Shown: piece after piece, positions 1-64,000 of the stretch
How positions within the stretch are numbered: position 1 is the first letter of the stretch
Layout: each line of letters begins with the position of its first letter
Position numbers and translations under genes: made by a program
Assembly (NCBI GenBank): GCA_017625775.1
Contig: JAGAKE010000001.1
Span: 62,001 to 126,000 of the forward strand
Direction of reading: 5' to 3'
DNA: 64,000 nucleotides
Source of the DNA: Fibrobacteraceae bacterium
Lineage (GTDB): Bacteria; Fibrobacterota; Fibrobacteria; Fibrobacterales; Fibrobacteraceae
Notes under the pieces: model-generated
Told to the model about the DNA's origin: nothing
What the model saw: the letters and a program-made list of their open reading frames with translations, nothing else
Database searches by the model: none

Positions 1-1
1 G

Positions 2-568
2 TTCCCTAAAAATGGATTAACGAAGGTTAAAGAAATTATTTTAGAGAAAAATTTCTTTATAAAACAAATAGATGAAAAACATTATGAAATTAATGGTTTT
101 ATACCTTACAACGGCTTTGAATCCTGGAAGAAAGATATTGTAAACAATACAGAAAAATCAGAAAGTAATACATGTAAACTAATGTTTTTAGCTTATAAGG
201 ATTTTTACGAAGCAACAAAATATATATACGAACGTACTAGTATAGTATCTAAAAACTTGAAATTTGGTTTAGCAGATAAATTACGTGAAAATTTTCTTGA
301 GATTTTAGAACATTTACATGGTGTGGTTTGTGAAATAGAAACATTTAATACGCAATTGTTCCAAGAATTGTTTTGTAAAATTCAAATTAAATTAAGATTA
401 CTTTTAGATTTAAAACAATTATCAATAAAACAATGGTTTTATATAAGTGGTTTGTTAGAAACAATAAAAAATAATTTAGGGCTAGAATCTGCTTATTTAC
501 GAATGAGTAGAGAATGCCTATTGGAGTCCGGCAGCTTGCCCTCCACAGAAACCGCAGAGGAAGTATGA
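2..568 (+). CDS. avd: Avd-like DGR accessory protein (5' partial at window edge)
   Basis: The frame is open from the first codons of the window to TGA at 568, so the 5' end is cut off. From the ATG at 182 the 128 residues are almost all amphipathic helix. The pattern resembles the four-helix-bundle accessory variability determinant (Avd) of diversity-generating retroelements, with a FGLADKLRENFLEILEHL helix followed later by a basic helix (KIQIKLRLLLDLKQLS). In that family Avd is a small, basic, ring-forming protein that works with the reverse transcriptase and template RNA. The identification is strengthened by the template repeat about 110 bp downstream and the RT remnant after it. The roughly 60 in-frame codons before 182 could be a fused N-terminal domain, or 182 could be the true start, although only a weak ribosome site is visible there. 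The last 20 or so residues look atypical and may be an altered tail. Confidence 0.72.
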   Translation, partial: FPKNGLTKVKEIILEKNFFIKQIDEKHYEINGFIPYNGFESWKKDIVNNTEKSESNTCKLMFLAYKDFYEATKYIYERTSIVSKNLKFGLADKLRENFLEILEHLHGVVCEIETFNTQLFQELFCKIQIKLRLLLDLKQLSIKQWFYISGLLETIKNNLGLESAYLRMSRECLLESGSLPSTETAEEV

Positions 569-678
569 AGGGTAAAAAAACAGAAAAAGAAATTCATTTT
601 TCAGAAAAAATATTCTTTGAAAAAAGCCTTTCTTTTTCATTTACGCAAAGCTGTATTCAACCAATGGCGAGTCACTTT

Positions 679-870
679 GTTCTCCCAGCGTGCTACCGCA
701 ACAACAATGGCAATTTCAACAACGCGGGCAAGAACGCGAATTTCTGGAGTGCTACAGAGAATGGTGAGAACAACGTTTACAACTTGAACTTGAATTACAA
801 CAACGAGAATGCGAACCTGAACAGCAACAATAAGGACAAAGCAAACTCGGTTCGTTGCCTCCGGGACTCC
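679..870 (+). repeat. DGR template repeat (TR)
   Basis: This 192-bp stretch is the non-coding template copy of the variable repeat at 1761-1952, at a constant offset of 1082 with no gaps. Its codon-phase reading is packed with AAC and AAT, as expected when adenines mark the positions to be mutated. I count 36 differences between the copies, 31 at adenines of this copy. The other five are T-to-G, three T-to-C and one G-to-A. Unmutated blocks frame it: GTTCTCCCAGCG at the start and TCGGTTCGTTGCCTCCGG near the end. It sits between avd and the RT remnant, the usual TR position. The open frame running through it (514-930) is a by-product, not a gene. Confidence 0.93.
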
Positions 871-901
871 GAACTTTTTAATCAAATAATATTAGGTATA
901 A

Positions 902-1335
902 GTAAGAAAAAATGGAAATATATACCTTAATGATTTAGATCATTATATTAAACGAGAATTAAAAATTCGTAGTTATGTCGTTATGTAGATGACATGGTTT
1001 TGGTTCATAAAAATAAGGATGTGCTTCTGGAAAGTATTCCCAAAATACGAAGATTTTTAAAAGAAAAATTAAATTTAGAGCTTCATCCTAAAAAGATTTC
1101 ATTGCAGCCGGCGTATAATGGATTTCTTTTTTTAGGAGCGTATGTTTTGCCATATAGAATGTATCCAAGTAGAAGAATTGTCAAAAACTTTAAGGAAAGT
1201 ATGCGTGGTAATTATTTACTAAAAAAACAAAAGGAATTAGAAAAAAGTTATTTAGGATTATTTTCCCATTTTGATGCTTATAAACTTAGTCAAAAGATTA
1301 TATTTAAACACGAGATACAAGGAGAAACCTTATGA
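902..1335 (+). pseudogene. DGR reverse transcriptase, N-terminally deleted and frameshifted
   Basis: This is the C-terminal part of a DGR/retron-like reverse transcriptase. From 902 the frame reads NIYLNDLDHYIKRELKIRSYV, the helix that precedes the catalytic motif. It then breaks at about 977-979, where one base is missing. In the shifted frame it continues with RYVDDMVLVHK (YVDD from 982), then the downstream SLQP.YNGFLFLGAYVLPYR region and a basic tail to TGA at 1335. The palm motifs before YVDD and the whole N-terminal half are absent, so only about 145 codons remain of an enzyme normally well over 300 residues. The missing part lies between the template repeat and 902, which implies a deletion there. 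The last codons overlap the FISUMP start (ATGA). This copy cannot be an active polymerase. Confidence 0.88.
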
Positions 1336-1958
1336 AAAGTAAGCTACTCACAATAATTTCGATGTCATTGCTATTCACTGGAATGTCTTTTGCAGGGCAG
1401 CAAAAGGGAACGATGAAAGACCCACGCGATGGTCAAACCTACAAAACAGTGAAAATAGGCAAACAGGTTTGGATGGCGGAGAATTTGAACTATGATATTA
1501 AACATAGTTATTGCTATGATGAAGCCCCTGAAAATTGTCAAAAGTATGGCCGATTATACACTTGGGCTGCGGCAAATTATGTTTGCCCAAGTGGCTGGCA
1601 TTTACCAACTAAAGAAGAATTTGAAACTTTGATGTCAAATGTTGGTGGAAAAGAGACTGCAGGTAAAATGTTAAAATCAAAACAAGGGTGGGATCCATAC
1701 GAACATGAATTTGAGCATGCTTTGCAAAATGGTAATGGAATAGATAAATATGGTTTTAATGTTCTCCCAGCGGGCCTCCGCTACAGCTTTGGCAATTTCG
1801 GCGACGCGGGCAAGGACGCGAGTTTCTGGAGTGCTACAGAGTATGGTGAGAACTACGCTTACTACTTGTACCTGTATTACGACGGCGAGAATGCGTACCT
1901 GGGCCACAGCTCTAAGGACTTCGCTTACTCGGTTCGTTGCCTCCGGGGCTCCAATTAA
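1332..1958 (+). CDS. FISUMP-domain secreted protein, DGR target
   Basis: A 208-residue protein with an N-terminal signal peptide (cleavage near MSFA/GQQ), so exported. It then has the FISUMP domain: DPRDGQTYKTVKIGKQVWMA, ENLNY, paired cysteines (YCYDEAPENC), WAAANYVCPSGWHLPT, and a C-terminal GFNVLPAG...FWSATE...SVRCLR block. FISUMP proteins are a large paralogous family in Fibrobacter of unknown exact role. The fold resembles the C-type-lectin/sulfatase-modifying-factor group used by many DGR target proteins. Residues 144-207 are encoded by the variable repeat; substituted positions are mostly Tyr, Asp, Gly and Ser where the template has Asn, while FWSATE and SVRCLR are constant. The ATG overlaps the RT stop (ATGA) and follows GGAGAAACCTT, so it was translated from the DGR operon. 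I infer surface display and ligand binding. Confidence 0.9.
   Translation: MKSKLLTIISMSLLFTGMSFAGQQKGTMKDPRDGQTYKTVKIGKQVWMAENLNYDIKHSYCYDEAPENCQKYGRLYTWAAANYVCPSGWHLPTKEEFETLMSNVGGKETAGKMLKSKQGWDPYEHEFEHALQNGNGIDKYGFNVLPAGLRYSFGNFGDAGKDASFWSATEYGENYAYYLYLYYDGENAYLGHSSKDFAYSVRCLRGSN
1761..1952 (+). repeat. DGR variable repeat (VR) in FISUMP gene
   Basis: In-frame 192-bp copy of the template repeat at 679-870, ending two codons (AAT, TAA) before the gene's 3' end. Adenine positions of the template are replaced by all three other bases (for example AAC to TAC, GAC, GGC or AGC; AAA to TTC), whereas template G, C and T are nearly all kept. Both ends are matched blocks, the 3' one being the likely site where mutagenic homing initiates. 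Because the RT remnant beside it is broken, the present VR is probably a frozen product of past diversification. Confidence 0.93.
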
Positions 1959-1963
1959 CCCCT

Positions 1964-1978
1964 GGGAGCGTAGCTCCC
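1964..1978 (+). other. Hairpin just downstream of VR
   Basis: Perfect inverted repeat GGGAGC-GTA-GCTCCC starting 11 bases after the end of the variable repeat. In the Bordetella phage DGR a hairpin or cruciform just downstream of VR promotes homing. The same position here suggests an equivalent role, though a transcription-terminating or generic hairpin role is possible because it is not followed by a T-run. Confidence 0.55.
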
Positions 1979-2012
1979 GTGGGCCGCTGCCTTGCGTAAG
2001 CAGGCAGCCAAC

Positions 2013-2060
2013 ATTTCCTCTGCCAAGGCAGGGCGCAAGCCCCGCCCAAGCAGAGGAAAT
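2013..2060. repeat. 11-bp inverted repeat with nested stem
   Basis: Arms ATTTCCTCTGC (2013-2023) and GCAGAGGAAAT (2050-2060) are perfect complements. An inner GGGCG/CGCCC pair extends the stem. No T-run follows, so it looks like a repetitive intergenic element rather than a terminator. Confidence 0.6.
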
Positions 2061-2263
2061 TGTTATGGCAAATGTAGTGTGAATTGTCATCGCGAACGTA
2101 GTGTGGCGATCTACTTGCGAAAAAATTCCTTCTCCCTTGCTCACTATGCTTTTTACATAACATAGAAGTTTTCAAAAAATGTAATCCAAACTTTGCACAA
2201 TTTTCAAAAAACAAAACTCACTTAAAATTAAAACACAAGAGCGTCGGCCGAGGAAGGGGAGGC

Positions 2264-2312
2264 TTGGAGGGGACCGTGCGGCCTTCGCAACTCCGAGCCG
2301 GGTCCCCTCCAA
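2264..2312. repeat. 12-bp perfect inverted repeat
   Basis: Arms TTGGAGGGGACC (2264-2275) and GGTCCCCTCCAA (2301-2312) pair perfectly around a GC-rich 25-base centre. It lies in otherwise AT-rich DNA and no gene starts or ends next to it. Confidence 0.6.
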
Positions 2313-2633
2313 AGAAAAGAATGCAAAAAAAAATAAGTCCTCGCGAGAGACAAAACCCGCACGAGTGACGAAACATACCCACAAGAGACAAAGCAAAAAC
2401 TAAAATCCCTCGCAAACACTATTATCAAAAATCAAACCTTACTAAAAATTAAAACACAAAAGCATTGGTTCAGGAGTAGTGAAGTGAATAACAATGGAAT
2501 TGTTTTAACTACAAAATTCTTTTGAATTTTTAAAAATTTCAATGTTTAAATTACTTTGGAATGAGAAATGATGATATTGTGTTAGGGATAGTAGCCCGGT
2601 AGGGGACGGACTCGTGAAACGAGGCTGGACGGA

Positions 2634-2655
2634 CGCTCGGGCTTTAGCCCGAGCG
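2634..2655. repeat. 10-bp inverted repeat
   Basis: CGCTCGGGCT and AGCCCGAGCG pair perfectly with a two-base centre. It lies inside a GC-rich patch (about 2593-2680) that also contains CTCG-TGAAA-CGAG, so the patch could be a structured RNA or a repetitive element. I do not recognise a family. Confidence 0.5.
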
Positions 2656-2671
2656 ATAACGCAATAGCCCG

Positions 2672-2702
2672 CCCTAGGCAAGAATATTTTTTTTGCCTAG
2701 GG
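2672..2702. repeat. 9-bp inverted repeat with A/T-rich loop
   Basis: CCCTAGGCA (2672-2680) and TGCCTAGGG (2694-2702) flank a loop rich in T. The T-run lies in the loop rather than after the stem, so terminator function is unlikely. Confidence 0.45.
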
Positions 2703-2896
2703 AACACCCAAAATAAGGGAGAAACCTCTGTTTTAAATTTTTTTTGTAATATCTTTATCATTTTTTGCTAAATTTGGGTCGTGGTTGCTTTTTTTCCATA
2801 TTTTTTTATGGACTCGCTTTTTTAGCGAATTAACCCAATTGTTTTGCAATCACCCGGACTCAAGCTTTTTTCCGGCTTGGTGCGGCCAACCCTATT

Positions 2897-3517
2897 ATGA
2901 GGTCCCTAATGGAAACTATTCAAGTAGTAACGTTAGTTGCAGCCCTTATTGCTGTAGTGCTTTCTGCGCTTACTTTGCGGAAAGTGAATAAGCTGATGGT
3001 AATGCTTCGTTCTCCTATTGTTAAGAAGCTTTCTCCTGACATGAATTTAAGACCGTCTTCTCGCCGTCCAGTTTCTGCACAGGACATGGCTGCTCGCGGT
3101 GAACGTCAGAAGGAATCCCGTCAAACGAAAGAACCGCAACAACGTCAAAACAATAAAGAAAACCGCGAAACAGCGAATAATCAACGCCGTGAACGTCGCA
3201 ACAACAATCGTAATGAAGCACGTCATCGTCGTGAAGTTCCTGCGGTAGAAAAAGTCCCAGCAGCGGTTGAACCAGCTGCAGAGGCTGTCTCTCCAACAGT
3301 GATTCCTGAACCAACTCCGGTTCCGGTTCAAGAACAACCAGTTCGTCGTCCTTTGCCTCCACGCATTGCGAAAGAATCTGTTCCAGAAGTCGCTCCTGAA
3401 GCGCCACAAGCTCCAGCTCCAGTCGTTGTAGAAGCTGCTGCCGCTGTGGCTCCAGAAAAACTTCGTTATGGTCGTCGTAATGTAGTTCGTAAAGTTCCTG
3501 AATTGGATGAGATTTAA
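2897..3517 (+). CDS. Membrane-anchored, Lys/Arg- and Pro/Ala-rich protein of unknown function
   Basis: 206 residues that I do not assign to a family. One N-terminal transmembrane helix (about residues 6-26, VVTLVAALIAVVLSALTL) is followed by a highly charged, Gln/Asn/Arg-rich disordered region (about 50-115). A Pro/Ala/Val/Glu linker (about 118-185) comes next, and the protein ends in the short basic motif LRYGRRNVVRKVPELDEI. The layout suggests an inner-membrane anchor carrying a long cytoplasmic or periplasmic flexible tail, and the basic stretch could bind nucleic acid. A second Met (2909) is an alternative start. A strong terminator follows at once, so the gene is probably a single transcription unit. 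Confidence 0.7.
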   Translation: MRSLMETIQVVTLVAALIAVVLSALTLRKVNKLMVMLRSPIVKKLSPDMNLRPSSRRPVSAQDMAARGERQKESRQTKEPQQRQNNKENRETANNQRRERRNNNRNEARHRREVPAVEKVPAAVEPAAEAVSPTVIPEPTPVPVQEQPVRRPLPPRIAKESVPEVAPEAPQAPAPVVVEAAAAVAPEKLRYGRRNVVRKVPELDEI

Positions 3518-3542
3518 TCTTTAATTCCTTAAACAGGAAATG

Positions 3543-3580
3543 CTAGGCTCGGGGCAAAGCCCCGAGCCTAGTTTTTTTTT
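3543..3580 (+). terminator. Rho-independent terminator
   Basis: A 13-bp perfect GC-rich stem, CTAGGCTCGGGGC / GCCCCGAGCCTAG, with an AAA loop, is followed by nine T residues. It lies 25 bases after the stop codon at 3517. Confidence 0.93.
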
Positions 3581-3651
3581 ATTTTAAATGGAAATGCAAA
3601 ACTCTTGCCTTATAAAAAAAAGTAAAAATCCATAATTACTATATTTCAAAT

Positions 3652-4863
3652 ATGGCTATTTCCGAAAAAGGATTCTTGCGAGGTTCTCTAATTCGAACCA
3701 CTCCCGTTTGGGGATTTATTTTCACTTTAATATTTTTATTGGTCGCTCCCTTGTCGGTGAACGCTTCGCCAATTAAACCGCAGGCTTTGTCAAATGGTGG
3801 GCGAATCGCTTCGGAAACACAATTAGAAGAAATTTCAGAAACGGTTCGACCAGGTGCTTCTGGGTATTTTGCCTTAGGAACTTATTATTTTCCACACCCT
3901 GGGCAAACTGCATTAAAAAGTGATTTTGGCCGGCACGAAGGCTTTGCTTTTAGGCAACGTTTATCCATGTATTTTTCTGGTCCTCTAGGCAAGTCCAATT
4001 GGTCATTAGGTTTTCTTTGGTGGTTTGAACGTCATGGTTTTGATTCCGAGGATTTTATACTCTTTCCTGAGTATGGGCAATTTTCCTTAATTCGTAATGT
4101 GCAAACAGCCGGTTTGAATCTTTCTTTTAAACCATTGTCTTTTGCTTTGACTGGTGGTATTCAATATTCAAACCCAGAACATGTAGCAAGTGAAATTTAT
4201 TCAGTCGAATCAGACACGCTTTATGGTTTTGCTCAAGCTATGCTCGGCCCAATTTTAGGGCAATTTGTGTTTAATGAAAATGGTTGGACATCTGTTCGTG
4301 CGGCGTTACGTTTAGAATCTAAAGAAAATTTTGGTGGTGCTTCTTCGGGCTTTCAAACTTATTTGCCGAATTTAGATTTTTCGCTTTATCATGATGCATC
4401 AGATTCTATGCGTGTGACTTGGGAACAAAATCTTTTCAAACAAATTTTGTATGGTGAAGTGACTGCTTATTTTCCCGATTATGGTTTTCATTCAGCGGCT
4501 TTGAAATATTATCCGGACCCATCGCGACTTGTTTCGTTAGAAGCAACTTGCCTTCGAGAACCAGATGGTGATTTAGTTTTCGGTGGTGGAATTTCTATTC
4601 TGATGTTGCGCTTGGCGTATAATCACGCTCATGATATGAAAAATCTTTTTGGGTCTAAAGGAACATTTGTGTTTGAACTTTCTTTTGCTCTCGGAGCATC
4701 TGAAGGAAAAATGTTTGGTAGAAATGCAGCAAAAGCGGCTCCGATGGAATCTACTTCTCGGACTATATTTGAAAACGGCTCTTCTTACAAACCTCCAAAA
4801 GAAGAAAGTGAAGGTGTAAAAGAAATTACAGCCAAAGGAATTCGTCGGGAGAAAGCAAAATGA
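3652..4863 (+). CDS. Putative outer-membrane beta-barrel protein
   Basis: 403 residues with an N-terminal hydrophobic signal (about residues 18-38, ending SVNAS). It continues with alternating aromatic and polar strands typical of barrel proteins (GYFALGTYYF, RQRLSMYF, WSLGFLWWF, LYGFAQAML, ILYGEVTAYF). A charged Lys/Glu-rich tail after about residue 360 is unusual for a barrel and may be periplasmic. No family was recognised. The stop overlaps the next start by four bases (ATGA), so it is probably co-expressed with the lipoprotein downstream. Confidence 0.65.
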   Translation: MAISEKGFLRGSLIRTTPVWGFIFTLIFLLVAPLSVNASPIKPQALSNGGRIASETQLEEISETVRPGASGYFALGTYYFPHPGQTALKSDFGRHEGFAFRQRLSMYFSGPLGKSNWSLGFLWWFERHGFDSEDFILFPEYGQFSLIRNVQTAGLNLSFKPLSFALTGGIQYSNPEHVASEIYSVESDTLYGFAQAMLGPILGQFVFNENGWTSVRAALRLESKENFGGASSGFQTYLPNLDFSLYHDASDSMRVTWEQNLFKQILYGEVTAYFPDYGFHSAALKYYPDPSRLVSLEATCLREPDGDLVFGGGISILMLRLAYNHAHDMKNLFGSKGTFVFELSFALGASEGKMFGRNAAKAAPMESTSRTIFENGSSYKPPKEESEGVKEITAKGIRREKAK

Positions 4864-5225
4864 AAAAATGGATGTCCTTGCCTAGCGTTTTGCTATGTGT
4901 ATTCTTGTTTGGTTGCGTGACTCATTATGTAGTAGATGGTTCTGTCCGTTTGCAATTAGGAAACGCTACCGAAAATTGTACTCTAGAATCTCTTTTTGTA
5001 GTTTCTTCAAATGGCAAAGAATTAAAGTGGATAGATGAAACCGTCTTGCCGGGGGAATCCTCAAAAGTGGAAGAACGAGATTTGGTTGGAAATTTTCGTA
5101 TTCGCTTGGTGTATGAAAAAGATGGAGAATTGAAGGATACCGTGTTTACCCGTCATTTTGATGGTGGTAGTACATTCCTTCAAATTTCCGAAAAGGACGA
5201 CGTTTTAGTGATTCGAAAAAAATGA
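4860..5225 (+). CDS. Small lipoprotein of unknown function
   Basis: 121 residues with a classical lipoprotein signal: KKW start, hydrophobic core and lipobox LFGC at about residues 16-19. Lipidation at Cys19 and envelope anchoring are expected. The remainder is a small beta-rich domain (LRLVYEKDG, VFTRHFDGGSTFLQI). It is coupled to the preceding barrel-like protein by an ATGA overlap, which suggests the two act together in the envelope. No family was recognised. Confidence 0.7.
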   Translation: MKKWMSLPSVLLCVFLFGCVTHYVVDGSVRLQLGNATENCTLESLFVVSSNGKELKWIDETVLPGESSKVEERDLVGNFRIRLVYEKDGELKDTVFTRHFDGGSTFLQISEKDDVLVIRKK

Positions 5226-5255
5226 ACGCCCTGTAAAGTTTTATATTAGGTCATA

Positions 5256-8200
5256 GTGCGCATAACTAAATTAAAGATTTTCGGTTTTAAGTCGTTTGCT
5301 CAGCGAACGGAAATTACGTTTCCAGGAAACGGTTTGACCGCTGTAGTCGGTCCGAATGGCTGTGGTAAATCGAATATTGTAGATGCGATTCGTTGGGTGT
5401 TAGGAGAACAACGAGCCGCTGTTTTGCGTATGGGAAAAATGCAAGATGTCATTTTTTCTGGAACCGAAGAACGTGCTGCTATGAGCATGGCAGAAGTTTC
5501 GCTAGTTATCAATAATGATAGTGGAGAATTGTCGTCTGAATTTGGTAAGTACAGTGAAGTGATGGTTACGCGCCGTGCTTATCGTAATGGCACAAGTGAA
5601 TATTTGCTGAATAACCAAGAATGCCGTTTGAAAGATATTCAGAATTTGTTCTTAGATTCAGGGCTTGGTTCTGGAACTTATTCTCAAATGAACGAACGAA
5701 TGATTAATGCTGTTCTTTCAGATAAAGCAGAAGATCGTCGTACTCTTTTTGAAGAAGCCGCTGGTGTTAGTAAGTATAAGAAAAGCCGAAAAGAGGCGGT
5801 GAATAGTCTTGCTCGTGTTGAAGAAAAAATGGAACGAGTCGAAGACAACTTGCGCCATACAAGAGCGAGAGTTCGCCAATGTGAAAAGCAAGCGGAAAAA
5901 ACAAGAGAATGGCAAGAAATCAGAACAAAACTTAAAGCTTTAGATCTTTCTTCTAGTATTGATAAATTTGAAGATTTAAAACGAGATTTGGTAACACTTG
6001 CATCCTCTCATCGTCGTGCATTAGAAGAATTAGAAAGAGAACAAAATAATTTGGCTTTGCTTCAGGCAAAAATTGATGCGCGAAAATTAGAAATTACAGA
6101 TGAAGAAACCGCTTTGCAAGACGCTCGTCGTAAAGTAGCTTTTGAAACGGCGAATTTAAATGCTTTAATTGCCGAATCTCAAAGTACTCGTGATAGAATA
6201 AATTTTTTAACGGAATCTCAAGAACGACTTTCGAAAGAAAAAGCTGAAGCGGAACAGAAAGTTGTTGATTTCAAACGAGAAATTTCAAATCTTGAAGAAC
6301 GTCTTGAAAGATTAGCTTCTTGTGATGATGTGGTTGAAAAAGAAGAACTGCTTGCAAAAGAACAAGAAGCCGCTCAAGTATTGCGTGACGCTGTAGATGA
6401 TTTGCGGCGTGAGCATGCAGAACTTTTGAATGCTCGTTTTGAACAGCAAAATCAGGTGAATGAACTTGAAAAGCGCTGGCAACGTTTAGATACGGTAAGT
6501 GAAATCGCCAATTCAAATATTCAAACTTGGCAAACCGAACTTTCTTCATTGAAAGAAGTATTTCAGAATACCGAGAATAATTTGAAAGAAGCTGAAGATG
6601 CGATTCTATCTTATTCAGAACAAATTGAACGCCTAGACGAGCGCTATACCTTACAAGAAAATTTATTGGCTGATAATCGTGAAAAAAGAGATTCTTTAGC
6701 AAATGAAATTGAAACACTCCATCGAGAAAGTGTTGCTTTAGATTCTCGTTTAGAAGTTTTGTCACGAATGGCCGTTTCGGAAGCTGATGGTTCTAAATGG
6801 TTGTTAGAAAATAAAAAAGATTTTTTGTCTGGTTGCCTTGGTGAATGGATTGATGTTGAACCAAAATATTTGGCGCCAATCGAATTTGCTTTGGGCGAAG
6901 TTTTAGATGCCTTGGTCGTTAAAGAAGGAACTTCTGCCCAGGAATTATTAGAAGCATTAGAAAGTGCTTCAGCGGGTTCTGCGATTTTAGCAATTTCTTC
7001 TAGAATTACAGAAGGAGAATTAACTGAGGTTCCCGCCGGAATTTTGGGTTGCGCTGCAGATTTTGTGAAAGCTAAGGATACGCTTGGAATTTTAGTGAAA
7101 CGCTTGCTTTCTCGCTGGATGATTGTTTCTTCTTTTGACCAAGCTTTGGAACTTTCTGCACAATACTCATCTAAAGATTATTGGTTTGTTTCTCCTGAAG
7201 CTCGAGCCGTGCATTCAAGCGGAATGGTTCGTGGTGGAAAGGCTTCTGCTACGGGAATTCTTTCGCGACGCGCTGAAATTGCAGAAACGAAAGAAAAACA
7301 AGAAACGCTTTTGCGTAAGATTCAAGAAAAAGAAAATGAATATCAAAATGCCAAAGATTTGTTAGAAGAAAACGAACGCATTTTTTTCTCGATGAAAGAG
7401 GAATTGGCAGCTCTACAAGAATCCAAGAGAACGGCTGAAGGCGCGAAGGGCGTTCATACCAATTCTAAAAATTCCTTGCTTCTTCAAATGGGTAAAATTG
7501 AAAGTGATATTCAAAAGGCTGAACTTCAAATTCAAGAAACATTGAAAGAACGCTCATCTGATGCTGAATTAGAAAACGCTAAGTCTGAATTAGAAAAAAT
7601 TCAAGAATCATTTGAACGTCTGGCGGAAAATTTAGAAGAACGCCAAACGATGTTGCGTAATAAAGAAGATGATTTGCGAGAATTGCAAAGCGATCTTACC
7701 AATAGTCAGTTAGAAATAAAGAATTTGCAATCTCAGCTTAAATTTAGTGAAGAACAGCTGCCTGCTTTTGAAAGTATGGTTCAAGCAAAAATTCAAGAGC
7801 TTGAAAAGAATTCTGTAGATATTGAATCTTTGGAAGAAAAGTTCAATGTTCAAGCAGAGCAACTTGAAAAGAAACATGAAGAACTGGCTGAATTAGAATC
7901 GTTGCGGGAATCTGCCGAAGAACGTTACAATGTGGTATCGCGCGATATAGAAGATTGGCATGCCGAAGAACGAGATGTGAATGATAAAATTAAAGATTTG
8001 TTGCCGAATGAACGTAATATCGTTTTGAAAAAGAATGCAATTCAAGAAAATACAAATCATTTAAGGGAACGTATTTTCTCTGAATGGGAAGTGGATTTGG
8101 AAAATCCAGAAAATGTAGAACGTGTAGAATACGATACGGCAACCGTCGAAAAAGAAATTCGCCTGTTACGAGGCAGACTCAAAGATGTCGGGCCCGTTAA

Positions 8201-8792
8201 TCAAAATATAATGGAAGACTTTGAAGAAGAACGCGCTCGTTTGCAGGAAGTAGAAAAACAATTTGACGACTTAGACCAAGCACGCGCCTCTTTAAAACGC
8301 TCTATTGATAAATTGGATAAAATTGCACGTGAACGTTTTATGAATACGTTCCACAATATTCAAAGAAACTTCCAAGAAGTATTCTCGCGCTTGATGAAAG
8401 ATGGTGGGACAAAATTGACTCTTCAAGAAGATGTCGATCCATTAGAAGCTGAAATTGAAGTGAACGCTCGCCCGACTGGAAAGAAAATGCGTGGTGTAAA
8501 GGCGTTGTCTGGTGGAGAACGCGCATTGACAGCTGTTTCTTTATTGTTTGCCATTTACATGGAAAAGCCTTCTCCTTATTGTGTGCTTGATGAAGTTGAT
8601 GGCCCGCTTGATGATGCTAATATTGGGCGTTTTGTAGAATTGTTGCGCCATTTTTCAAGGCAAACTCAATTTATTTTGGTTACTCATAATAAGAGAACCA
8701 TGGCTGCTTCAGATATGCTTTACGGGGTGACTCAGGAAATTAAGGGAATTTCTCGAATTGCTTCTGTTAAGCTTGAAGATGTTTCTCTTTAA
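5256..8792 (+). CDS. smc: Chromosome partition protein SMC
   Basis: 1178 residues, the usual length of bacterial SMC, the ATPase that organises and segregates chromosomes as a ring-shaped dimer with ScpA and ScpB. The N-terminal head carries Walker A GPNGCGKSN (residues 32-40). Two long coiled coils flank a hinge at about 515-660 (SGCLGEWIDVEPKYLAPIEF onward, with GMVRGG near its end). The C-terminal head has the signature LSGGERALT near 1083 and Walker B CVLDEVDGPLDDAN near 1107. The start is GTG at 5256, giving MRITKLKIFGFKSF, the expected SMC N-terminus. The gene converges on ligA. Confidence 0.97.
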   Translation: MRITKLKIFGFKSFAQRTEITFPGNGLTAVVGPNGCGKSNIVDAIRWVLGEQRAAVLRMGKMQDVIFSGTEERAAMSMAEVSLVINNDSGELSSEFGKYSEVMVTRRAYRNGTSEYLLNNQECRLKDIQNLFLDSGLGSGTYSQMNERMINAVLSDKAEDRRTLFEEAAGVSKYKKSRKEAVNSLARVEEKMERVEDNLRHTRARVRQCEKQAEKTREWQEIRTKLKALDLSSSIDKFEDLKRDLVTLASSHRRALEELEREQNNLALLQAKIDARKLEITDEETALQDARRKVAFETANLNALIAESQSTRDRINFLTESQERLSKEKAEAEQKVVDFKREISNLEERLERLASCDDVVEKEELLAKEQEAAQVLRDAVDDLRREHAELLNARFEQQNQVNELEKRWQRLDTVSEIANSNIQTWQTELSSLKEVFQNTENNLKEAEDAILSYSEQIERLDERYTLQENLLADNREKRDSLANEIETLHRESVALDSRLEVLSRMAVSEADGSKWLLENKKDFLSGCLGEWIDVEPKYLAPIEFALGEVLDALVVKEGTSAQELLEALESASAGSAILAISSRITEGELTEVPAGILGCAADFVKAKDTLGILVKRLLSRWMIVSSFDQALELSAQYSSKDYWFVSPEARAVHSSGMVRGGKASATGILSRRAEIAETKEKQETLLRKIQEKENEYQNAKDLLEENERIFFSMKEELAALQESKRTAEGAKGVHTNSKNSLLLQMGKIESDIQKAELQIQETLKERSSDAELENAKSELEKIQESFERLAENLEERQTMLRNKEDDLRELQSDLTNSQLEIKNLQSQLKFSEEQLPAFESMVQAKIQELEKNSVDIESLEEKFNVQAEQLEKKHEELAELESLRESAEERYNVVSRDIEDWHAEERDVNDKIKDLLPNERNIVLKKNAIQENTNHLRERIFSEWEVDLENPENVERVEYDTATVEKEIRLLRGRLKDVGPVNQNIMEDFEEERARLQEVEKQFDDLDQARASLKRSIDKLDKIARERFMNTFHNIQRNFQEVFSRLMKDGGTKLTLQEDVDPLEAEIEVNARPTGKKMRGVKALSGGERALTAVSLLFAIYMEKPSPYCVLDEVDGPLDDANIGRFVELLRHFSRQTQFILVTHNKRTMAASDMLYGVTQEIKGISRIASVKLEDVSL

Positions 8793-8805
8793 AAATGTTT
8801 TTTAG

Positions 8806-11410
<2,605 letters not shown>

Positions 11411-11419
11411 AAAAATCCT

Positions 11420-11812
11420 TTAGCAAGCAGGAATAGTGTAAGAAGATTCAAAAGCATTTGGGAAATGTTTAAAAAATATTTTTTCGTGTTCGCAGTGAAT
11501 AGCAATAACATCAAAGCGACAAGGTGTATTTTCGTGATATTGTTTAGAATAAAGATAATGGCAGGCGGTTCTCCAAATTTTGAATTTCTTTTCTGCCTGA
11601 ACGCGACTTTCTGGCGCTCCTTTTTTCTTATTCCAAACCGTTTTTACTTCTACAAAAACAAGTTCTCCAGAAGGAGTTTGGGCGATAATGTCGAGTTCTC
11701 CGCCGCGATACGCATAATTACGCCCGAGTAGAATATAACCTTGACGACGCAAATAAGCAGCGGCATGCACTTCGCCGAATTTTCCTTTTTTTTTATTTTG
11801 ACTTAAATTCAT
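11420..11812 (-). CDS. YraN family (UPF0102) nuclease-fold protein
   Basis: 130 residues with the family features GEVHAAAYLRRQGY, NYAYRGGELDIIAQ and VFVEVKTVWNKKKG, which form a PD-(D/E)XK-like site (Glu, Asp, ExK). YraN proteins are Holliday-junction-resolvase-like in fold and often lie near replication and repair genes, but the substrate is unproven. The start overlaps the end of the kinase gene upstream (ATGA). Its neighbours ligA and ruvAB fit a DNA-metabolism setting. Confidence 0.88.
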   Translation of the reverse strand: MNLSQNKKKGKFGEVHAAAYLRRQGYILLGRNYAYRGGELDIIAQTPSGELVFVEVKTVWNKKKGAPESRVQAEKKFKIWRTACHYLYSKQYHENTPCRFDVIAIHCEHEKIFFKHFPNAFESSYTIPAC

Positions 11813-13305
11813 TGAAGTTCCATGCCTAAAAAGCGCATTTCAGAAATTGCATAAGCTTGGGAAGTATCTGAAACGAATGATTTAGAAAGATAAAGTTGAA
11901 TTTCTGAAGTTTCTAGAGGATTCATTGGAGGGTATTGCATTCCACGAACATCTTCAAGTCGGATTTCTTGTTGCATACCTTCTTTTGTTTTAATGAATAA
12001 AGTCTTTGGCTTATTGTAAATATTAAAACGATCGCCGATTCCATCATCAACAGATTTTTGATAACCACTAGCAAAGCCAATATGTGTAATTAAAACCGTT
12101 TTTTTAAATTGCATAGTAAGAATAGGATTTTTCTTATTGGCGGGTTTTGGAAAAATCCACGCTTCATGAATGTCTCCGTCGAATAAATTTTCGGGCGTGT
12201 AATTAGAATTTTCTGGTTCAATACTCTTTTCTAAAAATGCACCATGTAATTCGCTAGGAGCAATTTCTTCTAGTGTATGAGAAGGCCTATAAAGTAACAT
12301 TAACGCTATCATCAAAATAATTATCAGTGGGAACAAAAACATTCCAGAAAGCATTAATCTTTTTTGAAGAGGGATTATTTTTTGAACGGATTCTCGAAGT
12401 AATGATTGCGAGAGGAGAGGCGTTCTTGTTTTTTCTGTGTTATTTTTTTGTTGTTTATTTTGTTCAAAGACGGCATCTACAGCGTCTAAAAATTCTTCCA
12501 TATCGCGAAAACGATTTTCAGGCTTTTTTTCTAAACATTTGAGAATAAGTTTTGAAAGTCCAAGTGGAATATTGGGCCTGAAAATTTCTGGAGCTGGTGG
12601 AGCTTCCTGTACATGCTTGAGTGCAATTTCAATAGGCTTTGCTCCAATAAACGGAAGTCTGCCACATGTCATTTCGTATAAAATAACACCTAAACTATAA
12701 ATATCAGAAGATAGTGTAACTTCGTCTCCATGACATTGTTCTGGCGACATATATTCTGGGGTTCCCATAGCCATACCTGTCATAGTCAGGCGTTCTTTTT
12801 CTAATTCTTGAATGTATGAAATGCCAAAATCCATGAGGTAAACTCGGTTATCATGCGTGAGCATAATATTTGACGGTTTAACATCACGATGGACAATTCC
12901 CTTAGAATGCGCAAAAAGAAGACCTCTGGCTGTTTGCTTGGCTAAAAGTTCAATAGCTCCAAAATCAAGTTTGCTTTTATTACGAAGAACTTCTGCAAGA
13001 GAAGTGCCTTCTACATAAGTCATGGCGATAAAAAGTTGTTTTTTATGTTCTCCAAAGTCAAAAACATGAACGATGTTTTGGTGATCTAGTTCTTTCATCG
13101 CTCTAGCTTCTAAATAAAATCGCTCAATAGCTTCTTTATCAGAAGAGGCGTCTAAAACTTTTAGGGCGACATCGCGTTGCAATCGCAAGTCTTTCGCTTT
13201 ATATACATAACCCATGCCCCCTTGGCCTAATACGCCGAGAAGTTCATAGTTCTCGTTAAAAGGACGCGGAAAGTTTTTTTCCTGTGAGAGAGAATGAAGA
13301 GTCAT
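11809..13305 (-). CDS. Membrane Ser/Thr protein kinase with discoidin-like sensor domain
   Basis: 498 residues from ATG at 13305, chosen because it overlaps the upstream stop as ATGA; a longer in-frame start at 13338 would run into that gene. The N-terminal Hanks-type kinase is complete: glycine loop GQGGMGYVYKA, VALKVL, catalytic HRDVKPSN, DFG (LMDFGIS) and PEYMSPEQ. A transmembrane helix follows at about 318-342. A C-terminal domain (NYTPENLFDGDIHEAW, MQFKKTVLITHIGFASGY) resembles F5/8- or NADase-type glycan-binding folds. It would lie outside the cytoplasm, so the protein looks like a receptor kinase sensing an envelope ligand. Its partner is probably the FHA-domain ABC transporter immediately upstream. 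Confidence 0.88.
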   Translation of the reverse strand: MTLHSLSQEKNFPRPFNENYELLGVLGQGGMGYVYKAKDLRLQRDVALKVLDASSDKEAIERFYLEARAMKELDHQNIVHVFDFGEHKKQLFIAMTYVEGTSLAEVLRNKSKLDFGAIELLAKQTARGLLFAHSKGIVHRDVKPSNIMLTHDNRVYLMDFGISYIQELEKERLTMTGMAMGTPEYMSPEQCHGDEVTLSSDIYSLGVILYEMTCGRLPFIGAKPIEIALKHVQEAPPAPEIFRPNIPLGLSKLILKCLEKKPENRFRDMEEFLDAVDAVFEQNKQQKNNTEKTRTPLLSQSLLRESVQKIIPLQKRLMLSGMFLFPLIIILMIALMLLYRPSHTLEEIAPSELHGAFLEKSIEPENSNYTPENLFDGDIHEAWIFPKPANKKNPILTMQFKKTVLITHIGFASGYQKSVDDGIGDRFNIYNKPKTLFIKTKEGMQQEIRLEDVRGMQYPPMNPLETSEIQLYLSKSFVSDTSQAYAISEMRFLGMELQ

Positions 13306-15404
13306 TTTGCTTTCCCTAAAATCAATAATAAACGCCAAGATACAATATAGAATATGAATGCCAAAATGGTCGGAATGATTAAGTCTGAAAGGTTTGTTGG
13401 AGTTCCTAAAAACAAGTTTTTTAGAAATGCCTGGTTATACTTTGCTGGAATGCTCGCAGAAAGAAAGTTGCCGATAGGTTTCATTTGGTCTAAAGGAACA
13501 AGCGCACCAGCGAGGATAACCTGAGGAATAATAAGAAGTGGTAGCAAAATATTGGCTTGTATTGTGTTTTTTGCAAAGCAACTTACCATTAAACCAAGAG
13601 CGGTTGCAGGTAAAATGGTTGTGATTAGTGAAAGGAATAATGGAATAAAAGGAGCGTTTAAGGGTAAAACAAAACTTAAAAACAGAAAACAAATAAAGGC
13701 CTGGAAAAAGGCGAGAGCGTGAATAAAATTCAGCTTAGAAAAAAGAATAGAAAAAGCTTTGGTTCCTTTTCGTAATTCGTGGGCATAAAGTTTTTTTTCT
13801 TGAACAATTTCTCGAATAGAAAGTGAAAGCGCAAACCAATTCGCCGAAAGGATTAAAGCAAAGGCGGCAATCCAAAGCGAGGAGTTTTTTGAAAATGTTT
13901 GTGAAAATAAAAAACCAATAATAAGTGGTTGAATGAGAAGAGCAAAAACTTTTCCTTTATCTCTAAAGTATTGTCGTAATAAAATTTTTGTATAAAGTAA
14001 AAAAGAACTAGCGTGTTTTACTATAGGAAAAATAAAAGTTGGATGGTTTGATTCTTCAGGAAATATGCGATTTTTTAATGGAGAATTTTCCCATTTTTCT
14101 AAAGACGATTGTTTTAAACTTTGAAGAGTGCTTGCTGGAGATGTTGTGTCAAAATACAAAAATGTTTCTTTCGGCGTTCCAAAAAATGCTTCCGCTCCCT
14201 CGTGAATAACAAGAACTTTATCAGCAATTTCAAGGGCTTCGTAGCCGTGGGTTGTTAAAATAATCGTGTAGCCGAGTAAAGACAATTTATGAAGATGATG
14301 GCAAAGTATTTTAATATTGACTGGGTCTAACCCAGCGAGAGGTTCATCTAATAAAATTAAACCAGGCGAGCCTATTAATTCCCGTGCTAAAGCTACTCTT
14401 CTAGCTTCTCCGCCACTAAGTGAAGCCGTTTTATGATGTTCTAAATGTTTTAAACCTAATAAATCAAGAAAGTTACTGATAATTTCATTTTCTTCTGTTT
14501 TTGAAGTATCCTTTGGTAAAGTGATTGCTGCCGCGTGTTTTAGTGTTTCTATTACGGTTAATTCTTTTCTAAGTTCTGGTTCTTGCTCAAGAAAAGCAAT
14601 GTATTTTCGAATCTCTTGATTTTGATGAGAAATTCCATTCAAAAGAAGTGATGAATTTTTTCCCAATTTAAATTCAGCTAATAGTAATCGAAGTAAAGTA
14701 CTTTTTCCTTGCCCAGAGCGCCCAATTACTGCAAGGATTTCTCCGGGAGGTAAATAAAAATTGATATGGTGTAGAAGAGTTTTTTTGTTGATGGATACTT
14801 CAAGGTCTTTAGCTTCAACAGAAAAACCAGGTAATTGATGGTGTAAAAAGAGAAATGAATCGCAAAATTCTAAAGAACACCAAGGCAGGCGCGCTTTTTC
14901 GCCATCAGCAAGTTCAAAATTTTTTGATTGCTTTTTAGATTGAATTTTGATTTTATTTAAAAAAGTAAATTTCGCTTTTGTTTCTTTTTTTTTGACTTTT
15001 GCAAGAACTGCTGGGCAGCTAGAAGAATGAATTTTAGCGTCAGAGTTTTCTACACTTCTGCCCAGTGAATTTGTATCTTCTGATAAAATGAGTGGAGAAG
15101 AATCTTGAGTTTGTAAAACTAAAAGTTGAAGAATTTGATTCTTGATAGAAATAGAAATTTTTTTTGTACCAATAGAAATAGAATCGCCATGTTCAAGAAT
15201 TTTTTCTTCAATTGGATGGTTATTACATAAGGTATGACTAGATTGACTTTGATTTTTAATGAACCAGGAATCTTTTTTAAAATAAATTAAAGCATGTTCT
15301 CGAGAAACATAACGCTCATCAAAAATTAAATCACAATCAGATTTTCTGCCGATTTTGAAAACCTGATCTTGACTGGGTTGTAATATTTGAAAAGGATTCT
15401 TCAT
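13302..15404 (-). CDS. FHA-domain ABC transporter (ABCG-like half transporter)
   Basis: 700 residues in one chain. An FHA domain comes first (FKIGRKSDCDLIF, then YVSREHA, about residues 16-90), which in this family binds phosphothreonine. A second, degenerate FHA-like stretch (about 100-190) follows, with only partial GR and SS motifs. The nucleotide-binding domain has Walker A GRSGQGKST (about 229), SLSGGEARR (about 335), LILLDEPLAGLD (about 355) and TTHGYE. The last 220 residues are an ABC2-type membrane domain with about six helices. It is coupled by ATGA overlaps to the aminotransferase upstream and the kinase downstream. I infer phosphorylation-controlled transport; the substrate is unknown. 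Confidence 0.9.
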   Translation of the reverse strand: MKNPFQILQPSQDQVFKIGRKSDCDLIFDERYVSREHALIYFKKDSWFIKNQSQSSHTLCNNHPIEEKILEHGDSISIGTKKISISIKNQILQLLVLQTQDSSPLILSEDTNSLGRSVENSDAKIHSSSCPAVLAKVKKKETKAKFTFLNKIKIQSKKQSKNFELADGEKARLPWCSLEFCDSFLFLHHQLPGFSVEAKDLEVSINKKTLLHHINFYLPPGEILAVIGRSGQGKSTLLRLLLAEFKLGKNSSLLLNGISHQNQEIRKYIAFLEQEPELRKELTVIETLKHAAAITLPKDTSKTEENEIISNFLDLLGLKHLEHHKTASLSGGEARRVALARELIGSPGLILLDEPLAGLDPVNIKILCHHLHKLSLLGYTIILTTHGYEALEIADKVLVIHEGAEAFFGTPKETFLYFDTTSPASTLQSLKQSSLEKWENSPLKNRIFPEESNHPTFIFPIVKHASSFLLYTKILLRQYFRDKGKVFALLIQPLIIGFLFSQTFSKNSSLWIAAFALILSANWFALSLSIREIVQEKKLYAHELRKGTKAFSILFSKLNFIHALAFFQAFICFLFLSFVLPLNAPFIPLFLSLITTILPATALGLMVSCFAKNTIQANILLPLLIIPQVILAGALVPLDQMKPIGNFLSASIPAKYNQAFLKNLFLGTPTNLSDLIIPTILAFIFYIVSWRLLLILGKAK

Positions 15405-16594
15405 CGGAGCGTTTGAATACCGAGATTAAAACGTTTGGCTGCTTCTAATAAGGTTTCTTCAGCTGCAGCATAAGAAAAACGGACACAAGAATCCATTCCA
15501 AAAGCGGCTCCCGGCACAATCGCAAGGCCAACAGATTCTAAAAGGTAACTGCATAAAGTTACAGAATCAGAAATGATTTTACCATCAGGCGTTTTTTTGC
15601 CGTAAAGAGAATTTACAGGAACGAATAGATAAAAAGCTCCTTCTGGTAGAGGAATTTCGTTTCCAAGCGATTCCGAAATTTTCTGTTGCAATAAACAGCG
15701 TCTTTGCTTGAACGTATCGCGCATTTTATAGACAAAATCATTACCTGATTGAATGGCGGCTAACGCACCATATTGAGCTGGGGTTGACGGATGATGAATG
15801 GCTTGACTTTGAATTTTAGAAATTAGGGGAGCCATTGATTCTGGAAGGGCATTGTAGCCAATTCGCCAACCAGTCATGCAGTGCGATTTTGAAAAGCCAT
15901 TAATCAAAATAGTTCTTTCGTACATCTGCGGAAAAGAAGCTAATGAAACAAATTCTTTTTCATAACAAAAATGTTCGTAAATTTCATCTGAAATACAATA
16001 CAAATCATTAGCTACAATTATTTCTGTTAATGGTTGAAGTTCTTCTTTTGAATAAACCGCTCCGCTTGGATTACAAGGGTTGTTTAAAATAATCGCTTTG
16101 GTCTTAGAAGTAATGGCTGCTTGAAGCTGTTCTGGCGTGATTTTAAAAGCAGTTTCTGGAGAGGTTTCTATAAAAACAGGAACGCCGTTAAACCATTTTA
16201 CAAGTTCTGGGTATGTCACCCAATAAGGGGCGGGAATAATAATTTCATCGCCTGGGTTCACAATAGCGGCTAAAGAATTAAAAACGGCTTGCTTTGCTCC
16301 ACTCGTTAAAATGATTTGATTTGGCTCGTAAGAAAGTTGATTGTCTTTTTTTAATTTGTATGTAACTGCTTTACGAACTTCTTCAAGCCCGATAGGAGCA
16401 ACATATTTTGTTTTTCCCAATTCAATGGCGTCAATAGCTGCTTTTCTAATTTCCGTGGGAGTTTGAAAATCTGGTTCACCAGCTCCTAGTGAAATAATAT
16501 CTTGCCCAGCTGCTTTTAATTTTTTGGCAAGTGTATCAATAGCAACAGTCATAGAAGCAGCAATAGAAGAAGTTTGATTCGAAAGGGATTTCAT
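15401..16594 (-). CDS. Class I/II pyridoxal-phosphate aminotransferase (AspC/AspB-like)
   Basis: 397 residues of the aspartate-aminotransferase fold. Visible marks are SLGAGEPDFQTP near 36, LTSGAKQAVFNSLAAIVNPGDEII, INGFSKSHCMTGWRIGY with the PLP-binding Lys in SKS, and a terminal CVRFSYAAAEETLLEAAKRF. The SLGAGEPDF form is typical of the bacterial AspB/AAT subgroup that transaminates aspartate and sometimes prephenate or aromatic acids. Four-base overlaps link it to the MMPL gene and the FHA-ABC gene. The mixed content suggests shared expression, not a shared pathway. Confidence 0.92.
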   Translation of the reverse strand: MKSLSNQTSSIAASMTVAIDTLAKKLKAAGQDIISLGAGEPDFQTPTEIRKAAIDAIELGKTKYVAPIGLEEVRKAVTYKLKKDNQLSYEPNQIILTSGAKQAVFNSLAAIVNPGDEIIIPAPYWVTYPELVKWFNGVPVFIETSPETAFKITPEQLQAAITSKTKAIILNNPCNPSGAVYSKEELQPLTEIIVANDLYCISDEIYEHFCYEKEFVSLASFPQMYERTILINGFSKSHCMTGWRIGYNALPESMAPLISKIQSQAIHHPSTPAQYGALAAIQSGNDFVYKMRDTFKQRRCLLQQKISESLGNEIPLPEGAFYLFVPVNSLYGKKTPDGKIISDSVTLCSYLLESVGLAIVPGAAFGMDSCVRFSYAAAEETLLEAAKRFNLGIQTLR

Positions 16595-18951
16595 GAATGT
16601 TTTTCCTTTGTTTTTCTAAGGCGATAATCGTCTAGCATAATAGCTAGGATAGGGAAAATAACAAAATTGGCAATAGCAATGCTTAACGCTCCGATAAAGG
16701 AAACTTGTCCAATACTTTGTAAACCGAGATGAGACGAAGAAAGTAGAGAATAAACTCCAATAAAGGAAGTTAATTGTGAAATAGCTATGCTTAAACCGTA
16801 TCTTCGAACTATATCCATTGCAGAACCAGTTTGTTTTGAAAGGTAATGGTTCCAAAAATGTAAGGAACCATCAAGACTTATTCCAATTAATAAAGGAAAG
16901 GCAAGTGCGCTATACATAGACAGTTTAATTTCAAACAAGTTAATGAAACCGAGAATCCAAACAAACGCTATTATCGGCGGGAACAAGGTAAACAAGGTGT
17001 AAGAAAATTTATTGTAGTAAAGTAAAAGAATCAAGAAAATAGAGGCAATGGCAAAAAGAATAGAACGGAATATATAGGGAAGAATTTGATTTAATGTCTG
17101 AGCATGAATTAGGGCCTGACCTTCCATTAAAAGCGGTTTGTCATTAGATAGTTCTTTTAAATCTCGTTCTAATCTTCTGCAGAATAAACCATCGTCAGCA
17201 GATTCTGCGGGCAAAACAAAAGCATAAGTTTCTTTTCCTTTTTGTAATGAGAAAAATTGTTTGAACGATGGAGGTAAGTCGTCTTCAGTTAATTCAGAAA
17301 CATTTAAATGATTTTTTAAGTGTTCAATTCGAAGGGAATCTTTGCCTGAAATTTTATTATAGATAGGGTCATTTAGCAATTCTTTAATGTTTGAAATTTG
17401 TTGTAGTTTATAACGTTGGTTAGTTGGAAGTAAATTTCCAATAATGTAAATGTTGTTGATGGTTTTATATTTTCCGTCATCTTTTCCATTCGAAAAACGT
17501 TCTACAAATTTTTCGTTTGAAATTTCATCAGGGAATTGAATGATAATTGGGTCGTGGAAAAACTCTCTTTTTTGCTTAACTACAGAATCTGCTTGGTTAT
17601 AAGCATTCATTTCCGTTTCTGCAAAATTGTAATGAAATTTTGGAACAATTCCATTGGATAAAAGAAAGAGAGTGAAAAGTGTTAAAAGGATTACAGGAAT
17701 TTTAATTCTTTTGGAGAAACGAATCGTTTTTTTTGTTAAAGTTTCTGGAGTAATTTTTCCAAATAAAATAAAAGCTTGTTTCTTTTGAGTTAATCTTAAA
17801 AATGCAGGTGTTATGGTGGAACATAAAATCCAATTTAAAAGAGCACCTATTGCCCCGAGAGTTCCTAATTCTTGTAAGCCTTTATATGGAACAAAAGATA
17901 ATGAAAAGAATAGCGCTGCAGTAGCCATAGCAGAAGCAGCCGCAACAGGACCAATTCCTAAAATGGCACTTTCTAAACTTAAAGAAGAATTTAAACCTTT
18001 TTTACGTTCTTCTGCGTAGCGACTAAAAATATGAGTAACATGTTGGGTTGCTAAACCAGGTAATATAATAGCTAGCAAGAGCGAAAATAAAGTAATGCGT
18101 CCATAAAGAAAATAAGAACAACCCAAAGTCCAATAAATAGAAAGTGCAATCGGAAGACCTGCTGGGAAAATAAGTTGTGGTTGTCGGAAAAAAGCAATTA
18201 AAAGTAATATGGCAATGAAAAATGCAGTAATCACTCCAGCTTTTTTAGCTTCTGGTAGAAGCGTTTTTCCTGTTTGAATTACTTTTTGTGCATAGCCAGT
18301 ATATTGAATTGAAATTCCTTCTGGTTGAATAGATTCAACTACTTTTTTAATAGAGGAAATAAAAAATCTTGCTGTATCAAGAGAACTAGTATTGATGTTT
18401 GGGAAAATATCGAATAGGCGAACAGTTCCTTCCTCGGCTCTAAAAATATTTCGGTATTTGGCTTTGTATTTTTCTTCTAGCGAATCGGCATTGATAAAAT
18501 TTTCATTTTCTTCAAGTTGGACAATGAAAGGGTTTTGGCGTTTTTGGATTTCTTCTTTTGCTTCGACTAAACGCTGATATATAAAATTTAAATCTTTAGG
18601 ACTTAAAAATAAAAGTTGATTTTTTTCATAAAAATCTTTGTCAATGTAATAACTACAAAAACGAACGCTTGGCAATTTTTTCAGTTCTTTTTCTAGTGAA
18701 GAAGCAAATAGCAAAAGTTCACTAGTGTCTTTACTTTCTAAAACTAAAGTTAGTGGAAGAAGTCGTCCTGCTTTCAATTCTTCTTCAGATGGAGATTTTC
18801 TCTGATTTTCCAGCATATCAGAAAGTTGAAGTTCCCACCGTAAATTCATAACGGGATAAATGCAAACTAGAGAAATAGCAATTACAGCCACCATAATGGC
18901 TTTTGGTTTTCTGCTTAATGATTGAAGAAACCTAGAAAGTAGAGAAAACAT
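16591..18951 (-). CDS. RND/MMPL-type membrane transporter
   Basis: 786 residues with the RND/MMPL layout. It has an N-terminal helix, a large extracytoplasmic loop (about 35-230), five to six helices (about 235-420), a second loop (about 425-615) and six final helices. The sterol-sensing-like clusters LFSLLLAIILPGLATQHVTH and ALAFPLLIGISLDGSLHF lie at matching positions in each half. Such proteins export lipids, hopanoids or other hydrophobic compounds with the proton gradient. It is first in a reverse-strand run of seven coupled genes. About 175 bases separate it from the divergent Omp85-like gene, which could be its outer-membrane counterpart. Confidence 0.85.
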   Translation of the reverse strand: MFSLLSRFLQSLSRKPKAIMVAVIAISLVCIYPVMNLRWELQLSDMLENQRKSPSEEELKAGRLLPLTLVLESKDTSELLLFASSLEKELKKLPSVRFCSYYIDKDFYEKNQLLFLSPKDLNFIYQRLVEAKEEIQKRQNPFIVQLEENENFINADSLEEKYKAKYRNIFRAEEGTVRLFDIFPNINTSSLDTARFFISSIKKVVESIQPEGISIQYTGYAQKVIQTGKTLLPEAKKAGVITAFFIAILLLIAFFRQPQLIFPAGLPIALSIYWTLGCSYFLYGRITLFSLLLAIILPGLATQHVTHIFSRYAEERKKGLNSSLSLESAILGIGPVAAASAMATAALFFSLSFVPYKGLQELGTLGAIGALLNWILCSTITPAFLRLTQKKQAFILFGKITPETLTKKTIRFSKRIKIPVILLTLFTLFLLSNGIVPKFHYNFAETEMNAYNQADSVVKQKREFFHDPIIIQFPDEISNEKFVERFSNGKDDGKYKTINNIYIIGNLLPTNQRYKLQQISNIKELLNDPIYNKISGKDSLRIEHLKNHLNVSELTEDDLPPSFKQFFSLQKGKETYAFVLPAESADDGLFCRRLERDLKELSNDKPLLMEGQALIHAQTLNQILPYIFRSILFAIASIFLILLLYYNKFSYTLFTLFPPIIAFVWILGFINLFEIKLSMYSALAFPLLIGISLDGSLHFWNHYLSKQTGSAMDIVRRYGLSIAISQLTSFIGVYSLLSSSHLGLQSIGQVSFIGALSIAIANFVIFPILAIMLDDYRLRKTKEKHS

Positions 18952-19126
18952 AATTGCCTTTTTTGCCTTTAATCACAAACATAATATAAAAAGAAACGAG
19001 TAAATAGAAAAAAATGGTTTCGAAAAATGGGCTGTTTTAGAAAGAATAGATATTTTTTCAATAAATCTGTTTTATTTGTTAGGTCTGTATTTTCCTTGAA
19101 AAATGAAAAATTTAAATTGTTGATGA

Positions 19127-20599
19127 ATGAGTGAATTAAAAGAAAAAAAAGGAATCCGTAAAGCCAGTTTTCATTTTGGCTTGTTGTTCTTATGTTTACT
19201 TTTCTCTTTTAGTTCTGCTTTTGGAAGTGAGTCTCAAAAACAAAATCAAGAAAGTCAGGAAATTTCGACAGGGGAAATGGTTACACGGGTGGTGTTTTGG
19301 CCTTTTGAAAATTTATTGCAGCCTTTGTTTGAGGCTTTAATTTACCCAGTTTCAGAGCCGTTGCGTTATGCTTTTCAAAAGAAAATTGTTGAAAAAGCAG
19401 TGAATTTAATCACGTTTGGAGAAAACAAGAATATTTTCATATACCCAACTTTAAATTTAAAACCAGGTACTTCAACGATGTTAGGTTTTATGTATCGCCA
19501 TTCAGATCTCTTGGTCAAGAAAGATTATTTGGTGTTGAGTGGGGAATTATACGCTAATAGTGATACCTATTATTCTGTTCGCTATAGTCAAAAAAGATTG
19601 TTTGACGGCAACACTTATATGGTATTTCATCATAGTGGAAATTTTAATCGCGATGGCACTTTTCGTTTGTTAGGCTCAAACGAATCATTTGCTCAACCAG
19701 ATACGACATTCCGGTTTAATTTAAGTGTTGCTCATGATTTGCCAATTCCAAAAACGAGAATTGATTTTGCTTCTGGAGTACGCTTGAAATATGGAGGCAT
19801 TCCAGAACAGCAATCTGATTTAATTGATTATGAGTATGTAGATGCCATGAGTGAACGCGGAATTTATCAGGATTATCAAATTTATCCGCAAATACTGACT
19901 TTATCTTTTGATAACACTGAATCTGCATTTACCCCTTCGTCTGGAGTTCATTTGCAGGGAAGTTTTGGGTATCATATAGTGAGCGATTATCAGGATTTGC
20001 CTTCTAATGAATTTGACTTTTTGACTTCTGAAAAAAATCATGATTTCATGAGTATGGAATTTTTATTACAAACCTATTTTTACTTCGGAAAAAAGGAAAA
20101 TTCTTATTTGCTTACTCGTAAAGAAGCTCGCGAAAAGCGGAGAGAATTTGCTGATTTTTCGATTCAGCGATTTGTTAAGCAATGGTCTCCATCACAGTTA
20201 AATACTTTATTATTAGAACGTCGTGTGTTAGCTCTCCAGTGGCGTTATTTGCAATATTTTGAAATGGAAAAAGGAGGCATGCCTGCATTATCATTTCTTC
20301 GCTTGAATGATAGATTTCCGCTTAGAGGTTACGAACAAGCATGGGCGTCTTTAGCTATTACTGGAATTTCTTTAGAATATCGTTGGCCGATTGATTATTA
20401 CATTGATGGTGTGATTTTTAATGAATACGCCATTTTTGCTAATGAAAAAGGAAAATTTGAATTTGATAATTTGCGAAATTCATGGGGCTTTGGCATTCGA
20501 GTGCGTCGGCCCGATATGTATTTTTTCCGTTTCCAACTTGGCTTCCATGGAATTCATGGGATTCACTTAGTGATGACAATCGCGCCAGAATTTCAATGA
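19127..20599 (+). CDS. Omp85-superfamily outer-membrane protein (surface antigen barrel)
   Basis: 490 residues with a signal peptide (about 17-34, ending SSAFGS). A conserved amphipathic segment follows (WPFENLLQPLFEALIYPVSE), then a barrel with alternating aromatic strands. The motif LRLNDRFPLRGYEQAWASLA near 400 matches the (V/L)RG(F/Y) loop of Omp85 barrels, with a strand after it (GISLEYRWPI). The chain ends near the final strand. No POTRA repeats are visible, so it is not BamA but a POTRA-less relative like patatin-fused or lone-barrel members. ATG at 19127 has only a poor ribosome site, and a nearby alternative is possible. It lies divergently to the MMPL operon. Confidence 0.75.
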   Translation: MSELKEKKGIRKASFHFGLLFLCLLFSFSSAFGSESQKQNQESQEISTGEMVTRVVFWPFENLLQPLFEALIYPVSEPLRYAFQKKIVEKAVNLITFGENKNIFIYPTLNLKPGTSTMLGFMYRHSDLLVKKDYLVLSGELYANSDTYYSVRYSQKRLFDGNTYMVFHHSGNFNRDGTFRLLGSNESFAQPDTTFRFNLSVAHDLPIPKTRIDFASGVRLKYGGIPEQQSDLIDYEYVDAMSERGIYQDYQIYPQILTLSFDNTESAFTPSSGVHLQGSFGYHIVSDYQDLPSNEFDFLTSEKNHDFMSMEFLLQTYFYFGKKENSYLLTRKEAREKRREFADFSIQRFVKQWSPSQLNTLLLERRVLALQWRYLQYFEMEKGGMPALSFLRLNDRFPLRGYEQAWASLAITGISLEYRWPIDYYIDGVIFNEYAIFANEKGKFEFDNLRNSWGFGIRVRRPDMYFFRFQLGFHGIHGIHLVMTIAPEFQ

Positions 20600-20622
20600 G
20601 TTTTTGAACGCCGCGTAAAAAA

Positions 20623-21657
20623 CTAAAAATCGAATTGTTCCTGTTCTAGCATTTTAGAAGAAGGCATTGTTTTTTGCATTTTTCGGTAAGCGATTTGGGT
20701 GGCTATTCTTCCTCTAGGCGTTCTTGAAAGAAGTCCTTTTTGAATTAAATATGGTTCATAGACTTCTTCGATGGTATTTTGTTCTTCATTCAGAGCGGCA
20801 CTTAAAGTGTTAATGCCGACAGGTCCTCCATTAAATTTATCAATGACCACAGACAGAATTTTTCTATCCATTGGATCTAAACCTTCTGAATCAATACCGA
20901 GCATTTCTAAGGTTTTTTCTGCGGCTATTTTATCTATAATTCCATTCCCACGCACTTGAGCTACATCGCGGCACCTGCGCAAAACTCTATTTGCAATTCT
21001 TGGGGTGCCGCGACAACGAGAACTTAAAGTAATTGCAGCTTCTTCTGTAATGTCTATTTTTAAAATTCTAGAACTTCTTTTGAGAATTTCACGAATTTCT
21101 TTTTCTGAATAAAGTTCTAAATGACAATGTAACCCAAATCTGTCTCGCATTGGGCTAGAAAGAAGCCCACTTCTTGTAGTAGCGCCAACAAGAGTAAAAG
21201 GACGAAGTGGTAAATTAACGCTACGCGCCGCAGGTCCTGAATCAAGCATTATATCTAACCTGAAATCTTCCATAGCAGGGTAGAGGTATTCTTCAATCAC
21301 TCGATTCATGCGGTGAATTTCATCAATAAATAAAACATCATTTGGATTTAAACTGGTGAGTAATCCGGCTAAATCACTTGCTTTTTCTAAAACTGGCCCG
21401 CTGGTGATGTGCAGAGAAACGCCCATTTCTTTTGCAATAATCCCGGCGAGAGTTGTTTTCCCAAGCCCCGGAGGCCCGGAAAATAAGCAATGGTCAAGAG
21501 GCTCGCCACGGTGTTTTGCGGCTTCTATGGCAATGGAAAGAGATTCTTTAAGCGCTTCTTGGCCAGTAAATTCAGAAAGCCCTGTTGGTCGCAAGCTTTT
21601 TTCAATTTCAGATTCTTCGTTGTTTTGAACAGATTGTGAAATCACTCGATCGCTCAT
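20623..21657 (-). CDS. ruvB: Holliday junction branch migration helicase RuvB
   Basis: 344 residues, standard for RuvB, the hexameric motor that with RuvA and RuvC processes recombination junctions. It shows LRPTGLSEFTGQ, Walker A GPPGLGKTT, Walker B LFIDEIHRM, sensor VGATTRSGLLSSPMRDRFG and the C-terminal winged helix (EPYLIQKGLLSRTPRGRIAT). It follows ruvA with an 11-bp gap on the same strand, the common ruvAB order. ruvC is not in the window. Confidence 0.98.
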   Translation of the reverse strand: MSDRVISQSVQNNEESEIEKSLRPTGLSEFTGQEALKESLSIAIEAAKHRGEPLDHCLFSGPPGLGKTTLAGIIAKEMGVSLHITSGPVLEKASDLAGLLTSLNPNDVLFIDEIHRMNRVIEEYLYPAMEDFRLDIMLDSGPAARSVNLPLRPFTLVGATTRSGLLSSPMRDRFGLHCHLELYSEKEIREILKRSSRILKIDITEEAAITLSSRCRGTPRIANRVLRRCRDVAQVRGNGIIDKIAAEKTLEMLGIDSEGLDPMDRKILSVVIDKFNGGPVGINTLSAALNEEQNTIEEVYEPYLIQKGLLSRTPRGRIATQIAYRKMQKTMPSSKMLEQEQFDF

Positions 21658-21667
21658 AAATTTAGGC

Positions 21668-22249
21668 CTAAATATGCTTTAATGCTTCAGAAATAAGGGT
21701 TGCGGTATTTGCTTCACTATCAAGATTTTTCTTTGCTTTTTTGATGGCTTCTTTAGCGGCGCTTTCTTTTACGCCAAGAGTTTGTAGAGCAAGGAATGCT
21801 TCTTGTTCTGCGCTAGAGAAACTAGAAGTTTCGCTAAGAGCTTGTAAAGCAGTCGCTTTATCTTTCAAGGAAATGATTAATTGTTCAACAGTCTTTTTTC
21901 CGATGCCTTTGATTTTAGACAAGGCGTTTTTATCTTCTCTGGCAATCATATCTAAAAAACTAGATGGCGAAACACTGCTTAAAATTCGCTGTGCCATTTT
22001 GGGACCAATGCCGTTTACATCAATCATTTTCAAGAAAAGTTCTTTTTCTGCAATTTCAGAAAATCCGAAAAGAGTCAAAGAATCTTCGCGAACGACTAAA
22101 TGCGTAAAAAGCGAAAGCTGTTCCCCGATTTCTGGCAAGGATTCGCCTGTACGTGTTGAGATTTGCACTCCAAAACCAACGCCATTGCAATCAATCACAG
22201 CAAAAGTCGGGTGCTTAATTTTTAATATGCCGCTTAAAACTTCAATCAT
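21668..22249 (-). CDS. ruvA: Holliday junction DNA-binding protein RuvA
   Basis: 193 residues with the OB-fold N-terminus (GILKIKHPTFAVIDCNGVGFGV), tandem helix-hairpin-helix motifs (LFLKMIDVNGIGPKMAQRIL and LSKIKGIGKKTVEQLI) and the small RuvB-binding domain III at the end (ALQTLGVKESAAKEAIKKA). RuvA tetramers hold the four-way junction for RuvB. It is the first gene of the ruvAB unit, read from the extended -10 element at 22268-22276. Confidence 0.97.
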   Translation of the reverse strand: MIEVLSGILKIKHPTFAVIDCNGVGFGVQISTRTGESLPEIGEQLSLFTHLVVREDSLTLFGFSEIAEKELFLKMIDVNGIGPKMAQRILSSVSPSSFLDMIAREDKNALSKIKGIGKKTVEQLIISLKDKATALQALSETSSFSSAEQEAFLALQTLGVKESAAKEAIKKAKKNLDSEANTATLISEALKHI

Positions 22250-22267
22250 AAAAAACCTTTCCTTTCA

Positions 22268-22276
22268 AATATAGCA
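22268..22276 (-). promoter_or_regulatory. Extended -10 promoter element for ruvAB
   Basis: Reverse-strand TGCTATATT about 19 bases before the ruvA ATG. The same nonamer recurs at 45178 and near 56128, suggesting it is the preferred vegetative -10 in this genome. No clear -35 is seen. Confidence 0.55.
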
Positions 22277-22979
22277 AATGAAATGAAAAATAGCTACACA
22301 AAAAAGCACTATTTTTGAGAGAGTAAGTCGGGCCAGAGCGTACTTTTGGGTCAAAACTGCGAAAATGCTGCGAAAATGGCCCTTTGGCTCTGTCCAGTCA
22401 TTCTGTACGGCTACGGAAACGCTGTGAAGCTGGAACCGGCCGAAATAGCCTAAAAACTATGGTTACGCAGTGAATAAACAGTCTGGAAGGGGCTTACCGA
22501 TTGAGGATTTTTTGCTAGCCGAGGTTGGGCGTACGGAATAGCCCAGCAGAGCCATTGTCAATGTATGTTGGCGAACGCCCCCAGTAGTCGGTCAAAAATA
22601 CAGTTTTCCCTACTCCCATCACCTCGGACTAGTTTCGAAGACACCTTTTGACTGCGGAATAATTTATATTTCACATTGACATAGGCTGCTGTCGGCATGA
22701 ATGTGCTGGTGGTGGTCGCTTGGAATTTTTGAGATTCGTCTCTTATTCTTGGCTCTAAAACTACCACTTTTAAGTCATCTGGGAATAAGACGAACACTCA
22801 CGTCCCGCCTGGGGCGTGGGTCGTTTTGCGCTTATCAGATGACAGGGCGTGGTAGCCCTTAGAGCCGGTAAGTGCGCTTTAACGACTCCACGCCTTTTTT
22901 GTATTCCGACATTTTGGGTGTGTATCGTATAAACGCATGAAAGAGATGGTTTTCGGTCCCCTATGCTACGGAGTATACT
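22277..22979. other. Intergenic boundary region, GC-richer than flanks
   Basis: About 700 bases between ruvA and the radical SAM operon with no convincing gene. Composition is clearly more GC-rich than ruvAB or the operon. It marks the left border of the accessory region. I found no tRNA, integrase or attachment repeat. Reverse-strand frames (22558-22797 and 22770-23078) lack ribosome sites and family resemblance. A terminator-like stem lies at 22856-22900. Confidence 0.45.
22856..22900 (+). terminator. Terminator-like stem, possible end of a small RNA
   Basis: GGCGTGG (22856-22862) pairs with CCACGCC (22888-22894), followed by six T residues. The 25-base centre has further pairing potential. 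No gene upstream on this strand needs it, so it may end a short untranslated transcript from the boundary region. Confidence 0.45.
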
Positions 22980-24137
22980 TTGAAGATTGGTATTTTGGAT
23001 GCAGATTTGCTTCGGCGTAAAAATCACAGATTCCCGAATCTTGTGTGTGAAAAGTTGTCTGGTTTTTACAAAGAACAAGGAGCAAAGGTTTCACTTTTAA
23101 CCGATTTTGACCACTTCAGAAAATTTGACCATGTATTCGTATCGAAAGTGTTCACTGACACCCCTATTCCAGAATGGCTTGTAGAAACGGACAGAATTCA
23201 TATTGGGGGGACGGGCTTTTACTTTGATAAGGCTCCGAATTTACCAGATGAAATTGAACATCATATGCCGGACTATCGGCTTTATGATGATTGGATAGCA
23301 GGAGAAGTTGCAAAGGCTGCGGCAGAAAAAGAACGGCAAGGAAAAGAATTTAACAAAAGTTCTTTTATGGTGCAGTTTAAAGAATATACCGACTATTGCA
23401 TAGGTTTTTTAACAAGGGGTTGTTTTAGGCGCTGTAAATTCTGCGTTAATCAGAAGTTTCAGCATGTTTTTGCGCACAGCCCATTAGAGGAATTCTATTA
23501 CGATGAATGCAAGAGAATTTGTTTGTTGGATGATAATTTCTTAGGATATCCAAAATGGAGACCTTTGCTAGAACAATTGCTTGAAATGAAGAAACCATTT
23601 AAGTTTAAGCAAGGTCTTGATGAACGTATATTGACAGAAGAAAAATGTCAGCTTCTTTTCAAAGCTAATTACGATGGCGATTATACATTCGCATTTGATA
23701 ACATTGCTGATTATGATTTAATTGAATCAAAATTGAAAATGATTCGGAAATATACGGATACAACAAGCATTCGATTTTATGTTCTAGTTGGTTTTGAAAG
23801 TACCGATGAAAAAGATATAGAGAATGCTTTTGAAAGGATAAAGTTGTTAATGAAATATCACTGTATTCCGTATATAATGAGGTTTCAGCATAAAAATTTT
23901 TCCCCCTGGAAGGAGTCTCCGTATAGGAGTTTGTATGTTACCTTGGCTCGATGGGCGAACCAACCCAATATCTTTAAAAAAATGAGCTTTAGACAATTTT
24001 GCGAGGCTAATCAGGCGCTTCATAAGACTGAAGGAACACTTTGTTCTTCAATGAATGCCCTAAATGAATTTGAAAAGAAATTCCCTAGGATGGCAAAACG
24101 CTTTTTCAACATGAGATACGATAGGAGAGGAAAATAA
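22980..24137 (+). CDS. Radical SAM protein, first gene of a six-gene operon
   Basis: 385 residues. The radical SAM cluster motif is RGCFRRCKFC (CxxxCxxC spacing, about residues 142-151), followed by LLDDNFLG and FKQGLDERIL in the TIM-barrel region. The N-terminal 130 residues (MKIGILDADL, FDHVFVSKVF, IHIGGTGFYF, DYRLYDDW) match the B12-binding-like N-terminal region of radical SAM proteins often carried by phages and mobile elements. The 4Fe-4S enzyme would generate a 5'-deoxyadenosyl radical; the substrate is unknown. The start is TTG at 22980, eight bases after GGAG. The stop overlaps the next ATG as TAATG. Its lead position suggests a nucleoside or DNA/protein modification step for the operon. 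Confidence 0.82.
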   Translation: MKIGILDADLLRRKNHRFPNLVCEKLSGFYKEQGAKVSLLTDFDHFRKFDHVFVSKVFTDTPIPEWLVETDRIHIGGTGFYFDKAPNLPDEIEHHMPDYRLYDDWIAGEVAKAAAEKERQGKEFNKSSFMVQFKEYTDYCIGFLTRGCFRRCKFCVNQKFQHVFAHSPLEEFYYDECKRICLLDDNFLGYPKWRPLLEQLLEMKKPFKFKQGLDERILTEEKCQLLFKANYDGDYTFAFDNIADYDLIESKLKMIRKYTDTTSIRFYVLVGFESTDEKDIENAFERIKLLMKYHCIPYIMRFQHKNFSPWKESPYRSLYVTLARWANQPNIFKKMSFRQFCEANQALHKTEGTLCSSMNALNEFEKKFPRMAKRFFNMRYDRRGK

Positions 24138-25129
24138 TGGAGTACAAAAAACTGCCAATTGATTCCGTGGAATTAGACTTTGAAAACCCACGAATTAAAC
24201 AATATATCGAGATGTATGCGGACAACATCAGTAGTGAAGGTATATCGCTTGCTTTAAGTGGAGGTGATTCAAATTCGTATTCGGCATTAAAAGAGTCTAT
24301 TAAAGTTAATAAGGGCCTTGTTAACCCGATTATTGTTAATCGGACGGATTCTGGAAAATTGGTGGTAATCGAAGGTAATACAAGGCTTCAAATTTATAAA
24401 GAATTCGCTGTTGCAGATCCTAATGACCCATGGAAAGAAATTATTGCAATTGTTCATGAAAATCTTTCTGACATTGAGATTCATTCCATTCGTCTGCAAA
24501 CGCATTTGGTTGGCCCAAGAGATTGGGATCCGTATTCTAAAGCGAAATATTTGCACTATTTGAGTGATGAACTCAAATTGCCTATGGAGTTGATTATTTC
24601 GTATTGTGGAGGAAAGGGTTCCGAAATTCGTAAATTGGTTGATGCCTATGTGGATATGGAACAATTCTACAAGTCGTTGATGATAAAAAACGAGCAGGAT
24701 CCAGATCCAAGAGATTTCTCAAAATTTTCAGAATTGCAAAATCGTTCTATTTTAGAGTCTCTAGTTGTCCATGGTTATACTAAAAATGACTTTGCTAAAT
24801 GGGTTGTTGATGGCAAGGTCGATAAAGCGCAAAATGTCAGACGGCTCCCTGCTATTTTGGCAAATCCCTTAGCTAGAGAAGAATTTTTTAAATCAAACAT
24901 AACAGAGGCAGAAAAATATTTAAATGCAAATGAGAAATCGTCGAAAGTTCTTGAATCTTTATCTATGGATGATTTGGTTCTTGAATTGACAAAAAGATTT
25001 AGAAATATTGAGTTTAAGGAAATAAAAAATTTGAGGATTTCAGAATTTTATAGAGAAAAGAAAGACAATATATTGAATTTAAAAGATGAAATTGACGGAA
25101 TCGTTGAAGAAATTGGTGTTGAAAAATGA
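24137..25129 (+). CDS. ParB/sulfiredoxin-fold N-terminal domain protein (first copy)
   Basis: 330 residues. The N-terminal 120 residues follow the ParB-like pattern: LDFENPRI, ALKESIKVNKGLVNPIIV, then VVIEGNTRLQIYKE, where ParB/Srx families have (D/E)GxxR. A conserved continuation LVGPRDWDPYSKAKYLHYL recurs in the second ParB-like gene at 27016 (GRKDWEPFEQATYLFRR), so the two are paralogues. The C-terminal part is helical and could bind DNA or partners. ParB-like domains act as CTPases in segregation proteins and as nucleases or modification factors in some phage and defence contexts. Which applies here is unknown. Overlapping stops and starts couple it to both neighbours. Confidence 0.78.
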   Translation: MEYKKLPIDSVELDFENPRIKQYIEMYADNISSEGISLALSGGDSNSYSALKESIKVNKGLVNPIIVNRTDSGKLVVIEGNTRLQIYKEFAVADPNDPWKEIIAIVHENLSDIEIHSIRLQTHLVGPRDWDPYSKAKYLHYLSDELKLPMELIISYCGGKGSEIRKLVDAYVDMEQFYKSLMIKNEQDPDPRDFSKFSELQNRSILESLVVHGYTKNDFAKWVVDGKVDKAQNVRRLPAILANPLAREEFFKSNITEAEKYLNANEKSSKVLESLSMDDLVLELTKRFRNIEFKEIKNLRISEFYREKKDNILNLKDEIDGIVEEIGVEK

Positions 25130-25536
25130 GTGAATCGTCGTGTCATATTGAACTAGTAAAAAGGGTTTTGAATTATGTCAAAACGGTTGTTGATCCGTCG
25201 TTTCATGATTTGATTGAAGTTGACGATTCTGTTTCTAACCAACCATCCAGGATTGTTGGAAATTACATACCCGATGTTTACTTTTTTTATGACAAAAGAT
25301 TGATTTTAGGCGAAGCAAAGACTTTGGATGATTTCGACCGAAAGCATAGTCAGGAACAATTTGCTGCTTATCTGAAAGAATGTTCTTCTTATGGAGAACT
25401 AGGTATGATTGTTGTTGCTGTCCCATGGGCTCTTGTTAATACTGCAAAGAATTTATTTCGGAGAAAGAAAAAAGAAATGGGCTCATTGATGAAAATCGTC
25501 GTGCTGGATGATATTGGGGGGATTTTTGTATTATGA
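25126..25536 (+). CDS. Small PD-(D/E)XK-like nuclease
   Basis: 136 residues. The core GNYIPDVYFFYDKRLILGEAKT gives Pro-Asp at 49-50 and Glu-Ala-Lys at 63-65, the spacing of restriction-endonuclease-fold active sites. HSQEQFAAYLKEC after it matches the Gln helix seen in VRR-NUC and related phage nucleases. The remaining beta-rich C-terminus (GMIVVAVPWALVNTAKNLF) suits the fold. ATGA overlaps join it to the ParB-like gene before it and the SNF2 helicase after it. In phages VRR-NUC and SNF2 genes often stand side by side, which supports a nuclease-helicase team. The assignment is by motif only. Confidence 0.66.
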   Translation: MSESSCHIELVKRVLNYVKTVVDPSFHDLIEVDDSVSNQPSRIVGNYIPDVYFFYDKRLILGEAKTLDDFDRKHSQEQFAAYLKECSSYGELGMIVVAVPWALVNTAKNLFRRKKKEMGSLMKIVVLDDIGGIFVL

Positions 25537-27023
25537 GTAAAATTATCTCTCCATTTAAAATTAATTATGATGCCAAGCATAATGCGTTTCCATATCAAAC
25601 GCAGGCGTTAAATGCTATCAAGGATTTCCCCTATGCGGCAATTTTCCATGAGCAGGGGCTCGGAAAAACGAAAATAGCGATTGATTTACTTTTATATTGG
25701 CTTCAAAAAAGAGACATAGATACAGTTCTTATCGTTACCAAGAAACAACTGGTTGCTAATTGGCTTGGTGAATTTGCCGAGCATACCTTTATTCATCCTA
25801 AGGTTCTTAATACTAGTAAAAAAGACAATTTTTATGTCTTGAATAGTCCTGCAAAAGTGGTTATTACAAATTTTGAAACGTTGTCTACAGATAAGGTGCG
25901 AATATCGTTGTTTTTGAAAAGCAGAAATGTTGCCATAATAATTGATGAATCAACAAAAATAAAAAATCCAGATTCAAAATTAACGAAGGATTTTTTTGAT
26001 TTGAGGGGATTGTTTAAGATAAGGGTCATAATGACAGGAACGCCAGTGGCGAACCGACCCTATGATATTTGGTCTCAAATTTTCTTTCTAGATGGAGGGG
26101 CTAGTCTTGGGTCCTCATTTAAAGAATTCAAGTCTAATACGGATTTGGCTAATAATTTGTCACAAGATAATGGCGCGAGAAAAGATTTTGAAAATGCTGT
26201 AGCACAAATTTGGCCTAAAATATCGGGTTTTTCTATCAGAGAGACGAAAAAAACAAGTGGCATAGTTCTTCCTCAAAAGAATTATGAGTCAATTTATGTT
26301 GATTTTGAGCCCGATCAAAGAAAGATTTATAATAAGATTGTAGAAGAGATGTTTTTGGAAGTATCTCGTAATGGCAATGTTTATTTTGATGACGAAAGTG
26401 CTATTCTAAAACGATTGCTTCGCTTGTTGCAGGTGACGTCTTCACCAACATTGGTTGATGATAGGTACAGTAAATCATCGGCGAAGGACAATGCTTTGGA
26501 AAAGTTAATACAGACAATAATAGGAAGGAATGAAAAATGTATTGTTTGGAGTTCTTTTATTGAAAATGTAAATCGTTTTGCAAAAAAATATTCTTGTTAT
26601 AACCCAAGAAAAATTCATGGGTCTATGAGTATTGATGAACGGACTAAATCAGTAGATCTGTTTAAAAATGAACCGGAATGTAAAGTTCTATTTGCCACAC
26701 CCCAAGCGGCAAAAGAGGGGTTAACGCTTACAGTGGCAAATAATGTGATATTCTATGATCGCGGCTTCAATTTAGATGATTATTTGCAAGCTCAAGATAG
26801 AATTCATCGTATATCGCAAAAGAAAGAATGCTTCATTTATAACTTGATAGTGAAAGATAGCGTAGATGAATGGATTGATGTTTTGCTAGAAGCTAAGCAA
26901 CGTGCCGCATTTTTGGCCCAAGGCGATATAACTTCACAACAATATGCAAAAATCGCTGATTACGGTTATGGTGATATAATCCGAAAAATTTTACAAGAAA
27001 ACAAGGAGCTGGAAAATGACTGA
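25533..27023 (+). CDS. SNF2-family helicase/translocase
   Basis: 496 residues. The two RecA-like lobes are visible: Walker A EQGLGKTK (residues 40-47), DEST in place of DEAH (IIDESTKIKN, near 137), motif III MTGTPVANRPYDIW. In the second lobe are CIVWSSFIENV, KIHGSMSIDERTK, FATPQAAKEGLTL and QAQDRIHRISQKK, typical SNF2 motifs V-VI. SNF2 enzymes track along duplex DNA and remodel protein-DNA complexes; in bacteria many serve phage replication, restriction or other defence. No accessory domain is present, so specificity probably comes from the ParB-like and nuclease partners encoded around it. It overlaps the next gene by eight bases. Confidence 0.88.
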   Translation: MSKIISPFKINYDAKHNAFPYQTQALNAIKDFPYAAIFHEQGLGKTKIAIDLLLYWLQKRDIDTVLIVTKKQLVANWLGEFAEHTFIHPKVLNTSKKDNFYVLNSPAKVVITNFETLSTDKVRISLFLKSRNVAIIIDESTKIKNPDSKLTKDFFDLRGLFKIRVIMTGTPVANRPYDIWSQIFFLDGGASLGSSFKEFKSNTDLANNLSQDNGARKDFENAVAQIWPKISGFSIRETKKTSGIVLPQKNYESIYVDFEPDQRKIYNKIVEEMFLEVSRNGNVYFDDESAILKRLLRLLQVTSSPTLVDDRYSKSSAKDNALEKLIQTIIGRNEKCIVWSSFIENVNRFAKKYSCYNPRKIHGSMSIDERTKSVDLFKNEPECKVLFATPQAAKEGLTLTVANNVIFYDRGFNLDDYLQAQDRIHRISQKKECFIYNLIVKDSVDEWIDVLLEAKQRAAFLAQGDITSQQYAKIADYGYGDIIRKILQENKELEND

Positions 27024-28014
27024 GCAACCGGTGAAAGATACAATAACAATTGGAAAGGTGAAATACCCTGTTACCCGTTGTGAACTAAAACAAGCGGATT
27101 TGAGGTTTTATCCGGAGAATCCACGTGTATATAGTATTTTAAACAATTCTTCTGAAGATCCTTCACAAGAGGAAATAGAAGAAGAAATGTGTAAAATGGA
27201 ACATGTCAAGGAATTGCGAGTAAGCATAGAATCTAATGGGGGATTGACGGACCCGTTAATTGTAAAGGACAATATCGTTCTTGAGGGGAATAGCCGCTTG
27301 GCAGCATATAGGATATTAAATAAGACTCAGCCAGCCAAATGGGGTCTTGTAAAATGCATGGTTTTGCCAAGTGACATTTCCGATGAGGCTGTTTTTACAC
27401 TTCTTGGACAATACCATATAATAGGAAGAAAAGATTGGGAACCTTTTGAACAGGCGACTTATTTGTTTAGGCGATCGACGCAAACCAAAACTCCTATTGC
27501 AATACTGGCTCGTGATTTGGGTGTCTCTGCAAAGAAAGCGGAACAAATGGTTGATGTTGTAAAATTTATGAAAATGAATAATGATGTTGAAAAAAAACAT
27601 TGGAGTCACTATGAAGAGTATTTGAAAAATTCTAGCATAAAAAAATTTCGTGAAACGAGCCCTGATATGGACGCAACTATCGCAAGTGCTATAAAAAGCG
27701 GAGAAATTGAAAAAGCTTCCGATATAAGATGTTTAGGTGATGTAGCTAAAGTTGGAGATAAACAGTCAAAAACATTGATGCAGAAGGTTGCGACAGGAGA
27801 TTTGACTCTTTATGAGGCTTATGAAAAAATGAAGGCCACGGGTAAGTTGGTCAATGTTGTGAAAGAACTGAAAAAACACCGGATTTTCTATAGTGATCCT
27901 GACAGTTTGATAAAGCAGATTAATGTTAGTGAGGATACGCGTCAACAGGCGGTTTTTGAAATAAATAAAATATGGAGAAGTTTGAAAAAGATTAAAGACG
28001 CGATAGGCAATTAA
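27016..28014 (+). CDS. ParB/sulfiredoxin-fold N-terminal domain protein (second copy)
   Basis: 332 residues, a paralogue of the gene at 24137. LRFYPENPRVYSIL, VSIESNGGLTDPLIV and VLEGNSRLAAYRIL give the ParB-like core. QYHIIGRKDWEPFEQATYLFRR matches the conserved continuation in the first copy. A helix-turn-helix-like segment (PIAILARDLGVSAKKAEQMVDVVKF) follows at about residue 155, fitting DNA recognition. Having two diverged copies around a nuclease and a helicase suggests a heteromeric DNA-binding complex. The ATG lies inside the end of the SNF2 gene, so translation is coupled. Function is inferred only. Confidence 0.76.
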   Translation: MTEQPVKDTITIGKVKYPVTRCELKQADLRFYPENPRVYSILNNSSEDPSQEEIEEEMCKMEHVKELRVSIESNGGLTDPLIVKDNIVLEGNSRLAAYRILNKTQPAKWGLVKCMVLPSDISDEAVFTLLGQYHIIGRKDWEPFEQATYLFRRSTQTKTPIAILARDLGVSAKKAEQMVDVVKFMKMNNDVEKKHWSHYEEYLKNSSIKKFRETSPDMDATIASAIKSGEIEKASDIRCLGDVAKVGDKQSKTLMQKVATGDLTLYEAYEKMKATGKLVNVVKELKKHRIFYSDPDSLIKQINVSEDTRQQAVFEINKIWRSLKKIKDAIGN

Positions 28015-28698
28015 TTGACTTTGATTTTTGACAAGTTTTTTTCAAAGAGCTTTGAAAGTTCTTTAAATTCGCAGATGCTGAACTATAATTTTAATTTCCC
28101 TGTTCAGCAGGTAAAAGAATATATTGTGGAGCTGATTTCTGCTCCTGTTAAGGATTATTTAATTTGTATTGAAAAATATTCAAAAGTATCTAGTTTGTCG
28201 TCAAGGGACATCTTTCAATTTAGCAATCTTGAGGATGCAACAAGAAATTTGTGTAAATTGGTAAAGCAGAAGGATGATCCTGGCTTAAAACATATTGCCG
28301 TTGGCAAGATTTTGTTGAATGACGGAAAAATACGCAATGATGGAGCCTACACAAAGTATGGGGAAAACCATGCGAAATTTGCTGAAGATTTAGGATTGAT
28401 GTATAGTTTGGAATCGGTGTTTTTTCTTTCTTGCTTGGGGCATGTTCTAGATGAACTTGAAGAAGATCTTTATAAAAAATTGCTGACGAGACTTGTTTTA
28501 CGTTTAAGGTTAGTGCAAAAATTGTATCTAGACTCATTGAAGGGAGTTGTGAATTTGAGGGATTGCTTGTCTGTTTTGTCGGAATCTACATTTATAAGAA
28601 GATCAAGTAATGTAAAAACGATTCTGAATTTTTTGATTAATTCGGAAGAATATGATTTTCGTGATTTTGTATGCAAAATTCAAGTAGAAAAAAAATAG
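28015..28698 (+). CDS. Unknown protein ending the radical SAM-ParB-SNF2 operon
   Basis: 227 residues that I do not recognise. Start TTG at 28015 comes directly after the preceding TAA. The sequence is helical. A winged-helix-like stretch at about 90-130 (LKHIAVGKILLNDG, then KYGENHAKFAEDLGL) resembles regions found in some restriction-associated proteins. A run of hydrophobic helices follows (SVFFLSCLGHVLDELEEDLYKKLLTRLVLRLRLV). There is no signal or membrane segment, so it is likely cytoplasmic. A terminator follows 29 bases after the stop, which closes the six-gene unit. It might be the regulatory or target-sensing subunit. Confidence 0.7.
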   Translation: MTLIFDKFFSKSFESSLNSQMLNYNFNFPVQQVKEYIVELISAPVKDYLICIEKYSKVSSLSSRDIFQFSNLEDATRNLCKLVKQKDDPGLKHIAVGKILLNDGKIRNDGAYTKYGENHAKFAEDLGLMYSLESVFFLSCLGHVLDELEEDLYKKLLTRLVLRLRLVQKLYLDSLKGVVNLRDCLSVLSESTFIRRSSNVKTILNFLINSEEYDFRDFVCKIQVEKK

Positions 28699-28726
28699 TT
28701 CTAAATTTGAGATAAATAACAAAAAA

Positions 28727-28761
28727 GATCCCGGATTCAATCCGAGGTCCTTAATTTTTTT
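28727..28761 (+). terminator. Terminator of the six-gene operon
   Basis: Stem GATCCCGGATT / AATCCGAGGTC (one mismatch and one wobble) around a single-base centre, then TTAATTTTTTT. It lies 29 bases after the stop at 28698. Confidence 0.7.
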
Positions 28762-28803
28762 AGATCCTTCGACTTCGTCCTTGCGGACTCCGCTCAGGAT
28801 GAC
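28762..28803. repeat. Dispersed intergenic repeat motif
   Basis: Read on the reverse strand this is GTCATCCTGAGCGGAG...GTCGAAGGATC, close to the GTCATCCTGAGCGAAGCGAAGGATC type of intergenic palindromic repeat I recall from many bacterial genomes. Its role is unknown. A related but different motif occurs near 2088-2117. Confidence 0.5.
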
Positions 28804-28881
28804 AATGTGTAGGTTTCGCGACTGTCGTTAGTAGGCGGCGTAGCCGCGATTATTACCTAACCATTAGCCACTAACCACTGT

Positions 28882-29106
28882 CTACTTCCTATAGCTCTCC
28901 ATCGCTTCCACATCCACGCTCTTCACGAAGTTGTAGTGCTTGGCGACTTCGGATTCGGCGAGGTTCAGGTACACCTTCATGCTCTTGTTGAACAGTTCCG
29001 GTGCCTTGGTGGCGTCGCGGTACAGGCGCTGACAAGCGTATTCGAGCCAAGCCTTCTCATTAGAGTTTGACTCGATAACGAGTATTCCTAGATTTTGTCC
29101 CACCAA
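28882..29106 (-). CDS. Short unknown ORF, possible gene remnant
   Basis: 74 codons. The segment AWLEYACQRLYRDATKAPELFNKSMKVYLNLAESEVAKHYNFVKS reads like a real soluble helical domain, but the first 18 codons overlap the previous gene and the only starts are TTG/GTG without a ribosome site. It may be the 3' end of a decayed gene. I do not recognise the family. Confidence 0.35.
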   Translation of the reverse strand: MVGQNLGILVIESNSNEKAWLEYACQRLYRDATKAPELFNKSMKVYLNLAESEVAKHYNFVKSVDVEAMESYRK

Positions 29107-29540
29107 TCACGACTGAAGTCATCACCGAGTTTTTCGGTTATCTGCTTTGCGCAGAAATTCCATAGTTCGGGTTCATCCTTTGCATTGAATTCATCTAGGT
29201 TGACGCCAGAAAGGAATTCAAGCATGTTGAAATTCTGGATTTCATCAGAATCAAGGCATTGAAGTGTCCGGTAGCTTATGATTTCCTTTAGTTCGCCTAG
29301 AAACTTCATCAAGCATTCTTTCTCGCCGTCGGGTAAATGACCTTCATCATCCAATTTCTGGGCTGTTTTCGATACGGAATGCAGTAACCTTCTGGCGATT
29401 CCCTTAATTTTGACGATTGAGTATATTCTGAATTGTGGACTTTCGGAAGAATCTAGGATCTTGTTGATTTCGTTTATCAAGGATCCAGAGATAATCCCAA
29501 CTTGCTGATAATCAAGATTGATGGTAAATGGAGATTCCAT
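29088..29540 (-). CDS. Unknown 150-residue cytoplasmic protein
   Basis: No family recognised. The protein is helical and acidic, without signal or membrane segments. Its ATG overlaps the stop of the zinc-ribbon gene upstream as TAATG, so it belongs to a small reverse-strand operon (29918 to about 28882). The N-terminus (PFTINLDYQQVGIISGSL) looks beta-rich and the rest forms helical repeats. Its place between a dead restriction locus and a novel operon suggests accessory DNA. Confidence 0.55.
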   Translation of the reverse strand: MESPFTINLDYQQVGIISGSLINEINKILDSSESPQFRIYSIVKIKGIARRLLHSVSKTAQKLDDEGHLPDGEKECLMKFLGELKEIISYRTLQCLDSDEIQNFNMLEFLSGVNLDEFNAKDEPELWNFCAKQITEKLGDDFSRDWWDKI

Positions 29541-29686
29541 TATTTACGGTTTTCCTTGTTTACTTCGAGTTGGCAATCTTTGCATATGCCATTATGGTAG
29601 TCTTTCTTAGTGCTATTGTGGTAGAATTCGCTATACGCTTTTTCTTGTCCACAGCGCGGACAAGTCTTCTTTAATTCGCTAGGCAT
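29540..29686 (-). CDS. Small zinc-ribbon protein
   Basis: 48 residues from MPSELKK (ATG at 29686, preceded by GAAAGGTAATCTA). Two CxxC pairs, CPRC and CKDC, 18 residues apart with EFYHNS and HNGIC between them, make a treble-clef/HNH-like zinc ribbon. A longer in-frame reading (to 29752) overlaps the upstream gene and is less likely. Small proteins of this type are common in phages and mobile elements. Function unknown. Confidence 0.6.
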   Translation of the reverse strand: MPSELKKTCPRCGQEKAYSEFYHNSTKKDYHNGICKDCQLEVNKENRK

Positions 29687-29690
29687 TAGA

Positions 29691-29918
29691 TTACCTTTCT
29701 TCGTTTGCTTTTCTTGTTTCGTAAATGTTCCTTGCGCGCTCTGCAGCATCAAGATACTTGTTTTCGGCGAAGCGCATTTTTTCCCGTCCTTGTTCGCTTA
29801 GCTTGCGACCATTGTACATTCCGCTTTGTGCAGCCCTATGCGCAGTACCTGCATTTCGCTCCATTTGTCTTGCGACTTCACCAACAAGACCTGTGAACAA
29901 GTCTCCTAAAATACCCAT
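29691..29918 (-). CDS. Small charged protein with glycine-rich N-terminal helix
   Basis: 75 residues: MGILGDLFTGLVGEVARQME, then a charged helical tail rich in Arg, Lys and Glu. The start is supported by GTGAGG upstream. The N-terminus could be a membrane-active amphipathic helix. It heads the small reverse-strand operon. No family recognised. Confidence 0.5.
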   Translation of the reverse strand: MGILGDLFTGLVGEVARQMERNAGTAHRAAQSGMYNGRKLSEQGREKMRFAENKYLDAAERARNIYETRKANEER

Positions 29919-30097
29919 AAAATAAACCTCACTTTATGAAGACGACTTCTTCATCTGTTCTAGCACTAAATGTAAACAAAAAAAAACAAAAGCAAGTAAA
30001 TTTTTTGAAACGCAAAAAAAAATGAGTATCTTCGTCGCTGTAGATAGCCTTGAGTATCACGCGCAGCTTTGTTATATGGAAGGGGGAAGTGTCCCGC

Positions 30098-30245
30098 ACC
30101 ACCTAAAGGTGGTCATGTACACTAAGGCCTAAAGGCCAAGTATCCAAAGGTCGCTCAAGCCCCGCCCCCGCCCTTATAATCGTTCCCTTCGGGAACACGG
30201 ACAAAACCCGACCCCGCCCTTAGTGTTATCCCCGACTTGGTCGGG
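30098..30245. repeat. Cluster of short stem-loops in a gene-free stretch
   Basis: Within the roughly 500 bases between 29918 and the Abi gene are four perfect hairpins in a row: ACCACC-TAAA-GGTGGT (30098-30113), AGGCC-TAAA-GGCCA near 30125, GTTCCC-TTC-GGGAAC (30181-30195) and CCCCGAC-TTG-GTCGGGG (about 30229-30245). CCGCCCTTA also occurs twice. The frames here are compositional artefacts. It could be a structured leader or repetitive debris. Confidence 0.45.
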
Positions 30246-30422
30246 GCTTCCGCTACACCTTCTAGCGGGGATTCAGATGCCGCACCTGCAAAACCATGTA
30301 AGGCGAGTGCCGCAGCCATGCTTGCATGGCTATGGCCGAGCCGCAGGGGTTTCTGTAACGCCCGGGCTCGATACAAACTGTCAGTTTTTACTCGAAATGA
30401 GGGCCGATTCTCATCTAAATGA

Positions 30423-31418
30423 ATGAAAGGGTGCGTGCTTTTCTCTGAAAAAGATTGTATATTTAGAGTAACAGGCCCCCCCGCACCTCTCATTGATGTG
30501 TCCCAGGGGGGACATTTTTTTTATGGAAGTAAAAAGGCGACAACTTATAGGGAACAAGTAGAAAAGATTGAACAACGCGGCTGTTGTATCGAAAATGTTG
30601 ACGATGCCATCCGCTGCCTTGAATCCATAAATTATTACAGGCTCTCCGCTTATTTCCTACCGTTTAGAAAGGCAGATGGGTCCTACAATGCTGGAACAAG
30701 CTTTTCAAGGATTGTACAGATATATGAGTTTGACCGCCTGTTGAGAAGGTCGCTCTTTTCGGCTCTTGAAGAAATAGAAATTTCTATGAGAGCGAGGCTT
30801 GCTTATTTCCATGTGCATAAGTACAGCCCCATTGGCTATTTGGATGCGTCGATTTATTCACAATCGCATAAGCATCAGAAATTTCTGGACATGTTCAATA
30901 GGGAAGTTGAGCATAGTTCAAATGTTCCTTTTGTGAAGCACCATCAAGACGGTTATAATGGAGTCTTCCCTATTTGGGTGGCTGTAGAATTGTTCTCATT
31001 TGGGATGTTGTCCTATTTTTATGCGGACCTTGTTCTTCCGGATCAAAAGCACTTTGCTAGCGAGTATTATAAGACCGTTCCGAAGAATCTGAAAAGCTGG
31101 CTAAGGTGCGCAACAGACTTGCGCAATATCTGTGCCCATTACGGGCGACTTTACTATAGAATTTTCTCTGCAATTCCTGCAAATATTGAGGAAGTTGAAA
31201 AAAAAGATGAACGCTCTCTTTGGGCGGCCTTCCTTGCTGTGCGAAATTTGTATCCGAATCCCCAAAAGTGGAACGAAGAATTTCTCCCGTCAATTAAGGC
31301 CTTGTGTGAAAAGTATTCGTCGGCCATTCAGTTGAAACATATCTCGTTCCCTGAAGATTGGGCGGCGAAGGCGAAATCCGCAAACGCATCATCGAGGCGG
31401 ACTTCGTCGAAGGCATAG
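30423..31418 (+). CDS. Abi_2/AbiD-F-like abortive infection protein with HEPN motif
   Basis: The Abi_2 family is recognisable: TTYREQVEKIEQRGC, AIRCLESINYYRLSAYFLPF, YEFDRLLRRSLFSALEEIEI, NGVFPIWVAVELFSFGMLSYFY. It has the HEPN-type RNxxxH motif LRNICAHYGRLY near residue 235, expected to form an RNase site. Such proteins stop phage by shutting down the infected cell. The family N-terminus corresponds to about residue 35, so the ATG at 30423 gives an atypical extension and GTG at 30498 is a likely real start. The C-terminus is odd too: after FPEDW (about 314) the last 18 codons run out of frame through a truncated hsdM. The gene therefore replaced the hsdM 5' part and gained a foreign tail. 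Confidence 0.85.
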   Translation: MKGCVLFSEKDCIFRVTGPPAPLIDVSQGGHFFYGSKKATTYREQVEKIEQRGCCIENVDDAIRCLESINYYRLSAYFLPFRKADGSYNAGTSFSRIVQIYEFDRLLRRSLFSALEEIEISMRARLAYFHVHKYSPIGYLDASIYSQSHKHQKFLDMFNREVEHSSNVPFVKHHQDGYNGVFPIWVAVELFSFGMLSYFYADLVLPDQKHFASEYYKTVPKNLKSWLRCATDLRNICAHYGRLYYRIFSAIPANIEEVEKKDERSLWAAFLAVRNLYPNPQKWNEEFLPSIKALCEKYSSAIQLKHISFPEDWAAKAKSANASSRRTSSKA

Positions 31419-31855
31419 TCGCCATGCCCACCCAGCTCTTCTACAGCGTCACCATCCCCGTCACGCTCTGGTTTATAAGCCGCGGCAAAAAGCAGAAAGG
31501 CAAGACGCTCTTCATTGACGCCCGCAACATGGGCCACATGGTGGACCGCAAGCACCGCGACCTCAGCGAGCAGGACATTGAACGCCTCGCGAGCACCTTC
31601 GAAAAATTCCAGAAAGGCAAGCTCCAGGACGAAAAAGGCTTCTGCGCCGTAGTCGAAACCGCAGACATCGCCAAGCAGGACTACATCCTCACTCCGGGCC
31701 GCTACGTCGGCATCGAAGACACCGTGCAAGACGACGAACCCTTCGAGCAGAAAATGACCCGCCTCACCGGCGAACTCTCCGAAATGTTCGCGAAAAGCCA
31801 CGACCTCGAAAAACAAATCAAGAAAAACCTAGAGGACCTCGAATTCAAGATGTAA
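31358..31855 (+). pseudogene. hsdM: Type I restriction methyltransferase HsdM, C-terminal remnant
   Basis: 165 codons matching only the end of HsdM: GGEGEIRKRIIEADFVEGIVAMP, QLFYSVTIPVTLWF, TLFIDARNMGHMVDRKHRDL, YILTPGRYVGIED. Intact HsdM is about 500 residues; the SAM-binding and catalytic NPPF region is gone. The remnant begins inside the end of the Abi gene in a different frame, which marks a recombination or deletion junction at about 31358. It is strikingly GC-rich (33 of 60 bases in the line starting 31561) against its neighbours. No start or ribosome site exists, so it is unlikely to be translated. Confidence 0.88.
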
Positions 31856-31892
31856 AATCCGCATTTTCGTGCTGATTTACACAAGTAAGAAC

Positions 31893-31921
31893 TTGCACTT
31901 TCGTGCATAATTATGTATATT
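31893..31921 (+). promoter_or_regulatory. Promoter with palindromic operator for DUF4143 ATPase gene
   Basis: TTGCAC (31893-31898) and TATATT (31916-31921) are spaced by 17 bases, an ideal sigma-70-type layout. The palindrome TGCAC-TTTC-GTGCA covers the -35. Related motifs GCATTTTCGTGC (31861) and TGCACTTTTGTG (31928) lie either side, suggesting repeated operator sites, perhaps for autoregulation. Confidence 0.68.
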
Positions 31922-31950
31922 AGTTTCTGCACTTTTGTGAAAGGCTGGCG

Positions 31951-33288
31951 ATGAAACGCAAAATAATTCAGAAATTCCTTGAATGGAAGAGAAAATCCGA
32001 CGGCAGGACAGCCCTGCTTGTTGATGGGGCTAGGCGCATAGGCAAAAGCTATGCCGTTGAGACTTTTGCCAGAACCAACTACAAAAGTTACCTATTGATT
32101 GATTTTTCGTACCCACGCCCGGGAACTCTGGAATGCTTTAAAGAAGACTGTTACGACCTGGACCTTTTTTTCGCGAAGTTATCTGCCATATACGGAGTGC
32201 AATTATTTCCCCGGAAAAGCGTCATCATCTTTGACGAGGTCCAGCTATTTCCATTTGCAAGGCAACTTATAAAACAATTGGTAAAGGACGGACGTTTCGA
32301 CTACATCGAAACAGGCTCTCTGATTTCGCTCCACAAAAATGTGAAGGATATTCTGATTCCCTCCGAAGAAGAACACCTGGAAATGTTTCCGATGGATTTT
32401 GAGGAATTTCTATGGGCGCTTGGAGACAACGCAACAGTTCCCTTTCTAAAAAACTGTTTTGAAAAAAGGATTCCGTTAGGGCAAGCCTTGCACCGGAAGA
32501 CACTGAACGAATTTCGCAAGTACATGCTTGTTGGCGGAATGCCGCAAGCGGTCGAAGCGTTCCGCAACTCCGGTGATTTTGCAAAAGCAGACACCATAAA
32601 AAAACAGATCCTCTCGCTTTACCTGGCCGATATAGGAAAGTACGCTGGGAAAGACGAATTAAAAGTTTATTCGCTTTTAGGAGATATTCCCGGTCAACTT
32701 TCTAAAAAAGAGAAGAAGTTCAAACTTGCCGACATTGACCAAAATGCACGAATGCGAACATACGAAGACGCCTTTGTTTGGTTAGACAAGTCCATGATGA
32801 TCAACCGCTGCGTAAACGCAACCGACCCAAACATCGGCCTTTCAATGAGCCGTGACAACACAACGCAAAAGTGCTACATGGGCGATACAGGATTATTGGT
32901 AACCCAGACCTTCCGCGATAACGAATATACAGACAACTTACTCTATAAATCTGTTTTATTGGATAAGTTAAACGTAAACGAAGGAATGTTAATGGAAAAC
33001 ATCGTGGCTCAAATGCTGCGGTGCAACGGACACCACCTGTTTTTCTATTCACGAATTGATTCGGCCAACCGTTCGAACAACATGGAAATTGATTTCCTGA
33101 TATCGGACAACAAGAAAATATCGCCCGTAGAAGTAAAGTCTTCTGCTTATAGAAAGCACTCTTCGTTAGACAAGTTTTACTCGCGGTTCAAGAACAAACT
33201 TGGAGAAAGATACGTGCTGTACCCCAAAGACGTCATGATAAAGGATGGAGTCATCCATTTACCCCTTTACATGGCGATGTTCTTGTGA
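31951..33288 (+). CDS. AAA-type ATPase with DUF4143 domain
   Basis: 445 residues. The N-terminal ATPase has the degenerate loop DGARRIGKSYAVE (Walker A, about residues 25-37) and Walker B VIIFDEVQLF, then the ETGSLIS and YMLVGGMPQAVEAF signatures of the family. The C-terminal DUF4143 domain ends in a PD-(D/E)XK-like motif NMEIDFLISDNKKISPVEVKS. Genomes of this lineage often carry many such genes. Proposed roles include toxin-antitoxin-like or mobile functions, but none is established. It lies between hsdM and hsdS as an insertion in the type I locus and has its own promoter. A homologue is at 47456. Confidence 0.9.
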   Translation: MKRKIIQKFLEWKRKSDGRTALLVDGARRIGKSYAVETFARTNYKSYLLIDFSYPRPGTLECFKEDCYDLDLFFAKLSAIYGVQLFPRKSVIIFDEVQLFPFARQLIKQLVKDGRFDYIETGSLISLHKNVKDILIPSEEEHLEMFPMDFEEFLWALGDNATVPFLKNCFEKRIPLGQALHRKTLNEFRKYMLVGGMPQAVEAFRNSGDFAKADTIKKQILSLYLADIGKYAGKDELKVYSLLGDIPGQLSKKEKKFKLADIDQNARMRTYEDAFVWLDKSMMINRCVNATDPNIGLSMSRDNTTQKCYMGDTGLLVTQTFRDNEYTDNLLYKSVLLDKLNVNEGMLMENIVAQMLRCNGHHLFFYSRIDSANRSNNMEIDFLISDNKKISPVEVKSSAYRKHSSLDKFYSRFKNKLGERYVLYPKDVMIKDGVIHLPLYMAMFL

Positions 33289-33353
33289 TAGATTGAAAAA
33301 CGGAGTAACACCTCGGGAATCTTAAACCTTAAAGGAATTGAAGAGAACAGAGA

Positions 33354-34541
33354 ATGAGCAAAACGGAATGGAAAGAATATAGGCTAGGTTAAATCTACGA
33401 AGTTCACAATGGTTTATCCAAAGGACGAGAATTCTTTGGATCTGGTTATCCATTCATTTCATTTTCTACAGTTTTTAACAAATGGTTTATTCCCGAAATA
33501 ATAACAGATTTCGCTCAAACAACAGAATCCGAGCAAGAAAGTTATTCCATTAAAGCTGGCGATATTCTTGTTACAAGAACTAGCGAAACTGCCGATGAAT
33601 TGGGGATGAGCTGTGTTGCCTTGAGAAATATTCCTAACGCAACTTATAATGGTTTCTGCAAAAGGATGCGTCAATATAATAAAGATGTTGATGTTGATTC
33701 CAAATATGTTGGTTACTATATGCGAAACCCTGAATTCAGAAAGAAATTTCAGGCTTTTGCAGGATCAATGAGTACACGGGCTAGTTTAACGAATGACGCA
33801 TTGCTTGGACTGATTATAAAATTACCCTCACTAGCAGAACAACAACGCATCGCCAAAATCCTATCATCCCTTGACGACAAAATCGAACTCAACAATGCGA
33901 TAAACAGGAATTTAGAGGAGCAAGCCCAATCAATCTTCAAAAGCTGGTTCATTGATTTCGAACCATTCGGCGGGAAAATGCCGGAAGATTGGAAATTGGG
34001 AACGGTTGCAGATATTACAGTATCGCATGATTCTAAAAGAATCCCTCTTTCCAGCATGCAACGCTATTCCATGAAAAAGATATATCCCTATTATGGTGCT
34101 ACATCATGCATGGATTATGTTGAAGATTATATTTTTGATGGAATTTATCTTTTGCTGGGGGAAGATGGAACCGTTGTTGATGAGGATGGTTTCCCAATTT
34201 TGCAGTACGTTGAAGGAAAATTTTGGGTAAATAACCACGCCCACGTTCTAACCGGAAAGAGTGGATACTCTGTAGAAATGCTTTATCTGTTCTTTTCAAT
34301 GACAAAAGTTCAAGAAATCGTTACAGGAGCTGTTCAGCCTAAGATAAGTCAAGGACGCTTAAATGGATTGACGGCAATCGTTCCTAATGAGAAGACATCA
34401 AAAGCTTTTGATGAAATTATTCAGCCGATGTTTCGTCAGATACGTCTTATTCGACAAGAAATCCAACACCTAACCGGTCTCCGTGACATCCTTCTTCCCA
34501 AACTCATGTCGGAAGCATTTTATAATAACTCAAAGAATTGA
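33354..34541 (+). pseudogene. hsdS: Type I restriction specificity subunit HsdS, nonsense-mutated
   Basis: From ATG at 33354 the frame reads MSKTEWKEYRLG, then TAA at 33390, then IYEVHNGLSKGREF and on without a break to 34541. So a single nonsense codon (probably from GAA or GAT) at codon 13 interrupts a full-length HsdS of about 395 codons. Both target-recognition domains and the central repeat (LPSLAEQQRIAKILSSLDDKIELNNAINRNLEEQAQSIFKSWF) and terminal repeat (IRQEIQHLTGLRDILLPKL) are otherwise present. HsdS directs HsdM and HsdR to a bipartite DNA target. Translation could restart at 33600, giving a protein lacking part of the first recognition domain. With hsdM and hsdR also broken it is non-functional. 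Confidence 0.88.
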
Positions 34542-34552
34542 TACAGGAGTAT

Positions 34553-35719
34553 ATGTCATTAAAAATTTTATTTCCCCCTTCTGGTGAAGGCGATTGCATC
34601 ATTGGAATTTATGTTGATGAGAATAACAATACGCATTCTTTGATGGTTGATTGTGGAGTTTACACCGATGAAATTCATCAGATTGTAAAAGACCGTTTAA
34701 ATAATAAGATTGATTGTCTTGTTGTTACACACATAGATATCGATCATATTAACGGCGTTGTTAAAATGCTTCGTAAAAATCCGGATTTAGATATAGGAAA
34801 AATCATATATAATGGTTCAACAAGGCTGTGCGAAGATGAACCTGAGAAAAAAAGATTGGAGAAAATAAAACAACGTTTAGTTGAGTTAGATCCAAATTTT
34901 ATTGAAGATGAGATTGCTGCAAAAAATGCTGCTTCTTTAACTTTTTTGATTGTTAATTCTGAAAAATGGCGGAATATTTGGATTGAAAATGTTACAACGG
35001 AACAACAAGAAATGAATCTTGGTGATTTGGGCAAACTGTATTTTTTATCTCCGACAAAAGAGTCGTTAGAAGCTCTTGAAGAAGATTATAAAAAAGAATA
35101 TGTTCGCTTATTTTATGAAATGGAAAATGGCTCAAGTGGTTCTTTGCGAGAACTCGTTTTGAGATATAGAGAGAAACGAGAAAAAGAAATAAATAGGGAA
35201 TGTAAAATTTCGGCTTCCATTGTAAACGAAGCAACATTAAAGAAATACGCATCAACAAACGATTCAATCGATGCTTCGATTTCAAATAATGCATCTCTAG
35301 CTTTTGTATGGGAAGTTGCAGGAAAAAAATGCTTGCTATTGGGGGATGCAAATCCAAGAATTGTTATAGAACAACTGGAAGAGTACAGAAAAAGTAGAAA
35401 TCATCAAGACAAATCGATTCTTTTTGATGTGGTTAAAATTTCTCATCATGGGAGTTCTCATAACACTACAGTGGAATTGATGTCTTTGATAGATAGTTGT
35501 AACTTTATAATCTGCGGCTATAATAGTGATGTTGCGCCATCACTGCAAACTATTGCAAAAATAATTATGAAGGAACCAAATCCTCACGTAAGTTTGCGTC
35601 ATGTATTTATGAACACTCACAAATACAAAAATAGTGAAATTGAATTTTTAAAAAAGAATCCAATAGAAGACATTCCAGAATATGAATTAAATGTTAAAAC
35701 GGAAATAGATTTAGGTTAG
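34553..35719 (+). CDS. Metallo-beta-lactamase-fold hydrolase, AVAST type I-like component
   Basis: 388 residues from ATG at 34553, chosen because AGGAG lies directly before it; the in-frame TTG at 34538 is less likely. The MBL zinc motif is VVTHIDIDHINGVV (HxDxDH), preceded by LKILFPPSGEGDCIIGIYVD and followed by CLLLGDANP and VVKISHHGSSHNT, as in ComEC-type MBL hydrolases. The next gene, four bases on, encodes a trypsin-like protease fused to a STAND NTPase. An MBL hydrolase next to a protease-STAND protein is the layout of AVAST (Avs) type I antiphage systems. I infer that assignment from gene order and domains only. Confidence 0.84.
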   Translation: MSLKILFPPSGEGDCIIGIYVDENNNTHSLMVDCGVYTDEIHQIVKDRLNNKIDCLVVTHIDIDHINGVVKMLRKNPDLDIGKIIYNGSTRLCEDEPEKKRLEKIKQRLVELDPNFIEDEIAAKNAASLTFLIVNSEKWRNIWIENVTTEQQEMNLGDLGKLYFLSPTKESLEALEEDYKKEYVRLFYEMENGSSGSLRELVLRYREKREKEINRECKISASIVNEATLKKYASTNDSIDASISNNASLAFVWEVAGKKCLLLGDANPRIVIEQLEEYRKSRNHQDKSILFDVVKISHHGSSHNTTVELMSLIDSCNFIICGYNSDVAPSLQTIAKIIMKEPNPHVSLRHVFMNTHKYKNSEIEFLKKNPIEDIPEYELNVKTEIDLG

Positions 35720-35722
35720 GAT

Positions 35723-37690
35723 ATGTGGAATATTGAAAGTGTAAAGAAATCAACTTATAAAATTGTATGTGGCTCTGAGCAAGGGACGGCTTTTTTTGTA
35801 AGTAAAAATGAACTACTTACAGCATGGCACGTTGTTTCAGGTTTTTTTAATGGTGAAAAAATATACTTATGTTATGAAGAAAATCGTTATGAATGTGAAG
35901 CCAGTGTTGTAAAAGAAAATGTTGATGTTGCATTAATAAAATGCTCAAAGTTTACAGCCGAAGTTCTAAAGCTGTCCTCTATTCCTAAAATCAGCGAAAT
36001 GAAACTGAAAATTTTTGGTTATCCTCAATCTCGTATTGGAGCGCAGATTGGCTTTGATTTAGCATTGAAGACTAGTCAACATTACGAAAATTTAAAAGAA
36101 GATTTTGATTCTTATGCTGAAATTATCGATGATCGAAGAATTTCGATAATGAATGGCTTTAGCGGTTCTCCAGTTTTTGTAGAAGACGGAACCGTCGTTG
36201 GCGTTGTAACAGATAAACTTGATTGCCACATTGGATTTGTCTCAATCGAATCCATTGAAAAAGCCCTCGAATCAAAAAAAATTAGTTGCGATAGAAATTT
36301 CTATAAATATGATAATTCACCCTATGGATGGATTGAAAATAAAAAAATTGTTGATGATGCTATCAAACGGGTTGGTAGGAGGTTCCAACCAGAACTTCAC
36401 CAAAATGATCCAAATTTGGAAAACAAGATTAATCGATTGTGGGACTTGTCAATAGAAGAAAATGAAGAGAAACGCAAGCAACCCCAAGAAATTAGGCGTA
36501 TTAGCAATGACAAACAAAAAAGATTTCTTTTCTTGTTTGGAAATGCGGGTGTTGGAAAAACACATCAGATGTGCCATTATGCTCAAAAATTAGTAAATGA
36601 GTCAAAGACAAACGTTTACTTATGCTTGGGAATGCAGTTTGATAATGTAAAGACCGATTCTTTAGAAGGAACTTTTGCCAATCTTTGCAATTTCCCACAA
36701 TCAACAGGTTATTTGGAAAAATTAAACGAAAATGCCCAAAAACGAAATGTTCGTTATCTTTTTATTATAGATGCAATCAATGAAGGATTGGACAAAAATT
36801 TTTGGCAAAGAGAAATTCCTGTATTTGTAGAAAAGATTTCTGAATTTGAAAATTTAGCGTTGATTGTAACTATTAGAAAACCTTTTGAAAAAGAATATGG
36901 AATTGATGGCAATTTTTTTTCAAGTTATGAATTAAAAGGGTTTGTTAATCCGTTACAGGCCAAAAATTCTTTTTTTTCATATTACGGTATAGCTCAGGAT
37001 GCCGCACCGTTAAATTTTGAGAATGGCTTGTTGCTATCATTATTTTGTAGAACATATAAGAATATTCCTATATATGAACGAAAATCGCTAAAATCTATTA
37101 TAGGACTTTTCTATTGGTATGTATTAGTTAGAAATTATAAAATATCAGAATTAGTTGATGAAGATTCTGATAGAAATGTGACTCATGAATATTTGCTAAA
37201 GTTAAGTGCAGAAAGTATAAATAACGGTTGCCAACCGGTATCTCGAGATATTGCTCGACGAATTAGCTACAAAAGTTTGTATAGACAATGGTCAAAATCG
37301 TTGTTATTTACATTGATGAAAGAAAATCTTTTGTTGGCTAATTATGAAGATAGTATTTCTTTTGAATATGAATTGATGGAAAATGTTTACCAAGCAATAG
37401 CACTTTATCAAAAAACAAAAAATGCAAAAGATTCTATTTATTTTTTGAAGAACCTGTTAAAAAATGTGGGAATAACTGTAAGAGTTCACAACTTTATTGT
37501 AGTGGCAACATCAGTATGGAATGATTTATTTAAAGAGGATATTTTCTTCAATTCTTTATTCGATAAAAGTTTACTCCCGTATTATATTGAAGGGACAAAG
37601 TATAAAAATGAAATAGATATTAAGGTTCTAAATGAAATCAAGAAAAATACACAATACGGAATGTTCTCTTTTTTTAAAATTTCGTTATAA
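35723..37690 (+). CDS. Trypsin-like protease-STAND NTPase, N-terminal part of an Avs-like sensor
   Basis: 655 residues. Residues 1-200 form a trypsin-like protease with the triad in order: His in LLTAWHVVSG, Asp in ENVDVALIKC, Ser in GFSGSPVF. A P-loop STAND/NACHT-type NTPase follows, with Walker A FLFGNAGVGKTHQ near 271 and Walker B YLFIIDAINEG near 345, then a winged-helix/helical part. STAND proteins of the Avs group sense phage proteins and activate an effector; here the protease would be the effector. The frame stops at 37690 just after the tract T7A4 (669-678 of 37 kb). One extra A would make it continuous with the next ORF, so this is probably the first half of a frameshifted gene. The region is very AT-rich. 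Confidence 0.83.
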   Translation: MWNIESVKKSTYKIVCGSEQGTAFFVSKNELLTAWHVVSGFFNGEKIYLCYEENRYECEASVVKENVDVALIKCSKFTAEVLKLSSIPKISEMKLKIFGYPQSRIGAQIGFDLALKTSQHYENLKEDFDSYAEIIDDRRISIMNGFSGSPVFVEDGTVVGVVTDKLDCHIGFVSIESIEKALESKKISCDRNFYKYDNSPYGWIENKKIVDDAIKRVGRRFQPELHQNDPNLENKINRLWDLSIEENEEKRKQPQEIRRISNDKQKRFLFLFGNAGVGKTHQMCHYAQKLVNESKTNVYLCLGMQFDNVKTDSLEGTFANLCNFPQSTGYLEKLNENAQKRNVRYLFIIDAINEGLDKNFWQREIPVFVEKISEFENLALIVTIRKPFEKEYGIDGNFFSSYELKGFVNPLQAKNSFFSYYGIAQDAAPLNFENGLLLSLFCRTYKNIPIYERKSLKSIIGLFYWYVLVRNYKISELVDEDSDRNVTHEYLLKLSAESINNGCQPVSRDIARRISYKSLYRQWSKSLLFTLMKENLLLANYEDSISFEYELMENVYQAIALYQKTKNAKDSIYFLKNLLKNVGITVRVHNFIVVATSVWNDLFKEDIFFNSLFDKSLLPYYIEGTKYKNEIDIKVLNEIKKNTQYGMFSFFKISL

Positions 37691-37716
37691 GAACTTTAAG
37701 TGTAGATAATCAGAGC

Positions 37717-39585
37717 TTGTTGACAACTCTATTGGATGAGTTAAAAAAAATGAATATGCATAATCGTGATTTATATTGGACAGAAGCTGTAAATCAGTGT
37801 TATGATGATGATGAAATTCGTTATTTGCTCTCTGATTATATTCCAAATGAAGAAAAAAAAAGAGATGATGCATATAACAAGAATTTTGTAGAGCTATTGT
37901 GTTGGACATGTTCTTCTTCATATCCAATTGTTCGTACACTTGCAATTCGTCATTTAGTCACACTGCTATTACGAATTCCTCAATATACCGTTGAATTGCT
38001 GATGAAATTTCAACAGGTTGATGATGCGTATGTTTTAGATGGCCTATATTCCGCACTATATGGCTTTGTTTTGATGTCAGATGATAAAGAGAAAATAGGG
38101 AATATTGCAAAAAATATATATGAGTTTAGTTTTAAAAATAAAGAACCTTATCCAGATTTACGTGTTCGCGAATGGATGTTGAGAATTTTAGATAGAGACC
38201 GATTTGTTAATAAATCTTCTTTTTTTGATGAATCTAAACCACCTTACAAATCCACCAAAATTAACTATGTTGATGATGTTGATTCAAAAATAAAACAGTT
38301 ACGAGATTCCTTTGACAAATCTAAAGGAACTCAAATGTTAGTATCATCTATTTTTGGCTGGAGTGATTTTAATCGTTATATTATTGGCACTAATTCATCT
38401 CACGAACACTATGATATATCTTCTGTTTCATTGAAAGAAAGTGATGATGTGGAATTACAAAGATTTAGTTTGAATCAAGAAATATATCAAATAGGAAATA
38501 CAATTCGAAATCTAGACTGGGATGAAAATCTTGGGAATTTAGATAATAATAGGACTAGCATTAATAGGATGGAAAATGAGCGAGAAAGAATAGGGAAAAA
38601 ATATCAATGGATTTCCCTTTATAATGTTGAAGCCCGCCTACTTGATATGTATAAATTGTATGATGAATATAATGACTCAAATGAAATATACAGAAAATTG
38701 AATTATCCTTGGTATACGTCTAGGCGTTCGTATTTTGATCCAACTTTGGGAATATCCTTTGCTAACATAGGAGAATCGAAATATGAATCAATTAAAGAAG
38801 TTGATTTTTCTGAGGAGACGCCGAACGAACAATGGTTAAAAAAATCCTTTACGAAATCAAATGTTGGTAAAATATTAAATTATTTTGACGAAGAAAAAAA
38901 TAAATGGATTTTATTGCAGTCATGGCAAATTTTAAGGAATTCAGCATCGCAGCCAAAAGACTCATTTGTTTTATACAATTCTTATTTTGTAGAAAATGAA
39001 TATGCAGAGTCTTTTGCGAAATGGATTTCTAGAAAAGAATTGTATGGTAGATGGATGCCAGAAATTCGTGATAGCATAGATTTTATTTTATACGAATTTG
39101 CTTGGAGTAGTAGAGAAAACTGGGATAAGTATAAAAGAATGCAATACGTAGGAGAAGATTGTCCATGTCAAGTACTACCAGGAACATGTTCTCAATTGCA
39201 GGAAGAACATATGGGAGTTCGTGATGATTTTTCTGGAAATGTATATTTGCCTAATCCAGATATTATGGAAGTATTAGATTTGCATATTGTCCCTGGATGT
39301 GCAAGGTCGCAAAGTGTATTTGCTGACAAAGATGGAATAATTAAATGTTGTTCCATCAAAAGGAATGGTATGGATTATGTTTATCTCAGGAAAGATGCTT
39401 TAGAATCTTATTTGGAAAAAAGAAACTATTCTATGTTTGCAGCTCTTGCAACAGAAAAATTCATTCGAAAAGAAAAGTATGATTATGATGAAAAATCTTT
39501 CAGAACTAGTTCTTGTGCTGTAAAGTATGATGAAAAAACACATAACTTTGTGTGGCTTAGTGATTTTAAAACGAAAAAGGAATAA
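37717..39585 (+). CDS. C-terminal sensor half of the split STAND protein
   Basis: 622 residues from TTG at 37717, but the frame is open from 37678 and has no ribosome site. The opening LLTTLLDELKKMNMHNRDLYWTEAV matches the segment that, in NACHT/Avs-type proteins, directly follows the NTPase within the same chain. So this is most simply the downstream part of the 35723 gene after a one-base deletion. The rest is helical-repeat-like (RTLAIRHLVTLLLRIPQYTVELL, RVREWMLRIL) and ends in a cysteine-containing domain (KCCSIKRNGMDYVYLRKDAL). In Avs proteins this part recognises the phage protein. If unrepaired the system is inactive. Confidence 0.7.
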   Translation: MLTTLLDELKKMNMHNRDLYWTEAVNQCYDDDEIRYLLSDYIPNEEKKRDDAYNKNFVELLCWTCSSSYPIVRTLAIRHLVTLLLRIPQYTVELLMKFQQVDDAYVLDGLYSALYGFVLMSDDKEKIGNIAKNIYEFSFKNKEPYPDLRVREWMLRILDRDRFVNKSSFFDESKPPYKSTKINYVDDVDSKIKQLRDSFDKSKGTQMLVSSIFGWSDFNRYIIGTNSSHEHYDISSVSLKESDDVELQRFSLNQEIYQIGNTIRNLDWDENLGNLDNNRTSINRMENERERIGKKYQWISLYNVEARLLDMYKLYDEYNDSNEIYRKLNYPWYTSRRSYFDPTLGISFANIGESKYESIKEVDFSEETPNEQWLKKSFTKSNVGKILNYFDEEKNKWILLQSWQILRNSASQPKDSFVLYNSYFVENEYAESFAKWISRKELYGRWMPEIRDSIDFILYEFAWSSRENWDKYKRMQYVGEDCPCQVLPGTCSQLQEEHMGVRDDFSGNVYLPNPDIMEVLDLHIVPGCARSQSVFADKDGIIKCCSIKRNGMDYVYLRKDALESYLEKRNYSMFAALATEKFIRKEKYDYDEKSFRTSSCAVKYDEKTHNFVWLSDFKTKKE

Positions 39586-39693
39586 AAGTGGCAGTTTTGA
39601 TAGATACTCTTTTCTCTATTTTCAGAACGAAAGCCAACTTGCTACACATAAATTTCTATTAAGGATTTTACTGTAACATATTATTTCCAAGAT

Positions 39694-40810
39694 GACGCGA
39701 GTTTTCATCGCCAATGCAACTGATGTAAACTGAATCGGGAAGAAAAAAGTACCCTAGGGGGGCATGCCCCCTAGGGGACTTGGCCGAGACTTTTCTACCT
39801 TGTCGATTCTGCTAAAAAAGGACATGGCGATAAGTCTCAACCAAGAACAAAGATATAAAATCCAGGTGCTCCATGCAGCTGAAATTTCCCCAAAAGTCAT
39901 AGCCTCCCTGCTGAAAGTCCACAAAGCTACCATCTACAGGGAATTGAAAAGGGGCGGGGGCCCATTGGATTATGACCCAGTAAAATTTCAAAAGCGGGCC
40001 GATTACCTGGCTGCTACTAGCCATCTGCACTACGACTATGACGATGAAGACTGGAAGATTGTGGACAAGAAAATCATGAACGACAACTCCCCAGAGCAGG
40101 TGAACGGACGCCTGAGCAAGGAGGGCGTCAGAGTCCCCAGCATAACGACAATCTATAGGCATGTGAACAAGGACAAGGACCTGAAGAAACATCTGCGGCA
40201 CGGCAAGAAGCCTTACCGTAAACGTGGCGAAAAGAAAGATAAGAGAGACCGGATTGTAGGCCGCGTGCCGATTGAGGAACGATCCGCGATCGTTGACGAA
40301 AAGGCTCGTGTGGGAGACATAGAAATAGACCTTATCAACAGTGCAGACCACGACGCTAACCTGCTTACGGTTAACGACAGGATGACGAACTACTGTCTGA
40401 TAAGATATCTCCCAACAAAGAATGCTGAGGACCTAAAGAAAACCCTTGTAAGGGTCCTTAAGGACTTCGAGAAGTCGTTCAAGATCAAGATACTTACAAT
40501 CACCTCGGACAACGGAAAGGAGTTCGCCTGCCATGCGGACATAGCGAAAGCCACGAAAGCGGATTACTACTTTGCCAAACCCTATCACTCCTGGGAACGC
40601 GGAGCCAACGAGAACATGAATGGTCTTATACGACAGTACCTCCCCATAAGAGCTTCGTTCAAGGGCATCTCGCCTCAAAAAGTCCGGTGGATACAGGATA
40701 AACTCAACAACAGGCCAAGAAAAAGGCTTGACTTCGCGACTCCTTTAGAGTATATTTATGAGCAAGTTAAACTACAAACCTAAGTCGCGTTAGCGACGAA
40801 AATCCGCCTC
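39694..40810 (+). mobile_element. IS30-type insertion sequence with terminal inverted repeats
   Basis: An element of about 1.1 kb. The left end, GACGCGAGTTTTCATCGCC..., and the reverse complement of the right end (40781-40810), GAGGCGGATTTTCGTCGCT..., match at most positions over about 28 bases with the shared core TTTTC.TCGC. The transposase lies between them. Flanking AT on both sides could be a 2-bp target duplication, but cannot be told apart from a longer terminal repeat. A strong palindrome, CCCTAGGGGG / CCCCCTAGGG (39752-39776), between the left end and the gene may block read-through transcription. Confidence 0.82.
39824..40783 (+). CDS. IS30-family transposase
   Basis: 319 residues from MAISLNQEQRYKIQVLHAAE (ATG 39824); the in-frame ATG at 39764 would include the palindrome and is less likely. 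An N-terminal helix-turn-helix (ISPKVIASLLKVHKATIYRELKR) binds the ends. The DDE catalytic core is visible: Asp in VGDIEIDLI, Asp in ITSDNGKEFA, and Glu in the PYHSWERGANENMNGLIRQYLP block, then the family tail KVRWIQDKLNNRPRKRLDFATPLEYIYE. It looks intact and could be active. Its GC-richer codons contrast with the AT-rich STAND genes upstream, consistent with separate arrival. Confidence 0.93.
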   Translation: MAISLNQEQRYKIQVLHAAEISPKVIASLLKVHKATIYRELKRGGGPLDYDPVKFQKRADYLAATSHLHYDYDDEDWKIVDKKIMNDNSPEQVNGRLSKEGVRVPSITTIYRHVNKDKDLKKHLRHGKKPYRKRGEKKDKRDRIVGRVPIEERSAIVDEKARVGDIEIDLINSADHDANLLTVNDRMTNYCLIRYLPTKNAEDLKKTLVRVLKDFEKSFKIKILTITSDNGKEFACHADIAKATKADYYFAKPYHSWERGANENMNGLIRQYLPIRASFKGISPQKVRWIQDKLNNRPRKRLDFATPLEYIYEQVKLQT

Positions 40811-40847
40811 ATTAAAAAAGGACTACTAATTCTTAGACGAGTAAAAA

Positions 40848-41819
40848 ATGTCGTACGTAGCAACCATAGCCATATCCTTAATAATATCATTAATTTTAGT
40901 CTTTGATTTAATCGCTCTCCCTAAGAATTCAAAAGCCATAATACGAAGCTTCGTTTACTTAGTTACAGTTTCTGTACCAGCATTAGCAAAGGCTGGAAAC
41001 CTTGACATCAATAATGCAACAAACATATTTTATATAGTATTTGCATTGAGTATCATAATTGCTTTTATTGGGTTTTATTTCGGAGATTTCAAAAAACTTT
41101 TACATTGCATAGAAGATCAAGGATTAAATGGATTAAATTACACATTTACAGACTACTTATTGATGGGCAGAATAGAATTACGAAAAAAAATAGAACAAAA
41201 TGTATTCAATGGAGAACATTTCAAAAAAGTTCAGAACGACCTAAAACAAACTAGTCTTTTCAATAAGAAGATGGCGAGCCTCATTTCTCTTGCATATCTT
41301 ACAATGAATGATGATGATGATTACCACAATTATTGCAAAAGAATTTTATCTAATTTTTCAACCATATTCTTTGGTACCAGTAATTCACGATTTACCTTAA
41401 GGAAATTAAGCGACAACAGAAAAGAAATGATTGCGGATGTTTGTTCCGATGATTCAAACTCCCCCTCCGCAATTCCTATTCGAGGTAAAAGCCTAATCAA
41501 GTTGTCAAAAGAGCAAGAAAAGCCTGTAATTTATTCTAGAAATAAAAATCATCATTATGATACAAAAAAAAGTATTAAAAACAAAATCTTTGATGATTAT
41601 GTTTCCTATTGTCTCATTAAAACTCCAGACAAAAAATGTCCTGCTTATAGCGTGTGCTTAGAAGTTAAAGGAAAGGAAGCCCAAAATAGCATGAAAAATT
41701 TGGTTGACTCCAACATTTTTACAATTTTATGTAAGGCAATGGAATACAAAATTTCAAGCGAAATCAATTCTAATCAGAGCAACGTTTCTACATCGGGAGA
41801 ATCAAATGGCAATCAATAA
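40848..41819 (+). CDS. Membrane protein with cytoplasmic sensor-like domain, unknown function
   Basis: 323 residues. Two to three transmembrane helices occupy the first 80 residues (VATIAISLIISLILVFDLIAL, SFVYLVTVSVPALA, IFYIVFALSIIIAFIGFYFG). The remaining 240 residues are soluble, with a GAF-like feel in the last half (SAIPIRGKSLIKLSKEQEKPVIYS, CPAYSVCLEV). Membrane-anchored proteins with a small sensor domain often act as effectors in antiphage modules. Here it pairs with a 63-residue ORF that overlaps its end by 14 bases. It lies just after the IS30 element within the defence island. No family recognised. Confidence 0.65.
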   Translation: MSYVATIAISLIISLILVFDLIALPKNSKAIIRSFVYLVTVSVPALAKAGNLDINNATNIFYIVFALSIIIAFIGFYFGDFKKLLHCIEDQGLNGLNYTFTDYLLMGRIELRKKIEQNVFNGEHFKKVQNDLKQTSLFNKKMASLISLAYLTMNDDDDYHNYCKRILSNFSTIFFGTSNSRFTLRKLSDNRKEMIADVCSDDSNSPSAIPIRGKSLIKLSKEQEKPVIYSRNKNHHYDTKKSIKNKIFDDYVSYCLIKTPDKKCPAYSVCLEVKGKEAQNSMKNLVDSNIFTILCKAMEYKISSEINSNQSNVSTSGESNGNQ

Positions 41820-41997
41820 AGACGGAACATTACTCGATTTTGTCAATTATTATCGCAGCTATACAAGTAAAATTCAAGAATTAGTAAAAAAAGAGAATCA
41901 ATGTCCTGAAGAAAAACAGGTTTACATTGATGAGCGCAAAAAAATAACAAACGAACTAAACGAAAAGTTAGTTAAATACTTCAATTCCATCAAATAA
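41806..41997 (+). CDS. Small helical partner of the membrane protein
   Basis: 63 residues, MAINKDGTLLDFVNYYRSYTSKIQ..., predicted to be two helices rich in Lys, Glu and Gln. ATG at 41806 follows GGGAGAATCAA. It overlaps the 3' end of the membrane-protein gene by 14 bases in another frame, so the two are translationally coupled. No motif recognised. An antitoxin or regulatory partner role is possible but untested. Confidence 0.6.
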   Translation: MAINKDGTLLDFVNYYRSYTSKIQELVKKENQCPEEKQVYIDERKKITNELNEKLVKYFNSIK

Positions 41998-42106
41998 TGC
42001 AAATCCCCCCCCTCCCCTCCCGGAAATTTTCAGGCAATATGTCAGCTCAGGTAATTTGGGGTACGAAAGAATTGATTGATAAGGTGGTCGCGAAAGTATC
42101 GCGAAT

Positions 42107-42304
42107 ACATCCAAGCACACTCGCAGAGTCTTGAAAGATGAATTCAAAGCGAAAGTCACCATCGCTGCTCTTAGCGAGGATAGGCCGCAGGGCGAACCTT
42201 CTTCTGAATTCGCTGTAAACGCCAATATAGTCAGTCTCTGGAAATCCCCCCCCTTTTCTAAGGAAGAAAAGAAAAAATTCAACGATCTCGAAAAGAAGTA
42301 TTAA
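42107..42304 (+). pseudogene. IS3-family OrfA remnant
   Basis: The frame reads TSKHTRRVLKDEFKAKV, TIAALSEDRPQGEPSSEFAV, NANIVSLWKSPPFSKEEKKK, ending at TAA. The pattern RRxxxxEFKAKVxxxAL...LAxxxxVxxxxxSxWK is that of IS3/IS150 OrfA helix-turn-helix proteins. It has no proper start, and neither OrfB nor inverted repeats are found, so it is debris in the gap between the membrane-protein pair and the AAA ATPase. Poly-C tracts (CCCCCCC at 42003 and 42246) lie just before and inside the remnant. Confidence 0.6.
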
Positions 42305-42409
42305 AAACGGCTTTTTTAAGCGCTTTTGAACACTTTCATCCCTCTTATCCCTTGCTTTTTTCGGATTTATGTTGTATTTTTGTAGAAATTCTACAAAAAC
42401 GAGGTCTTG

Positions 42410-43645
42410 ATGCTAGTTAAAATAGAGTTAGAGAACTTTTTCTCCATAAGAGACCGGATTTGTATCAATTTTAGGGCTGGGAACACCAAAACGGCCCTGT
42501 CCAAAAAATTGGCTGACAATGTTATTGAATGGAACGGCCTCAAGCTGCTCAAGTCCATTGGTCTTTTTGGCGCAAATGCGTCCGGAAAGTCGAACATCTT
42601 GAAGGCGATAAATTTCTGCTGCCACCTAGTTCTTGAATCGCACCAGCATAACGAGAATTCCGTCTTCAACTATGCCCCGTTCAAGTTCGACGACTATAAA
42701 AACAAGCCGAGCAATTTTTTGATAGACTTCATTTGCGACGACGTGGAATACGAATACTCTTTTTCGTTGTTGCAGTCCAAAATTATTTCCGAAAGCCTAT
42801 TCCATTACCCCAACGATCGTCGTGCCCGTGTTTTTGAAAGAGAAGGCTCCGAATACAAATTTGCTGAAAGCGTTTTGGCAAGGCCAAATGACGTTGCCCT
42901 GAATACTAGTGACAAGAACCTCTTTTTGAGCCGAGCCAGTTCCATGAACCGCGAGTTGGCGCAAAAACTTTATCGTTATTTCTTGTCGACTTTTATGCTC
43001 GGGTTGATTCCGTTGCACGACATGAACGTCGAATCGTATTTTGATACGAATAAAGCGCTAATTCTTGCTGCTCTGCAACAGTGTGACAGCGACATTTGCG
43101 ATGTGGCTAAGAAGATTGAAACGATTCCTATTCCCATACCTAACCCAGGAAACCCATTCGGGATGCCAACTCGTGTTGTGAATCAGGAAATGGTGAGATT
43201 TTTGACGTACCATAAAATTGCTCCAGACGTTCCTTTTGATATGGACGAAGAATCCGGCGGTACAAAAAGACTGTTCAGCATTCTCTTGTGCATGATTGAT
43301 GTCGTGAAAAACAAGAAGTCTGTTATGCTGGATGAATTCGACACAAGCCTGCATGCCAGTATTTCCGAGTTTTTGCTTGACTTGATTCACGCATCATCGC
43401 AGTCACAGCTTTTGTTCTCTTCGCACAATTTGAGCCTGATTAATATGAATCGGTTCCGGAAAGACCAGATTGTTTTTGTGACCAAGAACGAAACTGGCGC
43501 TACCGAGGTCCAGTCACTGTACGATTACAAGGACTTTAGGGAAAATATGGATGCCGAGAAGGCTTACAGGCAGGGCCGCTTCGATGCGATACCCATTGTC
43601 ACGTCTACTGTTGAAAGCCTGAAGAGAATGCTTGCAGAGGGGTAG
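42410..43645 (+). CDS. AAA15/RloA-like ATPase (AbiLi-like)
   Basis: 411 residues from ATG at 42410 (GAGG seven bases upstream; the TTG one codon earlier is less likely). An ABC-type ATPase: LENFFSIRDRICINFRAG, Walker A LFGANASGKSNIL near 52, Walker B SVMLDEFDTSLHASISEFLLD near 305, and the His switch LLFSSHNLSLI. These features define the AAA15/OLD-like group to which RloA and AbiLi belong. The next gene, two bases on, encodes RloB. RloA/RloB were named as restriction-linked ORFs and correspond to the AbiL abortive-infection pair. They lie here between hsdS and hsdR, as expected for that name. Confidence 0.87.
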   Translation: MLVKIELENFFSIRDRICINFRAGNTKTALSKKLADNVIEWNGLKLLKSIGLFGANASGKSNILKAINFCCHLVLESHQHNENSVFNYAPFKFDDYKNKPSNFLIDFICDDVEYEYSFSLLQSKIISESLFHYPNDRRARVFEREGSEYKFAESVLARPNDVALNTSDKNLFLSRASSMNRELAQKLYRYFLSTFMLGLIPLHDMNVESYFDTNKALILAALQQCDSDICDVAKKIETIPIPIPNPGNPFGMPTRVVNQEMVRFLTYHKIAPDVPFDMDEESGGTKRLFSILLCMIDVVKNKKSVMLDEFDTSLHASISEFLLDLIHASSQSQLLFSSHNLSLINMNRFRKDQIVFVTKNETGATEVQSLYDYKDFRENMDAEKAYRQGRFDAIPIVTSTVESLKRMLAEG

Positions 43646-43647
43646 TT

Positions 43648-44220
43648 ATGCCAAGAGGTAGAGAAGAAAGAACCCCTAAAAAGATGAAGCAGGCGTTCCT
43701 CGTTTTTTGCGAGGGTCCAACGGAAGAATGCTACGTTCAGGAATTGCGTCAACGCTATAGATCTCCGATTAGGATTGTGCCTATCTGCGAGGGTCAATCC
43801 ATTTCGAACGCACTTGTTTGCCGTGAAATAAAGAAAGAGAAGGTGTCGCCGACAGACCGCATCCAAGCGTTCTTGATGTACGACCGTGACGTTCCAGAGG
43901 TAAATGTCAAATTGGATAAATGCGACGGAACAATGGTTTGTTCCAATCCTTGTGTTGAATTGTGGTTTCTTCTGCATTCTCGTGACCAGAAGGCAAGTCT
44001 CGGTTCTGAAGAATGCGTCAAGGCATTACAAAATTCTGCAAGCGAATGGAATCACTACCGAAAGGGTGAATTGAGTGCCACTCAAAAGAACCTGCTTTGG
44101 AGCAACCGTTCTACGGCAATCCAGAGGGCAAAATCGCTGACTGAAAGCAGAAATCCCTCTACGGGAGTCTATAAGCTCCTGGAATCCATCGAAAAAAGCC
44201 TTTCAGAAACGCAGAATTGA
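43648..44220 (+). CDS. rloB: RloB-family protein (AbiLii-like)
   Basis: 190 residues with the RloB signatures FLVFCEGPTEECYVQEL (toprim-like acidic start), LMYDRD and SNPCVELWFLLHSRDQ. RloB has a TOPRIM-like fold and acts with its ATPase partner; nuclease activity against nucleic acid in infected cells is inferred for the family. It begins two bases after the RloA-like stop and the pair is a complete two-gene unit. GC content is intermediate. It looks intact, so this may be one of the working systems in the otherwise decayed restriction locus. Confidence 0.86.
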   Translation: MPRGREERTPKKMKQAFLVFCEGPTEECYVQELRQRYRSPIRIVPICEGQSISNALVCREIKKEKVSPTDRIQAFLMYDRDVPEVNVKLDKCDGTMVCSNPCVELWFLLHSRDQKASLGSEECVKALQNSASEWNHYRKGELSATQKNLLWSNRSTAIQRAKSLTESRNPSTGVYKLLESIEKSLSETQN

Positions 44221-44268
44221 GCATCTTCCGCCTTTTTTGATTAAATTTCTCACAAAGGAATTTAGTCA

Positions 44269-44925
44269 ATGTCTTTCTACAACGAGAACGCCTACGAGCA
44301 ATGCCTCATTGAGCTGTTCAGGGAAACCCTGGGCTGGGATTATTGCTATGGGCCCGATGTAGAGAGGGATTTTCGAGACCCGCTTTACGAGCCAGTTCTT
44401 GAAGAAGCGATTTGCTGAATTAACCCGAAGGCGGATTCGCACGCCATCGCAGAGGCGTTGAACAAGATTCGCCATTTTGAAAATAACGACCTTGTAAAAC
44501 AGAACGCCTTGTTCATGGATTATATCCAGAACGGTGTCGAGGTCACTTATTCAAAGAATGGCGAAACAAAGGCCGATATTATTTACCTGGTCGATTACAA
44601 GAATGTCGAGAACAATTCCTTCATTTTTGCGAACCAGTGGACAGTTATCGAGAAGTCCAACAAACGGCCCGATGTTCTGTTGTTTTTGAACGGGCTGCCG
44701 ATTTGTCTGTTTGAGCTCAAGTCTCCAAGCCGCGAAGAGACCGATGCAAGCGAAGCCTACTTGCAGATTCGTAATTACATGCAAGAAGTCCCGAGCCTGT
44801 TCATATACAACTGCATTTGCGTGATGTCGGACCAGCTTGTTTCTAAGGCGGGTACGATTACGAGCGGTGACGACCGCTTTATGGAATGGAAGACGAATTT
44901 GGCGACATCATGTTCAGCCTGGTGA
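44269..44925 (+). pseudogene. hsdR: Type I restriction enzyme HsdR, N-terminal remnant
   Basis: Starts at ATG 44269 behind AAAGGAATTTAG. The N-terminal nuclease domain of HsdR is clear: MSFYNENAYEQCLIELFRETLGWD, then TGA at codon 50 (44416), then INPKADSHAIAEALNKI, QWTVIEKSNKRPDVLLFLNGLP, ICLFELKSPSREETDASEAY, CVMSDQLVSKAGTI, DDRFMEWKT. The PD-(D/E)XK core RPDVLLFLNGLPICLFELKS is intact, but the helicase motor (over 700 residues) is absent: at about 44886 the sequence switches to mazG. Two independent lesions therefore inactivate the gene. Confidence 0.9.
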
Positions 44926-45119
44926 ACGTGGCGCGTCACTGTGGCTTCAATGCGGCGCTTGCGCTAGAACGCGCGAATTCCAATTTTGAAAGGCGGTTCC
45001 GTATCGTTGAACAGAAGGTTCGTGAACAGGGAAAGGACATGAAGGACGTTGGTCTCGAAGGCCTGCAGCAGATTTGGAAAGAAACTAAAGCCGAAGTCAA
45101 GTCGTCAGGTTCCAAGTAG
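44886..45119 (+). pseudogene. mazG: MazG pyrophosphohydrolase, C-terminal remnant
   Basis: 77 codons: MEDEFGDIMFSLVNVARHCGFNAALALERANSNFERRFRIVEQ, REQGKDMKDVGLEGLQQIWKE. This is the end of MazG, a nucleoside-triphosphate pyrophosphohydrolase of about 260 residues. EDEFGD includes the last EExxD metal-binding half, but the preceding domain is missing. The reading starts within the hsdR tail in another frame, so a deletion fused hsdR to mazG at a GAATGGAAGAC-like junction. It is no longer a working enzyme. Confidence 0.85.
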
Positions 45120-45177
45120 AATCATTCTAATATGGATTATGCCTTCGGCAGTTTTTTTCCCGTAATGAAAAAATCCG

Positions 45178-45186
45178 TGCTATATT
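45178..45186 (+). promoter_or_regulatory. Extended -10 promoter for a candidate small RNA
   Basis: TGCTATATT, identical to the nonamer before ruvA and near 56128. The predicted transcription start is about 45193, at the base of the structured region. No clear -35 is present, as is usual for extended -10 promoters. Confidence 0.62.
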
Positions 45187-45192
45187 AGTTAA

Positions 45193-45329
45193 TGTGCTTC
45201 CAGTCCATTCTGGTTCTAGAGAAGGGATGCCGGATCGAATCGCGGGGTAGAACAGACCGAAAGCACGCTTGTTTTCTTCTAATTCCACTTTCCCGCAGGG
45301 GTTCCCAAAGGCCCCTGCGGGATTTTTTT
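45193..45329 (+). ncRNA. Candidate small RNA of about 137 nt
   Basis: Lies between a promoter (45178) and a strong terminator (45291-45329), with no ORF on either strand that explains them. GTGCTT (45194-45199) pairs with AAGCAC (45261-45266). Inside, GGTTCTA pairs with TAGAAC-AG-ACC, leaving a GAGAAGGGATGCCGGATCG loop region. This folding is compatible with a stand-alone RNA. It does not match SRP RNA, tmRNA, RNase P or tRNA motifs that I can recall. It may be a lineage-specific regulator or a divergent 6S-like RNA. Confidence 0.55.
45291..45329 (+). terminator. Terminator of the candidate small RNA
   Basis: Perfect 11-bp stem TCCCGCAGGGG / CCCCTGCGGGA with a 10-base loop, followed by seven T residues. 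Confidence 0.92.
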
Positions 45330-45389
45330 ATACAAAAAATCCCTGGAGCAACAAGTGCACTGGGGATTTGAAGTTCTTGTTTTGTCGGT

Positions 45390-46523
45390 TTACTTGGCGA
45401 GGCGGCTCAGACGCTTCTGGGACTTTTTCAGGATTGCCTGGATGTCGTCCTGTTCAGCAGTCTTCTTGTAAAGCGGTGTTACTACTTTGCTCAACAGGTC
45501 TTCTTCGGTTCCGCTGGGCGGGGGCATGATTCCCTGCATGCAGGCGTAGAATTCATCCATGTTGTCCTTTTTGTAGCTATCGACGTAGTAGTACTTGTTT
45601 CCGTTGGCGTCGTAGTCGTCGTCAATATCGAAGTAGGCCATGTTTTCAGTCTTGCAGTAGTCGCTCGTTAGTTCGTATATCCTTTCGGCGGTTCTGCTGC
45701 AGGTGATTCCATCTGCAGAGATGTCTACAGATGTGCTGCTGTTATCGTTACCTACAAAAGTCTGAAAATTTTGGACTCTTACGGTGAAAGTCTTTCCGGC
45801 GATGGTGATGGTTTCTCCTGTTGTGGATAGGTCAGAAGATACGATTCCTAGGGCTGCCTGGACTTCTGGTTTTGATGCGAATGATCCTGCCTCCGAGAGG
45901 CTATTATATGAAAGGAGTGTCGGGTCGAGATTACTGGCGACTCCCGTATAAAGTGATACGTAGAGACTCCATCTATATTCGCTGGTGGAATAATCTAGTG
46001 GGGATGCTTCCGCGAATGTCTGCTTGGTCTGCGTGATGTTGACTGCTCCGTTTGAGATCGATAGGGTAGTGTTGTATTCCAGGTCGTCTTCATCGCAGCT
46101 GCTGCTGCCTCGAGATTCCTTGTATTCGCAGGGGACCATGTTCCAGGTGCCGTAAACGCTGCCTGCAGAACCGCCAATGAACATATCGCCATAGTTTTCG
46201 AAATCGCCGTCTTCGTCCTGCCAGAACAGGACGAGCGTGTCGCCGACGAACATGTACTTGGCGAGCATGTCGCTGGGCGATGTCTGAACCGGTTTCCACT
46301 GGACCGTCTCTCCGTTCACGACGCACATGTTTTCCTTGAAGCCGTCTCCAGAAAGGGATATGGTTTGCGACTTGTCGTCGATGATCATCTGGAAAGAAGA
46401 GGACATGACTTCGTTACCCAGATTCGACGGTCCCGAACTGCTGTCGTCTCCGCAGGCGTAAAAACCGAATGCGGCGGCCATCGTTGTGCCCAGTAGTGCT
46501 GCTCTTGAAAGGTGCTTCATCAT
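45390..46523 (-). CDS. Fibrobacter-type lipoprotein, unknown function
   Basis: 377 residues. A signal (MMKHLSRAALLGTTMAAAFG) is followed by FYACGDDSSSGPSN. The lipidated Cys and the DDSSSG linker are the hallmark of a large family of Fibrobacter surface lipoproteins. The body is beta-rich and has six or more cysteines (for example NMCVVNG, MVPCEYKE, ITCSRTAERIYELTSDYCKTE) likely paired in the envelope. The C-terminal 70 residues are charged and helical. ATG ATG follows AAGGAGTAAT. The gene is GC-rich relative to the core genes. Its promoter carries an inverted repeat (46550-46576). Confidence 0.8.
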   Translation of the reverse strand: MMKHLSRAALLGTTMAAAFGFYACGDDSSSGPSNLGNEVMSSSFQMIIDDKSQTISLSGDGFKENMCVVNGETVQWKPVQTSPSDMLAKYMFVGDTLVLFWQDEDGDFENYGDMFIGGSAGSVYGTWNMVPCEYKESRGSSSCDEDDLEYNTTLSISNGAVNITQTKQTFAEASPLDYSTSEYRWSLYVSLYTGVASNLDPTLLSYNSLSEAGSFASKPEVQAALGIVSSDLSTTGETITIAGKTFTVRVQNFQTFVGNDNSSTSVDISADGITCSRTAERIYELTSDYCKTENMAYFDIDDDYDANGNKYYYVDSYKKDNMDEFYACMQGIMPPPSGTEEDLLSKVVTPLYKKTAEQDDIQAILKKSQKRLSRLAK

Positions 46524-46549
46524 ATTACTCCTTGGTAGATTTTTTTATA

Positions 46550-46576
46550 AATGTAAAAAAAAGTTTACATTGTCAA
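46550..46576 (-). promoter_or_regulatory. Promoter and inverted repeat for the lipoprotein gene
   Basis: On the reverse strand a perfect TTGACA (46571-46576) is followed by AATGTAAA / TTTACATT arms (46564-46571 and 46550-46557). The second arm lies over the presumed -10 (TTTATAA). A repressor binding this palindrome would block transcription. Confidence 0.6.
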
Positions 46577-46753
46577 GAAAAATATGATATGCCCTTGCCG
46601 AATGTGATATAAAAAAAATCCCCGGTGCTTATACAGACCGGACTGGCTGAATTCTTCAAAATACATTCTCTAGAGCCTGCCCTCTCGCCACCACGACTCG
46701 CTTTCGCAGAGTCGCTTGTGGCTCACACTCCGAGGATTGGCGTCACCTTGATT

Positions 46754-46936
46754 ATGAAATTTTACTATGCGTTAGGAGAATATAGATATTATGGACACAT
46801 CGTGTATAATGGTGGAAACGTGGCAGAATGTGTAACTACGACAAGTACAGGCGTTTGCGATCATGTTGAGTTCACGGATTTTGGATATCATTTTACCGAA
46901 TTTTTGAGTTCTTCAGCAAGGAAAAAGAATCACTGA
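46754..46936 (+). CDS. Short ORF, possible gene remnant
   Basis: 60 codons from ATG 46754 (MKFYYALGEYRYYGHIVYNGG...). It contains repeated Tyr/Gly and two Cys and could be a short exported-protein fragment, but there is no signal or ribosome site. It lies 24 bases before a secreted protein that has its own start. Weak support only. Confidence 0.3.
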   Translation: MKFYYALGEYRYYGHIVYNGGNVAECVTTTSTGVCDHVEFTDFGYHFTEFLSSSARKKNH

Positions 46937-46959
46937 TAATAAACGAAAGGTAACAAATT

Positions 46960-47382
46960 ATGAAAAAGACACTCGCAATCCTATGCATAATTTTTTTTCA
47001 AACAATTGCTTTGGCAAAGTCTTGCCCACTAACTAGCTACGAAAACCGTTTAGAGTATAGATACAGCAGTAGATCTTGGCTTATCTGTGACTACCAAAAT
47101 GGTAAATTGATTTCTCGTTTTCTACACAGCGATTTTGAAACTGTTTCTGTTGAGTATTTTAAAAATGGAATGCCAAGAGAATACAACGTTCGTAGTCAAA
47201 ATTACGGTGGTGGCTTATACCTAGAAAATAGAAGGTACAATTCTTCAGGAATGCTAATCAGCCATTCAATGAGTAGCGGAAATAGTGGATTTGATTGTTA
47301 TCACGCTGGAGGGTATCAATTAAATTGCATAAGTCTTCAAAACGGGGTTCAATATTCTGAATCTGTTGAATACGCCACTTAA
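46960..47382 (+). CDS. Small secreted protein, unknown function
   Basis: 140 residues with a clear signal peptide (MKKTLAILCIIFFQTIALA, cleavage before KSCP). The mature protein is beta-rich with repeated strand patterns (LEYRYSSRSWLICDYQNGKLISRF, VEYFKNGMPREYNV, ENRRYNSSGMLIS) resembling the MORN/YwqK-like tandem strands. It has four cysteines that could form disulfides. ATG follows GAAAGGTAACAAATT. No family assigned. Confidence 0.72.
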   Translation: MKKTLAILCIIFFQTIALAKSCPLTSYENRLEYRYSSRSWLICDYQNGKLISRFLHSDFETVSVEYFKNGMPREYNVRSQNYGGGLYLENRRYNSSGMLISHSMSSGNSGFDCYHAGGYQLNCISLQNGVQYSESVEYAT

Positions 47383-47455
47383 TACGAAGGAAACTAGTTA
47401 ATAGCCCGATGCAATATTGTTTAGTAAAAACAGGGTGAATTTGCCTATAATAGTC

Positions 47456-48745
47456 TTAAATGCTCTTCACAGCCCACAAGGGAACATTTTCCATCCATTC
47501 TTGTTTGCGGTATGGTGACATGGAGGTGCGAATAGCCGTAGAAGGTTTGAACTTATCCACAAAAAAGCGAAGACTCTTGGCTTTCAGATTCTCTTCTGCC
47601 TTGACCTCAATGGGAACGATATTTCCCTTCTTCTGGATTAAGAAATCGACCTCGTATGTAGATTTTTCGGAAGCGTAATAGAACGGAGTGTAGGGAGTCT
47701 CGGCAAGCAGTTCTTGTAAAACATATTGTTCTGTCAAGGCTCCTTTGAATTCGGTAAATATTTTATTTCCGTTTAGAACCGATGATGTATCCAGTTCGCT
47801 TTTTGCAGCAAGCAAGCCTATATCGAGCATATATATTTTGAAGAAATCTAACTCCGCATAAGCCTTCAAAGGTATTCCTGGTTTAGAAACCATGTTTACC
47901 TTATGCACAAGTCCGCAATCCAAGAGCCACTGTATGGCAATCTCAAAATCCTTTGAGCGGGCCCCTTTCTTAATTTGTCCAAAGAAGAACTTTCGATTCT
48001 CCTTTGCAAGCTGCAACGGGAGAGAATTCCAAACCATACGGATTCTCGGAAGCTCTCTTGGATTCACATGTTTGCCAAAATCACCTTCATATTGGTTTAA
48101 AATTGAGTTCTGGATTTCACGGCAAACACCGTAATCTTGATTTTCTCGGAAGGAATTCACAACTTCGGGCATTCCCCCAACAATATAATACTGTTTGAGA
48201 CGCTCCCTATACAGATCCGCGAACTCATTCACTTCCGCATTTTCAGGATTGTCAATATACGCGGCTAGACGTTCATCGCCAATCGCAATTAGAAACTCAG
48301 AAAAACTCATTGGGTGGAGCCACAACTCGTTGACCTTGCCCACAGGGAAAGAAATTCCCTCGTGGATTGCAACTCCCAAAAGTGAACCCGCAACCACAAC
48401 TGCATATTCAGGATAATCTTCGTAGAAATACTTCAGCGATTCAAGCACCTTCGGTGCTGACTGGATCTCGTCAAAAACCAACAAAGTCTTTTCAGGAACA
48501 ATCTTGACACGCAATTCAATTTCCAACGCATTCAAAATGCGACGGACGTCGTAATCCAGTTCAAAAATTTTTGCAATTTTATTGTTGTTATAAAAACTGA
48601 CATAGACGCAGTCTTCGAAATGCGTCCTGCCAAATTCCTTCATTGCCCAGGTTTTGCCCGTCTGACGAGCCCCCCAAAGAACAAGAGGCTTCCTGTTTTT
48701 CGAGCCCTTCCACTGGACCATTTTTTCGATTATAGACCTAAACAT
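47456..48745 (-). CDS. AAA-type ATPase with DUF4143 domain (second copy)
   Basis: 429 residues related to the gene at 31951. Walker A GARQTGKTWAMKEF (about residues 24-37) is intact here, Walker B LLVFDEIQSAPKVLESLKYF, then VVAGSLLGVAIHE and YYIVGGMPEVVNSF. The C-terminal DUF4143 part ends in YEVDFLIQKKGNIVPIEVKAEENLKAKSLR, a PD-(D/E)XK-like motif. The functions of this family are not settled. It is monocistronic and lies behind the palindrome at 48771-48806, which may regulate it. Its copy number of two in this window fits the abundance of such genes in this lineage. Confidence 0.9.
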   Translation of the reverse strand: MFRSIIEKMVQWKGSKNRKPLVLWGARQTGKTWAMKEFGRTHFEDCVYVSFYNNNKIAKIFELDYDVRRILNALEIELRVKIVPEKTLLVFDEIQSAPKVLESLKYFYEDYPEYAVVVAGSLLGVAIHEGISFPVGKVNELWLHPMSFSEFLIAIGDERLAAYIDNPENAEVNEFADLYRERLKQYYIVGGMPEVVNSFRENQDYGVCREIQNSILNQYEGDFGKHVNPRELPRIRMVWNSLPLQLAKENRKFFFGQIKKGARSKDFEIAIQWLLDCGLVHKVNMVSKPGIPLKAYAELDFFKIYMLDIGLLAAKSELDTSSVLNGNKIFTEFKGALTEQYVLQELLAETPYTPFYYASEKSTYEVDFLIQKKGNIVPIEVKAEENLKAKSLRFFVDKFKPSTAIRTSMSPYRKQEWMENVPLWAVKSI

Positions 48746-48770
48746 GTTGTTAATATAGAAATAATGCGAA

Positions 48771-48806
48771 GAAACTACACTTTTTCTGCGGAAAAAGTGT
48801 GGTTTC
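48771..48806 (-). promoter_or_regulatory. 16-bp palindrome upstream of DUF4143 ATPase gene
   Basis: Arms GAAACTACACTTTTTC (48771-48786) and GAAAAAGTGTGGTTTC (48791-48806) pair with one wobble around TGCG. It lies about 25-60 bases before the ATG at 48745 and next to a TATATT (reverse strand, near 48752). The ACAC/GTGT core recalls the TGCACTTTCGTGCA operator before the homologue at 31951. Confidence 0.65.
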
Positions 48807-48916
48807 TCATCAATTTATCTACAATAAAATCCATAAAAACGCAGTTTGTATCAAGTTAGACTTAAGCTTATCTCCCAAATTGGCTAGATTTGAATAAAAA
48901 TCATGGAGGGGCTAAA

Positions 48917-49006
48917 ATGACACTAGAAGTTTTTGTTAATACCAAGGAAGTAGAGGACTACTATATTCATTGTGTAAGGAGCATAGTCCTCTTAAACCAC
49001 TATTAA
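48917..49006 (+). CDS. Very short ORF, possible remnant
   Basis: 29 codons (MTLEVFVNTKEVEDYYIHC...) preceded by a good ribosome site (GGAGGGGCTAAA). It is too short to assign and may be the truncated start of a gene. An inverted repeat GAGGACTA / TAGTCCTC overlaps it. Otherwise 48807-49064 shows nothing notable. Confidence 0.25.
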   Translation: MTLEVFVNTKEVEDYYIHCVRSIVLLNHY

Positions 49007-49064
49007 AAAATCTTCAGATTTAGAATAAGTATCAAATAAGATGAAATTATGCCGGTGGTAAATT

Positions 49065-50117
49065 TTATCTTACGACTTTAACGTTTTTCCCATTCTTTAA
49101 TTTGTGTGTACGCGCATCAGGGCGTTCATTTCTTTGACCAATTTTTGAACCGTTAATTCGATAGATGTAAATCTTTTCTACAGATTTTTCTGGCTGGGAA
49201 ATTAAAATAGGATTTGGGTTTTCGCTATTTGATGCATTTGTAGTAACTGGAATTGAATCTGTTGAAATGGTAAAGTTGTCGTATCTAATAAAGCAATCGT
49301 GAGTGGGCGCCCAGTCAGAGCCGCTTCCGCCGTGAAATGTAGAAAGGTAAAATTTATCTACACGCACAGAATCGTAATCTCTGAAACGAAGTGTATCTAC
49401 ATCCATTACGAGTTGCCCATCGTACCAAGTTTGCACACGACCATTTTTATCGCCTTGCCCTGGAGTCGTAATCGTATTCATTGTTACTTTGTTCACAATT
49501 CTATGCCATTTGCCTGTAGTGAATTGTGCCTGCGGAATAGTTCCATTCAAATTCCATTTGGCATCATCGCCATAAACACTAACTTGCCCCATAAAGTATA
49601 AGAGTTGTACGGCATTACCGTTTTCTCTCCACATAACGCGAGCACTCCAACCATCGCCGGTAGAAGGCATGGCGTTACCGGTATAACACTTGCCGCCACA
49701 GAGTCCAGGAAGTTTTCCTCCGAGTCTGAATTCAAAACCATCTTCAAAAAAGATATCATAGGCGTTCCACATGGTATCGGCAGTTCTTTCAAGCGGTTGT
49801 ATAATTTGAATCGCACAAGCTGGTGCATTATCTCCCATTGGTCCGACGCAACCTTTTGGATATTTAAGTTGTAGTACATTTCCGTGTTCTGCTCCGTCGT
49901 AAAGGACTTGTGCGTTTCCGGCATTGTAACTTTGTTCTACAGCATACCAAAAACTATTGTCGTAGTTGTTGCGTTTAAAATCATCTTGAGCGTAAGCCTT
50001 GGTATAAACCCCAACAGGACGATTTTCGAAGTTCACAAACGAAATGGTGTCGGATGTTACTTGAGAAAAAGCGGCAGTCGCTGCCATAAGTAAAAAAAGT
50101 TTTATTTGATTTTTCAT
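49065..50117 (-). CDS. Secreted polysaccharide lyase, PL14-like
   Basis: 350 residues from ATG at 50117, which has GAGG just upstream; an in-frame TTG four codons earlier is less likely. A signal peptide (KLFLLMAATAAFSQ) directs export. The catalytic-domain pattern EFRLGGKLPGLCGGKCYTG, GDGWSARVMWRENGNAVQLLYF, KWHRIVNKVTMNT, GRVQTWYDGQLVM and SVRVDKFYLSTFHGGS fits the beta-jelly-roll alginate/glucuronan lyases of family PL14. The last 35 residues (KIYIYRINGSKIGQ...LKNGKNVKVVR) resemble a Fibrobacter C-terminal basic tail used in secretion or anchoring. It probably cleaves uronic-acid polymers outside the cell. Confidence 0.78.
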   Translation of the reverse strand: MKNQIKLFLLMAATAAFSQVTSDTISFVNFENRPVGVYTKAYAQDDFKRNNYDNSFWYAVEQSYNAGNAQVLYDGAEHGNVLQLKYPKGCVGPMGDNAPACAIQIIQPLERTADTMWNAYDIFFEDGFEFRLGGKLPGLCGGKCYTGNAMPSTGDGWSARVMWRENGNAVQLLYFMGQVSVYGDDAKWNLNGTIPQAQFTTGKWHRIVNKVTMNTITTPGQGDKNGRVQTWYDGQLVMDVDTLRFRDYDSVRVDKFYLSTFHGGSGSDWAPTHDCFIRYDNFTISTDSIPVTTNASNSENPNPILISQPEKSVEKIYIYRINGSKIGQRNERPDARTHKLKNGKNVKVVR

Positions 50118-50195
50118 ATCATACCTCAAAACACTTTATGTAACCAAGATAGCTTAAAAAAATGATAGTGTTTCAGCCCGGCGTTTAAAATAACA

Positions 50196-50492
50196 TTATT
50201 TAGGATTTTTAATACATAAAGCAAATCTCAATAAATCGCCATTTTTTATCTGCTCATTCGTTATGTGGAGCATGGGCTTAGCGCCATCGTAAGGCAGTTG
50301 TTCTTTTGCACTAGGGAATATTGCTAACGCTGCAGGCACTGGTTTTACCAATAGCCGGTCATCATAGATTCCTCCGAATATTTTCCCATCGGTATAAAGA
50401 ATGTATTCACCCATCATTTTCCGTATAGTTATGCGTAATTTGCCCTTGAATTGAGCAAGAACATAATCACAGAAATTTTCAGAACTTGGCAT
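50196..50492 (-). CDS. TfoX N-terminal domain-like protein
   Basis: 98 residues with the TfoX-N layout: an initial helix (FCDYVLAQF), ITIRKMMGEYILYTDGKIFGGIYDDRLLVKPV, and a closing LPYDGAKPMLHI. TfoX-N-domain proteins occur widely as short solo proteins; only the longer Gammaproteobacterial forms are linked to competence. The role here is therefore unknown. Confidence 0.8.
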   Translation of the reverse strand: MPSSENFCDYVLAQFKGKLRITIRKMMGEYILYTDGKIFGGIYDDRLLVKPVPAALAIFPSAKEQLPYDGAKPMLHITNEQIKNGDLLRFALCIKNPK

Positions 50493-50544
50493 ATAATTTC
50501 AATATAGCAATTAATTTGTATCCTTATATTGCTTAGTTCTTAAT

Positions 50545-51303
50545 TCATTTTTTCACTTTTACTATATGTTTGTTTTTAGCGGGGCGACCGAGAATGTCGA
50601 AGGCTTTTGTTTTTTCTGCACTAAATATTGGGCGTTTTTTGCGGAGAATTGTTGTTGAAGAATTGGATTTGACTAATGTGTAAAATACTTTTTCTTCACT
50701 ATCTTTAAGCGAAATAACAAATCCATTTTCAGTAGGTGATATTACCTTATAAGTTGGATTAGAGGATAATTCATAGGAAGTTTCAATACAGATATTTTCG
50801 TTATTAGGGTCTGGAGTTACGAAGTAACTTGCGTTCTTTTGGAGAAGATTTTCAGGTTGCTCCCATACTTCTGTAAATAGGGTGTCATGACGTAAGTATG
50901 AAATTCTAGTATAGTCAATTTCAGGTTGTTCGGAAATAGCGGGACTGTAGATATAAGAAAAGCTTGAATCTTTTCCTATAATATAATTTTCCTCTTGAAT
51001 GATTTGCTTGTCATAATAGGTGGTTGTTTTGATTGAATGTTCTGTTTTTTCTTCAATAGTTCTTTGATGTATTGTTGAGCATTTTTCATTTGTACAGCGA
51101 ACGATACTGTCCAAGTTGTTTTCGGTATAGTGATATTTCATTGAGGCATAATAACTAAAGTCGGAACCATAATTTTCAATGTAAGCGCTATCTAGGTGAT
51201 ATTTATTTGCAGAATTATAAAGTGTTGCTTGAATCATATCAAGGCAATTTACTGCATACACATTTATTGCGGTAAGGGAGAAAATAAAGAGAACTTTTTT
51301 CAT
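50545..51303 (-). CDS. Secreted protein of unknown function with C-terminal sorting-like tail
   Basis: 252 residues with a signal peptide (MKKVLFIFSLTAINVYA). The mature part is beta-rich and polar, with three cysteines in the first 80 residues (CLDMIQ, CTNEKC). The end (STTILRKKRPIFSAEKTKAFDILGRPAKNKHIVKVKK) contains the FDILGR-type motif seen in Fibrobacter/Bacteroidetes C-terminal sorting tails and ends in basic residues. That suggests surface delivery. No family recognised. Confidence 0.68.
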   Translation of the reverse strand: MKKVLFIFSLTAINVYAVNCLDMIQATLYNSANKYHLDSAYIENYGSDFSYYASMKYHYTENNLDSIVRCTNEKCSTIHQRTIEEKTEHSIKTTTYYDKQIIQEENYIIGKDSSFSYIYSPAISEQPEIDYTRISYLRHDTLFTEVWEQPENLLQKNASYFVTPDPNNENICIETSYELSSNPTYKVISPTENGFVISLKDSEEKVFYTLVKSNSSTTILRKKRPIFSAEKTKAFDILGRPAKNKHIVKVKK

Positions 51304-51462
51304 ATTGAAAATTAAAAAAAAACTAGCAGTTGAAACATCAAAATATCGTCATATTCTTTTTGTTGAGAATCAGCTGGTTTGACTGGCTCATCAAATTGGT
51401 TTAGGGAACTTGATTCGCGATAACTTGGACACCCTATGCAAACTGGGGAACGCCCTGGACTC

Positions 51463-51498
51463 AAAAAAACTCTCGCAAGGCAAATGCTTACGAGAGTT
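51463..51498 (-). terminator. Terminator of the 1470-residue activase gene
   Basis: On the reverse strand AACTCTCG / CGAGAGTT (8-bp stem, 15-base loop) is followed by seven T residues. It lies 18 bases after the stop at 51516. Confidence 0.88.
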
Positions 51499-51515
51499 AA
51501 AGATTTGTTGGTTTA

Positions 51516-54500
51516 TTAGTGCTTGGATTTTTCTAATTCACGAGCGTTAATAATCAACATTTGCAAACGGTTTTCAATATTTGCAAAGCTAGTATCTGGG
51601 TCGTAGTCAAGGCTTAATACTTGAATGTGTGGGAATCTTTCCTTGACGGCTTTGGTTAAGCCTCTGCCAGAAATGTGGTTTGCAAGACAAGCGAAAGGCT
51701 GCACAATAATAAAGCTATTAACACCTTGTTGTGCGTTGTAGAGAATTTCGCCAGGGATTAGCCAACCTTCGCCGGTGTTGTAAGAAACGTCAATGATGTC
51801 GCCTACAAGACCCTTTAATTCATAACAATCAGCATGATGTTCGTAGAATTTGAACTTTTCAATGCGCTTGTAAATCTGATTAACTGCAAAGGTGTAAACT
51901 TTTGCTGTTAAGCCTCCGACAAGCCATTCCATTGTTGGATTTTGTATAAAGCCTCGTTGGATTTTTTCTGCACGAACAACTTCATCCACTCGGAAGAAAT
52001 CCATCATAAATGGAAGCACCACTTCCATGCCGTTGTTCATTAAGTATTCTTCAATGAATCCATTTGCACTTGGGTGGTAATTCATAAGAATTTCACCAAG
52101 GAGCGAAACACGAGGCTTGCGAACACTTCTGTCTGCTTCTACACCATTAAATGCTTCAATACATTTTTCAAGTTCAGAAAGCATTGCTTTTGGGTAGGCC
52201 AGTTGAGATTTAGTAAGGTTGCCAATCATTTTCATGAGTTTTGGCATCCATTCGTCATAGACTTTTTGAGTATCGCCTTTGTGAATTTCGTATGGGCGGA
52301 GAGCTCTGTAAATAGTTTCAATACAGTCCATTACAGAAAGACCCCAAAGCATGTGCAGCTTGAAATCTAATCCTAAACGGAAACCTGGGTGCATGTTCTT
52401 TTCGTCGGTTCCTGTGGTGATGATTGAAACGCGAGTGTAACCTGCCTCGTCAAGAGCTTTTCTGGCAAGAACAGCGTATTGCACGGCTCGACAGTTTTCA
52501 CAGTTTTTAGCTAGCCCAATAGCTACTTCATCTTGGGAAATTTCCGGGTGTTGTTCTAGCCAGCGAAGGTTTTCGCCAATATTAACCTGAGCCGGGAAAC
52601 AAATATCGTTATGAACGTATTTTTTACCAAGTTCAATGGCACGAGCATCTGCTAATGGCAAACATTCTGCTTTGAAACCGAGCGTTTTGAAATACTCGGT
52701 AGCTAGAATACTGAATGGGTGAGAAAGGTTTGGAACCAAAATATGACGTTGCTGTTTATCTTTCTTTTCGAAAGGCACCGTAAATAAAGGTTCTTTAGAT
52801 TCTTCTTTATCAGGGAGATTAGCAGCTCTTCGTGAACGAACTGTTTCTATAAAACTCTTTACTCGAATTCCGACTGGTCCGCGAGCGTCACCTTCATCTA
52901 GTTTAAGCATCAAAAGTTCTTTGATAGAACAAGTATGAAGCATACGGCTCATTTCATCGGTCAAAATAGAATCATGTCCGCAACCAAAGCTTACGATTTG
53001 CACTAATTCTAAAGCAGGATCCTTGGCGGTGATCATGGTGGCCCCAAGCATGCGCATGTGGAAAGTATTTTTGATTTCCATACGAGTTGCTTTTGGAATA
53101 TCTTGATCGTAAACGCCTGGTAGAGATTCTGTTGTTAAAACAGGAATGCCCATTGACGTGAAATGAGTAGCGACATTGTGGTTTACAAGAGTGTCAGCGT
53201 GGTAAGGGCGCCCTGCAATTACCACTGCAAATGAATTATTTTTTCGAACATCGTCAATGATTTTTTGACCTTCAGCGACTAATGTGTCGCGGTAGGTTTG
53301 GAGAGCTTTTTCACCCTCGGCAACAGCCTTCGCTAAAATCTTTTTAGGCAAATTCCAATTTTCATGGAACCAAGTTACAGTTTGGCTTTTTCGAAGTTTC
53401 GTATCAAACCAATGGAACACAGGTTGGTCCATTGGAGTGTTGTAATTAAGTTCTGGATTGTCTGTGTTTTTGCAAACATTCGGGTAACCTTGAACAACCG
53501 GGCAAACCGCTGTAGCTGAAAATTTAGTGTGGTCACTTGGAACAGCAACCATCATTGGGAAGAAAATGCGATCCACTTTCTTTTCAATCAAGTATTTGAT
53601 GTGCCCATGCACTAACTTTGCCGGGAAACATACGGTATCTGAAGGAACGCTGTGCAATCCAGATTCAAATAACGGATAATCGCTTTGTTTGCTAACAACA
53701 ACATTGTAGCCAATAGAAGTAAAGAACGCCTTCCAGAAAGGTAAACTAGACCAGAATTCCAAAACGCGTGGAATACCAATTGTTTTTCCAGTTTGTGGAA
53801 TCAATTTAGCTGGAGCATAATCTTTTACAAGAAGCTGGTTGGTGCGCTTGATCATGTCTGGAACCGCTAACATTTTGCGGTTGATTTCGGCTACCAATTT
53901 CTTTGTTTCTGGATCATTTGGGTCTGCTGTAACTTCACCACGTTCGCAGCGGTTTCCTGTTACAAAACTTGTGCCATCGCTAAAGGTAACGATTGTTCTT
54001 GAACAGTGGTTGGTGCAGTACTGACAAATTTGTCCAGGTTTGTTGTCCCAACTGAAATTTCTAGCGGCATCAAGCCCGATAAATGAAGTTTTGTAATCTG
54101 GGTTTTCGGCGCGCTTTCCTTCCATAAAACGCTTAGTTAAAAGAGCAATACCAATAGCTCCCATTTCTCCTGGGCGTTCTGGTCTGATAGGAGTTAAACC
54201 AGTATGTTGCTCAAAAGCTCTTAATACGGCGTTGTTCTTGAACGTTCCGCCTTGAACCACCACTTTTTTCCCTAAAGTATCTAGGTTGCGAATGCGAATC
54301 ACTTTTGTGAAGACGTTTTCGATAATGGAACGGCAAATTCCGGCGATAATATCTTCAGGTTGTTTTCCATCACGTTGTTCTGTGATGATGGAACTGTTCA
54401 TGAAAACGGTACAGCGACTGCCTAATTTCGAAGGGTTTTTGGCATTGAACGCAAGTTCCGCAATTTTTTCCATAGGAATACCTAAGGAACGAGCGTAAGT

Positions 54501-55928
54501 TTCAATAAAGGAACCGCAGCCCGAAGAACAAGCTTCATTTAGAATAATTCCTGTGACAATGCCGTCTTGCACCGAAATAGCTTTCATGTCCTGACCACCA
54601 ATGTCAAGAATAAAAGAAACGTCTGGACAGAGGTGTTGGGCGGCATTTGCGTGAGCTACTGTTTCTACTGTATGGTAATCAGCATGGACGGCTTTTGCTA
54701 TGAGTTGTTCGCCATAACCTGTTGTGCCAACTCCAAGAATGTTTAGTTTACACCCAAATTCCTCATATCTATCAGCAAGTTCAACTAAAGCGCGCTTCAA
54801 AACAGCTAGTGGTTCACCATCGTTACTGGCATAAAATCCGTCTAAAATTTTTTCGTCTTCAGACATCAAAACGAGTTTGGTGGTGGTCGAACCAGCGTCA
54901 ATTCCGATGTAAACATTCAGTTCAGAACCAGAAGTTGGTTGTGGGTAAAATGCCGGAGCCATCGGGTGGCGTTTTAAAAATTCTTCGCGTTCATCAGCGT
55001 CTTTAAAGAATGGATTGCCATTTTCGCGATGTTCGGCTTGGCGTTTTTCGTTAAAGTGACGCAAAGCATCAAGAGAACCTTCTTCTCTGTAATCACAAGG
55101 TTTGTCATTAAACATGGAACCGAGTGAAAGAGCGGCGCCCCACGCTACAAGAACTTCAGAACGTTCAGGAACGATAGTCTGTTCTTCAGAAATACCAAGG
55201 CGTTCTTTAAATACTCGAACAAGTGTAGGGTTAAATGTTAAAGGACCGCCTTCAAAAATAACGGGCGGTTTGATTTCCATACCTTGTGCAAGTCCGCCAA
55301 TAGTTTGCTTTGCAATGGCATGAAAACTAGAAAGAGCTATGTCTTCTTTAGCAATGCCTTGGTTGAGCATTGGTTGAATATCTGTTTTAGCAAAAACGCC
55401 GCAGCGACCTGAAATTTCGTAAACTTTTTTTCCACGAGCCGCGTAAGATTCAAAATTTTCTGTTTTTATACGAAGAAGTTCAGCGACTTGGTCAATAAAA
55501 GCTCCCGTTCCGCCAGCACAAACGCCATTCATGCGCATATCACTTGCAATGAGTTTTCCTGTGGTTCGGTCTTTTTCAAAGAAAACGACTTTTGCGTCTT
55601 GACCACCTAGTTCAATGGCAACGCGTGTTTCTGGGTGAGTTGCTCTAACTGCAAGAGCGTTCGCTACGACTTCTTGAACAAAAAAAGCTCGTGTTGCTTC
55701 TGCGAATGGTTGACCGCCGCTACCGCAAAATGCTACGCCAAAAGTTTTTCCTGGGAATAAGGCATGAGCTTCTGTTAAAAGTTCCATAACCTTTGCCGCT
55801 TGCATGGCGTTATGACGTTGGTAGGAGTAATGGAGTAAGTTAGAAGTAGCTGGATCAACAACAGCAATTTTTACAGTCGTAGAGCCGACATCAACGCCGA
55901 CCCATAAATCTTCATTCGTTTTCTTCAT
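51516..55928 (-). CDS. BadF/HgdC-type activase fused to HgdB-like dehydratase domains
   Basis: 1470 residues. Two ASKHA ATPase domains stand in tandem: GVDVGSTTVKIAVV (residue 11 on) with CAGGTGAFIDQ, and IGIDAGSTTTKLVLM (near 345) with NEACSSGCGSFIETYA. The Cys/Gly loops are those that hold the 4Fe-4S cluster of 2-hydroxyacyl-CoA dehydratase activators. DUF2229 and HgdB-like regions follow (GIPRVLEFWSSLPFWKAFF, LHSVPSDTVCFPAKLVHGH, VVIAGRPYHAD, FPAQVNIGENLRWL), with many cysteines. Such large fused proteins are common in anaerobes; the reaction is generally unproven. It is a single-gene unit with a terminator. Confidence 0.88.
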   Translation of the reverse strand: MKKTNEDLWVGVDVGSTTVKIAVVDPATSNLLHYSYQRHNAMQAAKVMELLTEAHALFPGKTFGVAFCGSGGQPFAEATRAFFVQEVVANALAVRATHPETRVAIELGGQDAKVVFFEKDRTTGKLIASDMRMNGVCAGGTGAFIDQVAELLRIKTENFESYAARGKKVYEISGRCGVFAKTDIQPMLNQGIAKEDIALSSFHAIAKQTIGGLAQGMEIKPPVIFEGGPLTFNPTLVRVFKERLGISEEQTIVPERSEVLVAWGAALSLGSMFNDKPCDYREEGSLDALRHFNEKRQAEHRENGNPFFKDADEREEFLKRHPMAPAFYPQPTSGSELNVYIGIDAGSTTTKLVLMSEDEKILDGFYASNDGEPLAVLKRALVELADRYEEFGCKLNILGVGTTGYGEQLIAKAVHADYHTVETVAHANAAQHLCPDVSFILDIGGQDMKAISVQDGIVTGIILNEACSSGCGSFIETYARSLGIPMEKIAELAFNAKNPSKLGSRCTVFMNSSIITEQRDGKQPEDIIAGICRSIIENVFTKVIRIRNLDTLGKKVVVQGGTFKNNAVLRAFEQHTGLTPIRPERPGEMGAIGIALLTKRFMEGKRAENPDYKTSFIGLDAARNFSWDNKPGQICQYCTNHCSRTIVTFSDGTSFVTGNRCERGEVTADPNDPETKKLVAEINRKMLAVPDMIKRTNQLLVKDYAPAKLIPQTGKTIGIPRVLEFWSSLPFWKAFFTSIGYNVVVSKQSDYPLFESGLHSVPSDTVCFPAKLVHGHIKYLIEKKVDRIFFPMMVAVPSDHTKFSATAVCPVVQGYPNVCKNTDNPELNYNTPMDQPVFHWFDTKLRKSQTVTWFHENWNLPKKILAKAVAEGEKALQTYRDTLVAEGQKIIDDVRKNNSFAVVIAGRPYHADTLVNHNVATHFTSMGIPVLTTESLPGVYDQDIPKATRMEIKNTFHMRMLGATMITAKDPALELVQIVSFGCGHDSILTDEMSRMLHTCSIKELLMLKLDEGDARGPVGIRVKSFIETVRSRRAANLPDKEESKEPLFTVPFEKKDKQQRHILVPNLSHPFSILATEYFKTLGFKAECLPLADARAIELGKKYVHNDICFPAQVNIGENLRWLEQHPEISQDEVAIGLAKNCENCRAVQYAVLARKALDEAGYTRVSIITTGTDEKNMHPGFRLGLDFKLHMLWGLSVMDCIETIYRALRPYEIHKGDTQKVYDEWMPKLMKMIGNLTKSQLAYPKAMLSELEKCIEAFNGVEADRSVRKPRVSLLGEILMNYHPSANGFIEEYLMNNGMEVVLPFMMDFFRVDEVVRAEKIQRGFIQNPTMEWLVGGLTAKVYTFAVNQIYKRIEKFKFYEHHADCYELKGLVGDIIDVSYNTGEGWLIPGEILYNAQQGVNSFIIVQPFACLANHISGRGLTKAVKERFPHIQVLSLDYDPDTSFANIENRLQMLIINARELEKSKH

Positions 55929-56162
55929 AGTGCCGCCAAAGATAGAAAAATCCTTTTTTGTAAACGGATTTTGGTTTAAAAAAGGCGTTTAAAGAGCAAA
56001 TAAAAAAAACAAAAAATGCCCGGAAAAAGCTTTCTTTTGCAATTTTAAGGAAAATACAGAAAATATTACGAAAAGAATACCAAAAACTTTTAAAAAAGTC
56101 AAAACAATGTGTTTTTATTTGTAAAATGTTGCTATATTATACTGAAAATTAGGAGAAGAATC

Positions 56163-56504
56163 ATGAAAAAATTACTGTTTTGCTTATCACTTTTGCTGTT
56201 AGGTTGTGTTTCAGACAAAAGTAGTGCATCTTATTTTTTCCAATCAGGAGAAATTACTCCGCATGTAGCAGAATCTTCTTGTGCAAAAATGTCAAGTGTT
56301 TCTTGCTTTGATATGGTTTCAAGAATGCGAGGGGCTGATTTCTTTTCAACTACAGATTATTCTCTTTCAAAAATCAAAAAATATATGCGTGAAACGGTGG
56401 GTATGACTCCAACCGAAATAGATTTAGTTCTCAAAGCGTTAGATAAAGAGGGGGAAGCTTATTACCCAACAGCAACGCATTACGTTTATATAAGAGAAGA
56501 ATAA
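56163..56504 (+). CDS. Small lipoprotein, unknown function
   Basis: 113 residues from ATG at 56163, selected because AGGAGAAGAATC lies directly upstream; 18 extra in-frame codons before it lack a ribosome site. The signal KKLLFCLSLLLLGC gives lipidation at the Cys after LLLG. The remainder is acidic, with two further cysteines (SSCAKMSSVSCFDMV) and a helical end (MTPTEIDLVLKALDKEGEAYYP). A TGCTATATT element near 56128-56136 is its likely promoter. Confidence 0.7.
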   Translation: MKKLLFCLSLLLLGCVSDKSSASYFFQSGEITPHVAESSCAKMSSVSCFDMVSRMRGADFFSTTDYSLSKIKKYMRETVGMTPTEIDLVLKALDKEGEAYYPTATHYVYIREE

Positions 56505-56534
56505 TTATTAAAACGTGGTTTCTATTTTGCAAAA

Positions 56535-56564
56535 AAACTCTGAATTTAATTTCAGAGTTTTTTT
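56535..56564. terminator. Bidirectional terminator after the lipoprotein gene
   Basis: AAACTCTGAA / TTCAGAGTTT with a six-base loop, T-run on the forward side and A-run (T on the reverse strand) on the other. It lies 30 bases after the stop at 56504. Confidence 0.82.
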
Positions 56565-56589
56565 GTATCTAAAGAATTTGCAATTCTAT

Positions 56590-56646
56590 TTAAGGAGAGG
56601 AGGAATTCATAGCCTTTTTTTCTGCTTCTTTAGCAATATTTTTCAT
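56590..56646 (-). CDS. Possible 18-residue peptide ORF
   Basis: MKNIAKEAEKKAMNSSSP on the reverse strand, preceded by AGGAAACTTT and followed by the reverse half of the 56535 terminator. Very short, but it has start, ribosome site and terminator in order. It could be a small peptide gene or chance. Confidence 0.3.
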   Translation of the reverse strand: MKNIAKEAEKKAMNSSSP

Positions 56647-56710
56647 AAAGTTTCCTGTTTTTAGTAGAGAAAGTGTATTTTGGAAATTGAAGGTAAACAC
56701 AAAAAAAGTT

Positions 56711-56725
56711 AAGTAAAATTTACTT
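56711..56725. promoter_or_regulatory. Inverted repeat upstream of metallophosphatase gene
   Basis: AAGTAAA-A-TTTACTT, a perfect palindrome 50 bases before the ATG at 56775 in a short gene-free stretch. A simple operator for this gene or the divergent peptide ORF is possible. Confidence 0.4.
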
Positions 56726-56774
56726 TACCGCTTTTTTAAAGGGAAATTTTTTTCTTAGAGTATATATTCAAGTT

Positions 56775-57758
56775 ATGCAATTTTCTTCAGGGCTTGATTT
56801 TATAGGTGATATTCATGGGCATGTGGAATGTCTTTCTCGTTTGTTGTTGAAAATGGGTTATAAAGAAAGTAAAGAAGGTTATTTTCACCCGGAAGGAAGA
56901 CAAGTCGTTTTTTTAGGCGATTATATTGATAGAGGCCCCGATTCTAAAGCAGTTTACCGTTTAGTGCGTTCTATGGTGGAATCAAAGAATGCGGTAGCAT
57001 TACTTGGAAATCATGAATTAAATGCACTTGCTTTTTGGACAAAACGGTTAAATCCTAGTGCGAACCAGGATTCATATTATAGAGAACATTCGTTCAATAA
57101 AGTTATGATTCATGCAGAAACGGTTACTTCTTTTCATACGGCAAATGGTGGGCGAGGAAAAGATGAATTTTATGAAATGCTGAATTTTTTTAGAACACTT
57201 CCGCTGTATTTAGAAACGGAAACTTTTCGTGCTATGCATGCTTGTGCCGATTTGTCTTCTATAGCACTTTTAAAAGCAGCTGGTGTAATTAATTTAGCTG
57301 ATGATTCTGTTTTACATAGGGCTCTTGATGAATCTTTAGATTTATTTAAACCGGTAGATATGCTTTTGAAAGGGCCGGAAATGGAACTTCCTGAAGGTAT
57401 AACTTTTAGAGATAGTGAAAATGTATTGCGCTATAAAACAAGAATCACCTGGTGGGAAAATCCATCAACTGCTTCGCTAGAAGAACTTTCTCTACAGCCA
57501 GGAATTAAATTACCTAACGCTCCTGTTCCGGAACATATTCGGCAAAGAGATTTTTATCGCCCGTCTGAGCGGCCCGTATTTTTTGGGCATTATTGGTTAG
57601 AAGGTTCGCCATATTTATTTAGAGATAATGTTTGCTGTTTAGATTTTAGTGTGGCTTCTCGCTACCGTCGTGGAAAATTGGCGGCGTATCGTTTTGATGG
57701 AGAACAAAAACTTTCCGCATCTAAGATTGTTTATTTTGACCCGCTTGAAGAATACTAA
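56775..57758 (+). CDS. Metallophosphoesterase (PrpE/ApaH-like)
   Basis: 327 residues. The dimetal phosphoesterase motifs are present: LDFIGDIHGHVECL, VVFLGDYIDRGPDS, VALLGNHELNALAF, a central MHACADL with a His, and VFFGHYWLEG near the end. They match the PPP-type phosphatases that include bacterial diadenosine-tetraphosphatase ApaH and PrpE. Substrates range from Np4N dinucleotides to phosphoproteins. It begins a forward run of nucleotide-related genes with a dGTPase next, which suits a role in nucleotide clean-up. Confidence 0.88.
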   Translation: MQFSSGLDFIGDIHGHVECLSRLLLKMGYKESKEGYFHPEGRQVVFLGDYIDRGPDSKAVYRLVRSMVESKNAVALLGNHELNALAFWTKRLNPSANQDSYYREHSFNKVMIHAETVTSFHTANGGRGKDEFYEMLNFFRTLPLYLETETFRAMHACADLSSIALLKAAGVINLADDSVLHRALDESLDLFKPVDMLLKGPEMELPEGITFRDSENVLRYKTRITWWENPSTASLEELSLQPGIKLPNAPVPEHIRQRDFYRPSERPVFFGHYWLEGSPYLFRDNVCCLDFSVASRYRRGKLAAYRFDGEQKLSASKIVYFDPLEEY

Positions 57759-57819
57759 AATTCCCCATATTTGAAATTAGGCATTCATCTTTTTGAAGTA
57801 GCTTTTCTATCTTTTTTGT

Positions 57820-59124
57820 ATGCTTCAATGGGATATGCTTCTTTCTGCGACAAGGTATGGTCACCCAGCGGCTCGTGACCCGCATCGTTCTGAATTTCAC
57901 CGAGATTATGACCGCATTGTTTTTTCTACCGCGTTTCGGCGTCTTGGAAGAAAAACTCAGGTTCATCCTTTTTCTGTGAATGACCATGTGCATAGTCGTT
58001 TAACTCACAGTATTGAAGTTTCTAGTGTAGGCCGAAGTTTAGCGATTTCGGTATTTGAAAAAATAAGAAAGCACCTGCCGGAACATTTTACAGCCTATCA
58101 GTTCGGAATGATTGTTCAAGCAGCCTGCCTTGCTCACGATATAGGAAATCCGCCCTTTGGGCATGCCGGGGAAGCTGCCATTCGAGAATGGTTTAGAAAA
58201 AACAGACAATCTCTTCCGTTGAAGGATTTGTCTGATAAAGAAATGGCTGATTTTGAAAATTTTGACGGCAATGCTCAAGGTCATCGTATTCTTTCGAAAT
58301 TAGAATACCATTTTTTAGATGGTGGAATGCGCTTGACTTATGCAACTCTTGGTACAATGATTAAATACCCGAGAACTTCTTTTTATGGTTCGCCAACAAG
58401 TTTGTTTTTAACAGAAACTCAATTGTATCGCGAAACTGCTTGGGTGTTAGGAATTCCAGAAATTGCCGATGGTGTTTGGATGCGTCATCCGCTCGTTTAT
58501 TTGATGGAAGCTGCCGACGATATTTGTTACTCTATTTTAGATGTAGAAGATGCGATTGAACTTGGAATTTTAACATTTTCTGATGTTCGTGAAATGTTTA
58601 TGTACTTGTGCGGTCCTGAAGTAGATATTGATAAAAAATATGAAGAAAACGGTCAGAATTTTAGGGATTTTCTTTCTAGCATTCGTGGGCTTGCAATTCA
58701 AAATGTGATTGACGATGTAGCTAACGTTTTTTATTTGCATTACAACGAAATTATGAATGGAACTTTGGAAGGCGGTTTGCTTTCTCATTCAACATCAGAT
58801 ACAATGCGAGGAATTCGAATTGCGAAGCGTCTTGGGCGTGAACGAATTTACCCTGATCGTAGAAAAACAGAGCTAGAAGTAGGAAGTTATACTACATTAT
58901 CTACGGTACTAGATGCTTTTATTGCCGGTGTTTATGAATACAGAGAAAAAGGCGCTAGTTCTTACCGAGCAGATAGAATTGTTCGTTTAATTGGTCAAGC
59001 GAAAATAGGTCAAACGGTAACCACTGCTGAAGCATATCACCAGGTGTTAGATTTTGTGAGCGGCATGACCGATAATTATGCGACTTACCTAGCAAGACAA
59101 ATTGGTGGGTTGGTGAATTACTAA
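57820..59124 (+). CDS. dgt: dGTP triphosphohydrolase (HD domain)
   Basis: 434 residues. The N-terminal RSEFHRDYDRIVFSTAFRRLGRKTQVHPF, HSRLTHSIEVSSVGRSLA, AACLAHDIGNPPFGHAGE (HD pair) and EAADDICYSILDVEDA are diagnostic for deoxyguanosinetriphosphate triphosphohydrolase, which removes PPPi from dGTP and limits dNTP pools or phage growth. The length is normal. The start codon is one of several nearby ATGs (57820, 57835). The stop overlaps the HAD gene start by one base (TAATG), so they are coupled. Confidence 0.94.
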   Translation: MLQWDMLLSATRYGHPAARDPHRSEFHRDYDRIVFSTAFRRLGRKTQVHPFSVNDHVHSRLTHSIEVSSVGRSLAISVFEKIRKHLPEHFTAYQFGMIVQAACLAHDIGNPPFGHAGEAAIREWFRKNRQSLPLKDLSDKEMADFENFDGNAQGHRILSKLEYHFLDGGMRLTYATLGTMIKYPRTSFYGSPTSLFLTETQLYRETAWVLGIPEIADGVWMRHPLVYLMEAADDICYSILDVEDAIELGILTFSDVREMFMYLCGPEVDIDKKYEENGQNFRDFLSSIRGLAIQNVIDDVANVFYLHYNEIMNGTLEGGLLSHSTSDTMRGIRIAKRLGRERIYPDRRKTELEVGSYTTLSTVLDAFIAGVYEYREKGASSYRADRIVRLIGQAKIGQTVTTAEAYHQVLDFVSGMTDNYATYLARQIGGLVNY

Positions 59125-59786
59125 TGAATACTTCCAAAGAATTTATTTGGCTTTTCGATTACGATTTGACTCTTTACACGAGTGAAGAACGCTACGTATT
59201 AGATTCTTTGGATAAACGAATTACAGAATATGTTCAAAAAACTTTAAATGAAAATTTTGAAAATGCTTCTCGAATTCGTAAGGAATATTTAGCTGAATAC
59301 GGAACTACTTTAGCTGGCTTGCGAATTTGTCATGGCGTTTTACCTGATGATTTTTTTGATTTTATTCACGTGCCTGAGTATTTAATTTATCCTCCATTTT
59401 CTAAAGAGAGAAAGGCAATTTTAGAATCGCTTCCTGGAAAAAAAATAGTCTTTACGAATGGGCGTGCTGATTGGTGCGAAGCAGGACTTTTGTCTATGAA
59501 AATTGATTCTCTTTTTGATGCTGTTTTTGATTTAAAAGCAATGGATTGGGAAGGGAAACCTGCTTCTAGTGCTTATGAAAAAATGGAAAGTTTTTTGAAA
59601 AATTTAAACATGAATGTTTGTTCTAAAAACATTGTTTTTTTAGATGATGCTTGCAGAAATTTGCAAGAAGCAAAGGCAAAAGGTTGGACTACTGTTTTGG
59701 TGGCGCCGAATCTTAAAGATGAATTTGCTGATTATTCTATTTCTTCGATTTTAGATCTTCCACAGATTCTTCCGAGTATTTTGTAG
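59124..59786 (+). CDS. HAD-family pyrimidine 5'-nucleotidase-like phosphatase
   Basis: 220 residues. HAD motif I LFDYDLTLYTS (DxD), the four-helix cap (RITEYVQKTLNENFENASRIRKEYLAEYG), motif II VFTNGRADW, a Lys in motif III and IVFLDDACRN (motif IV) are all present. The cap type is that of yeast Sdt1/YjjG-like pyrimidine nucleotidases. It probably removes phosphate from nucleoside monophosphates. It is coupled to the dGTPase gene before it and followed by an SAHH-like gene after 7 bases. Confidence 0.86.
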   Translation: MNTSKEFIWLFDYDLTLYTSEERYVLDSLDKRITEYVQKTLNENFENASRIRKEYLAEYGTTLAGLRICHGVLPDDFFDFIHVPEYLIYPPFSKERKAILESLPGKKIVFTNGRADWCEAGLLSMKIDSLFDAVFDLKAMDWEGKPASSAYEKMESFLKNLNMNVCSKNIVFLDDACRNLQEAKAKGWTTVLVAPNLKDEFADYSISSILDLPQILPSIL

Positions 59787-59793
59787 GGAATGT

Positions 59794-60819
59794 ATGTTTG
59801 AAAAGTGGACGGAAAATTTTTATCAAACAAGCGAATATCCTGTACTTTGGCGACAGCGAAAGCGAATGGAAAAAGAAAAGCCTTTTAGTAGGTTGAAAAT
59901 TCTTGATGCGACACCAATTTTTCGTAACACTCTTTTGAAATATGAAGCTTTAATTTCTGGCGGTGCCGATTTAATAGTTGGTTGTTCTCCACTGATTCCA
60001 GCCGATTCAAAAATTTTAGAAGTCCTTTCTCATTCAGGAATTTCTGTTGTTGAATTAAAAAATGTATCATTTGTTCCCGATATTGTTTTAGATTGCGGGG
60101 GCGTTTTTAGTTCTTTAAAGCCGAATTTTGGTTCTGTTGAACTAACCCGTTCTGGAGTAGAATTTTACGAAACAGCAAACTTTCCGGTGTTTATCGCTGA
60201 TTCAAGTGAAATCAAAAAAATTGAAACCTCTTTAGGGACGGGCGAAAGTTATTTTCGTGCGATGGAAAAGTTTGGTTATTCCTCGTGGAAATCTAAACGG
60301 TTGCTTGTTTTTGGATATGGAAAAGTTGGTTCTGGAATTGTGCATTACGCTTTAAAATATGGAGCGATGGTAACAGTAGTAGCTGATTTTAAAGGTGAAA
60401 TTCCAAAGGATTCTAAAATACAGTTTATTGATATTTCTGAATTTTCAAAAATTCGAGAAGCAATATTAAGTGCAGAATTTATTGTCACGGCAACAGGTAA
60501 AAAAAATGCTTTAGCTTTTGCTGAAATAGAATCTGCTCTTACAAATTCCAAGGCGGTGTTTGCTAATATGGGCGTTGAAGACGAATACGGGCGTTCGGTT
60601 TTAGAAACACGTGTTCTCTTTAATAAAAAACCTTTGAATTTTGCTTTAGAAGAACCGACTCTTTTGAAATTTATGGATGCTACTATGGCATTTCACAATG
60701 CTCTTGGAGAAAAATTGCTTCAATCAAAAAATTTGGAAAAAGGAATAAACCCTCTTCCAGGTGTTTTAGAAAATGAAATTCTTGAGTTGACTCGAAAATA
60801 TGGAAATGTGCTGAAGTAG
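59794..60819 (+). CDS. SAHH-like NAD-binding protein, unknown substrate
   Basis: 341 residues resembling adenosylhomocysteinase in its Rossmann domain: WKSKRLLVFGYGKVGSGIVHYALKYGAMVTVVA, then LSAEFIVTATGKKNAL and AVFANMGVEDEYG. The N-terminal catalytic-like part is shorter than in true SAHH (about 430 residues), and key substrate motifs are not evident (VLDCGG stands where SAHH has a substrate loop). It may be a SAHH paralogue or another NAD-dependent enzyme. It lies nine bases before the metal-transporter permease gene. Confidence 0.7.
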   Translation: MFEKWTENFYQTSEYPVLWRQRKRMEKEKPFSRLKILDATPIFRNTLLKYEALISGGADLIVGCSPLIPADSKILEVLSHSGISVVELKNVSFVPDIVLDCGGVFSSLKPNFGSVELTRSGVEFYETANFPVFIADSSEIKKIETSLGTGESYFRAMEKFGYSSWKSKRLLVFGYGKVGSGIVHYALKYGAMVTVVADFKGEIPKDSKIQFIDISEFSKIREAILSAEFIVTATGKKNALAFAEIESALTNSKAVFANMGVEDEYGRSVLETRVLFNKKPLNFALEEPTLLKFMDATMAFHNALGEKLLQSKNLEKGINPLPGVLENEILELTRKYGNVLK

Positions 60820-60827
60820 GAATATTT

Positions 60828-61637
60828 ATGCTAGAAATGCTACAATTAGATTTTATGCAAAATGCTTTAATAGCAGGAATCCTAGTATCTATTGCTTGTG
60901 GGGTAATGGGGTCTTTAGTTGTTGTAAATAAATTATCAAGCATTGCTGGTGGAATAGCTCATGCTTCTTATGGTGGCGTTGGACTTGCTGTGTTTCTTGG
61001 CTTTTCTCCCATGCTTGGTTCTTTAGGCTTTTCTTTACTATGTGCTGTTTTGATGGGAATTTTAACTTGGAAAGATCGACATCGTTCAGATACTTTAATT
61101 GGTGTGATATGGGCTATAGGCATGGCGCTCGGCGTGATTCTTACCGATTTGACTCCGGGCTATAATGGGGAAATGACGAGTTTTCTTTTTGGAAGTATTC
61201 TAACAGTCCCTAGAGAATTATTGAGTTTAATGCTTGTTTTACTTACCATTATTCTTATAACAGTTTCAGTTTTTTTTAAGCGTTTGCTTTCTGTTTCTTA
61301 TGATCCGGAATTTGCTCGTTCTCGCGGGGAACGCGTTCTATTGCTTTATATGTTGCTTGTTTCTTTGGTGGCTCTAACTGTAGTGATGGCCGTTCAAGCG
61401 GTGGGGTTGATTCTTGTGATTGCTCTTTTAACTTTACCCGCGTTTATTGCAGAAACTTATTCTCGAAGCCTTTTTTCAATGATGATTATTGCGTCAGTCA
61501 TTTCACTTGTGCTGGTAGTTTCTGGTTTATTTATATCTTATTCTTTGAATTTAGTAACAGGTCCTGTGATTATTATTCTTGGGGCAATTTGTTACTTGGT
61601 TCATTTATTAATAAAGAAATTAGTTTATTCAAAATAG
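60828..61637 (+). CDS. Metal ABC transporter permease (ZnuB/MntB family)
   Basis: 269 residues with eight or so membrane helices and the ABC-3 family core: NKLSSIAGGIAHASYGGVGLA, TLIGVIWAIGMALGVILTDLTPGY, and MAVQAVGLILVIALLTLPAFIAETYSRS. These permeases import zinc or manganese with an ATPase and a metal-binding lipoprotein. Neither partner is in this window downstream or upstream, so they must be encoded elsewhere or beyond the next genes. ATG at 60828 follows AGGAATATTT. Confidence 0.9.
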   Translation: MLEMLQLDFMQNALIAGILVSIACGVMGSLVVVNKLSSIAGGIAHASYGGVGLAVFLGFSPMLGSLGFSLLCAVLMGILTWKDRHRSDTLIGVIWAIGMALGVILTDLTPGYNGEMTSFLFGSILTVPRELLSLMLVLLTIILITVSVFFKRLLSVSYDPEFARSRGERVLLLYMLLVSLVALTVVMAVQAVGLILVIALLTLPAFIAETYSRSLFSMMIIASVISLVLVVSGLFISYSLNLVTGPVIIILGAICYLVHLLIKKLVYSK

Positions 61638-61653
61638 TTTCTAGAAGGTCTAT

Positions 61654-62760
61654 ATGAAGAAAATTTTTTTGATGTTGTTTATCTGCCTTGGCGTTTCTTT
61701 TGCCGCCGACCGAACTCTTTTTTCAAATCCAGATATTGTGACTTCTTATTCGGCACTCTTGCAAGAAAAAAATGCAAGGAATGATTCTCTGTTGCCGGCA
61801 TTAGATGGTGATAAAGCTTTAGCGGAGGTCTTACGCCGTAATCCCAACCTTTGGAGTTTAGAAACTCTTGATAAACAAGGCGGTGAGGTTCTTACAAAAT
61901 TGAAAGCGAATATTATTTATATAGATGGTATTCGGGAAGAACCTTTTTGTGAATTAGATAAATCAAGTACGAGTAATGCGTCTGAATGGTTTTTGAAAAT
62001 AGGCGTTGATTTTGTTTCAGCAGGTTCAAATACTGTAGATATTCACGTGCAGCAATGTTTTAACATGGTTCGTGATGAACTTGGTTATCAAGTAAAGCAA
62101 GGAGACAAAATCATTACGGTTCCGCCTAAAAAAGTGATGGAAAAAATTAAAGAAAATGAAATCCCTACAGTCTTAGATTTAGATCTTCAGCAGAAAATGC
62201 TTTCTATTAGTGAAGCGGTGGAATTAGATGGAAAATGCCCAAAAGATATTGAGTCTTACTTGATTTTGCGAGATGTTTGGGAACAAGTAAAAAATGAAAA
62301 AATGGACATTTTTGTAATTAATGAAAAATTGAATCGAAAAGTAAATGGTGGTAAATCAGTGCAGTCTTGTGCTTTTAGTAGAGAATGGAATCAAAAATAT
62401 CAAGAATACATTTCTTTTGAATGTAATATTGATGAAAATTTCTGCAATTATATTCAGTCAGAACAAGGGGAGTCTGTTTGGAATTACGCGTATGAACAAA
62501 ATCGTTTTGAGTATAAGAAAAAGAAGTTCTTGTTTTTTACTGTTGGCAAAAAAAGCATTCATGATGGTGGCACTATGATGGATTTGCGCATGGTTCGTCT
62601 TTCTTCCAATCTTTTTTTAGAAGGCTTTTTGAACGAAAAAGGTGAACCAGTCTCTTTAGGTCTTTTAATTGTGCCTGAAACAGACGAAGACGAATGGGAA
62701 TATTATGACGATGAAGACGATGTTGAATCTGCAGATGGCTCAGAAACCCTAGAACGCTGA
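61654..62760 (+). CDS. Secreted protein of unknown function
   Basis: 368 residues with a signal peptide (MKKIFLMLFICLGVSFA/AD). The mature part is acidic and has six cysteines in the middle (CELDKSS, QCFNMV, CPKDI, SCAFSRE, ECNIDENFCNYI), plus a beta-rich C-terminal portion. It ends in an Asp/Glu-rich tail (ETDEDEWEYYDDEDDVESADG). No family recognised. It lies 16 bases after the permease gene, so it may be co-transcribed and could serve in metal handling, but that is only context. Confidence 0.68.
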   Translation: MKKIFLMLFICLGVSFAADRTLFSNPDIVTSYSALLQEKNARNDSLLPALDGDKALAEVLRRNPNLWSLETLDKQGGEVLTKLKANIIYIDGIREEPFCELDKSSTSNASEWFLKIGVDFVSAGSNTVDIHVQQCFNMVRDELGYQVKQGDKIITVPPKKVMEKIKENEIPTVLDLDLQQKMLSISEAVELDGKCPKDIESYLILRDVWEQVKNEKMDIFVINEKLNRKVNGGKSVQSCAFSREWNQKYQEYISFECNIDENFCNYIQSEQGESVWNYAYEQNRFEYKKKKFLFFTVGKKSIHDGGTMMDLRMVRLSSNLFLEGFLNEKGEPVSLGLLIVPETDEDEWEYYDDEDDVESADGSETLER

Positions 62761-62845
62761 TTTTATCGTTATTTTGAAAAAATAGTTTGCTGTTGTTGAA
62801 AAATTTTATGTATTTTTTTTTTAATTAGATTTTTAAGGAGTTCTT

Positions 62846-63667
62846 ATGAATCGCTTTGTAAAAGTTTCTGTTTTATTAGCTTCTCTTTTGGGCGTTCAAA
62901 CTTTTGCCGATGAATCATTCGGTGGCATTGGAATAACGATTATTCCTGCTAAGTCAGGTGTTCGTGTTGTAGAAGTGATTCCTGGTTCTCCTGCAGAAGA
63001 AGCTGGAATTTTACCAAGCGACCGAATTTTTAAGGTTGATGCAGTTTCTATTGAAGACAAAACTTTTGAAGAAGCTCGCAATGCTTTGCGTGGTCAAAGC
63101 GGTAAACCTGTAGAAGTTTCTGTGGTGCGTGAAGCTGATACGCTTTCAATGACAATGCGTCGTGGAACTTTGACTATTAAAGATTATTCCGAGGAATCTA
63201 TTCAAAAATGGTACGGAAACGAAAAATCTCTGTTTTCTAAAGAAGAATTAGAAGCAGTTGCAGCTCAAGAATCATCTCAAAAATCAGAATTATTGAGTGT
63301 AATGAGTCGTGGTTATGTGGTGGCAAGCAATGCTTCTGTTTCCGCAGATGACGTAAGTGCTGTATTTTTAGAAAAGGAACCTGTTTTTGAAAAACAAAAA
63401 GAATCGCAGCAAAAAGTAAAAGTAAATGGACTTGCTACCTTAAAAGGTTTTAATCGTTCCTTTGTTGGCTTTTCTGCTAAAACGCAAGGGAATGTTCGGG
63501 TAGTTGTAACAGATGCAAATGGTCAAGTTTATTTAGATAAAGTCGTTTCTGCACACTCCGGTGCTAACCAAGTTTCATGGGAAGGCGATAATGTTCCTAG
63601 CGGGCGTTATTCTATTGCTTTAGAACAAGCAGGAACTGTTTCTACTTACTTCTCTGTATTGCGTTAA
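62846..63667 (+). CDS. Secreted PDZ-domain protein
   Basis: 273 residues. Signal peptide (VLLASLLGVQTFA), then a PDZ domain at about 25-112 (SFGGIGITIIPAKSGVRVVEVIPGSPAEEAGILPSDRIFKVDAV..., LRGQSGKPVEVSVVREADTLSM). A linker follows, and then a C-terminal beta domain resembling a fibronectin/FlgD-type sorting fold (VVVTDANGQVYLDKVVSAHSGANQVSWEGDNVPSGRYSIAL). No protease domain is present, so it is a binding or scaffolding protein of the periplasm or surface. A terminator follows directly. Confidence 0.84.
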   Translation: MNRFVKVSVLLASLLGVQTFADESFGGIGITIIPAKSGVRVVEVIPGSPAEEAGILPSDRIFKVDAVSIEDKTFEEARNALRGQSGKPVEVSVVREADTLSMTMRRGTLTIKDYSEESIQKWYGNEKSLFSKEELEAVAAQESSQKSELLSVMSRGYVVASNASVSADDVSAVFLEKEPVFEKQKESQQKVKVNGLATLKGFNRSFVGFSAKTQGNVRVVVTDANGQVYLDKVVSAHSGANQVSWEGDNVPSGRYSIALEQAGTVSTYFSVLR

Positions 63668-63690
63668 GATTAATTCTCGTTTTTTATGAG

Positions 63691-63721
63691 GCTCGCTTAA
63701 AATTTTTAGCGAGCTTTTTTT
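63691..63721 (+). terminator. Rho-independent terminator
   Basis: GCTCGCT / AGCGAGC stem (63691-63697, 63708-63714), ten-base loop, seven T residues. It closes the PDZ gene at 63667. Confidence 0.88.
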
Positions 63722-63840
63722 GTATAAACGCCTGTTTGAGAAATTATATAAAAGAAAAATATGGAGAAAAAAACTTAAAACCTTGATAACTCTTCAGAAT
63801 AAAAAAAATCTATCGCTTCTAATTTCTAAATTGCGAGTTA

Positions 63841-64000
63841 GATGATTCGGTTTTTTCAAAACGGCATGAGCGTTGTCGTGTTTTTTTGTTTATGTGCTGT
63901 GCTTGCGCATGGGCAGGAAATGATGCGTTTTGAACTTGAAGAACGAGAACCTGTTGAAGAAGATACGGTTGAAACAGATGATTGGCTTTCGGATTCTACG
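63841..64000 (+). CDS. Secreted protein, 3' partial at window end
   Basis: Open from ATG at 63841 through the window end: MIRFFQNGMSVVVFFCLCAVLAHGQE, then an acidic stretch (FELEEREPVEEDTVETDDW). A signal peptide is clear, with cleavage near AHG/QE. The rest is outside the window, so no function can be given. Confidence 0.65.

Follow-up and report, generated by a model that had tools for sequence, protein, structure and literature searches.

The stretch of DNA analysed here carries a diversity-generating retroelement (DGR) in decayed form. In our preferred reading, to which we give a probability of about 0.86, it is what remains of a multi-target DGR whose ancestor rewrote the 3' ends of five FISUMP genes and which then underwent a deletion in its reverse transcriptase (RT) gene, a frameshift and drift of its template repeat (TR). 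The window, meaning the whole stretch of 64,000 nucleotides, corresponds to positions 62001-126000 of contig C32 in a genome assembly (G000) of 1.98 Mb in 55 contigs that is 71% complete. The features referred to below, numbered by window position, are as follows.

1-568, + strand: 3' part of the avd gene; the full open reading frame of 249 aa lies at G000:C32:61819-62565 and starts 182 bases upstream of the window
to about 148, + strand: Avd residues 1 to ~110, MutS domain I-like by structure model and fold search
about 164-481, + strand: Avd residues ~116-221, a four-helix bundle by profile and fold matches
679-870, + strand: TR, with private bases at 691, 776 and 840
917-1335, + strand: RT remnant, the C-terminal ~130 aa only (NIYLN...YVDD...); the N-terminal ~220 aa, including LPIGNLTSQ, are gone
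1332-1958, + strand: target gene encoding a FISUMP (Fib_succ_major) protein of 208 aa with a predicted N-terminal Sec signal peptide
1761-1952, + strand: variable repeat (VR), covering the 64 codons that precede the final Asn codon and the stop in the FISUMP gene
1964-1978, + strand: GGGAGC-GTA-GCTCCC, a candidate hairpin or cruciform immediately beyond the VR and the stop codon on the 3' side
1953-2095, + strand: 143-bp 3' target-flank element containing the hairpin, found complete or in part downstream of each of the genome's five VRs

One template and five FISUMP targets

When the two repeats were aligned by program, they matched without gaps over 192 bp and differed at 36 positions, of which 31 are A in the template, 4 T, 1 G and none C; the figures of 36 and 31 are those that a first-pass annotation of this DNA had counted. 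The A-site changes from TR to VR comprised 15 A>T, 13 A>G and 3 A>C. The blocks of identity that the annotation had described at both ends were recovered as the first 12 bases and, at the 3' end, the run TCGGTTCGTTGCCTCCGGG; outside 679-870 and 1761-1952, identity ends. Differences were found at 31 of 65 A sites vs 5 of 127 non-A sites (Fisher p=7e-13), which bears out the adenine bias that the annotation had put forward for checking, while the same test with the roles of TR and VR swapped gave p=1, and the copy at 679-870 is therefore the template.

A search of the genome with the TR returned four further VRs, on contigs C32 (C32a below), C48, C54 and C13, all of them in FISUMP genes and at the 3' end, so that one template matches five dispersed FISUMP genes among about 20. 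Each of the five VRs lies in the 3' part of its gene and differs from the TR mainly at template adenines, as in DGRs: of ~65 A sites, 31 (window), 32 (C32a), 31 (C48), 31 (C54) and 34 (C13) differ, and of about 125-127 non-A sites, 5, 8, 12, 9 and 12, in the same order. The remaining FISUMP genes of the genome gave poor or partial alignments to the TR and were about 30-55% different at non-A sites. Since the five genes are close to the TR at non-A sites and the others are far from it, the match exceeds plain FISUMP protein homology. About a quarter of the FISUMP genes in this genome (about 5 of 20) are DGR targets; the annotation had named a single target, and its gene stands while its number does not. 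Its further proposal of a receptor or adhesin role for the whole FISUMP family is an extrapolation, given that proportion.

That the target is a FISUMP protein, also claimed in the annotation, was borne out by profile searches of the window gene (204.5 bits and E=1.9e-60 to TIGR02145, for which the curated cut-off is 41.65; 111.8 bits to PF09603). By eye, the predicted signals of the five targets were of lipoprotein type in C48, C32a and C54 and of Sec type in the window and C13, and the C48 target also showed a weak match to collagen repeats. A PDB sequence search with the FISUMP protein gave nothing useful, and a fold search with a structure model gave weak C-type-lectin matches only. A C-type-lectin-like fold of the FISUMP domain would follow from its relationship to Lcl_C, which the window target matches at E=5.5e-6, under the Pfam cut-off. 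The targets may be displayed at the cell surface and serve in binding.

The flank 3' of the targets is also shared. Copies of the 143-bp element follow the VR directly at C54 and C13 (95% and 91% identical to the window), and at C32a and C48 the element is separated from the VR by an 83-bp insertion; the hairpin is degraded at C32a, and only 55 matching bases are left at C48. In BPP-1, a hairpin/cruciform 3' of the VR is needed for efficient retrohoming (PMC3240598). Such a structure lies shortly 3' of the window VR, with a loop that differs in size and sequence (GTA vs the GRNA tetraloop of phage DGRs; PMC3240598). With a limit of 45 nt from the stop codon, a hairpin was found in 12 of the 17 VR genes counted (the window and intact relatives) vs 1.2 of 17 in shuffles, and by the same measure in 3.8% of random windows. 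Generic terminators were rejected as the origin of the VR hairpins, because none of 33 long open reading frames in the window and only 4 of 58 other open reading frames in the relatives had one. A second intergenic block (window 2207-2335) recurs at 82-93% identity beyond the 3' ends of the targets at C54, C13 and C32a. A partial copy of the 3' element also occurs at G000:C10:67990-68071, next to the remnant of a FISUMP C-terminus on the opposite strand; a sixth target at C10:67990 was rejected, as the site shares the element but adjoins that remnant and by eye has no VR.

Loss of the reverse transcriptase and probable drift of the template

An Avd-like gene before the TR and an RT remnant after it had both been noted from the sequence alone, and both are present. 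The RT remnant contains an in-frame stop (TAG, 986-988) and a frame change just before YVDD (982-993). The end of the TR lies 47 nt from the NIYLN codons in the window vs 650-704 nt in 11 relatives, and therefore about 600-660 bp have been deleted, the 5' two-thirds of the RT included. No second RT was found in the G000 assembly (71% complete), of which the stub is the sole RT. An intact DGR-type RT stands at the loci of relatives and a frameshifted stub in the window, which makes the window locus the remnant of a DGR and not a working one.

The template has changed as well. The TR bases at 691 and 840 are absent from all five VRs, and that at 776 is present in one VR only; at 840 the TR has A, yet all five VRs have C, where a template A should scatter. 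The simplest reading of these comparisons is that the TR drifted after the last retrohoming. Diversification at A sites is seen in the intact relatives (below), and the bases private to the TR argue against its continuing in the window copy. This DGR copy is almost certainly dead, and we infer that retrohoming at the locus has come to a halt.

The avd gene is open over 249 aa, which suggests either that the element died recently or that an RT works on it in trans. If an RT encoded in the unassembled part of the genome were supplied in trans, the element could still be active and the local stub irrelevant, and this possibility would agree with a full-length avd, a genome that is only 71% complete and the occurrence of more than one DGR locus per genome in several relatives (G028, G011, G047). 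We nevertheless hold it to be improbable, because the assembly yielded no RT but the stub, any transfer after the TR changes would have copied 691 and 776 into the VRs, and an A at 840 in the template should not have given C in every VR. Moreover, the sequence following the TR, which in BPP-1 holds the 3' spacer of the template RNA (PMC12875486), falls within the deleted stretch. It is more improbable still that the deletion and frameshift are errors of assembly or binning in an ordinary working DGR: the assembly is metagenome-like, with 55 contigs, and the deletion junction was seen in the assembly alone, but two independent RT lesions and the drift of the TR all agree, and other remnants with avd and TR, in which no RT was found, occur in the family (G055:C1 and G049:C26).

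Intact relatives and known systems

The annotation had also proposed searching Fibrobacterota genomes for matching templates, and TRs by FISUMP genes were found across the Fibrobacteraceae. Of 111 Fibrobacteraceae genomes, 20 (with G000 among them) gave matches to avd and 29 gave matches to the RT; a profile search for avd gave matches, some covering only part of the protein, in 37 of 168 Fibrobacterota genomes. The usual gene order in the relatives is FISUMP - avd - TR - RT. In the TR/VR pairs found, the VR lies within the FISUMP gene, and mismatches fall at template A in 27/28, 27/27, 22/22, 16/16 and 32/32 cases. The full-length RTs of relatives carry LPIGNLTSQ and YVDD, and their closest PDB entry is the BPP-1 DGR RT 8ub7 (E=5e-32; next E=1.5e-6). 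Named carriers include the cultured Fibrobacter intestinalis ATCC 43854, whose locus is intact, as well as F. succinogenes MAGs and Candidatus Fibrimonas termitidis. Since the same cassette was present in 12 IMG/VR viral contigs, some of them fragmentary, as well as in genomes, cellular and phage versions both exist. In phage/prophage cassettes (IMG/VR contigs L183-L192; L093, L096, L098, L099), the FISUMP domain is joined to another N-terminal part, MSVASEITRLNGAKADI..., with the look of a phage structural protein. At two loci that keep avd, G055:C1 and G049:C26, no RT was found. At G055:C1:194000-203000, a TR-like repeat at about 4278-4479 is decayed and chimeric, with an A-biased 5' part and a diverged, FISUMP-like 3' part; this locus suggests repeated RT loss with avd kept. 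At G049:C26:28000-37000, an avd-like gene lies between FISUMP genes.

Comparison of VRs among relatives, the further check put forward in the annotation, showed that near-identical loci differ at template-A positions and almost nowhere else in the VR. Between the near-identical loci G028:C9 and G058:C5, from different genomes, the TR differs at 0 of 198 positions and avd at 4 of 722, while the VR differs at 24 of 64 template-A positions and 0 of 134 others. Between G028:C27 and G047:C67, the TR differs at 0 of 142 positions and the VR at 17 of 41 A vs 1 of 95 non-A positions. Among nine closely related prophage/phage copies, the pairwise VR difference was 43.7% at A vs 5.4% at non-A positions, with avd 2.8% and the TR about 4-5% different; the upstream part of the FISUMP gene differs by 20%, and the nine copies therefore hold targets of more than one type. 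By these sequence differences, the DGRs of the intact relatives look active. That the TR is merely a truncated FISUMP paralogue (a pseudogene), with a bias arising from Asn-rich variable codons and not from mutagenic reverse transcription, is hardly credible, for although the TR itself reads as a FISUMP C-terminus (TIGR02145 E=9e-11), the five genes are 91-96% identical to it at non-A sites where other FISUMP genes are ~30-55% different in partial alignments, relatives with identical TRs have VRs differing at A sites only, and in relatives avd and RT adjoin the TR.

The reading as a decayed multi-target DGR starts from what was counted, namely the repeats, the A-bias, the five targets, the RT damage and the intact and variable relatives. 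In the ancestor, an avd-TR transcript, Avd and the DGR RT would have made cDNA from the TR with errors at adenines, and this cDNA would have overwritten the VRs, the 3' ends of at least five FISUMP genes that lie scattered and are each marked by the same hairpin-bearing 3' flank. The varied residues would have been carried by the C-terminal FISUMP domain, a putative relative of the C-type-lectin-like Lcl_C domain, on three predicted lipoproteins and two predicted secreted proteins. A deletion of about 600-660 bp would then have run from just after the TR into the RT, followed by the frameshift and the onset of drift in the TR, leaving an open avd gene, the template, an RT stub and five frozen variants. 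On this reading, the window clearly illustrates how a DGR can die and leave several frozen variants behind.

In Fibrobacter, FISUMP domains make up a large family that marks the lineage and has had no function assigned to it. Chromosomal DGRs that diversify exported or lipoprotein C-type-lectin-like proteins are familiar from Legionella (LdtA) and Treponema denticola (TvpA), and the Treponema DGR has several remote targets. The window locus is unlike both in its FISUMP target, its MutS_I-like Avd fusion and the lack of any working RT found. Likenesses to the BPP-1 DGR (Mtd, Avd, bRT) are the A-specific TR/VR pair, the four-helix bundle of Avd, the nearest RT structure (8ub7) and the hairpin 3' of the VR; differences are the FISUMP target, the ~110-residue MutS domain I-like extension of Avd, the five dispersed targets and the destroyed RT. 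Targets with Fib_succ_major domains were reported for DGRs in human gut metagenomes in 2014 (PMC4159848) and in Bacuni phages (PMC8143477), and have been listed as common (PMC8934634). Because such targets are already published, DGR membership is ordinary, and the window locus is a degraded member. The human-gut DGRs with Fib_succ_major or DUF1566 (Lcl_C) targets (PMC4159848) and those of the Bacteroides uniformis Bacuni phages (PMC8143477) share the C-terminal target domain family but belong to other lineages, whereas the window DGR lies in the lineage after which FISUMP is named. No DGR study of Fibrobacter FISUMP genes was found in the literature searched, the major DGR surveys being outside its reach.

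One FISUMP protein has been detected in a cell-envelope proteome, with more peptides on cellulose (PMC4619616). The finding that some FISUMP C-termini are hypermutation targets, in cells and in prophages, turns a 'ligand-binding domain' into a concrete and testable hypothesis. The intact and visibly active loci of the relatives would have members of the family serve as evolvable domains, probably for binding, and F. intestinalis ATCC 43854 is a strain in culture whose element is intact.

The N-terminal domain of Avd

The less expected part of the system is an Avd with an extra, MutS domain I-like N-terminal domain. The accessory protein itself is recognizable as Avd. The window protein matches NF033474 (DivGenRetAVD) weakly (22.5 bits, cut-off 80) and its relatives do so more clearly, the C-terminal ~105 residues matching NF033474 in 12 of 13 relatives and bAvd (PF22296) in 6. 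The four-helix bundle has fold matches to the Avd structures 4dwl and 8ub7, and the C-terminal part is matched, at E 5e-12 to 2e-6, by 118-127-aa reference Avds of phages from Bacteroides, Pseudomonas, Burkholderia and Shewanella. The N-terminal ~110 residues are absent from the 118-141-aa Avds of the phage DGRs examined, including the 127-aa Avd of the Bacuni phage locus.

The model of the N-terminal domain alternates strands and helices, with pLDDT ~83-96 over most of its length. A fold search with it matched Taq MutS (1ewq, 1nne); the probability was 0.98-0.99, though with E 0.04-0.2, and 57 residues superposed at 1.6 A for one chain. The Pfam profile of MutS domain I (PF01624) reached the Pfam cut-off on the Avd of one relative and fell just under it on another, with 1 hit among the 13 relatives' Avds (E=0.006); a Pfam search with the window Avd gave no hit, and a PDB sequence search with the Avd profile gave nothing useful. 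In a profile-to-profile comparison, Avd and Fibrobacterota MutS were collinear over 75 columns at E=0.009 with a low hhalign probability (4.5%), and controls aligned over 12-21 columns only, with clearly lower scores. Besides the order of strands and helices, the two domains have in common the GFP motif and the wedge Phe; the Phe was kept in every Avd where the Phe-X motif was found (36 of 38 sequences). They differ in that Avd contains no other MutS domain, that the MutS-like domain is fused to Avd and that the Phe-X-Glu motif by which MutS reads mismatches is replaced by Phe-X-Gln/His/Lys/Arg: Glu was found in none of the sequences, the residue being Q in 30, H in 3, K in 2 and R in 1. In MutS of E. 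coli, the wedge Phe makes a stacking contact with the base at the mismatch, and a Glu-to-Gln change leaves the protein unable to tell mismatched from matched DNA (PMC3848065).

We think it likely that the N-terminal domain of Avd is homologous to MutS domain I. As a working hypothesis, it may be a DNA-binding module derived from MutS domain I, perhaps one that holds the cDNA:VR heteroduplex or kinked target DNA. A more specific and rather doubtful proposal is that the wedge Phe of Fibrobacterota Avds inserts into either of these substrates, the heteroduplex with its mismatches or the kinked DNA, and would thereby occupy mismatches without a repair signal, steering or protecting the mutated strands from mismatch repair, and that repeated DGR loss in the lineage leaves frozen families of FISUMP surface proteins. 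If true, a mismatch-recognition-like module in a DGR accessory protein would give a fresh hint as to why mutated cDNA is able to survive in the cell. The literature searched makes no mention of a MutS domain with Avd; it did not cover major surveys (e.g. doi 10.1093/nar/gkx1150), and novelty is unproven.

A separate MutS-like gene in other DGRs was considered and rejected, as avd is immediately preceded, in the DGRs of Burkholderia and Shewanella phages, by genes for Lcl_C-type proteins that are not MutS-like. In the DGRs of Burkholderia phage Magia and Shewanella phage QDWS, two neighbouring small genes lie upstream of avd in each; one of the pair is annotated as a lectin-fold DGR target (in Magia) and the other scores as Lcl_C-type, and both may be targets.
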